A stretch of DNA of 55,587 nt from Bacteroidetes bacterium MED-G20 (GTDB lineage: Bacteria > Bacteroidota > Bacteroidia > Flavobacteriales_D > Parvicellaceae), in NCBI GenBank assembly GCA_002457645.1, contig NTKH01000002.1:1-55587 (forward strand). Reading direction: 5' to 3'. Within the stretch, counting starts at the first letter, position 1, and each line of letters opens with the position of its first letter. The notes below the pieces were generated by a model. It searched no databases, had not been told where the DNA came from, and saw only the letters and a list, made by a program, of their open reading frames with translations. Positions 1-55,587 of this stretch are shown here, piece by piece. A program made the translations under genes and the position numbers.

Positions 1-2399
1 CTTAGTCCATTACAGCTGGCATCATTTGAAGTATTGGACAGGGCTAAGATGGTTTGATAGTTCAAACTATAATTAATTGTTGTATCACAAAGCGAAGAGT
101 CTGAAATAACCAATGTGTAGGTTCCATTATTAAGACCGTATAAAGAAGACGATACACCAAAAGAACTTCCCCAGTTGTAAGTATAACCAGATGCACCACC
201 AGAAACAGAAACACTAATACTCCCATCGTCAATTCCAGGACATTGTGGATTAACAACCGAGCTAACTACATTCATTCCACATATGGTTCCTTGAATAATA
301 TTTACACAATAATCCTCAACTTCTCCATAGGTAAATTGATCACATGAGGTAGGAAGTGGAATATTTGAAGTCCAAATAGATGCCATAGAAATTCTCAATC
401 TTGTATTTCCATATAAAGCATTTGATGGTATGGTAATAATCCCTGATGCAGGTGATTGAGAAGGAGTCCCTTGGTCATAAACCAATTCATTAACATCAAA
501 ATTACCATCTTGATTGAAATCAATCCAAATTTGAGATTGTTCATCGTACTGAGTACCTAGCCATGCAGGTGTAATAGTTATTGGATAAGAAGAACCAATT
601 TCAAAATCCATTTCATAGTTACTATTCCCTGTGTAATCTCCATATCCTCCATCATCTCCAGTGGTAAAGCTATAAGAACCTATACTAATTGTTTCTATCC
701 ATTCTTCATTATTTGAAGCACCACTAGAACAATACGATAGGTCTATACAATTACCACATCCTAATGTATTTAAAGACTGGGTAGATGTAAGACTACTTGT
801 ATCGGTCCCGCATACAGATTGAAAAGAAAATTCGTAAGAGCTACAAGCAATTAAGCTGTCTATTAATATGGGAGAAGAAGCATTATATAAAGTATCCCAA
901 ATATTAACACCAGCCTCTCTGAAGTAAAAAATCGTTTCAGTTGAAGAACTGTAAGAACTAAAATTCAAAATAGCTGAACTATCAGTAATATTACTAACCG
1001 ACACATTATTTGGGGCTAGACAAATATTTCCAGAGCAAACTGAAGCCATTAAATTATTTATAGTATTGAAAGAATTTAATCTTCCCCCAGTGATAAATTT
1101 AGATGTAAGTTGAGGTTTTGGATCTGTTCCATTTAATAAAGATTGTAAAACAAGATCAGCAGCATTTTGAGGGCTAGAATTGACAATATTCATAAAGCTG
1201 GGACAAGGTATTGAGTATGCTAAGCCTATAACACCAGCAGTTAAAGGACATGAGAAGGAAGTTCCTGTTGTAGTTGTTGTTCCCGAAGTTCCACTTGTAG
1301 TAACAACATTTATTCCAGGAGCTCCAAGTGCTATAGTTTGAACTCCATATCCACCAGCGGTTTGGTCTTGATTACCAGTTCTACCGACTCCAATCATGTA
1401 ATTACTTGCACATGCAGTAGGCATATCTCCTGCGACATCAACGTCTAAGTTCTGGTTGGTTGTTGCTCCCACATTAAGGATTCCATAAAGGCCTAATGTA
1501 TCATAAAATTGACACCACAAAGGATAATTTGATGGGTTAGCTCCATCAATACCCCAAGAAGCGCTTGTTGCAACTACAAAGGCACCTTGAGAACCATTAG
1601 TATTATTCCACATTTGTCTCATTACTAACGGATAAGTATAAGCACTAACTACACTTGCTTGTGTAAGTGATCCTCCCATATTTACCACCATCATTTTTAC
1701 GTCCCAATTTGCCCCTGAAACATCCAATCCATTATTCCCTTTTGCTCCTATCATACCTAGACAGTTTGTGCCATGACCTCCCGTACCATAATCGTCATTG
1801 TTCAAGCCAGTATTCCACCCGTTAAAATCATCTACATATCCATTTCCATCATTATCAATATTATCATTTGGAGTTTCATAATTATTAGTCCAACGGTTTG
1901 CTGTTAAATCGGAATGGTCTAGATTTCCTCCCCCTCCTTCAAGCATGCATACAACTATATCATCATTGGTAGCTGTAGTGCCACCTGTAGTAATATCCCA
2001 TGCTAAATCAGAGTCAATATCTGCATCGTTAGAATTTACATGATGCCATTGATTGGTAAAACTTGGATCATTTGGAATAGTAGAACGAACCTCGACTTTA
2101 TAATTATAATCTGCAATGGTTACTTCATTTTGCTTATATAGCCAACTTTGAAATTTTTGATGTGAAATAATGTTGTGATCAAATTTTATCAAAAAAATTC
2201 TCATGGGTTTTGAGAGTTCTTTTACCAACTCAACATTATAATTATCTGGAGCATTTGAAATGACATTTCTTATGTTTTTTTTCCACCCAACTTGAACCAG
2301 CATTTCACCTTTAATAAATTTTTTGTTATCAAAATGAATATTTTGCGAATAAAATAAATTTATAAAAATTAGTCCTGTAACAAGTGTGATATATTTCAT
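1..2399 (-). CDS. Secreted S8 (subtilisin-like) serine peptidase, C-terminus cut by window edge
   Basis: About 800 residues are visible and the reading frame is still open at base 1, so the C-terminus, probably including a type IX sorting domain, lies outside. The N-terminus (MKYITLVTGLIFINLFYS) is a signal peptide. A propeptide-like stretch is followed by a subtilase domain from about residue 145, with the catalytic His in GGHGTNCLG (H209) and the nucleophile in GTSFSCP (S381). The usual Asp position reads VVCMLEGGG (E154), so the Asp appears to be Glu. A calcium-loop-like segment rich in N and D follows. Downstream are a fibronectin-III-like region, a GEVED domain ending GEVEDYCV, and an SprB-like repeat starting NPQCPGIDDGSISVSVSGG. 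This is a typical extracellular or surface protease architecture of Bacteroidota. The family is certain; activity is uncertain because of E154. Confidence 0.93.
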   Translation of the reverse strand, partial: MKYITLVTGLIFINLFYSQNIHFDNKKFIKGEMLVQVGWKKNIRNVISNAPDNYNVELVKELSKPMRIFLIKFDHNIISHQKFQSWLYKQNEVTIADYNYKVEVRSTIPNDPSFTNQWHHVNSNDADIDSDLAWDITTGGTTATNDDIVVCMLEGGGGNLDHSDLTANRWTNNYETPNDNIDNDGNGYVDDFNGWNTGLNNDDYGTGGHGTNCLGMIGAKGNNGLDVSGANWDVKMMVVNMGGSLTQASVVSAYTYPLVMRQMWNNTNGSQGAFVVATSASWGIDGANPSNYPLWCQFYDTLGLYGILNVGATTNQNLDVDVAGDMPTACASNYMIGVGRTGNQDQTAGGYGVQTIALGAPGINVVTTSGTSGTTTTTGTSFSCPLTAGVIGLAYSIPCPSFMNIVNSSPQNAADLVLQSLLNGTDPKPQLTSKFITGGRLNSFNTINNLMASVCSGNICLAPNNVSVSNITDSSAILNFSSYSSSTETIFYFREAGVNIWDTLYNASSPILIDSLIACSSYEFSFQSVCGTDTSSLTSTQSLNTLGCGNCIDLSYCSSGASNNEEWIETISIGSYSFTTGDDGGYGDYTGNSNYEMDFEIGSSYPITITPAWLGTQYDEQSQIWIDFNQDGNFDVNELVYDQGTPSQSPASGIITIPSNALYGNTRLRISMASIWTSNIPLPTSCDQFTYGEVEDYCVNIIQGTICGMNVVSSVVNPQCPGIDDGSISVSVSGGASGYTYNWGSSFGVSSSLYGLNNGTYTLVISDSSLCDTTINYSLNYQTILALSNTSNDASCNGL

Positions 2400-2597
2400 A
2401 AAAAATAGACTTTACAGTAAAATTTAAAGTAAAAAACCAGATAAATATAAATTTAATCTCAGAAATTCCATTTCTTGTTCATCAAATAATAATTTAAATG
2501 AAATGAAATTGATCATTTAAAGGATGGGGTTATTAAATTTCTAATATTGAGAATATGACCTAAAATTTATTATTATATAAATTAATCCTAGTTTAAA

Positions 2598-3833
2598 TTA
2601 ATTGATTTTATAATCAAAAAACCTTTTATCCCTTGGATTTCTTTCTCTTTCAATACTTACTTTTCCATTATCATTAATTTCATTAATTAACCTACTTCTT
2701 AAGGTTTTAGAAGAATCTTGATTTAGGTGCGTAATTTCAAGAATAGCATCAAGTTCGTCCCTACTTATTTTTGACCCTTTTATGTTAATTAATTTATTTT
2801 CTAATAATAAAGAACCATTGATCAAATTACTACTTGAAGACTTTTTGACACTTAAAAAAGTAAAAAAGGACATCATAAGGATTATAATAAGTCCAATAGT
2901 TAGATATAATATCCTTTTAGGATTAATACTACTGTTATATCTTGATAAATATAAATCAGGGAAATTACTTGTCAAATAATTTTTTGCTTTAGAAATATTT
3001 AAAGAATCTAATACAATGTTGTTATTTCGATAATACATCATACTGTCAATAATATATGCATAAGATATTCCATTAATAGACTTTCTGTCCTTAAAAAATG
3101 TATTTTGAGTAAGTTTTCCAGTCTCATTATCGAAAACTTTAATTTCGCATTTATTGTCTCTTATATAACTTTGAAATATTGAATATCTTGATTGACTGTA
3201 ACCCAATAATGCTCTTGGGGCTGTTAAAGCAAGGGGAGAATCATCATTAAATTGAAATTCTTCCTTGTAGTTAGATGTTTTCATATCTATACTACCAAAT
3301 GAATAATTATTTTCTTCAGAAAGTAGATTGAAAAGAACAAATAAATTATCTTCATACAACCAAGAGGATATTACTCCATTTATTTGAATAGGTAAATTAA
3401 CAACTTTCTTTAAAAACCACTCTCCTTTAGCAAAATCAAATTCTATTAGTTTTCCAAAGGAATTGAACAATCCTGCACCACCCAAACTATAAACTTTATG
3501 GTTATGGTAAAAAAGGTGTCTATGAAAAGTAGATCCATGATATTTACTAATACTCAACTTTTTCACAATAGTTGAATCTTTAAAAACAATTTCAAATAAA
3601 TGAAGTGTTCCATTAGGGTTTAAATATGCAAGAGTATCATTGACTAGTATAAAACTGTCAAAAAAATGTTCGTCTAGCCTTAATATATTAGAGTCAGGAA
3701 CTAAACCTTTACACTTTTTAATTATATGAGAAGTGTCAATTAATGGGGGTGTTTTTGCATTTGTGACATTTAAAATTGAAATAAAAATGATGAAAGATAG
3801 ATACTTAAATATAGAGTTACAGTTCATAAACAT
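2598..3833 (-). CDS. Membrane protein: extracytoplasmic kelch-like propeller, one TM helix, cytoplasmic winged-helix-like tail
   Basis: The predicted protein is about 411 residues. An N-terminal signal-like hydrophobic stretch (residues 8-27) precedes roughly 280 residues with a kelch-like strand pattern (VYSLGGAGLFNSFGKLIEFD). A strong TM helix (about 309-331, ILYLTIGLIIILMMSFFTFL) leads to a short charged linker and a C-terminal module of about 55 residues (ISRDELDAILEITHLNQD to NPRDKRFFDYKIN). The tail, with its RSRLINEIN and DKRFF elements, resembles a winged helix-turn-helix. The layout suggests a one-component sensor that reads something outside and acts on DNA or RNA inside; that role is inference. 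The frame extends to a TTG two codons upstream, but ATG codons at 3833 or 3827 are better starts. It stands alone with gaps on both sides. I cannot name a family with certainty. Confidence 0.75.
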   Translation of the reverse strand: MFMNCNSIFKYLSFIIFISILNVTNAKTPPLIDTSHIIKKCKGLVPDSNILRLDEHFFDSFILVNDTLAYLNPNGTLHLFEIVFKDSTIVKKLSISKYHGSTFHRHLFYHNHKVYSLGGAGLFNSFGKLIEFDFAKGEWFLKKVVNLPIQINGVISSWLYEDNLFVLFNLLSEENNYSFGSIDMKTSNYKEEFQFNDDSPLALTAPRALLGYSQSRYSIFQSYIRDNKCEIKVFDNETGKLTQNTFFKDRKSINGISYAYIIDSMMYYRNNNIVLDSLNISKAKNYLTSNFPDLYLSRYNSSINPKRILYLTIGLIIILMMSFFTFLSVKKSSSSNLINGSLLLENKLINIKGSKISRDELDAILEITHLNQDSSKTLRSRLINEINDNGKVSIERERNPRDKRFFDYKIN

Positions 3834-3931
3834 TAACAATTATTTTAAATATATAAACTACGATTATATTAAATAAGTAACAAAGGTAAATTGACGTAAT
3901 TAACTAAAAAAATGATGAATAATTAAAATTA

Positions 3932-4162
3932 TTAGACCAAAAATGCTTTATGTGGTTTTAAAGCATTTTTAATTAAATTAATATATTCTTCATCAATAAT
4001 TAAAAAGTTAATTGAATGATGCTCATTAACCAACTCAACTTTTGAATTATAATTTAATATTTGATTATTTTTAAGAAACTCTAAAAGATGAATTTGAAAA
4101 TGTTCAGCAGTTTTTTTAGATTCTAAACCCTTAAAATCCCATATTAGTTTTATCTTTTTCAT
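3932..4162 (-). CDS. Conserved small protein of Bacteroidota, function unknown
   Basis: This 76-residue cytosolic protein starts MKKIKLIWDFKGLESKKTAE and ends in LKPHKAFLV. The pattern (IKLIWDF, then KTAEHFQIHLLEF, a central acidic strand, and a terminal LxPHK) matches from memory a short uncharacterised protein common in Flavobacteriia. It has no signal peptide, membrane segment or obvious metal site, although HEHH-like histidines are present in the middle (VNEHHS). It may be co-transcribed with the gene at 4198-4833, 35 bases upstream. The function is not known. Confidence 0.8.
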   Translation of the reverse strand: MKKIKLIWDFKGLESKKTAEHFQIHLLEFLKNNQILNYNSKVELVNEHHSINFLIIDEEYINLIKNALKPHKAFLV

Positions 4163-4197
4163 TGTTTAATTAATTGAACAATAACTAAATTATAATA

Positions 4198-4833
4198 TTA
4201 CCATCTTAAAAATTCGTTGGACATTGATAAACACCATTGTTCTACATCATTTAGTTGATGTTTTTGGTTGAAAAAGATTTTCCAGTTATTTTTCCAAACA
4301 AAATAACGTATATAAACAGTGTACAATAACCTAATCTCTAATTTTAAATCATCATTATTATAATTTTCAAAAGAAAAATTACGGATTTTAAATAGCGATT
4401 TTTTAATGTCATTTGGTCGTCCAACATAAATATTTTTGAAATTATTATCGTGAGATTTAACCCTCAAATAAAATTTCGGATTCTTTTTATTTTTTGAATT
4501 ATGATACCTTAAACCAACAGAAACAGAGAATTCAAATAGCTTTGACAAACTTTTCAAAGGTTGAGTATTCATGGAAAGTTTTCCCTTGATACTATTCTTT
4601 AGGTTTTTGTTCCCGATATTGGCTGTTAGTTTTTTTAATTTCTTTCGCTTTTCAATGATTTCTTTTTTTAAAATAGCTAATTCCTTACTCTTTTCTAGAA
4701 ATAAAATGTGATTTTCTCTTAGCTTCCTAAAGGAAATTCTTTGTTCATCACTTAGATTTATAAAAAATTCGTCGGGTAAATAATCCTTAAAAAAAACTTC
4801 AGATTCACAGCGGTATTTAAGTAGTCGGCTCAT
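4198..4833 (-). CDS. Hypothetical basic protein with central coiled coil
   Basis: The product is about 211 residues, rich in Lys and Asn, with no signal peptide or TM segment. Residues about 35-85 are heptad-like and highly charged (SKELAILKKEIIEKRKKLKKL), suggesting a coiled coil. The second half is beta-rich (KFYLRVKSHDNNFKNIYVG) and the end is Trp-rich (VWKNNWKIFF, EQWCLSMSNEFLRW). I do not recognise the family. The ATG at 4833 is preferred to a TTG two codons upstream. It lies 56 bases downstream of the sulfotransferase gene on the same strand with no convincing terminator between, so it may be the last gene of that transcript. Confidence 0.7.
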   Translation of the reverse strand: MSRLLKYRCESEVFFKDYLPDEFFINLSDEQRISFRKLRENHILFLEKSKELAILKKEIIEKRKKLKKLTANIGNKNLKNSIKGKLSMNTQPLKSLSKLFEFSVSVGLRYHNSKNKKNPKFYLRVKSHDNNFKNIYVGRPNDIKKSLFKIRNFSFENYNNDDLKLEIRLLYTVYIRYFVWKNNWKIFFNQKHQLNDVEQWCLSMSNEFLRW

Positions 4834-4889
4834 AGACAAATCTGTGTGGTAAATTTAATAATAAAAAAAATAAAAACCACAAAAATGAT

Positions 4890-6269
4890 TTAACGATCCT
4901 TTAAACTTTCTAAACTCGAATATATCTTTAATGCCTTATCAAGTAAAGACTCTGAATATTCATGATCAATTATTCTATTATTAACAAAACCAGTTAATTC
5001 ATTTGGTTTGTATTCTATATCTATGCTATTGAGTATTAATTGAATAGTTTTTTCAGGGTAAAGACAGTAATGTTCATATTTTATTAACACAATTTGCTCA
5101 TCTAAAATATTTAAAATGTAGTTGTAATAGTTGGTCCAAACTTCAAGCCAATAATTTAAAGAGCTTAAATCAAAATTGTAACCTTTAAAATCGTTTTTAA
5201 AATTAAATGGTTTATGGTTCATTCCAAATTCATGATGGGCAAGCCATTGCATGTACTTTATTGCAAATTTGTTACTTTTTTGTAGTTGAATAGTTTTAAA
5301 GTGTTGATTTAACAAAGATGCAGCATGATAAAGAGGGTGTCTAAATAATACAATCATTTTGAAGGACTGATTATAATTAATCATTGATTTATACCTCAAA
5401 ATAAAATTGTTGTTCTTAGCAAGATATATCTTAGAATTATTCTTACGAACTATTTTTTGATATTTCATGTATAACTCGTAATTACTTTTTGAAATTTTGT
5501 GAGTTTGAAGAAATTTTTCATCTATAAAATTGTCTTTCTTAATGACTTTAAAAAAGTATTCTTCTAATGCTTCTATAGTATCTAATCCCATTAAGATTCC
5601 ATCTTCATGGCTTCTTTCTCTTAATTCTGACTTTTTAGGGCTATAAATTTTTTTCCACATATTAGGTGCTAATAAAAATGGCATATTAGAATAGTCTAAG
5701 GAGCTAAAAGCCTCTGTTCTATAGAGGGATTTAGTTAAACTTGTTGTTCCAGACCTTGCCAAACCAGAAACAATTACAAAACAATTTTTATTACTTATAT
5801 TTTTAGAATATTTCTTAACTTCTCTTGATAACAACTTTAATCCAATATTATAGTTATCTAAAATTAAAATGTGAAGTAATTTACTCAATTCAGTATATCC
5901 ATTCATTTTCTTCTGAAATGGAAAAAATAAAGGAATCGAACTTCCTAAACATATTGCAAGAATTGAATTTAAAGAAGTCCAATCTAAATCTTTCAAATTC
6001 AAAACCCTGTAGTATGAAAATAATAAAGGGATAATTAATACTAATATTAATCCTATTATAAGTATGATTAATAAAGCAGCTAAGCTTTTAAAAGCTAAAA
6101 ATGTATACTTCTGTATGCTTTTAACCTTTAGGTTTTCTTCCTCATTAGATAGCATTGCATCCAGAAGTGAAACACTATTTATTGCAACATTATAAAAAGA
6201 ATTTTTATTGAATACTAACCAATAAAAAGTAATCAAAAAAGAGAGGAATAATAACCCATAATATATCAT
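4890..6269 (-). CDS. Membrane-anchored PAPS-dependent sulfotransferase family protein
   Basis: The 459-residue protein has three hydrophobic segments at the N-terminus (about 2-20, 62-86, 102-118) and a sulfotransferase domain from about residue 163 to the end. The 5'-phosphosulfate-binding loop is visible as FVIVSGLARSGTTSLTKSL and the 3'-phosphate-binding strand as FKMIVLFRHPLYHAASLL. Enzymes with these motifs transfer sulfate from cytosolic PAPS to a hydroxyl or amine acceptor. The membrane anchor suggests a lipid-linked or envelope acceptor, which is inference. The start lies 2 bases after the stop of the 45-residue microprotein, which itself overlaps the ASST-like gene, so the three are very likely translationally linked. 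The family is secure; the substrate is unknown. Confidence 0.88.
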   Translation of the reverse strand: MIYYGLLFLSFLITFYWLVFNKNSFYNVAINSVSLLDAMLSNEEENLKVKSIQKYTFLAFKSLAALLIILIIGLILVLIIPLLFSYYRVLNLKDLDWTSLNSILAICLGSSIPLFFPFQKKMNGYTELSKLLHILILDNYNIGLKLLSREVKKYSKNISNKNCFVIVSGLARSGTTSLTKSLYRTEAFSSLDYSNMPFLLAPNMWKKIYSPKKSELRERSHEDGILMGLDTIEALEEYFFKVIKKDNFIDEKFLQTHKISKSNYELYMKYQKIVRKNNSKIYLAKNNNFILRYKSMINYNQSFKMIVLFRHPLYHAASLLNQHFKTIQLQKSNKFAIKYMQWLAHHEFGMNHKPFNFKNDFKGYNFDLSSLNYWLEVWTNYYNYILNILDEQIVLIKYEHYCLYPEKTIQLILNSIDIEYKPNELTGFVNNRIIDHEYSESLLDKALKIYSSLESLKDR

Positions 6270-6271
6270 GA

Positions 6272-6409
6272 TTATTTACCTTTCTTAAATATATTTTTGA
6301 TTTTTATCCAAATTATATAGCCAAAGGCAAAAAGTACAATTCCAGCTATTAAAAAAATTAACAACATTGATCCTATTCCCATTCCAGGTCCTATGTAAAA
6401 TATAGTCAT
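6272..6409 (-). CDS. 45-residue single-pass membrane microprotein with FYIGPGMG motif
   Basis: A short frame reads MTIFYIGPGMGIGSM, then a hydrophobic segment of about 23 residues (LLIFLIAGIVLFAFGYIIW) and a basic end (IKIKNIFKKGK). Its ATG shares one base with the TAA of the ASST-like gene (TAATG), and the sulfotransferase ATG follows its stop after 2 bases, strong evidence that it is translated. The Y-I-G-P-G start resembles short membrane tails I associate with some bacterial phosphatase or phosphodiesterase proteins; I cannot confirm homology here. The likely topology is N-out with a positively charged cytosolic end. It may be an assembly factor or subunit linking the periplasmic ASST-like protein to the membrane sulfotransferase; this is inference. 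Confidence 0.75.
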   Translation of the reverse strand: MTIFYIGPGMGIGSMLLIFLIAGIVLFAFGYIIWIKIKNIFKKGK

Positions 6410-7689
6410 TAATTATAGCTTATTACTTTTATCCAATTTGGTAAATGATGATATCCATTATGTTCAGAATTTAGAACATTTTTATATAAAACAGAATTAT
6501 TTTGCAGGACCCATAAAATCCCATCATTTTGTTCCTCAACAAAATATGTAGAATCATTCAACTGCTCCACCATTCCCTCTGTATTCGTGAAGATTTCATT
6601 AACTTTAAATACTCTTTCGTCTAGTCTAATCAATTTGTTAGATGCAAGATTGTATTTAAAAATAGAGGAATGAAATTTTGAGAAGTTAATCATATCGTCT
6701 GAGTTTGGGATAGATTTTTTATTTTCTGCTGGGAGCACCATCGTATTGTTATTAAAAAATAATAATATTGAATCATTTAAGATATCAACATCATGCTGAC
6801 AATAAAAACCTCCTTCAATAAAATTTATTAATTTATTTGTAGATGGTCGGTAATGAAAAATACATGACAAGTTCCTTGAACTAATAAATACATCTCCCTC
6901 ATTAAAATATTTTGAGTTGTATAAAGCAGGTTCTACATCATTTATGTGAAAAGGATCATCAGTATTTGGAGATTTCAAAATTAAATTCATCAAATTGTTT
7001 TCTTTCAAAAGTTCCATGATAGACTTGTGAAAAATAATTTGCCCAGTGGATGCATCTAGTTTAGTAATTTGATTATCAATAAATTTTATTTCATTGTCAT
7101 TTAAAATGTATTTTCCCTTAAAATAAATATGTTTTTTTGGTTCTCTTAAATAACTACAAACCCAAATATTTTCATCCTTATCTTTATTAATTGAATGATG
7201 GTGAATAATACTATCTTGAGACCACAAAAAAGAACCAAATTTATCAACTTTAGTGATTCCGCTTACCCCATTATAAGAATAGCATATTGAAGAGTCACTT
7301 AGCATGACAGGGTCTATAATTCTATCGTGCTTTTGAAATGGATTTTTAACTGTCCATTTATATACAGTTTTTGAATTTTTTAAATTTATAAGTTCTATAA
7401 CTCGCTCCTTTACAGAACTAGTGTAACTGCTTAAAACAATCAGATCTTTTTCAAGGTTATTTATTGTATAAAAATCTTTATTTGTTTCAATAAATGTATC
7501 AGGAAGTTTTTTTACTTCAGCTATAGCTTTGCTAAAAATATCTGGGAAACTAACAAAAACTTTTAATGACTTGGAAATTACTCCTTGTTCTTTTTTGTCT
7601 TCATAAACTTGCTTTACACACCATCCAAATAAGGATAAGAAGAAAATAAATAAAATTATCTGTGATAAGAGTAATAAAAAATTTTTCAT
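6409..7689 (-). CDS. Arylsulfotransferase (ASST)-like membrane-tethered periplasmic protein
   Basis: The 426-residue protein has an N-terminal TM anchor (about 4-23) followed by a propeller-like domain. Residues matching the ASST active-site signature can be picked out: a His cluster (HHH at 163-165), H248 and N250 in DPFHINDVEP, R272 in ISSRNLS, and H299 in YCQHDVDIL. In E. coli AssT the corresponding residues, including the sulfated histidine, carry out PAPS-independent transfer between phenolic sulfates. Assignment rests on motif matching by eye. The gene starts 17 bases after the DUF5723 gene and overlaps the microprotein gene by one base. A membrane-bound ASST next to a PAPS-type sulfotransferase is unusual; a sulfate relay across the inner membrane is one hypothesis. 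A generic propeller without catalysis is the alternative. Confidence 0.78.
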   Translation of the reverse strand: MKNFLLLLSQIILFIFFLSLFGWCVKQVYEDKKEQGVISKSLKVFVSFPDIFSKAIAEVKKLPDTFIETNKDFYTINNLEKDLIVLSSYTSSVKERVIELINLKNSKTVYKWTVKNPFQKHDRIIDPVMLSDSSICYSYNGVSGITKVDKFGSFLWSQDSIIHHHSINKDKDENIWVCSYLREPKKHIYFKGKYILNDNEIKFIDNQITKLDASTGQIIFHKSIMELLKENNLMNLILKSPNTDDPFHINDVEPALYNSKYFNEGDVFISSRNLSCIFHYRPSTNKLINFIEGGFYCQHDVDILNDSILLFFNNNTMVLPAENKKSIPNSDDMINFSKFHSSIFKYNLASNKLIRLDERVFKVNEIFTNTEGMVEQLNDSTYFVEEQNDGILWVLQNNSVLYKNVLNSEHNGYHHLPNWIKVISYN

Positions 7690-7706
7690 TTTTTAAAAAG
7701 AAAATG

Positions 7707-9542
7707 CTATAACTTTCTGGAAACTTTTCGAAGTGTACTTCCACTAGGAGCAGATTCTTTCACTTTTGCTTTAAGCTCTCCTTTCCTAGTTTTTTTCTTT
7801 TTCTTTTTCTTTTCAGATTTACTATTATAATCTGCTTTAGAGTTCGACTTTTTACTTTTTTCTGATCTAGATTTTTGGTTTGAATTACCTTTAGAATTAT
7901 AATCTGTTCTTTTGGGAGCTGAATTAGTTGTTCTACCTGTAGGTAGTACTGTTTTAGTAGAAGACCCTCCTTTATCTTTTTTACTAGCGGCTGGAGTGAC
8001 AGTTGATTCTCCGTTATTTTCTTCACCACTGCTAACTGAACTAGCCCTGTTTTCATCAGCGTCATCAGATGGCTTTTTCTTCTTATCTCTTCCAAACGTT
8101 AAATTAATTCCAAAATGAACTTGACCATTTCTGACTTTTTTAGTTTCTATATTAATACTAGATGAACCATTATTATTAAGAAAGTTATCTCTTGTGTTTA
8201 GTGTTCCAAAAGCTAAAATATTGTCTGTAAGTACATATATTTCAAATGGACCAAGATTTAACGATATACCAGCACCAAAATTAGAATAACTTCTATTATA
8301 AATAGAATAGCTAGCAGTAGCAGAAAGAAAATTCCCAAGATGATAATTATAAGCTACTCCCAAACCTCTTCTCCATCGCTTTCTAACAAAAGAAGAATAA
8401 AAACTAAGAGAAACAAAATTATTATGGTCTACAATATACTCCATTGAGGCATAAATTTTTGTTCTTAATGAAGTGCTGTAACTAGGGTTGGAGTATTGGT
8501 AATTATCTTTAAGAGATTCTTCAATAGAATCTTCTAAAATTTCCTTTAGAAAACTTACGCTTGTCCCATCTCCAAAAATTGATATCGGATTTGAAATACC
8601 ATCATATGTATAATCCCAAGCCGAAAGATAGGAGTTTGCGGTGTAGCTATTCCAATTAATAAATCCAAAATCTAATACTGAAAATTCTAATAAGAGTTTA
8701 TCATTTACATGATAATTAAATCCAAGATCTATTCCTAAACCTCGATTATTTCTATTGAACAAATAATTATTAATATAATTTTGATCCAATCCAGATTGTT
8801 GCATTTGTAGAGAATCTCCTGTATCTATGGCGCCAATAGCTGGGATATCTCCATCAACCATCACTAGCGGTAGTCCAGCTGTTCTAAAATCAAAACTCAT
8901 ATCAAATGTTAGTGCGTGAGTATTCTGGTCTGTTGTTATTCCCATGTAACTAACATCAGTGGTAAAATTCTCCATGCCATATAAATATTTCAACCTTGCT
9001 CCATAAGAAAATTTATGATGCACATCATGAACCCAGTGAACCGCATATTCCCTCCAGTGTGTGAAATCAAATCCTAATCCATCAAATGAGGCTCTTTTAC
9101 CAAGAAGATTATTACCATTTCCTTCTAAACCTAGAATAATTAAATCCTTTGGGTAGTTAAAAGTAAAATCAAATTTCTCTGTGACATTGAAGGAAAAGAA
9201 ATTATTTTCTTTTTTAAACCCTAAAAAAATTAGATCTGTACTTCCATTTAAAATAAAAAAATTTTCGCTCGCCATTTTAGATATTGCATTATCTACATCT
9301 GGCATCATAATTCCATTAGCATTTTGATAAAAAAGATCTCCCATTGAAAATCCAGTGTTAAATGCTGAGCCATAAATACTCGAAATAATAGGCAATCCAA
9401 TATCTAATTTAGAATCTGGGAAAGAAGCCGGATCTACCTGAGTAATTTGAGGAATAGAAGGCATGTGATACAAGATGAAGTCTTGTTGAGCTAAAACTCT
9501 ATTGAGCAAAAATAAAGTAGATATTAAAATTATTTTTTTCAT
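7707..9542 (-). CDS. DUF5723 family outer-membrane beta-barrel protein with polybasic C-terminal tail
   Basis: The protein is about 611 residues: signal peptide (MKKIILISTLFLLNRVLA), then about 470 residues of alternating amphipathic strands typical of a porin- or PorV-like Bacteroidota barrel (DUF5723 from memory; QVDPASFPDSKLDIGLP near the start). The last ~115 residues change completely to a low-complexity tail rich in Lys, Ser and Asn, including a run of seven Lys and a duplicated DYNSK. The ATG at 9542 shares one base with the TGA of the upstream lipoprotein gene, so the two are coupled. The tail is unusual for a barrel, whose last strand is normally at or near the C-terminus. It could bind acidic glycans or peptidoglycan; that is inference. 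Confidence 0.85.
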   Translation of the reverse strand: MKKIILISTLFLLNRVLAQQDFILYHMPSIPQITQVDPASFPDSKLDIGLPIISSIYGSAFNTGFSMGDLFYQNANGIMMPDVDNAISKMASENFFILNGSTDLIFLGFKKENNFFSFNVTEKFDFTFNYPKDLIILGLEGNGNNLLGKRASFDGLGFDFTHWREYAVHWVHDVHHKFSYGARLKYLYGMENFTTDVSYMGITTDQNTHALTFDMSFDFRTAGLPLVMVDGDIPAIGAIDTGDSLQMQQSGLDQNYINNYLFNRNNRGLGIDLGFNYHVNDKLLLEFSVLDFGFINWNSYTANSYLSAWDYTYDGISNPISIFGDGTSVSFLKEILEDSIEESLKDNYQYSNPSYSTSLRTKIYASMEYIVDHNNFVSLSFYSSFVRKRWRRGLGVAYNYHLGNFLSATASYSIYNRSYSNFGAGISLNLGPFEIYVLTDNILAFGTLNTRDNFLNNNGSSSINIETKKVRNGQVHFGINLTFGRDKKKKPSDDADENRASSVSSGEENNGESTVTPAASKKDKGGSSTKTVLPTGRTTNSAPKRTDYNSKGNSNQKSRSEKSKKSNSKADYNSKSEKKKKKKKTRKGELKAKVKESAPSGSTLRKVSRKL

Positions 9543-11167
9543 CAAAATATTCTTCCAGAGACTAGTAACGCCATTGATAATCCTAACTTATAATCATTAT
9601 AAATTTTAACTGGCTGTTGATTGTTGTAATCAACTGTTCCAGCAGTTACAAGCAATATAACATGTTTGGTTTCATTTAAATTGTTTACACACCCTTCATC
9701 ACAAGCTAATTCAGTTATTGTTATAGTAGATGATTCTACTCTGCCATTTAAATCTAATGTCCCAGACTGAATAACTAAGGTGGAATCAGCAATTGAAGAG
9801 AGCTCATTGTAAGCGCTATCTAAAAGTTTAAGTGTAAATGTAACTTCAAGTGGCCAACCGTTTGTAGTGACAAATTTAATAACTGCTTCACTAATTTCTG
9901 TTTGTGAAGAAAACAACTCATCTACTTTGAAATCAAAAGGAATAGTATCCCCCATTTGCCATCCTCCAGCGTATCCTTCAAGAGGAAGAGTTATTTCTGT
10001 AGCTACTGAAATTTCGCTAGAACTTAGTACGAAATTGTTATTTGTTATTGTTGAATCTGCATTTACTACAACAACTGGATTACTTATAATTTGTTTTGGG
10101 GTTGCATTTATTAATTCATCTATGCTACTATTGCTAGCATTCATAGATAATATGGAGCTTACAGAATCACCTTCCACTATTGGTTGTTGAATCGTAGGAA
10201 AATAAAATGGTGCTGCTTGAAGATTGCCAGAAGCTGATGAATCATATAAAATGTCAGCTAAAAATAATCCTTGTAAATCTTCATAATACATTTGCTGCAT
10301 GCCCATGTTTGCTTTAAATCCAAAACTATTTTGTATGGTGTGTTTGATTTCTGGGTTTGTTAATAAAAAATCAATTGCATTTTCAGAATTTTTAAAAATA
10401 TCTATCTCCAGTGGTACAGAACCAAGATCAAATTGTTGGTATTTTAAATCTCCATAAATAGCTTCAAATTCAAGGTTATCCATAGAAAATGAAAAGCTTA
10501 AATCATCAGAAACATTGATTGGGCTTCCAGATCCATTGATGGTAACATCAAGATATACAACCATATCATTGTATCCATTGTTTCCCTTAGTCAAATCAAA
10601 ATTATAATTACTAAGATTAGCTTGAGTAACTGCAGAATTATTAGCATTAGCTATTAGGTTATCATTGTAGGAATTTCCTTGGTCGTTCACTAAGGAAGGT
10701 ATAGAAATACTAAGAACAACTTCGTGACTCAAATTGTTGACAATATTTATAGTAAGAATACCCTGAGAAAAAACAATAGCGGTTAATTCTTCACCGTTTG
10801 GGAATGAAAAAGCATTGATATTCGTATCTTGGAAATTAACTGATCCTGTAAAAACAGGGAGAGTACTTGGAGCGGGATTCACAGAAACTGAGAAAGATTG
10901 ATCAGGAATATCAATAATTTCTCCTGCATTAATAGTTGTTTTTGGAGTTACATAAGCTAAAAAAAGTTCCCCATTATTTCCGGTACTGATAATATCTCCA
11001 GTGTCACTTTGAAGCATGTCTTCAACATCAATCTCTGCGCTTATAAGAGGGATTGCAACATTATGATAAGTTTGTAAAGTAGATAAATCTACCTGCTCAC
11101 CCTTTTTACAGGAAAATAATATTAAAGAAAGTAATAACCCAGCAAATGTTTTATGAAGCATATTCAT
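9542..11167 (-). CDS. Large surface lipoprotein, beta-rich, unknown function
   Basis: The 541-residue protein starts with a lipoprotein signal (LLLSLILFSC) followed by KKGE. The remainder is beta-strand rich with many Ser, Thr and Asn, and its pattern of short repeated Ig-like sandwiches (FTGSVNFQD, VEFEAIYGD-like) suggests an extracellular fold. No catalytic motif is seen. It is the first gene of the apparent operon with the DUF5723 barrel, the ASST-like protein, the microprotein and the sulfotransferase. The pair lipoprotein plus barrel suggests a surface complex. About 157 bases separate it from the divergent transporter gene. Confidence 0.8.
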   Translation of the reverse strand: MNMLHKTFAGLLLSLILFSCKKGEQVDLSTLQTYHNVAIPLISAEIDVEDMLQSDTGDIISTGNNGELFLAYVTPKTTINAGEIIDIPDQSFSVSVNPAPSTLPVFTGSVNFQDTNINAFSFPNGEELTAIVFSQGILTINIVNNLSHEVVLSISIPSLVNDQGNSYNDNLIANANNSAVTQANLSNYNFDLTKGNNGYNDMVVYLDVTINGSGSPINVSDDLSFSFSMDNLEFEAIYGDLKYQQFDLGSVPLEIDIFKNSENAIDFLLTNPEIKHTIQNSFGFKANMGMQQMYYEDLQGLFLADILYDSSASGNLQAAPFYFPTIQQPIVEGDSVSSILSMNASNSSIDELINATPKQIISNPVVVVNADSTITNNNFVLSSSEISVATEITLPLEGYAGGWQMGDTIPFDFKVDELFSSQTEISEAVIKFVTTNGWPLEVTFTLKLLDSAYNELSSIADSTLVIQSGTLDLNGRVESSTITITELACDEGCVNNLNETKHVILLVTAGTVDYNNQQPVKIYNDYKLGLSMALLVSGRIF

Positions 11168-11324
11168 ATCTGTAAATAATTTCTAAAGTTAAAGAAATTC
11201 TTTCAAGTAGATAAAAAAAGTTAATCTTCTTAAATTGTTTTTAGTTGATATTTAAAGAAAACTAAATTTTAAAATTATCTTCAACTCTATTAAATATGAT
11301 ATTTTAAAATAAAAATACTATTGA

Positions 11325-12236
11325 TTGATTAGAAAATATAAATATTACCTCATTCTTCATTTCACCATCCTTATATGGGGATTTACAGGGATAATTGGTA
11401 AGATATTAGGTATCGGAGGTTTAAATTCAAGTGAAATTGTTTTTTGGAGAATGCTAATTGCATGGGTTACATTATTATTATTTTTAGCTATTAAAAAAGA
11501 ACAACTTAGACTTAACAAAAAAACACTTTTAAAATTTTTTGGGAACGGAGCGCTGATAGCCTTACACTGGTTCTTTTTTTTCGAGGCGATTGCGCTCTCC
11601 AATGTTTCTGTTGCTTTGGTATTTATGTCAACCACTGCTTTTTTCACCACTTTTGCCGAATGGGTTATTTACAGAAAGTCCTTTGATATAAAAGAACTAA
11701 TAACAGGTTTTTTAGTCATTGTAGGAATTGTGATTATTGTAAATGATCTGAACTATGAAAATCACCCTAAATACTTAAAAGCGGTAATTTTCGCCTTAAT
11801 TTCTGCTTTTTTAGCAGCTTTTTTTTCTGTTATAAATAGTGTCCTTGTTAAAGAAAATAAATCATCAGTCATCTCATTTTATGAACTATTCTTTGGGTTT
11901 TGTATTATATCTACCATTTTCTTATTAAATAAGTCTATTATTTTATCAGAGCTCTCACTTCAGCTTAATCAATTTGTTTGGCTACTTATTTTAGGGATAA
12001 TCTGTACTTCATTTGCTTTTTTATTAGGGGTTTATGTAATGAAATTTATTTCACCATATACGGTTAATCTCTCTGTAAATTTAGAGCCCATTTATGCTAT
12101 TGTATTTGCTTTATTGATTTTTAAAGATTCCGAGCTAATGAATATGAATTTTTATATCGGATCCTTGATAGTAGTTGGATCTATCCTTTTGAATGCGCTT
12201 TTCAAAAAACAAAAAAAGCCACATAAAGTGGCTTAA
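11325..12236 (+). CDS. EamA/DMT-family membrane transporter
   Basis: The 303-residue protein has about ten hydrophobic helices arranged as two five-helix EamA repeats (YYLILHFTILIWGFTGIIGK; later FAFLLGVYVMKFISPYTVNL and PIYAIVFALLIFKDSE). These features define the drug/metabolite transporter superfamily, whose members export amino acids, nucleosides or other metabolites; the substrate cannot be told. The start is TTG at 11325, since no in-frame ATG precedes the first helix and upstream frames are closed. The final codons contain a hairpin that serves as terminator for the opposite-strand superoxide dismutase gene. Confidence 0.9.
   Translation: MIRKYKYYLILHFTILIWGFTGIIGKILGIGGLNSSEIVFWRMLIAWVTLLLFLAIKKEQLRLNKKTLLKFFGNGALIALHWFFFFEAIALSNVSVALVFMSTTAFFTTFAEWVIYRKSFDIKELITGFLVIVGIVIIVNDLNYENHPKYLKAVIFALISAFLAAFFSVINSVLVKENKSSVISFYELFFGFCIISTIFLLNKSIILSELSLQLNQFVWLLILGIICTSFAFLLGVYVMKFISPYTVNLSVNLEPIYAIVFALLIFKDSELMNMNFYIGSLIVVGSILLNALFKKQKKPHKVA
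12209..12234 (-). terminator. Rho-independent terminator of the superoxide dismutase gene, inside the transporter 3' end
   Basis: On the minus strand the sequence reads AAGCCAC, a five-base loop (TTTAT), GTGGCTT and then a run of T. The 7-bp stem lies 24 bases beyond the sod stop codon. On the plus strand the stem is followed by AATACA, so it works only leftward. It is embedded in the last codons of the EamA gene. Confidence 0.8.
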
Positions 12237-12257
12237 TACAGAGTATCTTAAAAGTAT

Positions 12258-12860
12258 TTATTTGTCATAATTTTTCTGGACTTCTTCCCAAGAAACTACG
12301 TTAAAAAAAGCTTCAATGTAATCCGGTCTTCTATTTTGATAATTTAGATAATAAGCATGTTCCCAAACATCAATTCCTAGTATTGGAGTTCCTTCACAGG
12401 CAACACCTGGCATTAACGGGTTGTCTTGATTAGGAGTTGAGCAAACCTCTAACTTTCCACCTTCTAAAACACAAAGCCATGCCCATCCAGATCCAAATTG
12501 AGTTGCTGCTGCTTTAGAAAAAGTATCTTTAAAGTTATCAAATGATCCAAAATCTCTGTTTATTGCATCTGCAAGAGATCCTGTTGGCAATCCACCACCA
12601 TTTGGAGACATTACTTTCCAAAAAAGGGAGTGGTTGTAAAATCCACCACCATTATTTCTTATGGCTCCATTTGACATATTAAGTGTGGTCATCAATTCAT
12701 CTATCGAAGCATCAGAATGATCAGTCCCTTCAAGGGCAGCGTTAAGCTTTGCTGTATATCCAGCATGATGTTTTCCATGATGTATTTCCATAGTTTTTTG
12801 ATCTATGTGAGGCTCAAGTGCATCATGATTGTAGTCTAATTGGGGTAACTCAAAAGGCAT
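12258..12860 (-). CDS. sodA: Superoxide dismutase, Fe/Mn family
   Basis: The enzyme dismutates superoxide to peroxide and oxygen in the cytosol. Visible family motifs are [18 protein letters not shown] at the start, the metal-binding His in [28 protein letters not shown], and the closing metal site [28 protein letters not shown] matches the Mn-type outer-sphere Gln region, but metal preference (Mn, Fe or both) cannot be read with certainty. The frame extends 11 codons upstream to another ATG (12893), but the [10 protein letters not shown] start fits the family, and a -7-like promoter element at 12896-12903 would place transcription initiation at or inside the longer form. The length (200 residues) is normal. 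Confidence 0.95.
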
Positions 12861-12895
12861 ATTAATATAGTTTAAATTCGTAAATATTTTCATTA

Positions 12896-12903
12896 CAAAG
12901 CTA
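12896..12903 (-). promoter_or_regulatory. Putative -7 element of the sod promoter
   Basis: The minus strand reads TAGCTTTG, a perfect match to the Bacteroidota TAnnTTTG -7 box. It lies 36 bases before the chosen sod ATG. No good TTG -33 box is visible at the right spacing. Confidence 0.45.
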
Positions 12904-12917
12904 TTGAAAATTTGTTT

Positions 12918-12925
12918 TAAATTTG
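12918..12925 (+). promoter_or_regulatory. Putative -7 element of the tadA promoter
   Basis: TAAATTTG matches TAnnTTTG and ends 15 bases before the tadA ATG, predicting a very short leader. Such matches are common in AT-rich DNA, and the -33 box is not convincing. Confidence 0.35.
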
Positions 12926-12940
12926 ATAATAAACTGTTAA

Positions 12941-13381
12941 ATGAGTGTATTTGGCCATGAATATTTTATGCGAAAAGCATTAAGAGAAGCCCAAATTGCT
13001 TATCATAACGATGAAGTTCCAGTTGGTGCTGTTATTGTCTACGAAAATAAAATTATCGCAAAAGGTCATAATCTTTGTGAAAAACTAATAGATTTTACTG
13101 CTCACGCAGAAATGCAAGCCATAACTTCTGCAAGTAATTTCTTGCAAAATAAATACCTAAATAACTGTTCCTTGTATGTCACTTTAGAGCCATGTGTAAT
13201 GTGCGCAGGTGCTGCTTTCTGGACAAGAATTGGGACCTTAATTTATGGTGCTTCAGATGAAAAAAGAGGGTTTTCCAAAATTAAAAAAAGCATTATACAT
13301 CCAAAAACATTAGTGATTTCTTCTGTACTAGAAAATGAATGCAGTATATTATTGAAAGATTTTTTTCAAAATAAAAGATAA
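12941..13381 (+). CDS. tadA: tRNA-specific adenosine deaminase (A34 to I34)
   Basis: TadA deaminates the wobble adenosine of tRNA-Arg(ACG) to inosine. The 146-residue protein carries the deaminase zinc site: HAE (H55, E57) and PCVMCAGA (C85, C88). It also has the substrate-binding [10 protein letters not shown] strand near residue 24. Length is normal and the ATG start is supported by the family N-terminus ([13 protein letters not shown]). It is divergent from the superoxide dismutase gene across an 80-base shared promoter region. Confidence 0.95.
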
Positions 13382-13454
13382 GTTTTTAAGAACTTTAACA
13401 TTTTAAATTTATTCTTAATCATTTTATTAAATACTTTTAACAAAAAAATTTAAT

Positions 13455-13868
13455 ATGTATCCAGAAGAAGTAGTTGCTCCATTCAGAGAAGATTTAACGT
13501 CAAAAGGTTTTAAAGAACTTACCTCAGCTGAAGAAGTCGATAATCAATTAAACTCTAATGAAGGCACCAAATTAGTAGTTATCAATTCAGTATGTGGTTG
13601 TGCCGCAAGAAATGCGAGACCAGCTGCAAAAATGGCTATTGAAAATGATCAAAAACCAGATGAAATTTTTACTGTTTTTGCTGGTTTCCATAATGAGGCT
13701 ACTAACCAAGTAAGGAAATATTGTCTTCCCTACCCCCCATCATCACCAAGTATGGCTCTTTTTAAAGATGGGAAATTAGTTCATTTTATAGAAAGACATC
13801 ACATAGAAGGTCAGCCTGCCGAAGTAATTGCAGAAAACTTGACAGAAGCTTTTAAAGAATATTGTTAG
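13455..13868 (+). CDS. BrxA/BrxB-type bacilliredoxin
   Basis: This 137-residue thioredoxin-fold protein has the diagnostic CGC motif (VINSVCGCAARNARPA, C47-G48-C49). The family, known from Bacillus YphP/YqiW, removes bacillithiol or similar low-molecular-weight thiols from proteins after oxidative stress. A nearby superoxide dismutase fits a redox theme, but the two are on opposite strands. The end overlaps the convergent gatC stop by 4 bases. Confidence 0.93.
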   Translation: MYPEEVVAPFREDLTSKGFKELTSAEEVDNQLNSNEGTKLVVINSVCGCAARNARPAAKMAIENDQKPDEIFTVFAGFHNEATNQVRKYCLPYPPSSPSMALFKDGKLVHFIERHHIEGQPAEVIAENLTEAFKEYC

Positions 13869-14158
13869 CCTTTATCTAAAACTTTAGGAAGTTTAAAATA
13901 GGTTCCATCTTTAGTTGGACTATTGAAGAGCGCTGCTTTCTGAGAAAGCATATCATCTATTTGATCTTCTCTCCAAATATTAGCTTCTTCATTAATATGA
14001 ATAAGAGGTTCTACTCCACTGGTATCCAAGTTTTCAAGTTGATTAATAAAATCTAGCATTTTCGATAAGTCTTTGGAAATCAAATCCATTTCGTTTTCAT
14101 TAAAATTTAGCTTTGATAAACTAGCTAGTTTTGATATTGCTTCTCTATTAATTTCCAC
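13865..14158 (-). CDS. gatC: Asp/Glu-tRNA amidotransferase subunit C
   Basis: The 97-residue protein matches GatC: ISKLASLSKLNFNENEMD at the start, DLSKMLDFINQLENLDTSG, then VEPLIHINEEANIWREDQ. GatC bridges GatA and GatB in the complex that converts Glu-tRNA(Gln) and Asp-tRNA(Asn) to the amides. The start codon is GTG at 14158, inside the end of plsC, so the gene is translationally coupled to plsC (11-base overlap). gatA is 10 kb away and gatB is not in the window. Confidence 0.92.
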   Translation of the reverse strand: MEINREAISKLASLSKLNFNENEMDLISKDLSKMLDFINQLENLDTSGVEPLIHINEEANIWREDQIDDMLSQKAALFNSPTKDGTYFKLPKVLDKG

Positions 14159-14885
14159 TATTTAACTCGTTATTTATAATATTAAAAGTTTGCTCCCTCA
14201 AATTTACTAAATCTTTTCTAGTTAAATTATCAATTGATATAGGTTGGTGCACGATAATATTTGCTGTTCCAGGTTTGGCATTGCCGGATATATCTTTATG
14301 ATCTGTAAATAAATCATAATTATTTTTAAAAGTAACTGGTAAAATTGGACAACTTGTATCAATAGCTAATTGAAAAGCTCCATTTTTAAACTTTCTCATT
14401 ACTTTTTCTGAATTATCCCATCCTCCTTCGGGAAATATCACCACACTTCTGCCCTTCTTTATCTCTTTTTCAGCAATAATTAAACATTCCGCTGCTCTGG
14501 TTTTACTGTCTCTATAAACGGGAATATCTACTCCCCTTTTGAAAAAGATGTTGATTACAGGCCATTTTAATAACTCTGATTTCCCTAAAAAAGCAAAATC
14601 TATGTCAATTACTAAGTACATTAAAACAATATCAAGGTAGGACTTGTGATTGGCACAAATTATATAGTTATCATTGGAATTTAAATTGGAAAGAAAGGTT
14701 ACTTTGGTCTTAATTCCAATGGCTTTAGACATGTAAGTAGCCCAAAAAGTTTTAATTCTTTTAGCAACTAAATTTTTTCTCTTTCCTCTTACAAATAAGA
14801 ATATAGGAATTGATAAAATTATACAAAATACTATGTATATCAATCCGAAGTATAAATAAAAAAGATATGATAATATTTTTTTCAA
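14148..14885 (-). CDS. plsC: 1-acyl-sn-glycerol-3-phosphate acyltransferase
   Basis: The enzyme acylates lysophosphatidic acid to phosphatidic acid at the inner membrane. The 245-residue protein has an N-terminal hydrophobic anchor (LIYIVFCIILSIPIFLFV), the catalytic NHxxxxD box (NHKSYLD, H80 and D85) and the glycerophosphate-binding VVIFPEGG box. The only start before the first helix is TTG at 14885. It is upstream of and overlaps gatC. Confidence 0.9.
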   Translation of the reverse strand: MKKILSYLFYLYFGLIYIVFCIILSIPIFLFVRGKRKNLVAKRIKTFWATYMSKAIGIKTKVTFLSNLNSNDNYIICANHKSYLDIVLMYLVIDIDFAFLGKSELLKWPVINIFFKRGVDIPVYRDSKTRAAECLIIAEKEIKKGRSVVIFPEGGWDNSEKVMRKFKNGAFQLAIDTSCPILPVTFKNNYDLFTDHKDISGNAKPGTANIIVHQPISIDNLTRKDLVNLREQTFNIINNELNSGN

Positions 14886-14922
14886 AAAAATTGATAACTT
14901 ATTTTAAAAATTAAATAAAATT

Positions 14923-15021
14923 ATGAAAAAAATATACCTTTTAACATTAACAATAGGCTTTCTTTCCTCATTTAGCATAACAACTGATGATGTCTCAAAT
15001 AAGGGAATACAAAAAGGATAA
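14923..15021 (+). CDS. Possible 32-residue exported peptide
   Basis: The frame MKKIYLLTLTIGFLSSFS followed by ITTDDVSNKGIQKG has the charge, hydrophobic core and small-residue end of a signal peptide, leaving about a dozen mature residues. An AT-rich tract precedes the ATG. It lies alone in the gap between the divergent plsC and trpS genes. Coding is supported only by composition and layout; it may be a remnant of a longer gene or non-coding. Confidence 0.4.
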   Translation: MKKIYLLTLTIGFLSSFSITTDDVSNKGIQKG

Positions 15022-15122
15022 TATTATAAGATTTCAATTTAAAACTCAAAAAAATTAGTCCCAAATATTTCATTATATATTAATAAAATCCAACTAAATT
15101 TACATAACAATTAAGTAATAAA

Positions 15123-16097
15123 ATGTCAAGAATTTTAACAGGTGTTCAAAGCACAGGGAGGCCACATTTAGGTAATATATTAGGGGCCATAATTCCGGCC
15201 ATAGAATTGGCTAACAAGCGGCAAAATGATTCTTTTTTATTTATTGCTGATCTTCATTCGCTAACTCAAGTTAAGGACTCAAAGGAGCTTAAAGAAAATA
15301 CTTTACAAGTGGCTGCAACATGGCTAGCTTGCGGTTTAAATAAAGAAACAACTACTTTTTACCGCCAATCAGACGTTCCCCAATGTGCAGAACTTGCGTG
15401 GTATTTGAATTGTCATTTCCCCTACCAAAGGCTAAAGCTGGCACATTCTTTTAAAGATAAAGCTGATCGGCTAGAAGATGTTAATTCTGGGCTTTTTTCT
15501 TACCCCATGCTTATGGCTGCAGATATTTTACTTTACGACGCAGAATATGTTCCTGTAGGAAAAGATCAATTACAACATCTAGAAATGACTAAAGATGTTG
15601 CTTCAAGAATGAATCATAAATATGGTGAAATCTTTACTTTGCCTGAGTCTATTTTGCAAAAAAATACTCAGCTAATCCCTGGTACTGATGGACAAAAAAT
15701 GAGTAAATCGAGAAATAATACCATTGATATATTTGATACAGAAAAAAATATAAAGAAAAATATCAATAGAAATATAATTACTGATAATTCTCCTCTAGAA
15801 AAACCCAAAGATCCTAATAATGCTACTGTTTTTAAATTATTCAAATTATTAGCTTCCGAAAAAAAGAGCAAAGCGATGGAGGATAATCTTATAGCAGGCG
15901 GATATGGCTGGGGCCATGCAAAAAAGGAGTTATTTGAAGAAATTATTCAAAAATATGGACCACAAAGAGAAAAATTTAATCATTTCTTAAATAATCCTAA
16001 TGAAGTAGAAGAAGTCTTACATCAAGGAGCAATAAAAGCAAAAAAGGTGGCTAATGCCACCTTAAGTAGAGTTAGAAAAAATTTAGGGTACAATTAA
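15123..16097 (+). CDS. trpS: Tryptophanyl-tRNA synthetase
   Basis: This class I synthetase charges tRNA-Trp. The HIGH-type motif is PHLGN (residues 14-18) after the TGVQSTGR start, and the KMSKS loop is KMSKS at 192-196, followed by RNNTIDIF. Other family motifs are YQRLKLAHSFKDKA and VPVGKDQLQHLE. The length of 324 residues is normal. It ends convergent with the aldehyde dehydrogenase gene, the two stops sharing TTAA. Confidence 0.97.
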   Translation: MSRILTGVQSTGRPHLGNILGAIIPAIELANKRQNDSFLFIADLHSLTQVKDSKELKENTLQVAATWLACGLNKETTTFYRQSDVPQCAELAWYLNCHFPYQRLKLAHSFKDKADRLEDVNSGLFSYPMLMAADILLYDAEYVPVGKDQLQHLEMTKDVASRMNHKYGEIFTLPESILQKNTQLIPGTDGQKMSKSRNNTIDIFDTEKNIKKNINRNIITDNSPLEKPKDPNNATVFKLFKLLASEKKSKAMEDNLIAGGYGWGHAKKELFEEIIQKYGPQREKFNHFLNNPNEVEEVLHQGAIKAKKVANATLSRVRKNLGYN

Positions 16098-17629
16098 AGT
16101 TCAAACTTTATTCCTTGTGCTAATGGTAAAGATGTTCCCCAATTGATGGTGTTAGTTTGTCTTCTCATATAAACTTTCCAAGCATCTGATCCAGACTCTC
16201 TACCGCCTCCAGTTTCTTTCTCTCCGCCAAAAGCACCTCCAATTTCTGCTCCAGAAGTTCCAATATTAACATTAGCAATTCCACAATCTGAACCTTTGTG
16301 AGACAAAAATGTTTCTTGCTCTCTCATATCTGTAGTCATAATAGCAGATGACAGGCCTTGAGGAACATTATTCTGAATGTCTATAGCTTGATTTACCTCT
16401 CCTTTATATTTAATTAAATAAAGAATAGGGGCAAATGTTTCATGCTGGACTATTTTAAATTCATTTTTTGCTTCTATAATGACTGGTTTTACGTAGCAAT
16501 TACTCTCATACCCAGCTCCTTTTAATTGACCTCCTTCTACTATCACTTGGCCTCCTTCTTTTTCTGCTACATCAATAGCTTGAAGATACATATCAACAGC
16601 ATCAATATCGATTAGTGGCCCTACATGATTAGATTCGTCTAAAGGATTACCAATTTTTAATTGCCCATATGCACTTACTAAAGCATCTTTTACATCATTG
16701 TAAATACTTTCGTGAATGATTAGTCTTCTTGTTGAAGTACACCTTTGACCTGTAGTCCCAACAGCTCCAAAAACTAATGCTGGAATAACCATTTTTAAGT
16801 CAGCATTTGGAGTCAAAATCACGGCATTATTTCCCCCTAATTCTAATAAGGCCTTACCTAATCTTTCTCCGACAATTTTTCCAACAGATTTTCCCATTCT
16901 AGTTGAACCAGTGGCAGAAATTAAGGGAATTCTTTTATCTGCAGACATCATTTTACCCAAATCAGCATTTCCGATAACAATAGAACATATACCCCCATGT
17001 AAATTATTATTATTAAGTACCTCAGCCATTATTTTTTGACAGGCAACTCCGCACAAAGGGGCTTTTTCAGATGGTTTCCAAATACAGACATCTCCGCAAA
17101 TCCATGCAAGAGCTGTGTTCCAAGCCCAAACTGCTACTGGAAAGTTAAATGCAGATATAATTCCTACTATTCCAATGGGATGATATTGCTCATACATTCT
17201 ATGCATAGGTCTTTCCGAGTGCATGGTAAATCCATGAAGTTGTCTAGATAATCCAACTGCAAAATCACATATATCAATCATTTCTTGAACTTCTCCCAAT
17301 CCTTCTTGATAGGATTTTCCCATTTCATAAGATACCAATGATCCAAGAGCTTCTTTTTTCATTCTTAAAGCTTCACCAAATTGTCTTACGATTTCACCAC
17401 GTTGTGGGGCTGGCATCATTTTCCAAGTAGAAAAAGCTTCTAAACCAGCATCAATACAATCGTTATAATTTTGTTCATTAGCAGACGTAACTTCCCCAAT
17501 TTTTTTACCATCAACAGGTGAATATGATGTGATTTTCTCACCATTTGTAGGGAGCCAATTTCCTCCAATTGATGCTCCAGAATTTTGAGGATTAACTCCC
17601 AGTAATTCTAATATTTTTTTAATTTCCAT
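16094..17629 (-). CDS. Aldehyde dehydrogenase, antiquitin (ALDH7) type
   Basis: The 511-residue NAD-dependent enzyme is closest to ALDH7A1/AmaB, which oxidises alpha-aminoadipic semialdehyde (piperideine-6-carboxylate) in lysine breakdown. The general base Glu is in LLELGGNNAV (E263) and the catalytic Cys in GTTGQRCTSTRR (C297). The Rossmann segment is SATGSTRMGK, and ISAFNFPVAVWAWN is typical of the family. No other lysine catabolism gene is nearby, so the subtype is by sequence pattern only. Confidence 0.9.
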   Translation of the reverse strand: MEIKKILELLGVNPQNSGASIGGNWLPTNGEKITSYSPVDGKKIGEVTSANEQNYNDCIDAGLEAFSTWKMMPAPQRGEIVRQFGEALRMKKEALGSLVSYEMGKSYQEGLGEVQEMIDICDFAVGLSRQLHGFTMHSERPMHRMYEQYHPIGIVGIISAFNFPVAVWAWNTALAWICGDVCIWKPSEKAPLCGVACQKIMAEVLNNNNLHGGICSIVIGNADLGKMMSADKRIPLISATGSTRMGKSVGKIVGERLGKALLELGGNNAVILTPNADLKMVIPALVFGAVGTTGQRCTSTRRLIIHESIYNDVKDALVSAYGQLKIGNPLDESNHVGPLIDIDAVDMYLQAIDVAEKEGGQVIVEGGQLKGAGYESNCYVKPVIIEAKNEFKIVQHETFAPILYLIKYKGEVNQAIDIQNNVPQGLSSAIMTTDMREQETFLSHKGSDCGIANVNIGTSGAEIGGAFGGEKETGGGRESGSDAWKVYMRRQTNTINWGTSLPLAQGIKFEL

Positions 17630-17699
17630 ATTTTAAAATGCATTAGTTATTAAGAGTAAAAGTAAGAACAATTATGTCTTTATTGGTTAAGCTTAAAAT

Positions 17700-19214
17700 T
17701 TAATTTAAAATGGGTAGATTGATCCCAATTGTAGTACCCTCTCCTTCTTTACTGGAAAGAATATAAATTTTTCCGTTATGGTGTCCTTCCACAATTCTTT
17801 TTGCTAATGAAAGTCCTAATCCCCATCCTCTTTCCTTAGTAGTATATCCTGGCTGAAAAATAGTTTTTTGAATTGCCAATGGTATTCCCTTCCCATTATC
17901 TTTAATTTTAAGAATGATTTCTGATGAGTTTTTTTCAAGAGTTAATAAAATTTTTCCATCTCCTGATAAAGCATCAGCTGCATTTTTAATTAAATTCTCA
18001 ATGACCCAACTAAATAAGGGAGCATTTATATTTGCATAAATTGTTTCTTCTTTAAAATCAGTAATTAAATCTACCGTTTTAGGAATTCTTTTTCTCATAT
18101 ATTCCAAGTAATTATTAAAGAAATCAATAATATTAGTTTTAGGGGTTTCCACGGATGATCCTATTTTGGAGAAACGGTCACTAACTACAGAAAGTCGCTG
18201 AATATCTTTTTCCATTTCAATCAACGCTTCAGAACTTAAGTCCCCTTCTTCTTTTAACAAGGCAATCCATCCGTGAAGAGAGGACAACGGAGTACCTAGC
18301 TGATGAGCTGTTTCTTTAGCCATCCCAGCCCAAACCTGATTTTGTTCTGATCGCCTAAAAGAACTAAAAGACAAATAAGAGATTAGTAAAAATAAAGCAA
18401 TAATCAGTAAAGTAAATAATGGGAAAAATTGTAGCTGAAATAATATTTTAGAATTACTGTAATAAATAAGACCTTTATGATTATTGCCTAAATATATCTC
18501 AACTGGAATATTATTTTGCTCCATTTCATTAATGGTCGTTGAGATCAATAAACTATCCATTTGTTGATTAATTACATTTGAAGCGATTAATGAATCTCCA
18601 TTTTTACTCCAAAAAACTACTGGAAGCTGCGCAATATTATTCATAATTTCAACTGAAAACGAATTCAATAAAGAATCGCGTTGATTTTGTAATTTAAAAT
18701 ACTTAGAAGAATTTGAATAATGTATTTTTTGGACTCTGTCTTCATAATAATTAAATTCTATGGGCTGATTCTGTGAGCCCCAAGTAGATGTAATTGAGTC
18801 AATAATGTTTTGTTTTGTTCCATCAATTAATGAATCTAAAAATTTAAAATTTTTATGAGATATATATTGCCCTAAGTTATTCGTTAATATCAATGGAATA
18901 TTATCATTATTTTGAATGATCTCTAGTGCTAAGCCAAAGTCGTTTAAAGATTTTTGAAACTCTTTAGTGGCTCTTGCCCACAGATAAACATTTTTGGTTT
19001 CATTTTGAGCCAGTTCTTCAAAGGCAAGATTTGTTAATCTGACCAGTTCCGCTTTCTTTTTTATAGCTTCACTCCAAAGTCGAATTTTCTCTAACTCTGA
19101 ACTTTTTACATTAGATACTAATAAAGATGTTAGCCAAAATATAATTCCAATAATTCCAATACCTAAAAGGAGTAAAATTTTTTTCCAGCGTTGTTTTTTT
19201 GAATATAATTTCAT
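17700..19214 (-). CDS. Membrane sensor histidine kinase, orphan
   Basis: The 504-residue protein has two TM segments (about 12-33 and 260-282) flanking a periplasmic sensor domain of about 225 residues with no family I recognise. The cytoplasmic kinase has a phosphoacceptor box of unusual wording, ETAHQLGTPLSSL (H304), the N box NLIKNAADAL, the G1 box DNGKGIPL and the G2 box RGWGLGLSLAKRI. No HAMP domain is evident. No response regulator gene is adjacent, so the partner must be encoded elsewhere. It is divergent from the M28 lipoprotein gene. Confidence 0.9.
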   Translation of the reverse strand: MKLYSKKQRWKKILLLLGIGIIGIIFWLTSLLVSNVKSSELEKIRLWSEAIKKKAELVRLTNLAFEELAQNETKNVYLWARATKEFQKSLNDFGLALEIIQNNDNIPLILTNNLGQYISHKNFKFLDSLIDGTKQNIIDSITSTWGSQNQPIEFNYYEDRVQKIHYSNSSKYFKLQNQRDSLLNSFSVEIMNNIAQLPVVFWSKNGDSLIASNVINQQMDSLLISTTINEMEQNNIPVEIYLGNNHKGLIYYSNSKILFQLQFFPLFTLLIIALFLLISYLSFSSFRRSEQNQVWAGMAKETAHQLGTPLSSLHGWIALLKEEGDLSSEALIEMEKDIQRLSVVSDRFSKIGSSVETPKTNIIDFFNNYLEYMRKRIPKTVDLITDFKEETIYANINAPLFSWVIENLIKNAADALSGDGKILLTLEKNSSEIILKIKDNGKGIPLAIQKTIFQPGYTTKERGWGLGLSLAKRIVEGHHNGKIYILSSKEGEGTTIGINLPILN

Positions 19215-19309
19215 CTAAAAACAAATATAGTTGATTATCATATTGGAATTATATATAATAATTAAATGAATTTAATGTCAAAAAAGATGCTTTTCTAATG
19301 AATTAGTTA

Positions 19310-19321
19310 CTTTAGCTAAAG
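19310..19321. repeat. 12-bp palindrome upstream of the M28 peptidase gene
   Basis: CTTTAGCTAAAG is a perfect dyad 18 bases before the M28 gene start. It lengthens to GTT-A-CTTTAGCTAAAG-AAC if one bulged base is allowed. It may be an operator or a leader hairpin; chance is possible at this base composition. Confidence 0.4.
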
Positions 19322-19339
19322 AACTTTTATCAAAAATAA

Positions 19340-20353
19340 ATGCTCCTTTTTAAAAGAAATATTTTACTCAGTTTACTTATTATTTTTTCCTTTTCAAGCT
19401 GCAGTAATACTACAAAATCAGAAGAAAAGCCCCAAAAAAAAATTGAAAAATGGGTGGAAGGAGCTGAATTTAATGCAGACAGTGCCTATAAATTTATTGT
19501 CAATCAAGTAAACTATGGACCAAGAGTTCCCAATACATCTAACCATGAAAAATGTGGAGATTGGCTAGTTAGTAAACTGGAAAATATGGGTTGCCAAGTT
19601 TCCGAACAAAAAGGAGAAGTTATTGCTTTTAATGGAGCTAAATTACCCGTTAGAAATATAATAGGAAATTTAAACCCCAGTTCTAAAACAAAGGTTTTAC
19701 TATGTGCCCACTGGGATACAAGACCATTTGCAGATCGTGATTCTAATAATATTAATCAACCCATCATTGGGGCAAATGATGGCGCAAGTGGCGTTGGAGT
19801 GCTTTTAGAAATAGCAAGAGTCTTTGCTAAAGATAGTCTAGAAATAGGATTGGAAATAATCTTTTTTGATGTAGAAGACTATGGAGCGCCAAATTATAAT
19901 TCTAGTTTTTTTGATTTAAATAGTATGAATGACACTTGGTGTTTAGGGTCTCAATTTTGGTGTTATAATCTTGATGCCAATTACCAAAAACCAAAATTTG
20001 GAATATTGTTAGATATGGTTGGTGCTAAAAATGCTGTTTTTCCAAAAGAAGAAATATCTAGACAATATTCTGGATATCATCTCAATAAAATATGGAAACT
20101 AGGAGATTATTTAGGGTATGGAAAGTATTTTAAAAAGAAAATAGCCCCTCCTCTAACAGATGATCATACATATATTAATAAACTAGCTCAAATCCCTACA
20201 TTAGATATTATTCATTATGATATAAGTCCATTTACAAATAGATATGACTTTGGAAGATTTCATCATACTCATCAGGATAATCTTGATATCATAGAAATTA
20301 AAACTTTAAAAGCAGTTGGTCAGACTGTACTTACCTATTTATATAATATTTAA
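19340..20353 (+). CDS. M28 family lipoprotein, glutaminyl-peptide cyclotransferase type
   Basis: The lipobox (SFSSC, C21) anchors this 337-residue zinc protein. Zinc ligands follow the animal-type glutaminyl cyclase pattern: AHWDTRPF (H124, D126), GANDGASGVG (D147), DVEDYG (E179) and a late HTHQD. Such bacterial enzymes convert N-terminal Gln of exported proteins to pyroglutamate; in Bacteroidota many exported proteins begin with Gln after signal cleavage. An aminopeptidase role is the alternative. Its stop overlaps the polA ATG by one base (TAATG). Confidence 0.88.
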   Translation: MLLFKRNILLSLLIIFSFSSCSNTTKSEEKPQKKIEKWVEGAEFNADSAYKFIVNQVNYGPRVPNTSNHEKCGDWLVSKLENMGCQVSEQKGEVIAFNGAKLPVRNIIGNLNPSSKTKVLLCAHWDTRPFADRDSNNINQPIIGANDGASGVGVLLEIARVFAKDSLEIGLEIIFFDVEDYGAPNYNSSFFDLNSMNDTWCLGSQFWCYNLDANYQKPKFGILLDMVGAKNAVFPKEEISRQYSGYHLNKIWKLGDYLGYGKYFKKKIAPPLTDDHTYINKLAQIPTLDIIHYDISPFTNRYDFGRFHHTHQDNLDIIEIKTLKAVGQTVLTYLYNI

Positions 20354-23091
20354 TGAAAAAAAAACTTTTTTTACTAGATGCTTATGCTTTAATATATAGA
20401 GCCCATTTCGCATTTATTAAAAACCCTAGAATCAATTCTAATGGATTAAACACCTCAGCTATTTTTGGTTTTTGCAATAGCTTATTAGAAGTAATTAACA
20501 ATCACCAGCCCACTCACTTAGCCGTTGTCTTTGATCCTCCAGGTGGATCTCAACGAGAGGAAGTATTCTTAGATTATAAGGCCAATAGACAAGAAATGCC
20601 AGAGGACATACGAAAATCTATCCCTTACATTTTTGACATTTTAAAAGCCATGAATATTCCTTTTAAAATGGAAGAGGGATTCGAAGCTGATGACTTAATT
20701 GGAACATTAGCTAAACAAGCAGAAAAGAAGGATTATCAAGTTTATATGATGACACCAGATAAAGACTTTGGACAATTGGTAAGTGAAAATATTTTTATTT
20801 ACAAGCCTGGAAGAGGGGGGAATCCTAGTGAAATATTAGGCCCTAAAGAAGTTTGTGAGAAATTTGAAGTGGAAAGACCTGAGCAAGTAATTGATATATT
20901 GGGTCTGTGGGGAGATGCTGTCGACAATATTCCTGGAATCCCTGGAATTGGAGAAAAAACTGCTAAAAAACTAATTGGTATTTATGGAAGCATAGAAAAT
21001 TTATTAGCAAATACTGCAGACCTAAAAGGAAAACAAAAAGAAAATGTTGAAAATTTTGCAGAACAAGGTTTAATATCTAAGCAATTGGCTACCATCATCT
21101 TAGACAGTCCTGTAACATTTGATGAATTGGAATTTGAAAGAAAAGAAATAGATGAAAAAGAAATAACTAAAATTTTAAAAGAACTAGAATTTAATCAGTT
21201 AGGGAAAAGAATTTTAGGAAAGCCGATATATCAAGAAAAGCAAATGGATCTATTTGCCGGAAATGAAATAGAAAGTATTTCTGAGCCAACTTTTCATACT
21301 ATCTCTTCAATAAAGCCAAAGTATCAATTAATTGAAAAAAAAGAAGATCATATAAATTTGATAAAGAAGTTATTATTTCAGGAGGCTGTTGCATTTGATA
21401 CAGAAACAACTTCACTTGACATTAATGAAGCAAAACTTTTAGGAATTTCTTTCTGCTTCTCTAAAAATGAAGCGTATTACTGTGATGTTTCTAAGGATCA
21501 ATCATTGATTCATTTATACAATGATTTTTTTAACTCTAGCACTTTAAAAATTGCTCACAATTTAAAATACGACTATGGAGTTTTATTCAAATATGGAATT
21601 CAAATAAACAAATACTGTTTTGATACCATGTTAGCCCACTATTTGATAGATCCTGAAAAAAGACACAACTTAGATCAACTTGCTAGAAATATTCTTAACT
21701 ACAACCCCATTCCAATAGAATCATTAATTGGAAGTAAGACAAAACCTACCAGAAAAATGGAGGAGGTTGATTTAAATGAACTTAAAAATTATGCTGCTGA
21801 AGATGCTGATTTAGCATTTCAACTTTATTTAAATTTTAAAGAAGAATTAAAATCTCTCGATCTAGATTATTTATTTACAGATATTGAAATGCCTTTGTTA
21901 AAAGTACTTCACGATATGGAGAGTAAGGGAATAAAAATTAATATTTCTTCTCTAAATGATCTGTCAAAAAAATTAAAATTAAGTTTATCAACTTTAGAAA
22001 GCTCAATACATAATCATAGTGGTGATTCATTTAATATAGATTCTCCAAAACAACTAGGAGAAGTCTTATTTGGGAAATTAGTACTTGACGAAAAGGCCAA
22101 AAAAACAAAAACTGGTCAGTATAAAACAGATGAAGCTACTCTTAATAAATTAGAAGGGACTCACCCTATAATCAATGATATTTTAAATTACCGAACAAGA
22201 AAAAAATTACTTTCAACATATGTTGAAGCACTTCCCAAGTTAATTTCTCCGTTAACTGGGAAAATTCATACCAATTATATGCAAGCAGTAACCGCAACTG
22301 GTAGGCTAAGTTCTAATAAACCTAATCTTCAAAACATTCCTATAAGAACAGATCTTGGTAAAGAAATTAGAAAAGCCTTTTGTTCCTCAGATAATGATCA
22401 TTTACTATTATGTGCTGATTATTCACAAATTGAATTAAGAATTATTGCCGGGCTAAGTAAAGATGAATCCATGATCAATGCTTTTACGATTGGAAGAGAT
22501 ATTCATACAGAAACTGCTTCTAAAATCTTCAAAGTTTCTTTAGATGAGGTAAACAGAGAAATGAGAGGAAAAGCTAAAATGGTGAATTTTGGAATTATTT
22601 ATGGTATTTCTGCTTTTGGCCTCTCACAAAGGCTAAGTATAAAAAGAGGAGAGGCTAAAGAAATTATAGATAATTATTTTATTGAGTTTCCTAAAATTAA
22701 AAACTACATGGATTCAACCATAGCATTTGCTAAAGAAAATGGATTTGTAGAAACTATATTTAAAAGAAAAAGATTCTTATCAAATATTAATAGTGGAAAT
22801 GCTACTATGAGAGGTTTTGATGAAAGAAATGCAATAAATGCTCCTATACAAGGGAGTGCAGCCGATATTATCAAAGTTGCAATGATTAATATTCATGAAA
22901 AACTCTCTGAAAATAAAATGAAATCCAAATTACTTTTACAGGTTCATGATGAATTAGTATTAGAAATACTCAAAGAAGAGGAAAAAGATTTGAAAAAATT
23001 AGTGAAGGAAGAAATGATGAATGCCGTTAAATTCAATGTGCCATTAGATGTTGAAATTGGAATTGGAGAGAATTGGTTAATTGCTCACTAA
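20353..23091 (+). CDS. polA: DNA polymerase I
   Basis: The 912-residue enzyme has all three domains. The 5' nuclease covers about 1-290 (KLFLLDAYALIYRAHFAF, FEADDLIGTLA, helix-hairpin-helix GIPGIGEKTA). The 3'-5' exonuclease, about 335-510, keeps the acidic residues (AFDTETTSLD, AHNLKYDYG, YAAEDADLAF), so proofreading seems intact. The polymerase, about 560-912, has motif A (LLCADYSQIELRII), motif B (RGKAKMVNFGIIYGISAFG) and motif C (LLQVHDELVLE). It is coupled to the upstream M28 gene. Confidence 0.98.
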   Translation: MKKKLFLLDAYALIYRAHFAFIKNPRINSNGLNTSAIFGFCNSLLEVINNHQPTHLAVVFDPPGGSQREEVFLDYKANRQEMPEDIRKSIPYIFDILKAMNIPFKMEEGFEADDLIGTLAKQAEKKDYQVYMMTPDKDFGQLVSENIFIYKPGRGGNPSEILGPKEVCEKFEVERPEQVIDILGLWGDAVDNIPGIPGIGEKTAKKLIGIYGSIENLLANTADLKGKQKENVENFAEQGLISKQLATIILDSPVTFDELEFERKEIDEKEITKILKELEFNQLGKRILGKPIYQEKQMDLFAGNEIESISEPTFHTISSIKPKYQLIEKKEDHINLIKKLLFQEAVAFDTETTSLDINEAKLLGISFCFSKNEAYYCDVSKDQSLIHLYNDFFNSSTLKIAHNLKYDYGVLFKYGIQINKYCFDTMLAHYLIDPEKRHNLDQLARNILNYNPIPIESLIGSKTKPTRKMEEVDLNELKNYAAEDADLAFQLYLNFKEELKSLDLDYLFTDIEMPLLKVLHDMESKGIKINISSLNDLSKKLKLSLSTLESSIHNHSGDSFNIDSPKQLGEVLFGKLVLDEKAKKTKTGQYKTDEATLNKLEGTHPIINDILNYRTRKKLLSTYVEALPKLISPLTGKIHTNYMQAVTATGRLSSNKPNLQNIPIRTDLGKEIRKAFCSSDNDHLLLCADYSQIELRIIAGLSKDESMINAFTIGRDIHTETASKIFKVSLDEVNREMRGKAKMVNFGIIYGISAFGLSQRLSIKRGEAKEIIDNYFIEFPKIKNYMDSTIAFAKENGFVETIFKRKRFLSNINSGNATMRGFDERNAINAPIQGSAADIIKVAMINIHEKLSENKMKSKLLLQVHDELVLEILKEEEKDLKKLVKEEMMNAVKFNVPLDVEIGIGENWLIAH

Positions 23092-23206
23092 TCAAAACAA
23101 ATTTTTTAATGCTATAAAATATTATAAAAAGATATTATATTACAAATTTAGCCTTAATTTCGAGGTTTAATTTGAGAATTTTCTTATATTAAATTAATCT
23201 TGAACT

Positions 23207-23222
23207 CTAAATTATAATTTAG
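23207..23222. repeat. 16-bp perfect palindrome in front of a small secreted protein gene
   Basis: CTAAATTATAATTTAG is identical to its own reverse complement and ends 8 bases before the ATG at 23231. Position and symmetry suggest an operator or a leader structure occluding the start. AT-richness makes a chance origin possible. Confidence 0.4.
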
Positions 23223-23230
23223 CTTTTATT

Positions 23231-23662
23231 ATGAAATATTTATTAAGTCTTTCAATTTTATTTTTCAGCTTTAACTTTTCGGCTCAATGTAAAGGTATTG
23301 CTAAGGCATGTAAGAAAAATCTTGGGAGTGGTTATATGCCCACTGGACAGTCTAGCAACACAGAACTTGTCCCTGGAGCGAAATATCAATTTGTAGCTAC
23401 ATTTTATAGTGGACAAAACTATAGAATCTTTGCTTGTTCAGATTCTTTATTAGGTGATTTACAATTAACCATAAGAAATACCCGAAGACAGCTTTTTTAT
23501 GATAATTATGGAGATGGCTCTACTTTGTTTGATTTCAAAGTCAGTTCTACTCAGCAATTGATAATTACTCTCCGATCTCAAGAAAACAAAGCTGTTAATG
23601 AGGATCAAAATACTGAGGAAATCAAAGGTTGTGTTGCAGCATTAGTAGGTTATAAAAATTAA
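23231..23662 (+). CDS. Conserved secreted protein, function unknown
   Basis: The 143-residue protein starts with a signal peptide (MKYLLSLSILFFSFNFSAQ). The mature part is beta-rich with Cys residues at the start (CKGIAKACKKNL) and near the end (KGCVAALVGYK), possibly disulfide-linked. The pattern ARYQF-like VPGAKYQFVATFYSGQNYRI recurs from memory in short exported proteins of Bacteroidota. It precedes tatA and gatA on the same strand but has its own upstream palindrome. Confidence 0.8.
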   Translation: MKYLLSLSILFFSFNFSAQCKGIAKACKKNLGSGYMPTGQSSNTELVPGAKYQFVATFYSGQNYRIFACSDSLLGDLQLTIRNTRRQLFYDNYGDGSTLFDFKVSSTQQLIITLRSQENKAVNEDQNTEEIKGCVAALVGYKN

Positions 23663-23675
23663 TGAAAACATTTCG

Positions 23676-23683
23676 TAAATTTG
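23676..23683 (+). promoter_or_regulatory. Putative -7 element for tatA
   Basis: TAAATTTG matches TAnnTTTG and lies 20 bases before the tatA ATG. The -33 box is not clear. Confidence 0.4.
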
Positions 23684-23702
23684 TAATAATTAAAAATTCA
23701 AA

Positions 23703-23879
23703 ATGAATACAATTTTTTTAGGAATCATAGGTCCTCCACAAATCATTATCATCCTTGTTGTTGTTTTATTACTTTTTGGTGGTAAAAAAATTCCAGAACT
23801 TATGCGTGGATTGGGTAAAGGGGTTAAAGAATTTAAAGACGCTACGAAAAACGAAGAAGAATCTGATACTAAAGATTAA
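23703..23879 (+). CDS. tatA: Sec-independent translocase subunit TatA/TatE family
   Basis: The 58-residue protein has the TatA plan: short N-terminus, one TM helix ([17 protein letters not shown]), the hinge [16 protein letters not shown], an amphipathic helix ([10 protein letters not shown]) and an acidic tail (EEESDTKD). TatA forms the pore for export of folded twin-arginine substrates. The tatC partner is not in the window. The gene lies between a small secreted protein and gatA and ends 5 bases before the gatA start. Confidence 0.95.
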
Positions 23880-23884
23880 ATAAA

Positions 23885-25300
23885 TTGAACATTCCTGAGT
23901 CTTTAAAAGACATACAACAATTTGTAGCTAGAGGGGAAATTTCATTAGTAAATATTTGCAAAGAATATATTGACAGAATAAAATCATCAAAAACCAATTC
24001 ATTTATAGAAATTTTTGAAAATGAAGCTCTTTCTAAAGCTGAAGAAATACAGAAAAAAATAACTGATAACGGTGCTGGACTTTTAGCAGGATTATTTATT
24101 GGATTAAAAGATAATATTTGTTATCAAGGTCATCAACTTACCGCATCTTCAAAAATTTTGAAAGGTTTTGAATCCATGTTTTCTGCAACTGCTGTAGAAA
24201 AAATAATTAAAGAAGATGGCATTTTTATTGGAAGACTAAATTGTGACGAATTTGCTATGGGCAGTTCCAATGAAAATAGTATTTATGGTCCTGTAAAAAA
24301 CCCTATTGATCTTAACAAAGTTCCAGGAGGTTCTTCGGGAGGTTCTGCTGCCGCTGTTGCTGAAAGATTATGTAACGCTACTTTAGGATCTGATACGGGA
24401 GGCTCAGTTAGGCAGCCAGCCTCATTTTGTGGAGTTGTTGGTTTCAAGCCAACTTACGGAAGAGTATCGAGAAATGGATTAATTGCATACGGATCAAGCT
24501 TTGATCAAATTGGTGTTTTTTCGAAAAATATTGATGACACTTGTTTAATTAGTCATGTTATTAGTGGGGCTGATAAATTTGATAGCACAGTTTCAATAAA
24601 AAAACCCAATAAAAAAACCATTAATAATGTTGATAAAAAATTAAATATTGGAATTCCTGAAGATTATTTGAATTTCAAGAACTTGGACCCAGAAATAAAA
24701 GAAAAAACTTTATCTGTAATAGAAAACTTAAAGTCTAAGGGTCATCATATTGAACTTTTAAAATTTCCTTACTTAGAATATATTGTTCCAACTTATTATG
24801 TTCTTAGTACTGCTGAAGCAAGTTCAAATTTATCTAGGTACGATGGTGCTCATTTTGGATTAAGGTCTTACGATTCAAGCGATATTAATACTACTTATGA
24901 AAATACTAGATCTGAGGGATTTGGAATTGAAGTAAAGCGTAGGATCATGCTGGGTAACTTTGTTCTTAGCTCTGGATATTATGATGCCTATTTTACAAAA
25001 GCACAAAAAGTTAGAAGGCTAATTTCACAAAAAACTTTTCAAATGCTAGAAAAAAATGATGTTTTGTTATTCCCAACTACTCCAACTACTGCATTTAATA
25101 TTGGTGAAATTGAAGACCCAGTAACAATGTATTTACAAGACATTTTTACAGTTCATGCCAATATTGTTGGATTACCAGCTATATCTTTACCTATTGGTAA
25201 GCATAGTAATAATTTACCATTTGGAATTCAGCTAATGTCAGGAAAATTTAAAGAAAATCAGCTTTTTGAATTATCAAAATTTTTAATGCAGAATTATTAA
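23885..25300 (+). CDS. gatA: Asp/Glu-tRNA amidotransferase subunit A
   Basis: The 471-residue amidase subunit releases ammonia from glutamine for tRNA-dependent amidation. The Ser-cisSer-Lys triad is present: K75 in GLKDNICYQG, S150 in VPGGSSGGSAAA and S174 in GSDTGGSVRQPA. The spacing matches characterised GatA enzymes. The downstream GFKPTYGRVSRNGL and SSFDQIG motifs are standard. The start is TTG at 23885; no ATG precedes the conserved SLKDIQQFVARGEIS region. gatC is elsewhere in the window and gatB is absent. Confidence 0.95.
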   Translation: MNIPESLKDIQQFVARGEISLVNICKEYIDRIKSSKTNSFIEIFENEALSKAEEIQKKITDNGAGLLAGLFIGLKDNICYQGHQLTASSKILKGFESMFSATAVEKIIKEDGIFIGRLNCDEFAMGSSNENSIYGPVKNPIDLNKVPGGSSGGSAAAVAERLCNATLGSDTGGSVRQPASFCGVVGFKPTYGRVSRNGLIAYGSSFDQIGVFSKNIDDTCLISHVISGADKFDSTVSIKKPNKKTINNVDKKLNIGIPEDYLNFKNLDPEIKEKTLSVIENLKSKGHHIELLKFPYLEYIVPTYYVLSTAEASSNLSRYDGAHFGLRSYDSSDINTTYENTRSEGFGIEVKRRIMLGNFVLSSGYYDAYFTKAQKVRRLISQKTFQMLEKNDVLLFPTTPTTAFNIGEIEDPVTMYLQDIFTVHANIVGLPAISLPIGKHSNNLPFGIQLMSGKFKENQLFELSKFLMQNY

Positions 25301-25338
25301 TTTTTTGAAGTTAAATCATTTAATTTAGATGCTTAAAT

Positions 25339-25758
25339 ATGAAGTATTTGCTAGAAGAAGAGTACGAATTTGACTTTAATTTACTTGGCATTTGTTGTCA
25401 TGAAAAAGATTATCGCCTTTGTTGGGCTGTTAATAGTACTCTAAACTTAAGTCTTTCTAAGGCAAGTGATGATATTGAATTGATTTTTAGTAAGGAATCT
25501 AAGCCAGACGCCAACTTCTCAATCTATTCTTACATTGATCAATATAATTCTGATCAATATTACCTAATATCCAATAAATGCCAGAGAACATGGCTAATTC
25601 CGGAAAAGTCACACTTCGATTTTTTTTTAATGATTAAATCTGATGAAAAAAAATCTTATAAACTCTATTTAAATAAGCTAAGAAGCATTCCATTTATATT
25701 AACAGCAAATCATGTTGTTGTAAAACAACTAAAATCTAAAGAAAATTTAATTTTTTAA
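25339..25758 (+). CDS. IPExxxVDY family protein
   Basis: The 139-residue protein belongs to a small Bacteroidota-specific family named after a motif seen here in variant form, TWLIPEKSHFDFFLMI. The N-terminus EEEYEFDFNLLGI and a mid Trp (CWAVN) fit the family. The function is unknown. In Bacteroidota this gene commonly precedes pyk, as it does here with one base between stop and start. Confidence 0.85.
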   Translation: MKYLLEEEYEFDFNLLGICCHEKDYRLCWAVNSTLNLSLSKASDDIELIFSKESKPDANFSIYSYIDQYNSDQYYLISNKCQRTWLIPEKSHFDFFLMIKSDEKKSYKLYLNKLRSIPFILTANHVVVKQLKSKENLIF

Positions 25759-25759
25759 T

Positions 25760-27184
25760 ATGAGTAAAAGAACCAAAATTGTTGCGACGATTGGACCAGC
25801 AACATCAGAAACCAGCACTTTAAAATCAATGATTAAAGAAGGAGTAAATGTTTTTAGAGTCAATTTTTCTCATGGTTCCCATGAAGATCATATAGAAGCA
25901 ATTAATAAAATTAGATTAGTTGATAATGAATTAGGAACTCATTCTGCAATTTTAGCTGATTTACAAGGCCCTAAAATTAGAATTGGCAACATGCCTGAAG
26001 ATGGTCTTCTGCTGAAAAATGAAGAAGATTTTTATTTAACTACTCTTGAAAATCATGATTACCCTCTAGCTGCTCAAATTTTCATTGAGCGAATTCCAAA
26101 AGATGTTAAAAAAGGAGAAAAAGTTTTATTAGATGATGGTAAAATTCATCTTGAAGTTGTCGAAACTAATTTAAAAGATACTGTTAAAACAAAAGTAGTA
26201 GCTGGTGGATTATTATTTTCGAAAAAAGGACTTAATCTTCCTGATACCAATATCAATATTGCCAGTTTAACTGAAAAAGATAGATCAGATTTAATTATAG
26301 CTTTAGAACAAAAGGTAGACTGGATTGGTTTTTCTTTTGTTCGATCAGCTAGGGAAGTAATAGAGCTAAGACATCTTATTAATAGCCATAATGGTGAAGC
26401 TAAAATTATAGCAAAAATAGAAAAGCCTGAAGCAGTTAGTGATTTAACTGGTATTCTAAGCGAAACTGATGCAGTTATGGTGGCAAGAGGAGATTTGGGG
26501 GTTGAAATACCATTAGAAACAGTTCCTATAATTCAAAAACAAATTGTTGCCTTAGCAAAAGACATGGCGAAGCCAGTAATTATTGCTACTCAAATGATGG
26601 AAAGTATGATGGATAATATTACTCCAAACAGAGCGGAAGTTAATGATGTGGCCAATGCTGTTATGGACGGAGCTGATGCTGTTATGTTAAGTGGGGAAAC
26701 ATCTGTTGGTAAACATCCTGTACAAGTTATTAAAATAATGTCTAGAATAATTAATGAAGTTGAGTCTAAGTATGAAAACATTTACGTTAAAGAGACTTTA
26801 CCTAAAAAAAATAACGAAAGATTTATTACAGACTCCATATGTTTTAATGCTTGCAGACTGTCTCATAGAGTTGAAGCAAAAGCAATTATTACCATGACTC
26901 ATTCAGGATATACTGCTTATAAAATTTCAAGTCAAAGGCCTAAATCTGAGATCTTTGTTTTCTCAAGTAATAAAAAACTATTAAGTACATTATCTCTTGT
27001 TTGGGGTGTAAGTACTTTTTATTATGATAAAACAATAAGTACTGATCATACTATTGCTGATATTATGCATCTTCTAAAAAATGATGATTACGTTGAAAGT
27101 GGAGATTTAATTGTGAATACAGCTAGTATTCCTCTTGGAGAAAACGGAAAGACCAACATGCTCAAATTAAGTTATATAGAATAA
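25760..27184 (+). CDS. pyk: Pyruvate kinase
   Basis: The enzyme converts phosphoenolpyruvate and ADP to pyruvate and ATP. The 474-residue protein shows TKIVATIGPATSE, FRVNFSHGSHEDH, ILADLQGPKIRIG, the catalytic Lys in AKIEKPEA, MVARGDLGVEIP, and the signature TQMMESMMDNITPNRAEVND with GADAVMLSGETSVG. The C-terminal domain is complete. The next gene starts directly after its stop (TAAATG). Confidence 0.98.
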   Translation: MSKRTKIVATIGPATSETSTLKSMIKEGVNVFRVNFSHGSHEDHIEAINKIRLVDNELGTHSAILADLQGPKIRIGNMPEDGLLLKNEEDFYLTTLENHDYPLAAQIFIERIPKDVKKGEKVLLDDGKIHLEVVETNLKDTVKTKVVAGGLLFSKKGLNLPDTNINIASLTEKDRSDLIIALEQKVDWIGFSFVRSAREVIELRHLINSHNGEAKIIAKIEKPEAVSDLTGILSETDAVMVARGDLGVEIPLETVPIIQKQIVALAKDMAKPVIIATQMMESMMDNITPNRAEVNDVANAVMDGADAVMLSGETSVGKHPVQVIKIMSRIINEVESKYENIYVKETLPKKNNERFITDSICFNACRLSHRVEAKAIITMTHSGYTAYKISSQRPKSEIFVFSSNKKLLSTLSLVWGVSTFYYDKTISTDHTIADIMHLLKNDDYVESGDLIVNTASIPLGENGKTNMLKLSYIE

Positions 27185-28237
27185 ATGATTAACGTTAATT
27201 TATTAAAAAAAATATGTGAAACTCCTGGGGCGCCTGGTTTTGAAAACAGAGTTAGAGATTTGGTTCTTAAGGAAATTGATGGGTTTGTAGATAAAATTGA
27301 AATCGATAATATGGGTAATATAATTGCCTTAAAGAAAGGGGAAGATTCTTCAAAATCTGTTATGATTGGAGCTCATATGGATGAAATTGGTTTTATTGTA
27401 ACTCATATAAATGAAAAAGGATTTTTAAAATTTCATCCACTGGGTGGCTTTGATCCTAAAACCTTGACTGCACAAAGAGTTGTGGTACATGGCAAAAAAG
27501 ATGTAATTGGGGTTATGGGTTCTAAGCCCATTCATGTTATGACCAACGAAGAAAAAAATAGGGTACCTAAAATTAATGATTACTACATTGATCTTGGTCT
27601 TAAAAAATCTGAAATCAAAAAAATAATTTCTGTTGGAGATTCAGTAACTAGAGAAAGAGGTCTTATTGAAATGGGGGATTGTCTTAATTGTAAAAGTTTA
27701 GACAATCGGGTGTCTGTATTTATTCTAATAGAATCTTTAAAAAAATTAAAAAGTCCAGCTTTTGACACCTACGCTGTATTTACAGTACAAGAAGAAGTTG
27801 GAATAAGAGGAGCACAAGTAGCAACACAAAAAATAAAACCTGATTTTGGCTTAGGGTTAGACACTACTATTGCTTATGACGTGCCAGGAGCAGGGGAACA
27901 TGAGAAAATAACATCCTTAGGAAATGGTGTAGCAATAAAGATTATGGATGCTAGCACAATTTGTGATAATAGAATGATTCAATTCATGAGGAAAACAGCT
28001 GATTCTCATAAAATTTTATGGCAAAATGAAATACTTACTGCTGGAGGAACTGATACTGCAAATATTCAAAGAATGACACCAGGTGGATCTATTGCTGGTG
28101 CTTTTTCAATTCCAACTAGACATATCCACCAAGTTATAGAAATGGTGCATAAAAAAGATGTAAAAAACTGTATTGATCTATTGAGATACTGCTTAGAAGA
28201 GATGAATCAACATAAATGGGAACATGAGATAAATTAA
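27185..28237 (+). CDS. M42 family metallo-aminopeptidase
   Basis: The 350-residue cytosolic peptidase has the di-metal pattern of M42 (glutamyl aminopeptidase/TET type): [50 protein letters not shown] and the final HIHQVIEM. These enzymes form large tetrahedral particles that trim peptides. It is translationally linked to pyk and converges on pheS with a 4-base stop overlap. Confidence 0.92.
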
Positions 28238-29253
28238 AACGAATCTGAACTAAATTGTTTTAAAAACCTTAAATCATTTTCTGAATAAAGTCTTAGATCA
28301 TTGACTTCATATATTAACTGAGCTATTCGTTCAACACCCATTCCAAAGGCATAACCGCTGTAAAGATTTGGATCAATCTTACAATTTTCCAAAACATTAG
28401 GATCAACCATCCCGCATCCCATAATTTCTAGCCAACCTGAATATTTGCAAACATTACAACCCTTGCCTTTACAAATAGTACATGAAACATCAACTTCAGC
28501 AGACGGTTCTGTAAAAGGAAAATAGGATGGTCTCAATCTAATTTTAGTTTCATTTCCAAACATGGCTTTGGTAAAATACATTAGGGTTTGCTTCATATCT
28601 GCAAATGAAACATCTTTATCAATATAAAGACCTTCAACTTGATGAAAGAAACAATGTGCTCTTGCCGAAATAGCTTCGTTCCTGTAAACTCTACCTGGTG
28701 ATATAGTTCTAATGGGTGGTTGGTTTTTTTCCATTACTCTTACTTGAACTGAAGATGTATGTGTTCTCAAAGCTATATCTTGATTTATAAAAAAAGTATC
28801 TTGCATATCTCTTGCTGGATGTTCTTCTGGAAAGTTAAGTGCTGTGAAATTATGCCAATCATCTTCAATCTCCGGACCTTCTGAAATAGAAAAGCCAATG
28901 TGAGAGAAAATATTAATTATTCTATCTCTAATTATTGTTATGGGGTGTCTGGAACCAATATCATTTGGTTGACCAGGTATTGTGAAATCAGTATTAGATT
29001 TTGGTTTTGAGGAATTTTTCACTAATGAAGACTTTAGTTCTTCAACTTTATTTAATGCATTTTTCTTTAAAATATTGAGTTGTCTTCCAAATTCTTTTTT
29101 TTCACTAATTGGTACTAATTTAAAATTATTAAATAATAAAGTGATTTTACCTTTTTTACCCAAAAACAAAATTCTAAAATTTTCTATCTCATCTAAGGAA
29201 CTACTAACAAAAGATTGAACTTCATTATTTATTTTATTTATATCCTCAATCAT
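28234..29253 (-). CDS. pheS: Phenylalanyl-tRNA synthetase alpha subunit
   Basis: The 339-residue class II subunit carries the Phe-activating site: an N-terminal coiled coil (about 1-85), [45 protein letters not shown] and [14 protein letters not shown]. Four Cys near residue 255-266 ([12 protein letters not shown]) form a likely zinc knuckle seen in a subset of bacterial PheS. pheT is 16 kb to the right, so the two subunits are not in one operon. It follows the cyclophilin gene with 1 base between. Confidence 0.97.
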
Positions 29254-29254
29254 G

Positions 29255-30118
29255 TTATTCTTTAATTTTAGTTGATAAAATTATTAAAGGTTTTACTGGA
29301 ACATCACCTGTTAAAGTTGGCACAGAACATATACTATCAATAATTTCTAACCCTTCAACAACTTCACCAAAAACGGTATATCCATTATCTAAAAAGGGAG
29401 TTCCTCCTATAGATTTATAGGTTTCTATTGCATCTTTTGAAAATGAAAATTTATTTTCTTCTTCTTTAATAACTTGAGATTTAATTTCTTGAATGAGCAT
29501 ATTTAGACTGTCATTAAGACGATTTTGTTGACAATATTTTATTTGATTCATATAATGAACATTTTCAGATTTTTTCAGAAATTTTCCAATTAAACCATTT
29601 TCTTGTTGTTGATTGATTTTTTGTTCCATTTGCTTTAGCTGCAGTTCAGAATAGGTTTTCCCTTGCACTAAGTAGAACTGACTTCCACTTGATTTTTTTT
29701 CAGGGTTAGCATTATCTCCCATTCTTGCCGCTGCCAAAGCACCTTTTTTATGAATATATTCAGAAATAAATTCTGCAGGTATGGTTTCACCGAAGCTTTT
29801 CTGACCGAGTTGACCATTGAAATCATTAATCTTAGAATTAGGATCACCTGCTTGAGCCATAAATCCCTTAATGACTCTATGAAATTTTACTCCGTCATAA
29901 AAACCTTCTTTAACTAATTTCAAAAAATTAATTTTATGAAGAGGGGTTTTATTATAAAGCTTTATTGTCACCATTCCCAATGAAGTTTCCATATTAATAT
30001 ATGTTTCTTCAGAGATGGTTTGGGTAGATTCTTGAGAAAACAAAGTGTTGATATTAATTGCCATCAAAAGAATAATGGATCTTTGAACTTTAAAAATATT
30101 TTTAGTAATAGAAATCAT
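29255..30118 (-). CDS. Exported cyclophilin-type peptidyl-prolyl isomerase
   Basis: The protein is about 287 residues with a signal-like N-terminus ([16 protein letters not shown]). The cyclophilin domain has [17 protein letters not shown], with the catalytic Arg in FHRV, and [18 protein letters not shown] followed by SQFYLVQG. An insertion of about 90 charged, helical residues (about 160-240) splits the fold before [20 protein letters not shown]. It probably assists folding in the periplasm. ATG 30118 is preferred to a TTG one codon upstream. pheS follows on the same strand. Confidence 0.9.
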
Positions 30119-30183
30119 CAATAATTAAATCTTAAAATTTTTTAAATTGCAATTTAAAAAAAACCAAACTTATACAAAATTAA

Positions 30184-30558
30184 GTGAACTTTAGAAAAGC
30201 ATTTGACAGGATATTCATATTTGTAAGTTTATTTATAAGCTTTGCTTTACTTTTTTCATGTTATAAACAAGAAAAGACTTTGGCAATTATTACTGTTTTA
30301 GACAACAATACTAATGATCCTATTGCAGATGCAAATGTTCGATTATTTTATGACCCATCCAATGGCTCCAATGTGCCCTTAATTGATGTTCAAAAAATAA
30401 CGAGAGACAATGGTTCTGCTAGTTTTGATTTTTCTGATAGATATCAAGATGGCCAAGCTGGTTTTGCAGTTTTAGATGTTGAAATAGATGGTGTTTTTAT
30501 GGGTGTTATTAACATCGTTGAAATGAGTACAACTGAAAAAAACATTTTTATTCCTTAA
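30184..30558 (+). CDS. Small lipoprotein with Ig-like (carboxypeptidase-regulatory-like) fold
   Basis: The 124-residue protein begins with GTG and has a signal ending LLFSC (lipobox). The mature part (LAIITVLDNNTNDPIADANV, then FSDRYQDGQAGFAVLDVEID) has the pattern of a small transthyretin-like/CarboxypepD_reg-like sandwich. No enzymatic motif is seen. The following small membrane protein starts at its stop codon. Confidence 0.75.
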   Translation: MNFRKAFDRIFIFVSLFISFALLFSCYKQEKTLAIITVLDNNTNDPIADANVRLFYDPSNGSNVPLIDVQKITRDNGSASFDFSDRYQDGQAGFAVLDVEIDGVFMGVINIVEMSTTEKNIFIP

Positions 30559-30771
30559 TTGCTTATTTTGACTAAAAAAAGAATCTACTTTCACATATTA
30601 GTATCTTTTTTAATTCTATTATACCAAATATATTTTACAATATTTATTTCTGGATTTTTTGGAAATTTACTTTTGATTATATTAAAAAAGTCTGTATTAA
30701 TGATATCTTTTTATTGGTTTTTTATTTATCTATTACAATTAATTAAGACTCAATTTTTTAGTTCAAAATAA
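30559..30771 (+). CDS. Small two-helix membrane protein
   Basis: A 70-residue frame begins with TTG directly after the TAA of the lipoprotein gene; a second TTG three codons on (MTKKRIYFH) is an alternative start. It has two hydrophobic segments (FHILVSFLILLYQIYFTIFI and VLMISFYWFFIYLLQL) separated by Lys residues. The spacing suggests co-expression with the lipoprotein. No family is recognised. Confidence 0.55.
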   Translation: MLILTKKRIYFHILVSFLILLYQIYFTIFISGFFGNLLLIILKKSVLMISFYWFFIYLLQLIKTQFFSSK

Positions 30772-30844
30772 TAATTAAGTAGTTAAAGAATTTTGTTTTT
30801 ATTATTTGTGAACTATTAATCCTAATTTTATAACAACATTTATT

Positions 30845-31618
30845 ATGAAAAGAAAAAATATATTATTTAAAGTTGAAAATGGTATTGGATTAATTAAAAT
30901 TAATAGACCTGACCAACTCAATGCTTTAAATAATGAAACAATCGAAGAGCTTCATCAACAATTTGAAGAAATCGACCATAACAATAATGTTAAAGTAATA
31001 ATTATAATTGGCGAAGGGGAAAAAGCTTTTGTTGCTGGAGCAGACATTAAGGAATTTTCCAATTTTTCTAAAGAGCAAGGTAAAAAATTAGCAAAAAATG
31101 GTCAAGTCAAGTTATTTAACTTAATTGAAAATTTCTCTAAGCCAGTTATAGCTGCAATTAATGGATTTGCCTTAGGAGGTGGACTAGAACTAGCTATGGC
31201 ATGTCATATTAGAGTAGCTTCTGAAAATGCTAAAATGGGGCTTCCTGAAGTAAGTTTAGGGTTAATTCCGGGATATGGAGGAACTCAGAGACTTGCTCAA
31301 CTTATTGGAAAAGGAAAGGCATTAGAGTTAATAACCACTGCCCAAATGATCAACTCCAACCAAGCCTTAGAATATGGGCTAATTAATCACTTAGTATCTC
31401 AAGAAAACTTAATTGCAAAATGTTTTGAAATTTCAAAACAAATAATGAAAAACTCTCCCAATGCAATTGCAGCTGCTATAAAATCAATAAATGCTGGTTA
31501 TAATAAAGATTTAAATGGATATAATGAAGAAATTGAATCTTTTGGAAATTGTTTCCAAAGTGATGAATTTATAGAAGGGACCCAAGCTTTTTTGGAAAAA
31601 AGAAGACCAAATTTTTAA
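30845..31618 (+). CDS. Enoyl-CoA hydratase/isomerase family protein
   Basis: The 257-residue crotonase-fold protein has the oxyanion strands AFVAGADIKEF and GFALGGGLELAMACHIRVAS, and two candidate catalytic Glu in GGGLELAMA and GLPEVSLGLIPGYGG. This matches short-chain enoyl-CoA hydratases, which act in fatty-acid or amino-acid breakdown. The substrate cannot be fixed. The following flippase gene begins 4 bases later, so the two probably share a transcript. Confidence 0.92.
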   Translation: MKRKNILFKVENGIGLIKINRPDQLNALNNETIEELHQQFEEIDHNNNVKVIIIIGEGEKAFVAGADIKEFSNFSKEQGKKLAKNGQVKLFNLIENFSKPVIAAINGFALGGGLELAMACHIRVASENAKMGLPEVSLGLIPGYGGTQRLAQLIGKGKALELITTAQMINSNQALEYGLINHLVSQENLIAKCFEISKQIMKNSPNAIAAAIKSINAGYNKDLNGYNEEIESFGNCFQSDEFIEGTQAFLEKRRPNF

Positions 31619-31621
31619 CTA

Positions 31622-33133
31622 TTGAGTTCGATTAGAAAATTAATAGGTCAAACAGCTATTTATGGATCAAGTAGCATTATAGGTCGATTTCTTAATTTTC
31701 TGCTAACTCCATTATATGTAATCCAATTTTCTAACGAGCAATATGGAATAATTACAGAGATGTATGCCTACGTTGCTTTTTTAGTAGTGCTACTAACTTA
31801 TGGAATGGAAACCGCATTATTTCGATTTTCTAATGAGAATAAAAACAACTTTAATCAAGTATATAGTAATACTTTGTTCTCCATTCTTTCAACTTCTTCC
31901 TTTTTCATTTTAATAGTAAGTATATTTTCTCAGGATATTGCCAATCTACTTAAATATCCTGAACATGCCGAATATATTATTTGGTTTGGTATGATAGTAG
32001 GTATCGATGCAATCTCTTCAATGGCCTTAGCACAACTCCGACTTAAAGAAAAAGCGAAAAAATTTGCACTTATTAATTTTTTGAATGTTGGTGTCAATAT
32101 AAGTTTAAACTTATTTTTTATCCTTTATTGTAAAGTTAATCATGATAATGGTTATTCTAATTGGATAATAGACTCCCTCTATAATCCTGAAATTGGAGTA
32201 GGTTACGTTTTTATTTCCAACTTAATTGCAAGTATCATTAAATTTTTGGCATTAATTTCTGAAATGAATTTTAGCGGCAATTTTGATTTTTCAATTATAA
32301 GGTCCATGCTAAAATATTCTGGACCAATGCTTTTAGTAGGGCTAGCCTATGTTATCAATGAGACCTTAGACAGAGCTATGTTAAAAGAGATTTTATATAG
32401 TCAGTATTTAGAGTCCGGAATTAGCAGGACAGAATCTTTAAAACTCGCACTATCTCAAAATGGGATTTATGGTGCAAATTATAAAATCACTATGATTATT
32501 AGTATGTTTATTCAAGCATTTAGATATGCTTCTGAACCCTTTTTCTTTAAAGATGAAGTAAATAAGAATTCTAAAGAAACCCTATCCAAAGTGATGAATT
32601 ATTTTACAATCATGTTAGTATTTATATTTTTAGTAATTACTCTTTATCTTCAATTATTTAAATATTTTATAAATAATCCTGATTATTGGGAAGGTTTAAA
32701 TGTTGTTCCTATACTATTGGGTGCTAATATTTTTCTTGGTATTTATACTAGCTTATCCATTTGGTATAAATTATCAGATAAAACTATTTATGGAGCCTAC
32801 ATATCTGGATTTGGGGTTTTAGTAACTGTAGCTATTAATTTTTTATTAATTCCAAAATATGGTTATTTGGCATCTGCTTATGCTACTCTATCGTGCTATG
32901 GCTGTATGATGATTCTAAGTTATTTTCTTGGTCAAAAACATTATAAAGTTCCCTACAACTTAAGGAAGTTTTTTATATATATGGGTTCAGGAATTTTAAT
33001 TTACATTTTAAGTATTCCAATTAATCCAACACAAAATCTTAGTCTTCTTCAATATGGTTATCACACTTTCCTATTGATTAGTTTTCTAATTTTGGTTTTA
33101 ATTATTGAAAAACCATTTAGTAAGATCGTTTAA
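31622..33133 (+). CDS. Polysaccharide flippase (MATE/Wzx-like oligosaccharide transporter)
   Basis: The 503-residue protein has about 12-14 TM helices and a typical start (SSIRKLIGQTAIYGSSSIIGRFLNFLLTPLY). The family moves lipid-linked oligosaccharides across the inner membrane. The start is TTG at 31622. In many Bacteroidota this gene precedes dut and the TPR-DUF4292-EnvC series, as here, indicating a conserved envelope-biogenesis cluster. Confidence 0.9.
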   Translation: MSSIRKLIGQTAIYGSSSIIGRFLNFLLTPLYVIQFSNEQYGIITEMYAYVAFLVVLLTYGMETALFRFSNENKNNFNQVYSNTLFSILSTSSFFILIVSIFSQDIANLLKYPEHAEYIIWFGMIVGIDAISSMALAQLRLKEKAKKFALINFLNVGVNISLNLFFILYCKVNHDNGYSNWIIDSLYNPEIGVGYVFISNLIASIIKFLALISEMNFSGNFDFSIIRSMLKYSGPMLLVGLAYVINETLDRAMLKEILYSQYLESGISRTESLKLALSQNGIYGANYKITMIISMFIQAFRYASEPFFFKDEVNKNSKETLSKVMNYFTIMLVFIFLVITLYLQLFKYFINNPDYWEGLNVVPILLGANIFLGIYTSLSIWYKLSDKTIYGAYISGFGVLVTVAINFLLIPKYGYLASAYATLSCYGCMMILSYFLGQKHYKVPYNLRKFFIYMGSGILIYILSIPINPTQNLSLLQYGYHTFLLISFLILVLIIEKPFSKIV

Positions 33134-33141
33134 AATAGAAG

Positions 33142-33579
33142 ATGAAAAAAATAAAAATTGTAAATAGTTCAGGACATCCCAACCCTAAACTTGAAACTCA
33201 AGGATCAGCAGGAGCAGATTTAAGGGCTTTTATAAATGATACTATTATTATTAAACCTTTTGAAAGGAAATTAATTCCCACGGGACTAAAGTTAGAATTA
33301 CCTCAAGGTTATGAAGCCCAAGTTAGATCTCGCAGTGGCTTGGCTTTAAAAAATGGTATTGCTGTTCTAAACTCTCCAGGAACAATTGACTCAGACTATA
33401 GAGGAGATATTGGGGTCATACTTATCAATCTTTCTAAGGATATATTTACTGTAAATAATGGTGATCGAATAGCACAAATAATTATTGCAAAACATGAATT
33501 TCCTATTTTTATTGAAACTGAAAAACTAAAAAGTAGTGACAGAGGAGAAAGTGGTTTTGGAAGTACAGGTGAAAACTAA
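33142..33579 (+). CDS. dut: dUTP diphosphatase
   Basis: The 145-residue trimeric dUTPase has all five motifs in order: GSAGADLRA, RSRSGLALKNG, VLNSPGTIDSDYRGDIGV, NNGDRIAQIII and the C-terminal RGESGFGSTG arm. It hydrolyses dUTP to dUMP, limiting uracil incorporation. It sits in the envelope cluster with 8 bases after the flippase gene. Confidence 0.97.
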   Translation: MKKIKIVNSSGHPNPKLETQGSAGADLRAFINDTIIIKPFERKLIPTGLKLELPQGYEAQVRSRSGLALKNGIAVLNSPGTIDSDYRGDIGVILINLSKDIFTVNNGDRIAQIIIAKHEFPIFIETEKLKSSDRGESGFGSTGEN

Positions 33580-33595
33580 TTTATTAAAGTTGCTT

Positions 33596-35296
33596 ATGAG
33601 GTTACCTCTAATACTATTTTTTACTCTTTACACATTGATATTAATTTTTAATGCCAAAGCTCAGAAAAAAGAGTCTTTCGATGAAAGAGTATTCTCAAAA
33701 TTTCTTATTCAAGCAACAGGATCAAAGATAAGTGGTGACTTATATGCAGCAGACTCGATTTATAAAAAATGTTTGGAAATCAACCCCAATAGTGGAGTGG
33801 TCAATTTTGAACTTTCAGGAATTTATAGAAGTTTAAACCAACCTTTGGTTGCATTAGAATATGCCCATAAAGCTGTTAATATCAATAATGAGAATGAATG
33901 GTATTTAGCAAACCTTGCCACTCTATATAAAGAAATAGGCAATCATAAAAAAAGTGTAGAATCTTTTACAAAATTGAAAGAACTAAAACCAGAAAAAATA
34001 ACTTACTTATTCTCCTTAACAGAAGAGCTACTAGCTAATAAAAAATATAAACAAGCAATTGAAATCTTAAATGAGATAGAAAAAGATATAGGAATTAATG
34101 AAGACCTTTCAATCCAAAAACATCAGATATATGTTTACTTAAAAAACAAGAAAAAAGCTATTATTGAACTGGACAATTTAATTAATGAAGATTCAACTAA
34201 TTTAAGAATCTTAGGTTTGTTAGCTGAATATTATGAAAATATAAATCAGTCTGTTAAAGCCAAAATTTTATTAGATGATATGATGAAGATAGATTCTTCA
34301 AATGGATTGGTGAGGCTTTCTTTATTCCAACATTATTATAAAAAAAGAAAATTCATAGAAGGATATTTAGAGCTACTATATGTTATGAAATCAAAAGAAG
34401 TTGAAGAAAGCTTAAAAAAACAAATGCTATTACAAATTTTTTATGATAAAAATAGTCCTTACTCTTTATTTGAAACATCTAACCTAATTCACAACTTTCT
34501 TAAAGAACACCCTAACAACAGTGATGTGCTTCTAATTTTGGGTAATCTTAAAATGATGCAAGGAAAAGAAGATACAGCGTGCTATTTTTTAAGGAAATCA
34601 CTAAATATTAATTCTCTTCCAATTGACGGTTGGATTCAACTAATTTCTTCAACAATTTCTAGAGGAAAATTTGATATTGCCGTTAAAGATGCCAAAGCTG
34701 CAATTGAAAGTCATCCCAATCAACCATTTCCTTACTTAGCTATGGGAATTAGCCTTTCAAATAATGAACAATTAGATGAATCCTTAAAATTTCTTTACCT
34801 AGGAAGGGAACTCGTTATGACCGATTCTATATTAGAGAGTGATTTTCTACATGAAATTGGCAATGTTTATTACAAACAAAACAAATTTGAGAAATGCTTT
34901 GATTATTATGAAATGTCAATAGCTTTAAATCCAAAAAATCTAATCCTTTTAAATAATTACAGCTATTATTTAGCATTAAGAAAAACAAATCTTCAACGAG
35001 CAGAGGAGTTAATATTAATAGTTTTAGATAAATTCCCCAATATTGCAAGCTACTGCGACACCTATGGATGGGTATTATTTCAAATGGGAAAATATTCTCT
35101 TTCTGAAAAAGAATTATTTAAAGCAGTGGTTTATAGTAATGAGAGGTCTGGAGAAGTTCTTGAGCACTATGGAGATGCATTATTTAAACTTAATAAAAAA
35201 GACGGGGCCTTATTATTTTGGAAAAAGGCTAGAGAAACTGGTGAATATTCAAAAAAATTAATTCAAAAGATTAGTGAAAATAGGTTTATTGAATAG
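33596..35296 (+). CDS. Exported tetratricopeptide-repeat protein
   Basis: The protein is about 566 residues: an N-terminal signal (MRLPLILFFTLYTLILIFNAKAQ) and then roughly a dozen TPR-type helical pairs (for example ALEYAHKAVNINNENEWYLANLATLYKEIGNH and CFDYYEMSIALNPKNLILLNNYSYYLALR). The frame is open 20 codons further upstream into dut, but the ATG at 33596 gives a clean signal peptide and no dut overlap. Its end overlaps the DUF4292 gene by 23 bases. TPR proteins scaffold complexes; this one probably acts in the periplasm. Confidence 0.87.
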   Translation: MRLPLILFFTLYTLILIFNAKAQKKESFDERVFSKFLIQATGSKISGDLYAADSIYKKCLEINPNSGVVNFELSGIYRSLNQPLVALEYAHKAVNINNENEWYLANLATLYKEIGNHKKSVESFTKLKELKPEKITYLFSLTEELLANKKYKQAIEILNEIEKDIGINEDLSIQKHQIYVYLKNKKKAIIELDNLINEDSTNLRILGLLAEYYENINQSVKAKILLDDMMKIDSSNGLVRLSLFQHYYKKRKFIEGYLELLYVMKSKEVEESLKKQMLLQIFYDKNSPYSLFETSNLIHNFLKEHPNNSDVLLILGNLKMMQGKEDTACYFLRKSLNINSLPIDGWIQLISSTISRGKFDIAVKDAKAAIESHPNQPFPYLAMGISLSNNEQLDESLKFLYLGRELVMTDSILESDFLHEIGNVYYKQNKFEKCFDYYEMSIALNPKNLILLNNYSYYLALRKTNLQRAEELILIVLDKFPNIASYCDTYGWVLFQMGKYSLSEKELFKAVVYSNERSGEVLEHYGDALFKLNKKDGALLFWKKARETGEYSKKLIQKISENRFIE

Positions 35297-36113
35297 TATA
35301 AAAATTTTAATCATTGGGTTAATATTTTGTTTTTCATGCTCAACAATTAAAAATGTAGAGGATGAAAAAACAGGGAAAATCCTTAATGAAAAGAAGCTTT
35401 TGGATTCCATCAAATCTAATGAAATAAATCCTAATTGGATTAGAACAAGGGGGAATTCATTGATAAGTATTAATGAAGATGAGAGTCAGGAAGTTGAGAT
35501 TTATATAAGATCAAAAATTGATAGTGTCATTTGGATTAATATTACAAAATATAAAAAGAAAATTTTTAGGACATTATTTACAAAAGATTCTGTAAAAATG
35601 ACTATTGAATATCCAGAAAAATTATTTTTTGATGGACCCATTAATAAGCTAAATGATTTGACTAATTTATCCTTTTCATATGATCTTATTGAAGAAGTGA
35701 TAATTGGTGGGTCTTTTTTAAAATATTTAGATGATAAATTTATTTCACATTTTGAAAAAAATGAATATCATTTATTATCTCATAGACCTAGAAAAACTAA
35801 GAGAATCACTTCCAGCAAGAATAAAAAGCCAGTCAATTATATTTACCAATCTTGGATTAATCCCTTTACGTTTAAGTGCAAAAGAGTTAATTTAATTTTT
35901 CCAGAAAATAATTCTCAAATAAATATTGTTTATAAAAATAGAGAAGATATAAATGGATATTCAACTCCAATGAATATTGAAATAGAACTCAGTAACTCCG
36001 AAACTATATATAATATTACTATTGATTTTAGAGCTACAAAATATGATCTTACTCAAAAATTTCCGTTTAATAAGATTAATAGCGACTATAAATTATTGAA
36101 TTTCAATGAATAA
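35274..36113 (+). CDS. DUF4292 lipoprotein
   Basis: The protein is up to 279 residues with a lipobox (LIFCFSC). The beta-rich body resembles LolA/LolB-like lipoprotein carriers (NPNWIRTRGNSLISI, KMTIEYPEKLFFDG). DUF4292 is the family I recognise; its neighbours and fold suggest handling of lipoproteins or lipids, which is inference. The start is GTG at 35274, or TTG at 35289; both overlap the TPR gene. It overlaps the following gene by 8 bases. Confidence 0.85.
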   Translation: MKIGLLNSIKILIIGLIFCFSCSTIKNVEDEKTGKILNEKKLLDSIKSNEINPNWIRTRGNSLISINEDESQEVEIYIRSKIDSVIWINITKYKKKIFRTLFTKDSVKMTIEYPEKLFFDGPINKLNDLTNLSFSYDLIEEVIIGGSFLKYLDDKFISHFEKNEYHLLSHRPRKTKRITSSKNKKPVNYIYQSWINPFTFKCKRVNLIFPENNSQINIVYKNREDINGYSTPMNIEIELSNSETIYNITIDFRATKYDLTQKFPFNKINSDYKLLNFNE

Positions 36114-37317
36114 AGTCATTTTTTTCATATCAATATTATTATTCGGAATTGTAAATTCTAACCCTCTTTTAGGTCAAAAAAAAAGTGAAATACTTAAAAA
36201 ACAAGAAAAAATACTACTTGAAAAAATTGAGCATACAAAAGTTTTAATTGATCAAACTAGAGCCACTAAAAAATTAACTCTTAGTGAAATTAATATTGTT
36301 AATAGACAGATAAAATATCGTCAAAAACTTATTGATAATTATAATTTTCAATTAAGAAAAATGGATGAAAAAATACAGGAAATTAACAGACAGGTTAATT
36401 CTCTTGTAAATACCAATAAAATTCTAAGAGAGGAGTATAAAAAAATGCTTTTATATGCCTTTAAAAATAGGGATCCAAATTATAAATTTCTTTATATAAT
36501 TTCAGCATCAACATTTTCTGAAGCCTTCCACAGAATGAAATATATTCAGCATTATAAAGATTATCGCTTAAAACAAATTGATAGAATTAAAAAAACTCAA
36601 AATAATTTGGCTGTAAAAAAAGAAGAACTAAATGAAGAGATAAAAAAGAAAAAAGACCTTTTAGAAATAAAGAAAAAAGAAAAATTAAATTATCAGTCCG
36701 ATAAAAATTTACAATTAATTTCTCTTGATAAAATTCGCAATAACGAAGAAAATCTAGCAGCTGAGTTAGAAATAAATAATAAGAAAAGAAACGAAATTGC
36801 AAAAGCAGTCAAAAAAGCAATTGAAAATGAAATAAAAGCACTAGAAAAATTGAAGAAAGCTAAATTCGCTTTAACTCCAGAGGGTATAGCAATATCAAAA
36901 AACTTTAACAAAAATAAGGGAAGGTTAATTTGGCCGGTTGAAAGAGGGGAAATAACAAGTAAATATGGCAGACATCAGCATCATTTAGTAACTACTGCTT
37001 TCGTTGATAATAATGGCGTAGATATTACTACATCAAAAAATGCAAATGTTAGAGCTGTTTTTGAAGGAAAGGTAACAAGTGTATTAATTATTCCTGGAGC
37101 AGGAAGGGTTGTTATGGTCAGTCACGGTGAGTATAGAACTGTCTATGCCAATTTACAAGAAGTTTATGTAAAGAAAGGAGATTATGTAAAGCCTAAAGAT
37201 AAACTTGGTAAGTTATTAGCAAAAGAGTCCGGAATTTCAGAATCACATTTTGAAATTTGGAGAATTCTTGCTAGTGGTATGAGTACTGTAAACCCAAGTT
37301 TTTGGTTGTCAAAATAA
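36106..37317 (+). CDS. EnvC-like murein hydrolase activator (degenerate M23/LytM domain)
   Basis: The 403-residue protein has a signal peptide, a long coiled coil (about 24-255) and a LytM domain (about 275-400). The metal site is degenerate: the first ligand in the HxxxD box is Asn (DNNGVD, N302, D306 kept), the YAHL histidine is Asn (VYANL, N349), and the HxH pair reads ESH (E379, H381). Loss of these residues matches EnvC/NlpD-type factors that activate amidases at division rather than cutting peptidoglycan themselves. It closes the flippase-dut-TPR-DUF4292 cluster. Confidence 0.9.
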   Translation: MNKVIFFISILLFGIVNSNPLLGQKKSEILKKQEKILLEKIEHTKVLIDQTRATKKLTLSEINIVNRQIKYRQKLIDNYNFQLRKMDEKIQEINRQVNSLVNTNKILREEYKKMLLYAFKNRDPNYKFLYIISASTFSEAFHRMKYIQHYKDYRLKQIDRIKKTQNNLAVKKEELNEEIKKKKDLLEIKKKEKLNYQSDKNLQLISLDKIRNNEENLAAELEINNKKRNEIAKAVKKAIENEIKALEKLKKAKFALTPEGIAISKNFNKNKGRLIWPVERGEITSKYGRHQHHLVTTAFVDNNGVDITTSKNANVRAVFEGKVTSVLIIPGAGRVVMVSHGEYRTVYANLQEVYVKKGDYVKPKDKLGKLLAKESGISESHFEIWRILASGMSTVNPSFWLSK

Positions 37318-37659
37318 TTATCCAATTTGAATCAAAATATCAATGCCTTCAAATGGATTATGACCTTTGGGCTTGTTTTTTAGAATTACTTTAACATCTC
37401 CATATTTGTTAATCATTTTTTGAACTACTTTATTTATTGAACTGTTAAGGTAACCCAACTTAAACTCTTTATAATATACTGCGAGGGAGTTTTCTTCCCA
37501 AAACCTGCTTTTATCTGACTCAATTTGAAGGATATCATTGGTCTTAAGGCTATCTTTTATATAAATATAATCGTATCTTGTAAGTTCTACTAAGTGTGTC
37601 ATAATTCCCATTTTTGGTAATATGAATGCTATATTTTTTGAAATTGCTAATGTTTTCAT
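37318..37659 (-). CDS. Small HIRAN-like domain protein
   Basis: The 113-residue protein has one domain, with the pattern LQIESDKSRFWEENSLAVYY then KEFKLGYLNSSINKVVQKM, like the HIRAN fold (a DNA-end or OB-like domain best known from HLTF/Rad5). Free-standing HIRAN proteins occur in bacteria and often have unknown roles. It starts directly after the stop of the partner gene at 37660 (TAA then ATG), so they are coupled. The assignment is by eye and tentative. Confidence 0.6.
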   Translation of the reverse strand: MKTLAISKNIAFILPKMGIMTHLVELTRYDYIYIKDSLKTNDILQIESDKSRFWEENSLAVYYKEFKLGYLNSSINKVVQKMINKYGDVKVILKNKPKGHNPFEGIDILIQIG

Positions 37660-37986
37660 TTATGCTGTTTTAAGTTTGAATAAATAAGAGTTAATAAAAG
37701 ATAAATTGTCTGAAAAAATCATAGGATGTCCTAAATATTCATTTGGAATAATTTCAGAAACTTGATCATTATTTTTAAGTAGTAGCGACCACATTAAGTT
37801 GGTTTTTTTTAATCCAATAATTTGTTCGCATATATGAGTAAACCTTACTATATCTAAAGGTATAGATGTGTAGTAAGATTTATTATTAATGTATACTACA
37901 CCATCCAGTAGTACCGCGCTATCATTCTTTTCATAGATTATGTAATTAACTTTAAAAAGAGTTTTAGAATAATTTTCTGTTGTCAT
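37660..37986 (-). CDS. Hypothetical protein coupled to the HIRAN-like gene
   Basis: The 108-residue protein has no signal peptide or membrane helix. It has a beta-rich N-terminal half (LFKVNYIIYEKNDSAVLLDG) and a Trp-containing helix (NLMWSLLLKNNDQ). No family is recognised. It is the upstream member of a two-gene unit with the HIRAN-like protein, suggesting a functional pair. Confidence 0.65.
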   Translation of the reverse strand: MTTENYSKTLFKVNYIIYEKNDSAVLLDGVVYINNKSYYTSIPLDIVRFTHICEQIIGLKKTNLMWSLLLKNNDQVSEIIPNEYLGHPMIFSDNLSFINSYLFKLKTA

Positions 37987-38054
37987 AATTAAGTTTTAAA
38001 AACAACTCAAATATCTAAAACAAGTACGTAATAGATTTACGCAGTAATATTTCT

Positions 38055-38495
38055 CTATTTTTTCAATTTAAAAGACTTTTTAACTTGAATTTCTTTTGAG
38101 AGCCCCAAAGCTTTTACTTTAATCACTCCTTCAATAAAAAGTACTATATCGTTTCCAATAAAATAATTTAAAAATCCAGACAGCATGGGTTGAATTTTCT
38201 GAGCGTCAGAATCAATAGATAATTCAAGAAACGAGACATCATTTTTTTTCAAAATAGAAGGTTTATTTAATTTCAAAAAGCCTAAATCGTCGTTATCTAA
38301 ATTGGCCTGTATGAGAGCTGACTTAAAAGATACGTTAAATGGGTTTGGATTGTAAAGACCAAGGGTAACACAAATAGGATTACATCCTTTATCAGAAGAA
38401 AAAGAATAATCTTCAATTCCTTTAAACTGTATGGGTTTATATACTTTACAGGCAATTAAAGAACACATCAAAAAGAATAGTAATAAATTTCTCAT
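38055..38495 (-). CDS. LEA14-like lipoprotein
   Basis: The 146-residue protein carries a lipobox (MCSLIAC) and one LEA type-2/WHy sandwich, seen in VTLGLYNPNPFNVSFKSA and the later polar strand DVSFLELSIDSD. Such domains are linked to desiccation or water stress in plants; bacterial lipoprotein forms are uncharacterised. It starts 1 base after the M20 dipeptidase stop on the same strand. Confidence 0.8.
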   Translation of the reverse strand: MRNLLLFFLMCSLIACKVYKPIQFKGIEDYSFSSDKGCNPICVTLGLYNPNPFNVSFKSALIQANLDNDDLGFLKLNKPSILKKNDVSFLELSIDSDAQKIQPMLSGFLNYFIGNDIVLFIEGVIKVKALGLSKEIQVKKSFKLKK

Positions 38496-38496
38496 T

Positions 38497-39882
38497 TTAT
38501 TTAGACATCAATGAAGCATAGTTTTTATAAAAATGGGGAATAGTTTCAATCCCTTTATAAAAATTAAATAGTCCAAAATGCTCGTTTGGAGAATGGATAA
38601 CATCAGAATCTAATCCAAAACCTAAAAGGATTGTTTTTAAACCCAAAACTTCTTCAAACATAGGGACTATTGGAATGCTTCCACCACTTCTAACTGGGAT
38701 CGGAATTTTACCAAAAGTAGTTTCCATTGCGCTTTTAGCCGCTAAGAAAGCAGGAAAATTTGTAGGTATAACTACTCCTTCTCCACCATGATGTGGAGTA
38801 ACTTTTACTTTTACGTAATCTGGGGCGATACTTTTAAAATGTTTTTCAAAAAGGTGTGTAATTGTTGAGGAGCTTTGATTTGGGACAAGTCTCATTGAAA
38901 TTTTGGCATAGGCTTTTGATGGAAGAACTGTTTTAGCTCCTTCACCCGTATACCCTCCCCATATTCCATTAACATCTAGCGATGGTCTAATAGAATTTCT
39001 TTCATTCGTTGAATACCCTTCTTCACCAAAAACATCACTTACATCTAAGTCTGACTTGTATTCATTTATGTTGAATGGAGCTTTGGCTAATTCATTTCTA
39101 TCGGATTGAGAAACCTGAAGGACATCTTTATAAAAATCTGGAATATTAATACTGCCATCCGAATTGTGAAGCGAAGCTATCATTTTAGATAAAACATTTA
39201 TTGGATTACCTACTGCTCCACCATATAATCCAGAATGAAGATCTCTATTAGGTCCTGTAACTTCCACTTCTACATAGCTTAGCCCTCTTAATCCAACACA
39301 AATTGAAGGCGTAGTATTATTTATAATGCCAGTATCAGAAACTAAGACTACATCGGACTTTAATAGCTCTACATTTGAACGAACAAACTTCTCTAGATTT
39401 GATGACCCTACTTCCTCTTCTCCTTCAAACATAAACTTAACATTACAGAAAAGTTCACCTGATTTATACATTGCTTCAAATGCTTTTAAATGCATGAACA
39501 TTTGACCTTTGTCGTCACAAGCTCCTCTTGCAAAAACAGCACCTTCTGGATGTATCTTGGTTTTTTTAATCACTGGATCGAAAGGATCGGAATCCCATAA
39601 TTCATAAGGATCTGCAGGTTGGACATCATAATGACCATATACCAAAACTGTAGGAAGACTTTGGTCAATAATCTTCTCAGCATAGACAATTGGATACCCA
39701 TCTGTAGGAAATATTTGGACATTATCAGCTCCAATTTGATTAAGATTACTCTCCAAAAAATTAGCTGCTTTTAGGACATCGTCTTTAAATTTCATATCCG
39801 CACTAACAGATGGGATTTTTATGAATTCAAATAACTCATTTAAAAATCTATTTTTATTTTCATTAATATATTCTTGAGTCAT
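38497..39882 (-). CDS. M20 family dipeptidase
   Basis: The 461-residue metallopeptidase has the di-zinc residues in VYGHYDVQPADPYELW, GACDDKGQMFMH, MFEGEEEVGSSN, LVSDTG and the late IHSPNEHF. The intervening dimerisation domain is present (DLHSGLYGGAVGNP). It hydrolyses dipeptides, probably in the cytosol as no signal peptide is seen. It is divergent from the type IX secreted protein gene. Confidence 0.92.
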   Translation of the reverse strand: MTQEYINENKNRFLNELFEFIKIPSVSADMKFKDDVLKAANFLESNLNQIGADNVQIFPTDGYPIVYAEKIIDQSLPTVLVYGHYDVQPADPYELWDSDPFDPVIKKTKIHPEGAVFARGACDDKGQMFMHLKAFEAMYKSGELFCNVKFMFEGEEEVGSSNLEKFVRSNVELLKSDVVLVSDTGIINNTTPSICVGLRGLSYVEVEVTGPNRDLHSGLYGGAVGNPINVLSKMIASLHNSDGSINIPDFYKDVLQVSQSDRNELAKAPFNINEYKSDLDVSDVFGEEGYSTNERNSIRPSLDVNGIWGGYTGEGAKTVLPSKAYAKISMRLVPNQSSSTITHLFEKHFKSIAPDYVKVKVTPHHGGEGVVIPTNFPAFLAAKSAMETTFGKIPIPVRSGGSIPIVPMFEEVLGLKTILLGFGLDSDVIHSPNEHFGLFNFYKGIETIPHFYKNYASLMSK

Positions 39883-40004
39883 AATAATTAAATTTTAGAA
39901 GCTTAAAATAAAACAACCTAATTTAAAGATTTATTTACTAAACCTTAAGATGTCTAAGCGTATTTTATAGATTATTAACTTTAGAAAAAATTAATAGTTT
40001 TAAA

Positions 40005-41708
40005 TTGGGGAAAAAAATTTTCATCCTATCGTTTTTATTTTGGTTTTACCAAAACTTTTACACTCAGATTGAAGTAGATAATTCAGCTCCATTCAATACA
40101 GCAATTTCATTAGTTGATAATATTTTACTCGGTGGTGGGGTAAGCTCTACCAACCATTCTTTTATGGGAGATGCTATACAAATTGGATTTTTCAATGCAT
40201 TGAATACTAATTTGAATATGGATAGTGGTATTGTCATCTCTACAGGGGATATAAATGCTTTAGATCCTAATTTTAGTGGGTTTATAAATATGCCTATTAA
40301 TAATGTGAGTGACCCTGATCTGTTAAACGTTGCAAATAGTGTGCCTGGACTAATTGGTCAATCTTTCTCGGTATCAGGTATTTTTGATGTCGCGCTACTT
40401 GAGTTTGATTTTATTCCTAACTCCGATTCTCTAACTTTTGATTATATTTTTGGATCCAATGAATATCTCACATGGGTTAATAGTCAATACAACGATGTTT
40501 TTGGATTTTTTATTTCTGGGCCAGGAATTACAGGTCCCTATTCAGCTCCTGCTGGTTTCCCCAATGGATCCATAAATATTGCTAATGTGCCAAATTCAAA
40601 CCCTCCGCTACCAATAACAATAAGCTCGATTAATAATATAATTAATAGCAATTATTACATCAATAACACCAATGTTTTTCAAACATTATCTTGTAATGGA
40701 TTCACTCAAAAGTTTCAAGCAAATGTAGTGGTACAATGTGGGGAAACATACCATATTAGACTAGCGATTGCAGATGGCTCTGATTCAAGTCTAGATTCAT
40801 GGGTTTTTTTAGAAGCTGGGAGTTTTTCATCCAATAATACTATTGGTCTTTCTAGTGGAATTGCAAATAGTGATACCCTATTGTATGAAGGTTGTAACTC
40901 CGCATATTTTAATTTTGAAAGAACAGACACTTTGGGAGATTTTACAGTTCGTTTTGATTTTAATGGAACTGCCATAATGGGCCTGGACTATGACACTATT
41001 ATTGATAGTTTGGTAATCCCATCAGGACAGTTAGTTGACACCATTTTTATTAATCCAATTTTAGATTCTATTTCTGAAAATACAGAAACGGTAGTTCTTA
41101 ATGTGGTTTATGAAGATTGCTCTGGTCAATTAGATTCCTCCAGTGCAATAATTTATATCAGCGATTATACTCCTTTACAAATAAATGTTGCAGATAGTAT
41201 CAATATTTGCGATCAAATTGGGGAAGTTGCCTTAATTAATAGTAATCTCGATGGGGGACTTGAACCAATTTCTATTAATTGGTCAAACGGCAGTAATTCA
41301 GATAGCATAATTGTGTCTCCTCAAAATACAGAATTATATTCCCTTTCAGTTTATGACAATTGTAACCAAGAGGTTCATGATAGTTGCATGGTTTGGGTTC
41401 AATGCCCCATAGAAAAAATTAATGTTTTCACTCCCAATAACGATGGGGAAAATGACTTTTTTATTCCAATTAATTTAGACCAGTATCCTAACCCTAGTTT
41501 GATGATTTATAACAGATGGGGACAGTTGGTTTATGAAAACGAAAATTATCAAAATGATTGGGATGGAACCCACTACATGAGCAGAGAGGAATTGAATGAA
41601 GGTCTTTATTATTATTTTATCAACCCAGAATCAGAAAAGTTTGACTATAAAGACATTAATATAAATAATAGAGGGATAATTGGACAAGTTCAAATCATAA
41701 GAAATTAA
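40005..41708 (+). CDS. Type IX secreted choice-of-anchor L protein with gliding-motility C-terminal domain
   Basis: The 567-residue protein has a signal peptide, then a choice-of-anchor L domain (about 30-265; GGGVSSTNHSFMGDAIQIG, FIPNSDSLTFDYIFGSNEYL), a Calx-beta-like stretch (about 280-390), an Ig-like segment and the C-terminal sorting domain (about 470-567; INVFTPNNDGENDFF, IYNRWGQLVYE, LNEGLYYYFI). The C-terminal type targets proteins through T9SS in Bacteroidota. It is likely an adhesin or surface-layer component. The start is TTG at 40005. Confidence 0.9.
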   Translation: MGKKIFILSFLFWFYQNFYTQIEVDNSAPFNTAISLVDNILLGGGVSSTNHSFMGDAIQIGFFNALNTNLNMDSGIVISTGDINALDPNFSGFINMPINNVSDPDLLNVANSVPGLIGQSFSVSGIFDVALLEFDFIPNSDSLTFDYIFGSNEYLTWVNSQYNDVFGFFISGPGITGPYSAPAGFPNGSINIANVPNSNPPLPITISSINNIINSNYYINNTNVFQTLSCNGFTQKFQANVVVQCGETYHIRLAIADGSDSSLDSWVFLEAGSFSSNNTIGLSSGIANSDTLLYEGCNSAYFNFERTDTLGDFTVRFDFNGTAIMGLDYDTIIDSLVIPSGQLVDTIFINPILDSISENTETVVLNVVYEDCSGQLDSSSAIIYISDYTPLQINVADSINICDQIGEVALINSNLDGGLEPISINWSNGSNSDSIIVSPQNTELYSLSVYDNCNQEVHDSCMVWVQCPIEKINVFTPNNDGENDFFIPINLDQYPNPSLMIYNRWGQLVYENENYQNDWDGTHYMSREELNEGLYYYFINPESEKFDYKDININNRGIIGQVQIIRN

Positions 41709-41709
41709 T

Positions 41710-43215
41710 CTAAATAAGACTATTCCCAGACATTTCTTTAGGCTTTTTTATATTCATTAAGCTTAGTAATGAAGGTGCTATATCAGCTAGTTTACCATTT
41801 TTTATAGATTGAATATCTTTGTCAAAAACAATAATTGGTACCATATTTAGAGTATGAGCAGTATGAGATGAACCATCATCATTTATCATTTTATCAGCAT
41901 TACCATGATCGGCAATTATAATCACAGAATAATTATACTCATCTAGACACTCAAAAAGTTGTTCTAGACATTGATCCACTTTTTCACATGCTTTTATAAT
42001 TGCTGCTGGAATCCCTGTGTGGCCAACCATATCTGGATTAGCAAAATTTAAACATATAAAATCAGGCAAATGATCTTTAATAAAATTTATGGCACTTGAT
42101 TTCACTTGTTCAGCACTCATTTCAGGCTTCAAATCATATGTTGCTACTTTTGGAGAATTAACAACAATCCTAGATTCTCCTTTAAATTTTTCTTCTCTCC
42201 CTCCACTGAAAAAATAAGTTACATGAGGATATTTTTCAGTTTCAGCTATTCTTAATTGCTTTTTATTATTGTTGCTGAGAACTTCTCCCAGAGTCATCTC
42301 CAAATTTTCTTTGTCATAAATAACTTCAATATTTCTAAAAGTCCTGTCGTAGTTGGTCATGGTAAAATAATGTAGTGATTTAGAATGCATATTGAAGTCT
42401 ATAAAATCTTTTTGTGTTAAGGCTGTAGTAATTTGTCTACATCTATCGGTCCTAAAATTAAAGCATATAACAACGTCATTTTTCTTTATAGTACCCTCTA
42501 GATTATTAATTTTAACAGGCTCTAAAAACTCATCAGTAATTTCTTTATCATAGCTCTCTTTAAAAGCAGATTGACAATCTTTTTTTAGAACTCCTTCGCC
42601 CTTTATTAGTAGATTATAAGCTCTTTGTATTCTTTCCCACCTTTGATCTCTATCCATTGCATAATATCGACCTATTATTGATGAAATTGAAATATTGCTT
42701 TTTAAAATATGCTTTTCTAACTTGTCAAATGCAGAAATCCCAGAATTAGGGCTGCAATCTCTTCCATCTGTAAACCCTTGAATAAATACCTTCCCTTTAA
42801 AATTTTCTTTTAAAAAAGTACATAATGATAATAAATGATTTAAAGAAGAGTGAACCCCTCCTTGAGAAACTAATCCCATCAGATGAATATCTGAGTTGTT
42901 CTTATTGGCAATATTAATAGCCTTTAAAAGTTGTTTATTTTTAAAAAAACTACCATCCTTAATAGCATTATTTATTCTCAATAGATCTTGATAAACTACT
43001 CTTCCAGCACCAATATTTAAGTGCCCAACTTCTGAATTACCCATTTGTCCATTGGGCAATCCAACTTCTTTCCCAAATGTTTTCAATTGAGCATTTGGAT
43101 GATTTTTCATAAGATGATCAAAGAATGGAGTTTTAGCAAGATGAACTCCATCAGATTCATCCTTAGTTCCTATGCCCCATCCATCTAAAATTATTAATGC
43201 CGTTTTTTTATCCAT
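41710..43215 (-). CDS. gpmI: 2,3-bisphosphoglycerate-independent phosphoglycerate mutase
   Basis: The 501-residue binuclear Mn enzyme interconverts 3- and 2-phosphoglycerate. Motifs: ALIILDGWGIG, the nucleophile Ser in GQMGNSEVGHLNIGAGR, QGFTDGRDCSPNSG, LNFANPDMVGHTG, and IIADHGNADKM with SSHTAHTLNMVP. Length is normal. Its start overlaps the end of the sensor kinase gene by 8 bases, so the kinase and mutase are co-translated. Confidence 0.97.
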   Translation of the reverse strand: MDKKTALIILDGWGIGTKDESDGVHLAKTPFFDHLMKNHPNAQLKTFGKEVGLPNGQMGNSEVGHLNIGAGRVVYQDLLRINNAIKDGSFFKNKQLLKAINIANKNNSDIHLMGLVSQGGVHSSLNHLLSLCTFLKENFKGKVFIQGFTDGRDCSPNSGISAFDKLEKHILKSNISISSIIGRYYAMDRDQRWERIQRAYNLLIKGEGVLKKDCQSAFKESYDKEITDEFLEPVKINNLEGTIKKNDVVICFNFRTDRCRQITTALTQKDFIDFNMHSKSLHYFTMTNYDRTFRNIEVIYDKENLEMTLGEVLSNNNKKQLRIAETEKYPHVTYFFSGGREEKFKGESRIVVNSPKVATYDLKPEMSAEQVKSSAINFIKDHLPDFICLNFANPDMVGHTGIPAAIIKACEKVDQCLEQLFECLDEYNYSVIIIADHGNADKMINDDGSSHTAHTLNMVPIIVFDKDIQSIKNGKLADIAPSLLSLMNIKKPKEMSGNSLI

Positions 43216-44113
43216 TTTCTTTTTTCAAATAAAGTTCAAAAATAGAACCATTAGGTAAGTTATTTTTACAAATAATTTTTCCTCCATGCATTTTAGCAAT
43301 TTGATATACCAAAAACAAACCCAGTCCAGTACCCTTAGAATTTCTAGTATCTTCATCTTCTGTTCTATAAAATCTATCAAAAATTTTTAATTTTTCTTTA
43401 TCTGCAATACCTATTCCTTCATCAGAGACGCATAAAATCACTTTACTTATATGATTTTCAATATAAAAGTTAATGGTAGATCCTTTTGGAGAATATTTTT
43501 TAGCATTATCCAATAAGTTTTGGAATAAAGAAATCAAATAAAAATCATCTCCAATAATGATTACCTTTTTGGGAATATTATTTTTTATAATGTGAGTATT
43601 GGTATCATTAGCTATAATTTGGTTTATTATATTATGTAAATCAACAGGTTTTTGTTGCATATCATTAGTCATTTCTTCAATACTGCTAACAAATAATATT
43701 TTTTCAACCAATTCATTTAATCTGTTTTGTTCGTGAACAATTTTCTCTAAACTTGTTGTTATTTGATTTTGATCTAAATTTTTTCTTTGCAATAAAGTTT
43801 CCGCAAATAACTTGGATGAAGCAATGGGGGTTTTTAATTCGTGGGTAACTGAAAGGGCAAAGTTTTTTTCTTTCTTGGCTAAATTAATTTCTTTATAGTA
43901 AGATCTTATGACATAGAATGCCCCTAAACAAATTATGATTATAAATACAGACCCTTCACCTGCAATCATCGTTAACCTTCTCGAAATGTAAGCCTCATTG
44001 TCATTTAATTGCTCGGTCAATGAGGAAATATGATAGCCCCACCACAAAAACTGAAGAATTACATAAGTAATTAACAGAGAGAAAATAATTAAAGTTTTAT
44101 TAGCTTTTTTCAA
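43208..44113 (-). CDS. Membrane sensor histidine kinase, orphan, short sensor
   Basis: The 301-residue protein has two TM helices (about 8-28 and 53-70) with only ~25 periplasmic residues between them, so it may sense the membrane. The cytoplasmic kinase has the H box FALSVTHELKTPIASS (H91), N box NLLDNAKKYSP, G1 DEGIGIAD, F box FDRFYRTED and G2 GTGLGLFLVYQIA. The start is TTG at 44113. No response regulator is nearby. It overlaps gpmI, an odd pairing. Confidence 0.9.
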   Translation of the reverse strand: MKKANKTLIIFSLLITYVILQFLWWGYHISSLTEQLNDNEAYISRRLTMIAGEGSVFIIIICLGAFYVIRSYYKEINLAKKEKNFALSVTHELKTPIASSKLFAETLLQRKNLDQNQITTSLEKIVHEQNRLNELVEKILFVSSIEEMTNDMQQKPVDLHNIINQIIANDTNTHIIKNNIPKKVIIIGDDFYLISLFQNLLDNAKKYSPKGSTINFYIENHISKVILCVSDEGIGIADKEKLKIFDRFYRTEDEDTRNSKGTGLGLFLVYQIAKMHGGKIICKNNLPNGSIFELYLKKENG

Positions 44114-44189
44114 GTCTCACAAATTTAATTGGATTTTTGTTTGAATTTGTAAAATTATTATAGTTTTATTATTATGTTTAAAAGATAGA

Positions 44190-45323
44190 ATGTCATATAA
44201 AAATCTCCCGTACCTATTTTCATTTGTTATGATTTTGCAAACACTATTTTTTTGTAAGAAACCAAGTAATAATGTAGATGACGACTCAAATATTGTTTTT
44301 TATTTGGGGGCTGATCTATCATATGTTAATGAAATGGAAGATTGTGGAGCAGTCTATAAAAACTCCGATAACCAAGAAACGGATGTATTTGATATTTTTG
44401 AAACTGCTGGTGCCAATTTAATCAGAGTCAGACTATGGCATAATCCAACTTGGACAAATTATTCAAATCTTGAAGATGTTAAAAAAACAATTCGAAGAGC
44501 AAAGGACAATAATATGTCTGTTTTATTAGATTTTCACTATTCTGATACATGGGCTGACCCAACAAAGCAAGAGATTCCTTTTGCTTGGGAAATAAACTTA
44601 AATAATGACAGTTTACTTGGAGACATGATGTATGATTACACTTATTCTACATTAAAGACTCTTGACAGCTTAGAATTATCACCAGAAATAGTTCAAATAG
44701 GAAATGAAATTAACCCTATGATTTTACAAAAAGGAAATTTACAATGGCCTATTGATTGGGATAGAAATTCTTTATTATTAAACAAAGGAATTGAAGCTGT
44801 AAGAAACTTTTCAGATGAAACTCAGAATAATATTGAGATAATGCTCCATATAGCACAGCCAGAGAATGGAATTTGGTGGTTTGATCAAGCATCCAATAAT
44901 AATGTAGTTGATTATGATTGGATTGGACTGTCATATTATCCACAATGGTCTCAATACAATTTATCAAATCTTGAACCAGTTCTTACTAATTTAAGAACAA
45001 CTTATAATAAAAAATTAATGATTGTTGAAACAGCCTATCCATTTACTTTACAAAATATTGACAGTGCAAATAATATTTTGGGTTCGCAAGGCATGCTAGT
45101 TAACTTCCCTGCAACACAACAAGGACAATTTGATTACTTAATAGAACTAAAACAAATATTACAAAATTCTGGAGGAAATGGATTAGTCTATTGGGAGCCA
45201 GCATGGGTCTCAACAACTTGTAGTACCCTTTGGGGAAGTGGTTCTCATTGGGACAACGCAACGCTCTTTGACCATCAGTTTAAAGCTACAAAAGGCTTGG
45301 AATTTTATAGTGATAATAATTAA
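44190..45323 (+). CDS. GH53 arabinogalactan endo-beta-1,4-galactanase lipoprotein
   Basis: The 377-residue protein carries a lipobox (LQTLFFC, C22) and a GH53 (beta/alpha)8 barrel. The acid/base Glu is in VQIGNEINPM (E173) and the nucleophile Glu in LMIVETAYPF. Substrate-binding motifs LIRVRLWHNPTW and LLDFHYSDTWADP are classical. It endo-cleaves beta-1,4-galactan, an algal or plant cell-wall glycan. No SusC/SusD pair or other glycoside hydrolase is adjacent. Confidence 0.93.
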   Translation: MSYKNLPYLFSFVMILQTLFFCKKPSNNVDDDSNIVFYLGADLSYVNEMEDCGAVYKNSDNQETDVFDIFETAGANLIRVRLWHNPTWTNYSNLEDVKKTIRRAKDNNMSVLLDFHYSDTWADPTKQEIPFAWEINLNNDSLLGDMMYDYTYSTLKTLDSLELSPEIVQIGNEINPMILQKGNLQWPIDWDRNSLLLNKGIEAVRNFSDETQNNIEIMLHIAQPENGIWWFDQASNNNVVDYDWIGLSYYPQWSQYNLSNLEPVLTNLRTTYNKKLMIVETAYPFTLQNIDSANNILGSQGMLVNFPATQQGQFDYLIELKQILQNSGGNGLVYWEPAWVSTTCSTLWGSGSHWDNATLFDHQFKATKGLEFYSDNN

Positions 45324-45350
45324 AAAAACCCTCATAAATGAGGGCTTTTT
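45322..45350. terminator. Bidirectional rho-independent terminator
   Basis: The hairpin CCCTCA-TAAA-TGAGGG (45329-45344) is flanked by a run of A on the left and CTTTTT on the right. It therefore ends the GH53 transcript rightward and the tRNA-Phe transcript leftward. Confidence 0.88.
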
Positions 45351-45356
45351 AAAAAG

Positions 45357-45429
45357 TGGTGCCTCCAGGAATCGAACCAGGGACACATGGATTTTCAGTC
45401 CATTGCTCTACCAACTGAGCTAAGGCACC
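45357..45429 (-). tRNA. tRNA-Phe (GAA)
   Basis: The minus strand gives a full cloverleaf. The 7-bp acceptor is GGTGCCT/AGGCACC with discriminator A, the D arm contains TAGCTCAGTTGGTAGAGCA, and the anticodon stem ATGGA/TCCAT encloses CTGAAAA (anticodon GAA). The T arm is CCTGGTTCGATTCCTGG-like. The 3' CCA is not encoded. Divergent from pheT, whose product charges it. Confidence 0.96.
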
Positions 45430-45442
45430 AACTTTGAGAGGC

Positions 45443-45450
45443 CAAAAATA
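45443..45450 (-). promoter_or_regulatory. Putative -7 element of the tRNA-Phe promoter
   Basis: The minus strand reads TATTTTTG, matching TAnnTTTG, 13 bases before the tRNA 5' end. This predicts a 5' leader of only a few bases. The -33 box is not clear. Confidence 0.45.
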
Positions 45451-45530
45451 TAAAAATTTTACTTTATCATACATTATTTAAACTATTAGTTGATTGTGAT
45501 GGTTATGAAGTATTTTATAGCTGTTATTTT

Positions 45531-45559
45531 TTGTTGGATAATAAAAGCAGTTATTTTTA
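45531..45559 (+). promoter_or_regulatory. Putative pheT promoter
   Basis: A TTGTTG (45531-45536) and TATTTTTA (45552-45559) have 15-18 bases between them, close to the Bacteroidota TTG/TAnnTTTG layout, with the last G replaced by A. The predicted leader is about 15 bases. Confidence 0.35.
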
Positions 45560-45580
45560 CAACGGCAAACCTCAAGTTTT

Positions 45581-48010
45581 ATGAAAATATCATATAACTG
45601 GCTCAAAGAGATTTTAGATTTTGAGCTAGATCCTATTCAAACATCTGAACTTCTAACCGAAATTGGTCTGGAGGTAGAAAGATTAGAAGCTTACGAAAAT
45701 ATTAAGGGGAGTCTTTCAGGACTAATAGTAGGTGAAATATTAAATGTTGAAAAACATCCTAATGCAGATAGGCTCAACATTGCAGTAGTAAATATTGGTG
45801 AAGAAATTAATTATAACATTGTTTGTGGAGCACCTAATATCAGAAAAGGGCAGAAAGTTGTCATAGCTAAACCAGATACTATTATTTATCCAATTAAAGG
45901 TGAACCCTTTAAAATTAAAAAAGCTAAAATTAGAGGTGAAGAATCCTTTGGAATGATTTGTGCGAAAGATGAAATTGGGCTTGGTGACGATCATGAAGGA
46001 ATTATTGTTCTTGATAATAATTCAAAACCTGGAACTCCTGCTGCTAGATGTTTCAATATAATAAGCGACACGATTTTTGAAATTGGGTTAACCCCAAATA
46101 GAGCTGACGCAATGAGCCACTACGGAGTTGCAAGAGATTTATTAGTTGCTCTAAAGTTTAAAAAATTAATTGAATCTAATACTTTCTTAAAAGATTTACC
46201 TAAAAAGAATGATTTAACATTCAATAAAAATGATTCTCTTAATATTAATATTGAAAATCCTGAACTCTGTTATAGGTATTCCGGAATTATTATCAAAAAT
46301 ATTAATGTAAAACCCAGTCCAATTTGGCTAAAAGAAAAACTTGAATCAATAGGACTAAAGCCTATTAATAATATTGTAGATATTACTAATTACACGCTTC
46401 ATTACTTTGGACAACCACTTCATGCATTTGATTTGGATAAAATAAAAGGAAACATTATTAATATTAAATCTCCAAAAAAAGAGACTTCTTTCATTACCCT
46501 AGATGGAGTAGAGAGAAAATTAGATGTTGAAGATATTATGATTTGCAATGGGGAAAAAGAAATGTGTTTAGCTGGTGTTTTTGGTGGATTAGAATCAGGG
46601 GTTTCTAATACCACAAAGAATATTTTTATTGAAAGTGCATTGTTTAATGCCATTTCTATAAGAAAGACAGCTAAAAGACATGGATTAAATACAGATGCCT
46701 CATTCAGGTATGAAAGAGGGGTTGATTCCAACATGGTTATTCCCGCACTTATTAAAGCAAGTCAACTAATATTAGAGCTTAGTGGTGGAGAAATTGACTC
46801 AGAAATTTTTGATTTTTATCCAAAAAAACAGGATGATTATAATTTTGAGATAAACTTTGATAATGTAAGAAAGATTGGAGGGTTTGATATTAGCAACCAA
46901 GAAATCATAGAAATACTAAAACTCCTTGAAATTGAGCTGGAGATAATAAAGGATAATATGGCTAAGGCAATAGTACCTAATTTTAGAAATGACGTTAAAA
47001 GAGAAATTGATATTATTGAAGAAGTCATGAGAATTTATGGTTACAATAATATTTCAATAAGTGATAAAATAAATAGTACTCCTTCTATTCCAGTATTAAA
47101 AAATAATCATAATGTACAACAAAAAATAAGTAACCATTTAGTAAGCTTAGGCTTTCATGAAATGATCAATAATTCATTAACCAAAGATTTGTATATCATT
47201 AATGAAAAAGAATATAGAAATAAAGAAATAGCACTTCTAAACCCTTTAAGCAAGGATACATCTGTTCTAAGAGAAACTTTAATTTTTGGTGGAGTGGAAG
47301 CTATTAAATACAACCATTTTAACGGAAACCCGAACTCCAAACTTTTTGAATGGGGGAAAGTTTATGGCCAAAAAGATAACCACTTTTTAGAAAAAAATAA
47401 TTTATTAATTTCTGTTAGTGGATTACAGAACAATGAACATTGGTTCAACGGAAAATTACAAAGCAGTTTTTTTCAGATTAAAGGTGTAGTAGAAAGTATA
47501 TTTAAATCATTTGGAATTAATTACGATTTAGAAATGATTAAATCTGATAAATACTTTTCTGAGGGAATTATTTTAAAAAAAGGAAATAATATTCTTTCTA
47601 AAATAGGATTGGTAAAAAAAGAGGTTTTAAATCTTGTGGGTTTTAGAGAAACATGTTTTGTTGGTGAAATTTACTTTAATGAATTCAAAAATTATATAAT
47701 GAATTCAAAAATTAAATTTAGTTCTATAAATAAATTTCAAAAAACATATAGGGATTTATCTTTTCTCATAATAGAAGAAGTCACAATGCATGAAGTTCTA
47801 TTGAAAATAAAAGAATTAAACTCTCCAATTTTAAAAACCATTTCATTATTTGATATATACCGAGACAAAAAATTGAATGGGAAAAAATCCTATGGATTTA
47901 GATTTGAATTTTTACATTCAGAAAGAACTTTAAAAGATGAAGAAGTGGAAAAAATAATGAGTAAAATTCAAAAAGTTCTTGTGCAAGAATTTAAAGCAGT
48001 TTTAAGATAA
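45581..48010 (+). CDS. pheT: Phenylalanyl-tRNA synthetase beta subunit
   Basis: The 809-residue subunit has the full bacterial domain series: N-terminal MKISYNWLKEILDF, the tRNA-binding OB domain (about 40-155; LIVGEILNVEKHPNADRLN), B3/B4 editing domain (about 215-390; PLHAFDLDKIKG, FLESALFN-like FIESALFNAISIR), B5 (about 405-475), a catalytic-like core and the C-terminal FDX-ACB anticodon domain (about 715-809; NKFQKTYRDLSFLI, LFDIYRDKKLNGKKS). pheS lies 16 kb away on the other strand, so balanced supply of subunits cannot come from one operon. Confidence 0.97.
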   Translation: MKISYNWLKEILDFELDPIQTSELLTEIGLEVERLEAYENIKGSLSGLIVGEILNVEKHPNADRLNIAVVNIGEEINYNIVCGAPNIRKGQKVVIAKPDTIIYPIKGEPFKIKKAKIRGEESFGMICAKDEIGLGDDHEGIIVLDNNSKPGTPAARCFNIISDTIFEIGLTPNRADAMSHYGVARDLLVALKFKKLIESNTFLKDLPKKNDLTFNKNDSLNINIENPELCYRYSGIIIKNINVKPSPIWLKEKLESIGLKPINNIVDITNYTLHYFGQPLHAFDLDKIKGNIINIKSPKKETSFITLDGVERKLDVEDIMICNGEKEMCLAGVFGGLESGVSNTTKNIFIESALFNAISIRKTAKRHGLNTDASFRYERGVDSNMVIPALIKASQLILELSGGEIDSEIFDFYPKKQDDYNFEINFDNVRKIGGFDISNQEIIEILKLLEIELEIIKDNMAKAIVPNFRNDVKREIDIIEEVMRIYGYNNISISDKINSTPSIPVLKNNHNVQQKISNHLVSLGFHEMINNSLTKDLYIINEKEYRNKEIALLNPLSKDTSVLRETLIFGGVEAIKYNHFNGNPNSKLFEWGKVYGQKDNHFLEKNNLLISVSGLQNNEHWFNGKLQSSFFQIKGVVESIFKSFGINYDLEMIKSDKYFSEGIILKKGNNILSKIGLVKKEVLNLVGFRETCFVGEIYFNEFKNYIMNSKIKFSSINKFQKTYRDLSFLIIEEVTMHEVLLKIKELNSPILKTISLFDIYRDKKLNGKKSYGFRFEFLHSERTLKDEEVEKIMSKIQKVLVQEFKAVLR

Positions 48011-48013
48011 ATA

Positions 48014-49342
48014 ATGCGAAATTTTTGGTTAGGGTATTGGTTTAAAGATTGGAATTTCCCATATAAAATTGGATACTCAATTGTGATTATTGGATCCAGG
48101 ACTTATTTTAAAAATTTTAAATATCTAGGTAAAGAAAAAATTCCAAAAAATGCTGGAATCATATATGCTGTCAATCATCAAAATGCATTTTTAGACCCTA
48201 TAGTAATTGCTGGACAAGCAGATAATCCAATTAATTTTTTAGCCAGGGCAGATATATTTAAGAATAAATTTGTTTATAAACTGCTACGAAAATTATATAT
48301 GCTTCCTATTTATAGGCAAAGAGATGGGGTGGATACGATTGAAAAAAATCAAAAAACTTTTGAAGATTGTTATGAGATTTTGAATAACAATGGACATTTA
48401 ATCATTTTTCCTGAAGGAAATCACAACCATAAAAAAACTCTAAGAACTTTAAAAAAAGGAGTTTCTAGAATTGCTCTAGGGACTTTGTCAAAACATGGTA
48501 ACAAGAACTCCTTATTCATAGTGCCCATTGGGATTGACTATGAAAATCATTTTAGTATGAATGCCGATGTATTATTAAATGTTGGCAATCCAATAAAAAT
48601 TAATGATTATTTCGAAGAATATGTTAAAAACCCTGTTGAGGTAATTAATAAATTAACCCAACAAGTAAGACAAAATTTAGAATTAGTTTTAATTAATATT
48701 CAGGATCATGAAAATTATGATGAGATATATTATTTACTTCACAGATTTTCCTTAAATAATGAAAATAAAACAGAGAAAAAGTTTTCTTTAAGAATTTCTC
48801 TTTTATCTAAATTAGAATGGCTAAAAGAAAATGAAATTAGAACTTATGAAAAGCTTTTAATTGACATAAAAATTGTCAGATCTTTTGTGAAGGAAAATAA
48901 AATAAGACCTTATTTATTAAAAAATTCGCCTTTATCATTTTTTAAAATTTTTATATTAAGTTTATTAATGACAATAGCCTTCCCTCTTCATTTGATAACA
49001 TTAACTACCAATTACTTACCTTATAAAATTCCTGTTTGGTTCGTAGAAAATAAAATCAAAGACAGAACTTTTCATGGCTCATTAAAACAAGCTATAGGTG
49101 TCCTACTTTTTACAATTTACTGGACTATCTTAATTCTTTTAACCTATTTATATTTCGGGAAAGAATTGACATTATTAATAACGTTTTTACTTCCAATTTT
49201 TGCAATTTTAAATTTCAAGTACTGGATTTTACTTATTAAATTAAAAGGGGCATGGAACTACAGAAGAGCAATAAAAAAAGAAAATTTTAGTTTAGCAATT
49301 AAAGCATTTAATAGCATTAATAAAAACTTAGGAATTAAATAA
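48014..49342 (+). CDS. Glycerophosphate acyltransferase-like membrane protein
   Basis: The 442-residue protein has the acyltransferase boxes NHQNAFLDP (NHxxxxD) and FPEGNHNHKKTLRTLKKG near residues 55-145, and C-terminal hydrophobic helices (about 305-400; FFKIFILSLLMTIAFPLHLI). This matches a GPAT/DHAPAT-like family common in Bacteroidota. It probably makes phosphatidic acid or related lipids. It follows pheT by 3 bases and its end overlaps the convergent threonine dehydrogenase gene by 15 bases. Confidence 0.88.
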   Translation: MRNFWLGYWFKDWNFPYKIGYSIVIIGSRTYFKNFKYLGKEKIPKNAGIIYAVNHQNAFLDPIVIAGQADNPINFLARADIFKNKFVYKLLRKLYMLPIYRQRDGVDTIEKNQKTFEDCYEILNNNGHLIIFPEGNHNHKKTLRTLKKGVSRIALGTLSKHGNKNSLFIVPIGIDYENHFSMNADVLLNVGNPIKINDYFEEYVKNPVEVINKLTQQVRQNLELVLINIQDHENYDEIYYLLHRFSLNNENKTEKKFSLRISLLSKLEWLKENEIRTYEKLLIDIKIVRSFVKENKIRPYLLKNSPLSFFKIFILSLLMTIAFPLHLITLTTNYLPYKIPVWFVENKIKDRTFHGSLKQAIGVLLFTIYWTILILLTYLYFGKELTLLITFLLPIFAILNFKYWILLIKLKGAWNYRRAIKKENFSLAIKAFNSINKNLGIK

Positions 49343-50275
49343 GGAAATTCCTTTTAACATTTCAATGGTCGTTTTTCTTAAATCATATTGATGATTCCAA
49401 TTCCAGTCTTTTCTTGCAATAGAATCATCAATAACTGATGGCCATGTTAAAGCAATATCGTTTCTAAAATCTTTAACATAAGTTATTTTAAAACTTGAAT
49501 AATGCTTTTTTAGTTCATTAGCTATTTCATGAGGGCTAAAATTCATCCCAGAAAGGTTATAACTGGAATTGATTGTCAAATCCTTTCTTTCAGTATTCAT
49601 TAGTTCAATAGTTGCTCTGATTGCATCGTCCATATAAATCATTGGCAGAGTAATATTTTTTTCAATGAAGCATTTATAATTTCCTTTGTTTACTGCTGCA
49701 TAAAATATTTCAACTGCATAGTCTGTTGTCCCACCTCCTGGGGGTGATTTATAACTTATAATTCCTGGATATCTTAAACTTCTAACATCAACACCATATT
49801 TTAAAAAATAGTACTCACACCATCTCTCACCCGCCATTTTACTAATCCCATAAACCGTAGATGGTTCTAAAATAGTAGTTTGTGGAGTAAGTAATTTTGG
49901 ACTTGTTGGACCAAAAACAGCAATAGAACTCGGCCAAAATATTTTATTTATATGTTTTTCTTTTGCTAAGTCTAAAATATTAAAAAGTCCTTGCATATTT
50001 AAATTCCAAGCAAACTGAATATTTTTTTCTGCTACTGCAGAAAGCAAAGCCGCTAATAAATAAACTTCTTTAATATTATATTTCTTAACAACTTCTAATA
50101 GAGCAGATTTATCTAGGACATCTAATGATAAATATTTTACCCCATTAACTTTATTTTTTAATAGTGGTTTAATATCTGATCCAATAACATTATTAGGACC
50201 ATGAATTTTAGAAAGTTGCTCAATTAATTCAACACCAATTTGTCCAGAAGATCCAATAACTAATTTAGTTCCCAT
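49328..50275 (-). CDS. SDR-type L-threonine 3-dehydrogenase (NAD-dependent epimerase fold)
   Basis: The 315-residue protein has the NAD-binding start LVIGSSGQIGVELIEQL and the catalytic YxxxK in STVYGISKMAGE. The later stretch SPPGGGTTDYAVEIFYAA then YKCFIEKNITLPMIYMDDA is characteristic of SDR threonine dehydrogenases rather than sugar epimerases. The product, 2-amino-3-ketobutyrate, feeds glycine synthesis; the ligase partner is not in the window. Function is assigned from memory of the family pattern. Confidence 0.85.
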   Translation of the reverse strand: MGTKLVIGSSGQIGVELIEQLSKIHGPNNVIGSDIKPLLKNKVNGVKYLSLDVLDKSALLEVVKKYNIKEVYLLAALLSAVAEKNIQFAWNLNMQGLFNILDLAKEKHINKIFWPSSIAVFGPTSPKLLTPQTTILEPSTVYGISKMAGERWCEYYFLKYGVDVRSLRYPGIISYKSPPGGGTTDYAVEIFYAAVNKGNYKCFIEKNITLPMIYMDDAIRATIELMNTERKDLTINSSYNLSGMNFSPHEIANELKKHYSSFKITYVKDFRNDIALTWPSVIDDSIARKDWNWNHQYDLRKTTIEMLKGISLFNS

Positions 50276-50300
50276 ATAGTTTTGAAGGTACTAAAAAAAC

Positions 50301-51422
50301 TTAATAATAGATTTGAGTTTTATTATATGGGAATCTAGTAAAATGAATATCTTTAACTTGCTTAAATAGTTCATTTTTTAAATTTCCAATATTTAACTTA
50401 TTGGCAGCAGAAATAAAAACAACATTTAAGTCTTTATTCTTCCAAAATTCCTTTAGTGCTATCAATTCTTTTTCTTTTATTAAGTCTATTTTATTAAAGC
50501 ATAAAATAGTTAATTTAGGAGAATTTAATAACTCATTTAAAGTGTCATTTACTGAGTTCATTTGTTCTTGGTATACAGCGTGAGACAAGTCAACTACATG
50601 AATTAGAATATCTGCATCTCTAACTTCGTCTAGTGTAGATTTAAAAGACTCTATTAGTTGATGAGGGAGCTTTCTAATAAACCCTACAGTGTCACTTAAA
50701 AGAAATGGAATTTGATCTACCACTACTTTTCTTACAGTAGTATCTAAAGTAGCAAACAATTTATTTTCTGCAAAAACTTTTGATTTGCTAATAATATTCA
50801 TGAGTGTGGACTTCCCCACATTGGTGTAGCCAACTAAAGCAACTTTAACCATATTTCCTCTGTTATTTCTTTGAGCTGATTTTTGCTTATCTATTTTAGA
50901 GAGTTTTAGTTTGAGGTTACTTATTTTTTGATTAATAATTCTTCTATCAGTTTCAATTTGAGTTTCTCCTGGACCTCTCATTCCTATACCTCCTTTTTGA
51001 CGTTCTAAATGTGTCCACATTCTAGTTAATCGAGGTAATAAATATTGGTACTGAGCTAATTCTACCTGAGTTTTAGCGTGTGCTGTTCTGGCTCTACTTG
51101 CAAAAATATCTAGGATTAAATTACTCCTGTCAAGTATTTTACAGCACAATTGCTTTTCAATATTTCTAAGCTGTGAAGGTGATAAATCATCGTCAAAAAT
51201 AACTAAATCTACCTCTTTATCTTTTACAAATTCTTCAATTTCACTAAGCTTTCCTTTCCCAACGAAAGTTGTTGAATGAGCTACCTTTAGAGATTGAGTA
51301 AATCTTTTAGTAGTTTTTGCCCCTGAAGTATGAACTAAAAACTCTAACTCATCCAAAAATTCTTTTGTTTGACCAATAGTTTGAGAACTGTAATTAATTC
51401 CTACTAAAACTGCTTTTTCCAA
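50301..51422 (-). CDS. hflX: GTPase HflX
   Basis: The 373-residue ribosome-splitting GTPase has the HflX N-terminal domain (FVGKGKLSEIEEFV, FDDDLSPSQLRNIE), the glycine-rich linker (QKGGIGMRGPGETQIETDRR) and the G domain: G1 GYTNVGKSTL, G3 SDTVGFIRKLP, G4 NKIDLI. It acts on stalled ribosomes under heat or stress. The start is TTG at 51422. A small membrane protein gene precedes it on the same strand by 23 bases. Confidence 0.96.
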   Translation of the reverse strand: MEKAVLVGINYSSQTIGQTKEFLDELEFLVHTSGAKTTKRFTQSLKVAHSTTFVGKGKLSEIEEFVKDKEVDLVIFDDDLSPSQLRNIEKQLCCKILDRSNLILDIFASRARTAHAKTQVELAQYQYLLPRLTRMWTHLERQKGGIGMRGPGETQIETDRRIINQKISNLKLKLSKIDKQKSAQRNNRGNMVKVALVGYTNVGKSTLMNIISKSKVFAENKLFATLDTTVRKVVVDQIPFLLSDTVGFIRKLPHQLIESFKSTLDEVRDADILIHVVDLSHAVYQEQMNSVNDTLNELLNSPKLTILCFNKIDLIKEKELIALKEFWKNKDLNVVFISAANKLNIGNLKNELFKQVKDIHFTRFPYNKTQIYY

Positions 51423-51445
51423 AAATTAATCAAATTACGTAAGGA

Positions 51446-51796
51446 TTAGCTATTCTCTCTAGCTTTTCTAGCTGCTATAAAACTCTTTACAAAATAAACC
51501 ATTGACAAAGCAGAAGTTCCAATCATTAAAAAAACTCTTACCAGACCCAAGCCCCCTTTTTCAATTGATTTTGGTAATCTCATTCCTGCTAAAGCAACTA
51601 AAATAACAAGTGTTAAAAGAACAGCAATATGTGCTATTACCTTATTTTGTTTTTTTAAACCAGGTGTACACAAAATTAAAACGGTTCCAAAACCAACAGG
51701 GATTAGTGCAGTTGGAGAAGAAACTTCAAAGTATCCCCATAATCCAATGACAATTAAACAAACAGAATTTATGATATTAGCATTTGTAGAATTCAT
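51446..51796 (-). CDS. Small four-helix membrane protein, unknown function
   Basis: The 116-residue protein has four hydrophobic segments (VCLIVIGLWGYF, LIPVGFGTVLIL, IAVLLTLVILVALAGM, VFLMIGTSALSMVYFVK) with short polar turns and a basic end (AARKAREN). No family is recognised with confidence, though short membrane proteins of this layout are frequent in Bacteroidota. It probably shares a transcript with hflX. Confidence 0.75.
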   Translation of the reverse strand: MNSTNANIINSVCLIVIGLWGYFEVSSPTALIPVGFGTVLILCTPGLKKQNKVIAHIAVLLTLVILVALAGMRLPKSIEKGGLGLVRVFLMIGTSALSMVYFVKSFIAARKARENS

Positions 51797-51995
51797 AGTA
51801 AAAAATTTATTAATTATTTCTGAAAGATATAGTTAATATTTTTAAATTCATCAAAATGAAAAGATAGGATACTGTTTGTTTCATACTTTTTTTAATTTCT
51901 TGAATTAAAAGGAATTATTATCTTTTTGAATTCGTCGTTTTTCTATGCTCCTGTATTTTTTTTTACTTTTAAAATTCTAATAATAAATATCTATT

Positions 51996-54900
51996 ATGAA
52001 ATCACGTAGAATTATATCTTTTGCTCTAACTTTAACTCTTTTCACAAATCTATTCTCCCAAGAAAAAAATAAAACCTCTTTTATTGAAACAGCTCTAAAA
52101 GGATTTAAATTTAGAAGTGTCGGTCCAGCATTTATGTCTGGGAGAATTGCGGATATATCCATTGATCCAAAAAATGAAAATACTTGGTATGTAGCAGTTG
52201 GCTCTGGTGGGGCATGGAAGACAACTAATGCTGGTACTACATGGTCTTCTTTAACTGAAAAAATGCCATTTTATTCAACGGGATGTATTTCTATTGATCC
52301 TAATAATAACGAATCTATTTGGCTAGGTACAGGTGAGAATGTTGGAGGGAGACATGTGGGTATTGGTCATGGAATTTACCAAAGTATAGATGGTGGAAAA
52401 ACATGGAAAAATAAAGGATTAAAAAAATCTGAACATCTTTCTAAGATAATTATTCACCCAAAAAATTCTAATATTATTTGGGTAGCTTCTCAGGGGCCTT
52501 TGTGGAGTTCGGGGGGAGAAAGAGGTCTATTTAAAACTGTAGATGGTGGAAAAACATGGAAAAATACATTAGAAATTAATGAATGGACTGGAGTAACCGA
52601 TATAATAATTGACCCTAGGAATCCAGATATATTATATTGCGCAAGTTGGCAAAGACATAGAAATGTTGCATCATTTATTGGCGGTGGTCCTGGAACATCT
52701 ATTTATAAAAGTACTGATGGTGGAGAGAATTGGGGAAAAATAAATAAAGGACTTCCTTCTTCAAATATGGGAAAAATTGGACTGGCTATATCCCCAATAA
52801 ATCCAGATATATTATATGCTGCTGTAGAAACAGAGAGGAGAAAAGGAGCAGTATATAGATCTGCAAATTCTGGTGGAAATTGGAAAAAAATGTCTGAAAC
52901 TGTTTCAGCTGGAACTGGACCCCATTATTATCAAGAATTAGTTGCTTCTCCTCACAAGTTTGATAAAATTTACCTTATGAATGTAAGGGTTTTAGTTTCT
53001 GAAAATGGAGGCAAAACGTTTTCTTCCATGAAAGAAAGCAGAAAACATTCAGATAATCATGCCATGGTTTTTAAAAAAAATGACCCCAATTATATATTAG
53101 TTGGGACAGATGGTGGGATTTATGAAACCTTTGATGATACCAAAAATTGGAAGTTTGTAAGTAATTTACCTATTACACAGTTTTATAAACTTGCAGTAGA
53201 TGATGCTGCCCCTTTTTACAATATTTTTGGAGGTACCCAAGACAATAACACCCAAGGAGGTCCATCAAGAACACTCAGAAGAGAAGGTATTACCAATTCA
53301 GATTGGTATGTCTTACTTGGTGGTGATGGTCATCAACCAGCAACGGAGCCTAATAATCCTAATATTGTTTATGCTCAGTCTCAAGAAGGGTATTTGAATA
53401 GGATTGATAGAACTACTGGAGAAGTTGTAAATATTAGACCACAAGAGGAAATTGATGAGCCATATGAACGTTTTAACTGGGACTCTCCTATTTTAGTAAG
53501 TTATCATGATCCTCAAACTATTTATTTTGCTTCTCAACGTTTATGGAAATCAACCAATCGTGGTGATAGTTGGACTCCGATTTCCAATGATTTAACTAAA
53601 AACGAAGAACGATTTTCACTACCTATCATGGGAAGAGTACAGAGTATAGATAATGCATGGGATGTTTATGCTATGTCTACTTACAATACCATTACATCCA
53701 TTTCTGAATCAAAATTAGATTCCAATATTATCTACGTAGGAACAGATGATGGGATTATTCAATTTACAAAAGATGGAGGAAATCAGTGGACTAAAATGAC
53801 TGTTGATCAATTACCAAAAACACCATCCTCAGCATTTGTAAACGACATTAAAACAGACTTATTTGACTCTAACAAAGCATATATATGTTTAGATAATCAT
53901 AAATTTGGAGATTATCAACCTTACTTATATAAAACTTCAGACGGAGGTAAATCGTGGAAAAAAATAACCAACGGTATCCCTGAAAATACCCTTGTTTGGA
54001 GAATTGTTCAAGACCACATAAATCCAAATTTACTTTTTCTTGGTACTGAATATGGTGTATATATTAGTCTTAACCAAGGAGAAAAATGGCATAAATTTTC
54101 AAATGGATTGCCTACAATTCCGGTAAGAGATTTAACAATTCAAAGACGAGAAAATGATCTTGTATTAGCTACTTTTGGAAGAAGTTTTTATGTGCTAGAT
54201 GATTATAGCCCCATTAGAAATTTTTCAAAAAATTCATTAAATCAAAAGGCGGTATTGTATGAGCCAAGAAAAGCACTTCAGTACACTCCAGAAATTGGAG
54301 GAACAAGAAGTGGTGGATCTGCATCATTTAAAACAGAAAATCCTAAATACGGAACTACAATAAGTTATTATATAAAAGATGGATATAAATCATTAGTCCA
54401 AAAACGGGTAGAGAACGAAAATTCAGCAGGATTAGACGAAAATATTTTGGAAAAACTAAAAGAAGCAGGATTTAATTTTAAAAATATTAATGATGCAGAA
54501 GTAAGTGAAATAAAAGCCAAAACAAAAATGGATGATAAAACCGTAAAGAAAGTTTTGATGACCATTAAAAAACATCAAGCCAAAAAAGAGGATATTCCAT
54601 TCTTGGGTTGGGAAGCATTTGATGAAGAAAAAATCGATGACAAACCTGAAATTTTAATAGAAATTACAAATTTAAAAGGGAATGTAGTAAAACGAATTAT
54701 AAAGCCTTTAAAAAAAGGACTTAACAGAGTGAATTGGGACCTTAGTACTTTTAACACTACTGTTGTTAAGGCCAGTGATAGAGGTGGGAAAAGTTGGAAA
54801 TATGGAGGTGCCATGTACAGAGAAGTAGATCCGGGAATTTACAAGGTAAATATATTTAAAAGACAAGGAGTTGCACTTACCTTTTTAGCAGGGCCAGTTT

Positions 54901-55394
54901 CTCTTGAAGTTGAACGATTAAGATCTAATATCCTTACAAACCCTCGAAAAAATGAACATGACATGTACTACCAATCTCTTGCTGATTTCACTGTGAAATT
55001 AAGAGCTTCTCAATATGAATTTGAAAAAGCTAATAATATTGTGAAAACCATGCGTTCAAATATTAAATTCTTAAAAAATAACAAAGAGGAATTAACTAAA
55101 GAGATTTACCTGCTTTTAAAAAACATGCATGAATTAAATAGGACTCTGGGTGGCAGTGAAACTAGAAAAGAAGTTGGTGAGAAAGATTTTTTAACAATCA
55201 ATGACCGACTATCTAGTGCTAGGGGAGGCTGGTATTCAAATACTTATGGGCCAACAACTCTGCATATGAAAAGTTTTAACATGGCTAAAGAACTTTATAA
55301 TAAAGTAAACCCAGCAGTTGTCGATTACTTAGAAAAAGTAAAAAAGATTTCTGTTCTATTTGAAAAAGCAGGAGGCCCAACCATATTAAAATAA
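51996..55394 (+). CDS. Large secreted VPS10/sortilin-like (BNR-repeat) protein
   Basis: The 1132-residue protein has a signal peptide (about 1-22) and a large propeller (about 30-740) carrying many Asp-box repeats, including SIDGGKTW, TVDGGKTW, STDGGENW, SENGGKTF, TKDGGNQW and TSDGGKSW. The C-terminal ~390 residues hold a beta-rich segment (EILIEITNLKGNVVKRI) and helical stretches. Sequences like this are often labelled glycosyl hydrolase, but no glycosidase catalytic residues are evident. Two 27-base identical stretches encode two of the Asp boxes. No T9SS tail is visible. Confidence 0.88.
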   Translation: MKSRRIISFALTLTLFTNLFSQEKNKTSFIETALKGFKFRSVGPAFMSGRIADISIDPKNENTWYVAVGSGGAWKTTNAGTTWSSLTEKMPFYSTGCISIDPNNNESIWLGTGENVGGRHVGIGHGIYQSIDGGKTWKNKGLKKSEHLSKIIIHPKNSNIIWVASQGPLWSSGGERGLFKTVDGGKTWKNTLEINEWTGVTDIIIDPRNPDILYCASWQRHRNVASFIGGGPGTSIYKSTDGGENWGKINKGLPSSNMGKIGLAISPINPDILYAAVETERRKGAVYRSANSGGNWKKMSETVSAGTGPHYYQELVASPHKFDKIYLMNVRVLVSENGGKTFSSMKESRKHSDNHAMVFKKNDPNYILVGTDGGIYETFDDTKNWKFVSNLPITQFYKLAVDDAAPFYNIFGGTQDNNTQGGPSRTLRREGITNSDWYVLLGGDGHQPATEPNNPNIVYAQSQEGYLNRIDRTTGEVVNIRPQEEIDEPYERFNWDSPILVSYHDPQTIYFASQRLWKSTNRGDSWTPISNDLTKNEERFSLPIMGRVQSIDNAWDVYAMSTYNTITSISESKLDSNIIYVGTDDGIIQFTKDGGNQWTKMTVDQLPKTPSSAFVNDIKTDLFDSNKAYICLDNHKFGDYQPYLYKTSDGGKSWKKITNGIPENTLVWRIVQDHINPNLLFLGTEYGVYISLNQGEKWHKFSNGLPTIPVRDLTIQRRENDLVLATFGRSFYVLDDYSPIRNFSKNSLNQKAVLYEPRKALQYTPEIGGTRSGGSASFKTENPKYGTTISYYIKDGYKSLVQKRVENENSAGLDENILEKLKEAGFNFKNINDAEVSEIKAKTKMDDKTVKKVLMTIKKHQAKKEDIPFLGWEAFDEEKIDDKPEILIEITNLKGNVVKRIIKPLKKGLNRVNWDLSTFNTTVVKASDRGGKSWKYGGAMYREVDPGIYKVNIFKRQGVALTFLAGPVSLEVERLRSNILTNPRKNEHDMYYQSLADFTVKLRASQYEFEKANNIVKTMRSNIKFLKNNKEELTKEIYLLLKNMHELNRTLGGSETRKEVGEKDFLTINDRLSSARGGWYSNTYGPTTLHMKSFNMAKELYNKVNPAVVDYLEKVKKISVLFEKAGGPTILK

Positions 55395-55543
55395 ATTATT
55401 GATTTTAAAAATTTACTAAAATTTCGTAAACAAATGTCTTAATTGTTTTAAAGTGCATAATCTGTTTTTTTGTTCCTCTTGAAAATATTTTAGGTTTTTT
55501 TTTGGAATTGAGCCCTCTAAATTATTTTATGAAAAATTCGAAA

Positions 55544-55556
55544 TTGTAATTTACAA
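55544..55556. repeat. Inverted repeat near the right edge
   Basis: TTGTAA-T-TTACAA is a 6-1-6 dyad that ends 10 bases before a candidate ATG at 55567. It may be an operator. The 170 bases between 55395 and the ATG otherwise hold no recognisable gene or hairpin terminator. Confidence 0.3.
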
Positions 55557-55566
55557 GATATAAAAC

Positions 55567-55587
55567 ATGAAAAATATGGTGAGAAAT
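55567..55587 (+). CDS. Possible start of the next gene, cut by window edge
   Basis: The last 21 bases read ATG followed by six open codons (MKNMVRN). Position after a promoter-like AT-rich gap fits a gene start, but seven codons cannot prove it. Confidence 0.25.

Follow-up and report, generated by a model that had tools for sequence, protein, structure and literature searches.

A recurring cassette encoding a PAPS-type sulfotransferase, a YGPG microprotein and a predicted ASST-family propeller: a candidate membrane sulfation module

LpsS and NodH are cytosolic PAPS sulfotransferases of surface glycans and nod factors, respectively; their point of likeness to the cassette described here is PAPS-dependent sulfation of envelope or exported molecules. 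To our knowledge both act before export and without an ASST partner. The ASSTs reported so far, one atypical report excepted, do not use PAPS, which is a cytosolic cofactor, and instead take sulfate from aryl sulfates via a sulfo-histidine; for most bacterial ASSTs neither the natural sulfate acceptor nor the role is known (PMC13426309). For the extracytoplasmic ASST of E. coli CFT073 (AssT, PDB 3ELQ/3ETS), which has DsbL/DsbI in its operon (PMC13426309), no PAPS sulfotransferase partner has been described. Both kinds of enzyme are used in caprazamycin synthesis in Streptomyces, where the donor of the ASST Cpz4 is a phenolic sulfate produced by the PAPS sulfotransferase Cpz8 (PMC4257720), and Cpz4 with this Cpz8-made donor sulfates a sugar hydroxyl (PMC4257720, PMC13426309).

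Here we describe a previously undescribed, recurring gene cassette that would pair an intracellular sulfate-transferring enzyme with a different, extracellular one, a plausible route by which sulfate could cross the membrane for surface decoration. Each of the two enzymes belongs to a known family, and Cpz8/Cpz4 is the closest system. The cassette was found in the window, by which we mean the whole 55,587-nucleotide stretch of DNA analysed. It is contig C12 in a MAG of Bacteroidetes bacterium MED-G20 (G000) that is 63% complete and 1.27 Mb in size.

The original prediction had grouped five minus-strand genes (Table 1) into one envelope sulfation operon. The ORFs and their close spacing are as it described. 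The lipoprotein and barrel genes overlap by 1 base when the ATG at 9542 is taken as the barrel start and by 4 bases with the TTG start, 17 bases separate the barrel from the ASST gene, the ASST and microprotein genes overlap by 1 base, and 2 bases lie between the microprotein and the sulfotransferase (ST); no terminator-like hairpin was found on the minus strand at these junctions, again in agreement. Pfam assigns the ST to PF13469 (Sulfotransfer_3; E 7e-9, 36.7 bits against a cut-off of 27), the ASST to PF14269 (Arylsulfotran_2; E 1.2e-28, 100.9 bits against 27) and the barrel to PF18990 (DUF5723; E 4e-77), with all 10 aligned homologs of the ASST and all 10 of the ST matching the same families; no Pfam family was found for the lipoprotein or the microprotein. 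As a single unit, the proposed grouping stands for the ASST, microprotein and ST, which occur together more than chance would give, and falls for the lipoprotein and barrel.

Table 1. Features of the locus, in window coordinates
Feature	Position	Strand	Basis
PAPS-type sulfotransferase (ST), 459 aa	4890..6269	-	ORF; PF13469; fused N-terminal 3-helix membrane domain
PAPS 3'-phosphate motif R310-x7-S318 of ST	5316..5342	-	R310, S318 invariant in 26
PAPS 5'-phosphosulfate loop GLARSGTTS, residues 169-177 of ST	5739..5765	-	R172, G174, T176 invariant in 26
Membrane domain TM3 of ST, residues 1-127	5889..6269	-	homolog of stand-alone ~125-aa genes found in other copies
YGPG microprotein, 45 aa	6272..6409	-	ORF; one TM helix, basic C-terminus; beside ASST/ST in 28/30 loci
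Predicted ASST-family beta-propeller, 426 aa	6409..7689	-	ORF; PF14269; N-terminal TM helix
H299 of QHD motif of ASST	6793..6795	-	invariant in 26; QHD aligned to Cpz4; by motif, equivalent to the sulfated His436 of E. coli ASST
R272 of ASST	6874..6876	-	invariant in 26 homologs
H248-x-N250, predicted catalytic motif of ASST	6940..6948	-	invariant in 26 homologs
H164-H165 of predicted propeller cleft	7195..7200	-	invariant in 26 homologs
DUF5723 outer-membrane barrel, 612 aa	7707..9545	-	ORF; PF18990; neighbour outside cassette
Lipoprotein, 541 aa	9542..11167	-	ORF; neighbour outside cassette

The ASST, the microprotein and the ST almost certainly form a conserved functional unit. Across 30 ST loci from Flavobacteriales, two other Bacteroidota lineages and seven alphaproteobacterial plasmids, with ST fragments in G201 and G594 left out, the ASST is adjacent in 29 and the microprotein in 28; since some of the loci come from close relatives, they do not count as independent events, and about six independent lineages are represented. 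The neighbourhood survey proposed with the original prediction thus finds these three genes linked, not mostly scattered. For an independent test, 249 Flavobacteriales genomes were searched with profiles built on the first ten or eleven loci. The ST was found in 16 genomes, all from a different family (f3; genera g213 and g214), and the ASST and microprotein lay next to it in all 15 loci with enough flanking DNA. In two of these 15 the ASST is divided between two ORFs; one of the two also has its ST cut by a contig end. Among 395 genomes of the phylum, the microprotein profile gave strong matches (E 1e-16 or better) in exactly the five that have the intact trio, and the next match (E 3e-5) contains stops. 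A single-sequence ASST search of the phylum returned distant matches only, family profiles being needed. When the ST of one Bacteroidota genus (f36 g97) was compared by tblastn with 72,556 plasmids, seven matches were obtained, all alphaproteobacterial; the ASST is beside the ST in all seven and the microprotein in six, two have the order microprotein-ST-ASST, and the spread in Pseudomonadota rests on these seven plasmids. Over 13 loci the ASST and ST distances correlate (Mantel r 0.76, permutation p 0.0001). Phage and viral collections yielded no ST relative, and two viral contigs with a YIGPG-like DNA match carried no ASST, ST or microprotein match.

The 426-residue protein is a predicted member of the ASST family with a conserved catalytic cleft. 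The original prediction had picked out H248, N250, R272 and H299 as its signature; these residues are at the expected positions and, together with H164 and H165, are invariant in 26 ASSTs, many only ~20% identical. The ASST profile reaches Cpz4 (PDB 9KF4/9KF6) at 1e-16, in an alignment that matches up the H-x-N, R and QHD motifs; E. coli ASST is reached by sequence at no better than E 0.11. A structure model of moderate confidence (pLDDT 57, pTM 0.61) suggests a beta-propeller fold. Its best VIA families are Cpz4 (Z 14.8, 4.7 Å, 256 residues) and then E. coli ASST (Z 14.3), with other propellers less than one Z unit away. The comparison with E. coli AssT proposed as a check therefore points, within the limits of a moderate model, to the same fold and to a conserved histidine cleft, with the same H-x-N, R and QHD motifs. 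Propellers often bind ligands, and the case for catalysis is a prediction from sequence, so that the protein might conceivably act as a non-catalytic receptor or chaperone for a product sulfated by the ST alone; the invariance of all six cleft residues among proteins this divergent makes such a role very unlikely.

For the ST, 25 residues are invariant in 26 homologs. The invariant arrangements R172-x-G174-x-T176 and R310-x7-S318 are those expected for PAPS binding in the superfamily. The ST profile reaches tyrosylprotein sulfotransferase structures (4.5e-10); the structure model of the ST is too poor to show a fold (pLDDT 38.6). The N-terminal domain, TM3, is clearly related to the separate genes of other copies (hhalign probability 97.6%, E 3e-12, against E>0.5 for shuffled controls). 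It stands alone as a gene in f36 g97, Rhodobacter, Sagittula, Novosphingobium and Rhodobacteraceae SC52, and is fused to the ST in the window, Paracoccus, Tateyamaria and one further genome, G412 (f18 g49). In f36 g97, a GC-rich genus with 3.6-Mb genomes that is probably Salinibacter-like judging by GC, size and genes, the order is ASST, GGPG microprotein, 127-aa membrane protein, ST, beside a glycosyltransferase. Pfam family, conserved motifs and the three-helix domain all agree with the view that the locus combines two classes of sulfotransferase, a membrane-anchored PAPS-type enzyme and an ASST. The window's genome encodes an APS kinase (1.6e-59), so the host can make PAPS; as a marker for the cassette, PAPS supply proved uninformative, APS kinase being common in the window's family (30 of 39 genomes).

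Pfam and NCBIfam searches with the microprotein gave scattered weak membrane-protein matches only. In genus g213 it forms the N-terminus of the ASST, and this fusion bears on topology: there is no charge before the first helix, eight Lys/Arg fall within the 20 residues between the two TM helices, and the propeller follows the second, a pattern by which the propeller should be outside. Alphaproteobacterial microproteins have a signal-peptide-like start, ending AxA, before YxGPG, implying that the YxGPG motif is at the outer face. The loops of the ST would fit a cytosolic catalytic domain, and the two enzymes are probably on opposite sides of a membrane, which is in keeping with the earlier placement of the ASST outside it. 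Since linkage is strict and the small membrane partners are fused to one enzyme or the other, the ASST, microprotein, TM3 and ST may well form a physical unit.

The lipoprotein and barrel present a different picture. Barrel matches occur in 25 of the 39 genomes of the window's family and ST matches in three (G000, G301 and G303), and in 11 relatives that have no cassette the orthologs of the lipoprotein and barrel are found at the same locus, from which we take them to be co-located core genes. An EamA gene is conserved with them, and usually also the downstream genes for a 213-aa and a 76-aa protein. In G316 and G300 the slot separating the barrel from the 213-aa gene has no gene in it. In seven other relatives it holds, on the opposite strand, a CotH-like gene (PF08757) for a lipoprotein-like protein of ~655 aa (L062 4235-6193, and the same slot in L063-L066, L068 and L072), so that it looks like a small replacement hotspot. 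The five-gene arrangement of the window does recur in G303, which is in the same genus as the cassette-free G300. Between the window and G303, identities are 57, 77 and 47% for the cassette genes, 58% for the lipoprotein and 43% for the 213-aa protein; since the cassette thus resembles its neighbours, transfer and descent from a shared ancestor followed by losses are equally likely. The shared strand, the gaps of at most 17 bases and the G303 arrangement are what speaks for a true five-gene operon for envelope sulfation and export, with the barrel and lipoprotein as the exporting or exposing parts. That reading is extremely improbable and we reject it, given that both genes occur without the cassette in the 11 relatives and neither lies alongside any distant cassette examined; as a rule, the five genes do not co-occur. 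The co-located genes perhaps share a promoter.

How might two such enzymes work together? The original prediction proposed a relay and knew of no described system of this composition. Literature searches for such a composition found the caprazamycin precedent only, and since Cpz8/Cpz4 uses just such a relay (PMC4257720), the idea is not without precedent. As there, a PAPS sulfotransferase and an ASST are encoded together (here in nearly every locus), and among solved structures Cpz4 comes closest to the window's ASST. The cassette differs from Cpz in its conserved microprotein and membrane domain, in its recurrence in unrelated bacteria and in its envelope or housekeeping settings, compared with an antibiotic cluster, and its relay is a proposed one. 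The Cpz carrier, moreover, is a type III PKS pyrone, and no type III PKS (PF02797) was found in G000, G301, G303 or G412, all of them incomplete MAGs; on this basis a Cpz-type pyrone carrier was rejected. PF02797 is present in the f36 g97 genomes, far from the module. As this carrier-synthase feature was not found, the cassette is not classed as a Cpz8/Cpz4 system; the simplest reading would be Cpz8/Cpz4 chemistry placed across a membrane.

We infer the topology, the carrier and its movement, the acceptor and the direction of flow as follows. The ST, which its three-helix domain would anchor to the inner membrane on the cytosolic side, would move sulfate from PAPS onto a membrane-soluble carrier, which we guess to be a phenolic or quinol-like lipid. 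The charged carrier would reach the outer face of the inner membrane, where the membrane-anchored propeller of the ASST, partnered in the membrane by the YGPG microprotein, would take the sulfuryl group onto H299 and hand it on to an acceptor in the envelope; a surface glycan or glycolipid is the likeliest one. A self-contained, four-part membrane sulfation module running this relay is the best explanation of the data, and we favour it with modest confidence. Its support comes from linkage, the fusions, the correlated divergence of the two enzymes, the invariant residues, the charge pattern of the g213 fusion, the nearness to Cpz4, an APS kinase gene adjoining the G412 cassette and the copies that lie in glycan clusters; against it, the module has no conserved carrier synthase, the neighbours of the cassette vary between copies, and the structure models are of moderate (ASST) and poor (ST) quality.

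In G412 the order is ASST, microprotein, ST and then directly the APS kinase (PF01583, 7e-67), which makes PAPS, all within a glycan-biosynthesis cluster with adjoining glycosyltransferase, nucleotidyltransferase and GHMP-kinase genes. This arrangement, pointing as it does to PAPS being spent, argues against flow in the inward direction, in which the ASST would load the carrier from external aryl sulfates and the ST, in reverse, would make PAPS or use the sulfate. Some PAPS sulfotransferases can indeed resulfate PAP from aryl sulfates (PMC13426309). With the APS kinase placed as it is in G412, we nevertheless regard an inward flow as highly improbable. Sulfate, moreover, is abundant in the sea.

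Several other cassette copies are inside O-antigen or glycosyltransferase clusters, and the acceptors may be surface glycans. In the window's family, in g213 and in some plasmids no glycan genes flank the cassette; in the window itself, no obvious glycan cluster adjoins the cassette. Some copies sit among unrelated genes, as in G505, where the cassette separates two CoA-transferase subunit genes (both PF01144; L148 6394-10747), and the acceptor may therefore be a general envelope component. The copies in glycan clusters, together with the use of free aryl sulfates as donors by known ASSTs (PMC13426309), would suit two independent sulfations of one exported product, the ST acting on a cytosolic precursor and the ASST acting outside with environmental aryl sulfates. 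We consider this unlikely: the strict linkage and the fused small membrane partners suggest a physical unit, and in open seawater an ASST that had to rely on donors from its surroundings would be in a fragile position. In Salinibacter ruber, strain-variable O-antigen regions are rich in sulfotransferase and glycosyltransferase genes, and sulfonated extracellular metabolites differ by strain (PMC3669384, PMC6060240); these reports are context, not evidence for the present cassette.

If the relay holds, the cassette gives a testable answer for one ASST branch, namely that its donor is made by a partner enzyme. The YGPG microprotein and the TM3 domain represent two new small membrane families, and the cassette offers a marker for surface-sulfating marine bacteria, including plasmid copies in culturable Rhodobacterales and Novosphingobium. 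More tentatively, and as a possibility we rate below an even chance, the relay could be portable, using some widespread membrane molecule, for instance a quinol or phenolic lipid, to bring PAPS-derived sulfate across the inner membrane and allowing bacteria to sulfate their surface after export. The occurrence of the cassette in unrelated neighbourhoods would then be explained, because a portable relay needs no dedicated carrier synthase.

Finally, several individual loci deserve description. In the window, a 413-aa protein (2598-3839) that begins with a signal-like stretch, has a TM helix near its middle and matches no Pfam or NCBIfam family is encoded beside the 76-aa gene, as also in G310, and a polysaccharide-flippase-like gene (PF01943) lies on the other strand at 31622-33133, ~20 kb from the cassette. 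The exceptions among the 30 ST loci are L100, which has neither propeller nor microprotein, and L088, in which no microprotein was found in the plasmid region. The latter, on a Rhodobacteraceae SC52 plasmid, has two ASST-like genes (7836-9251 and 13668-15074) amid O-antigen genes and a second, unrelated sulfotransferase. In L100 (G147; 8764-9438) a single deletion took the propeller and microprotein, joining the first helix of the ASST in frame to the membrane domain of an intact ST. G147 and G195 also carry second ASST copies (L060 and L061) with no ST or microprotein nearby, that of G195 having an in-frame stop that suggests decay. In G201 (L103), an 85-aa ST fragment near an APS-kinase-like gene (3206-3460 and 4936-5673) is likely to be a remnant of a G412-type cassette.
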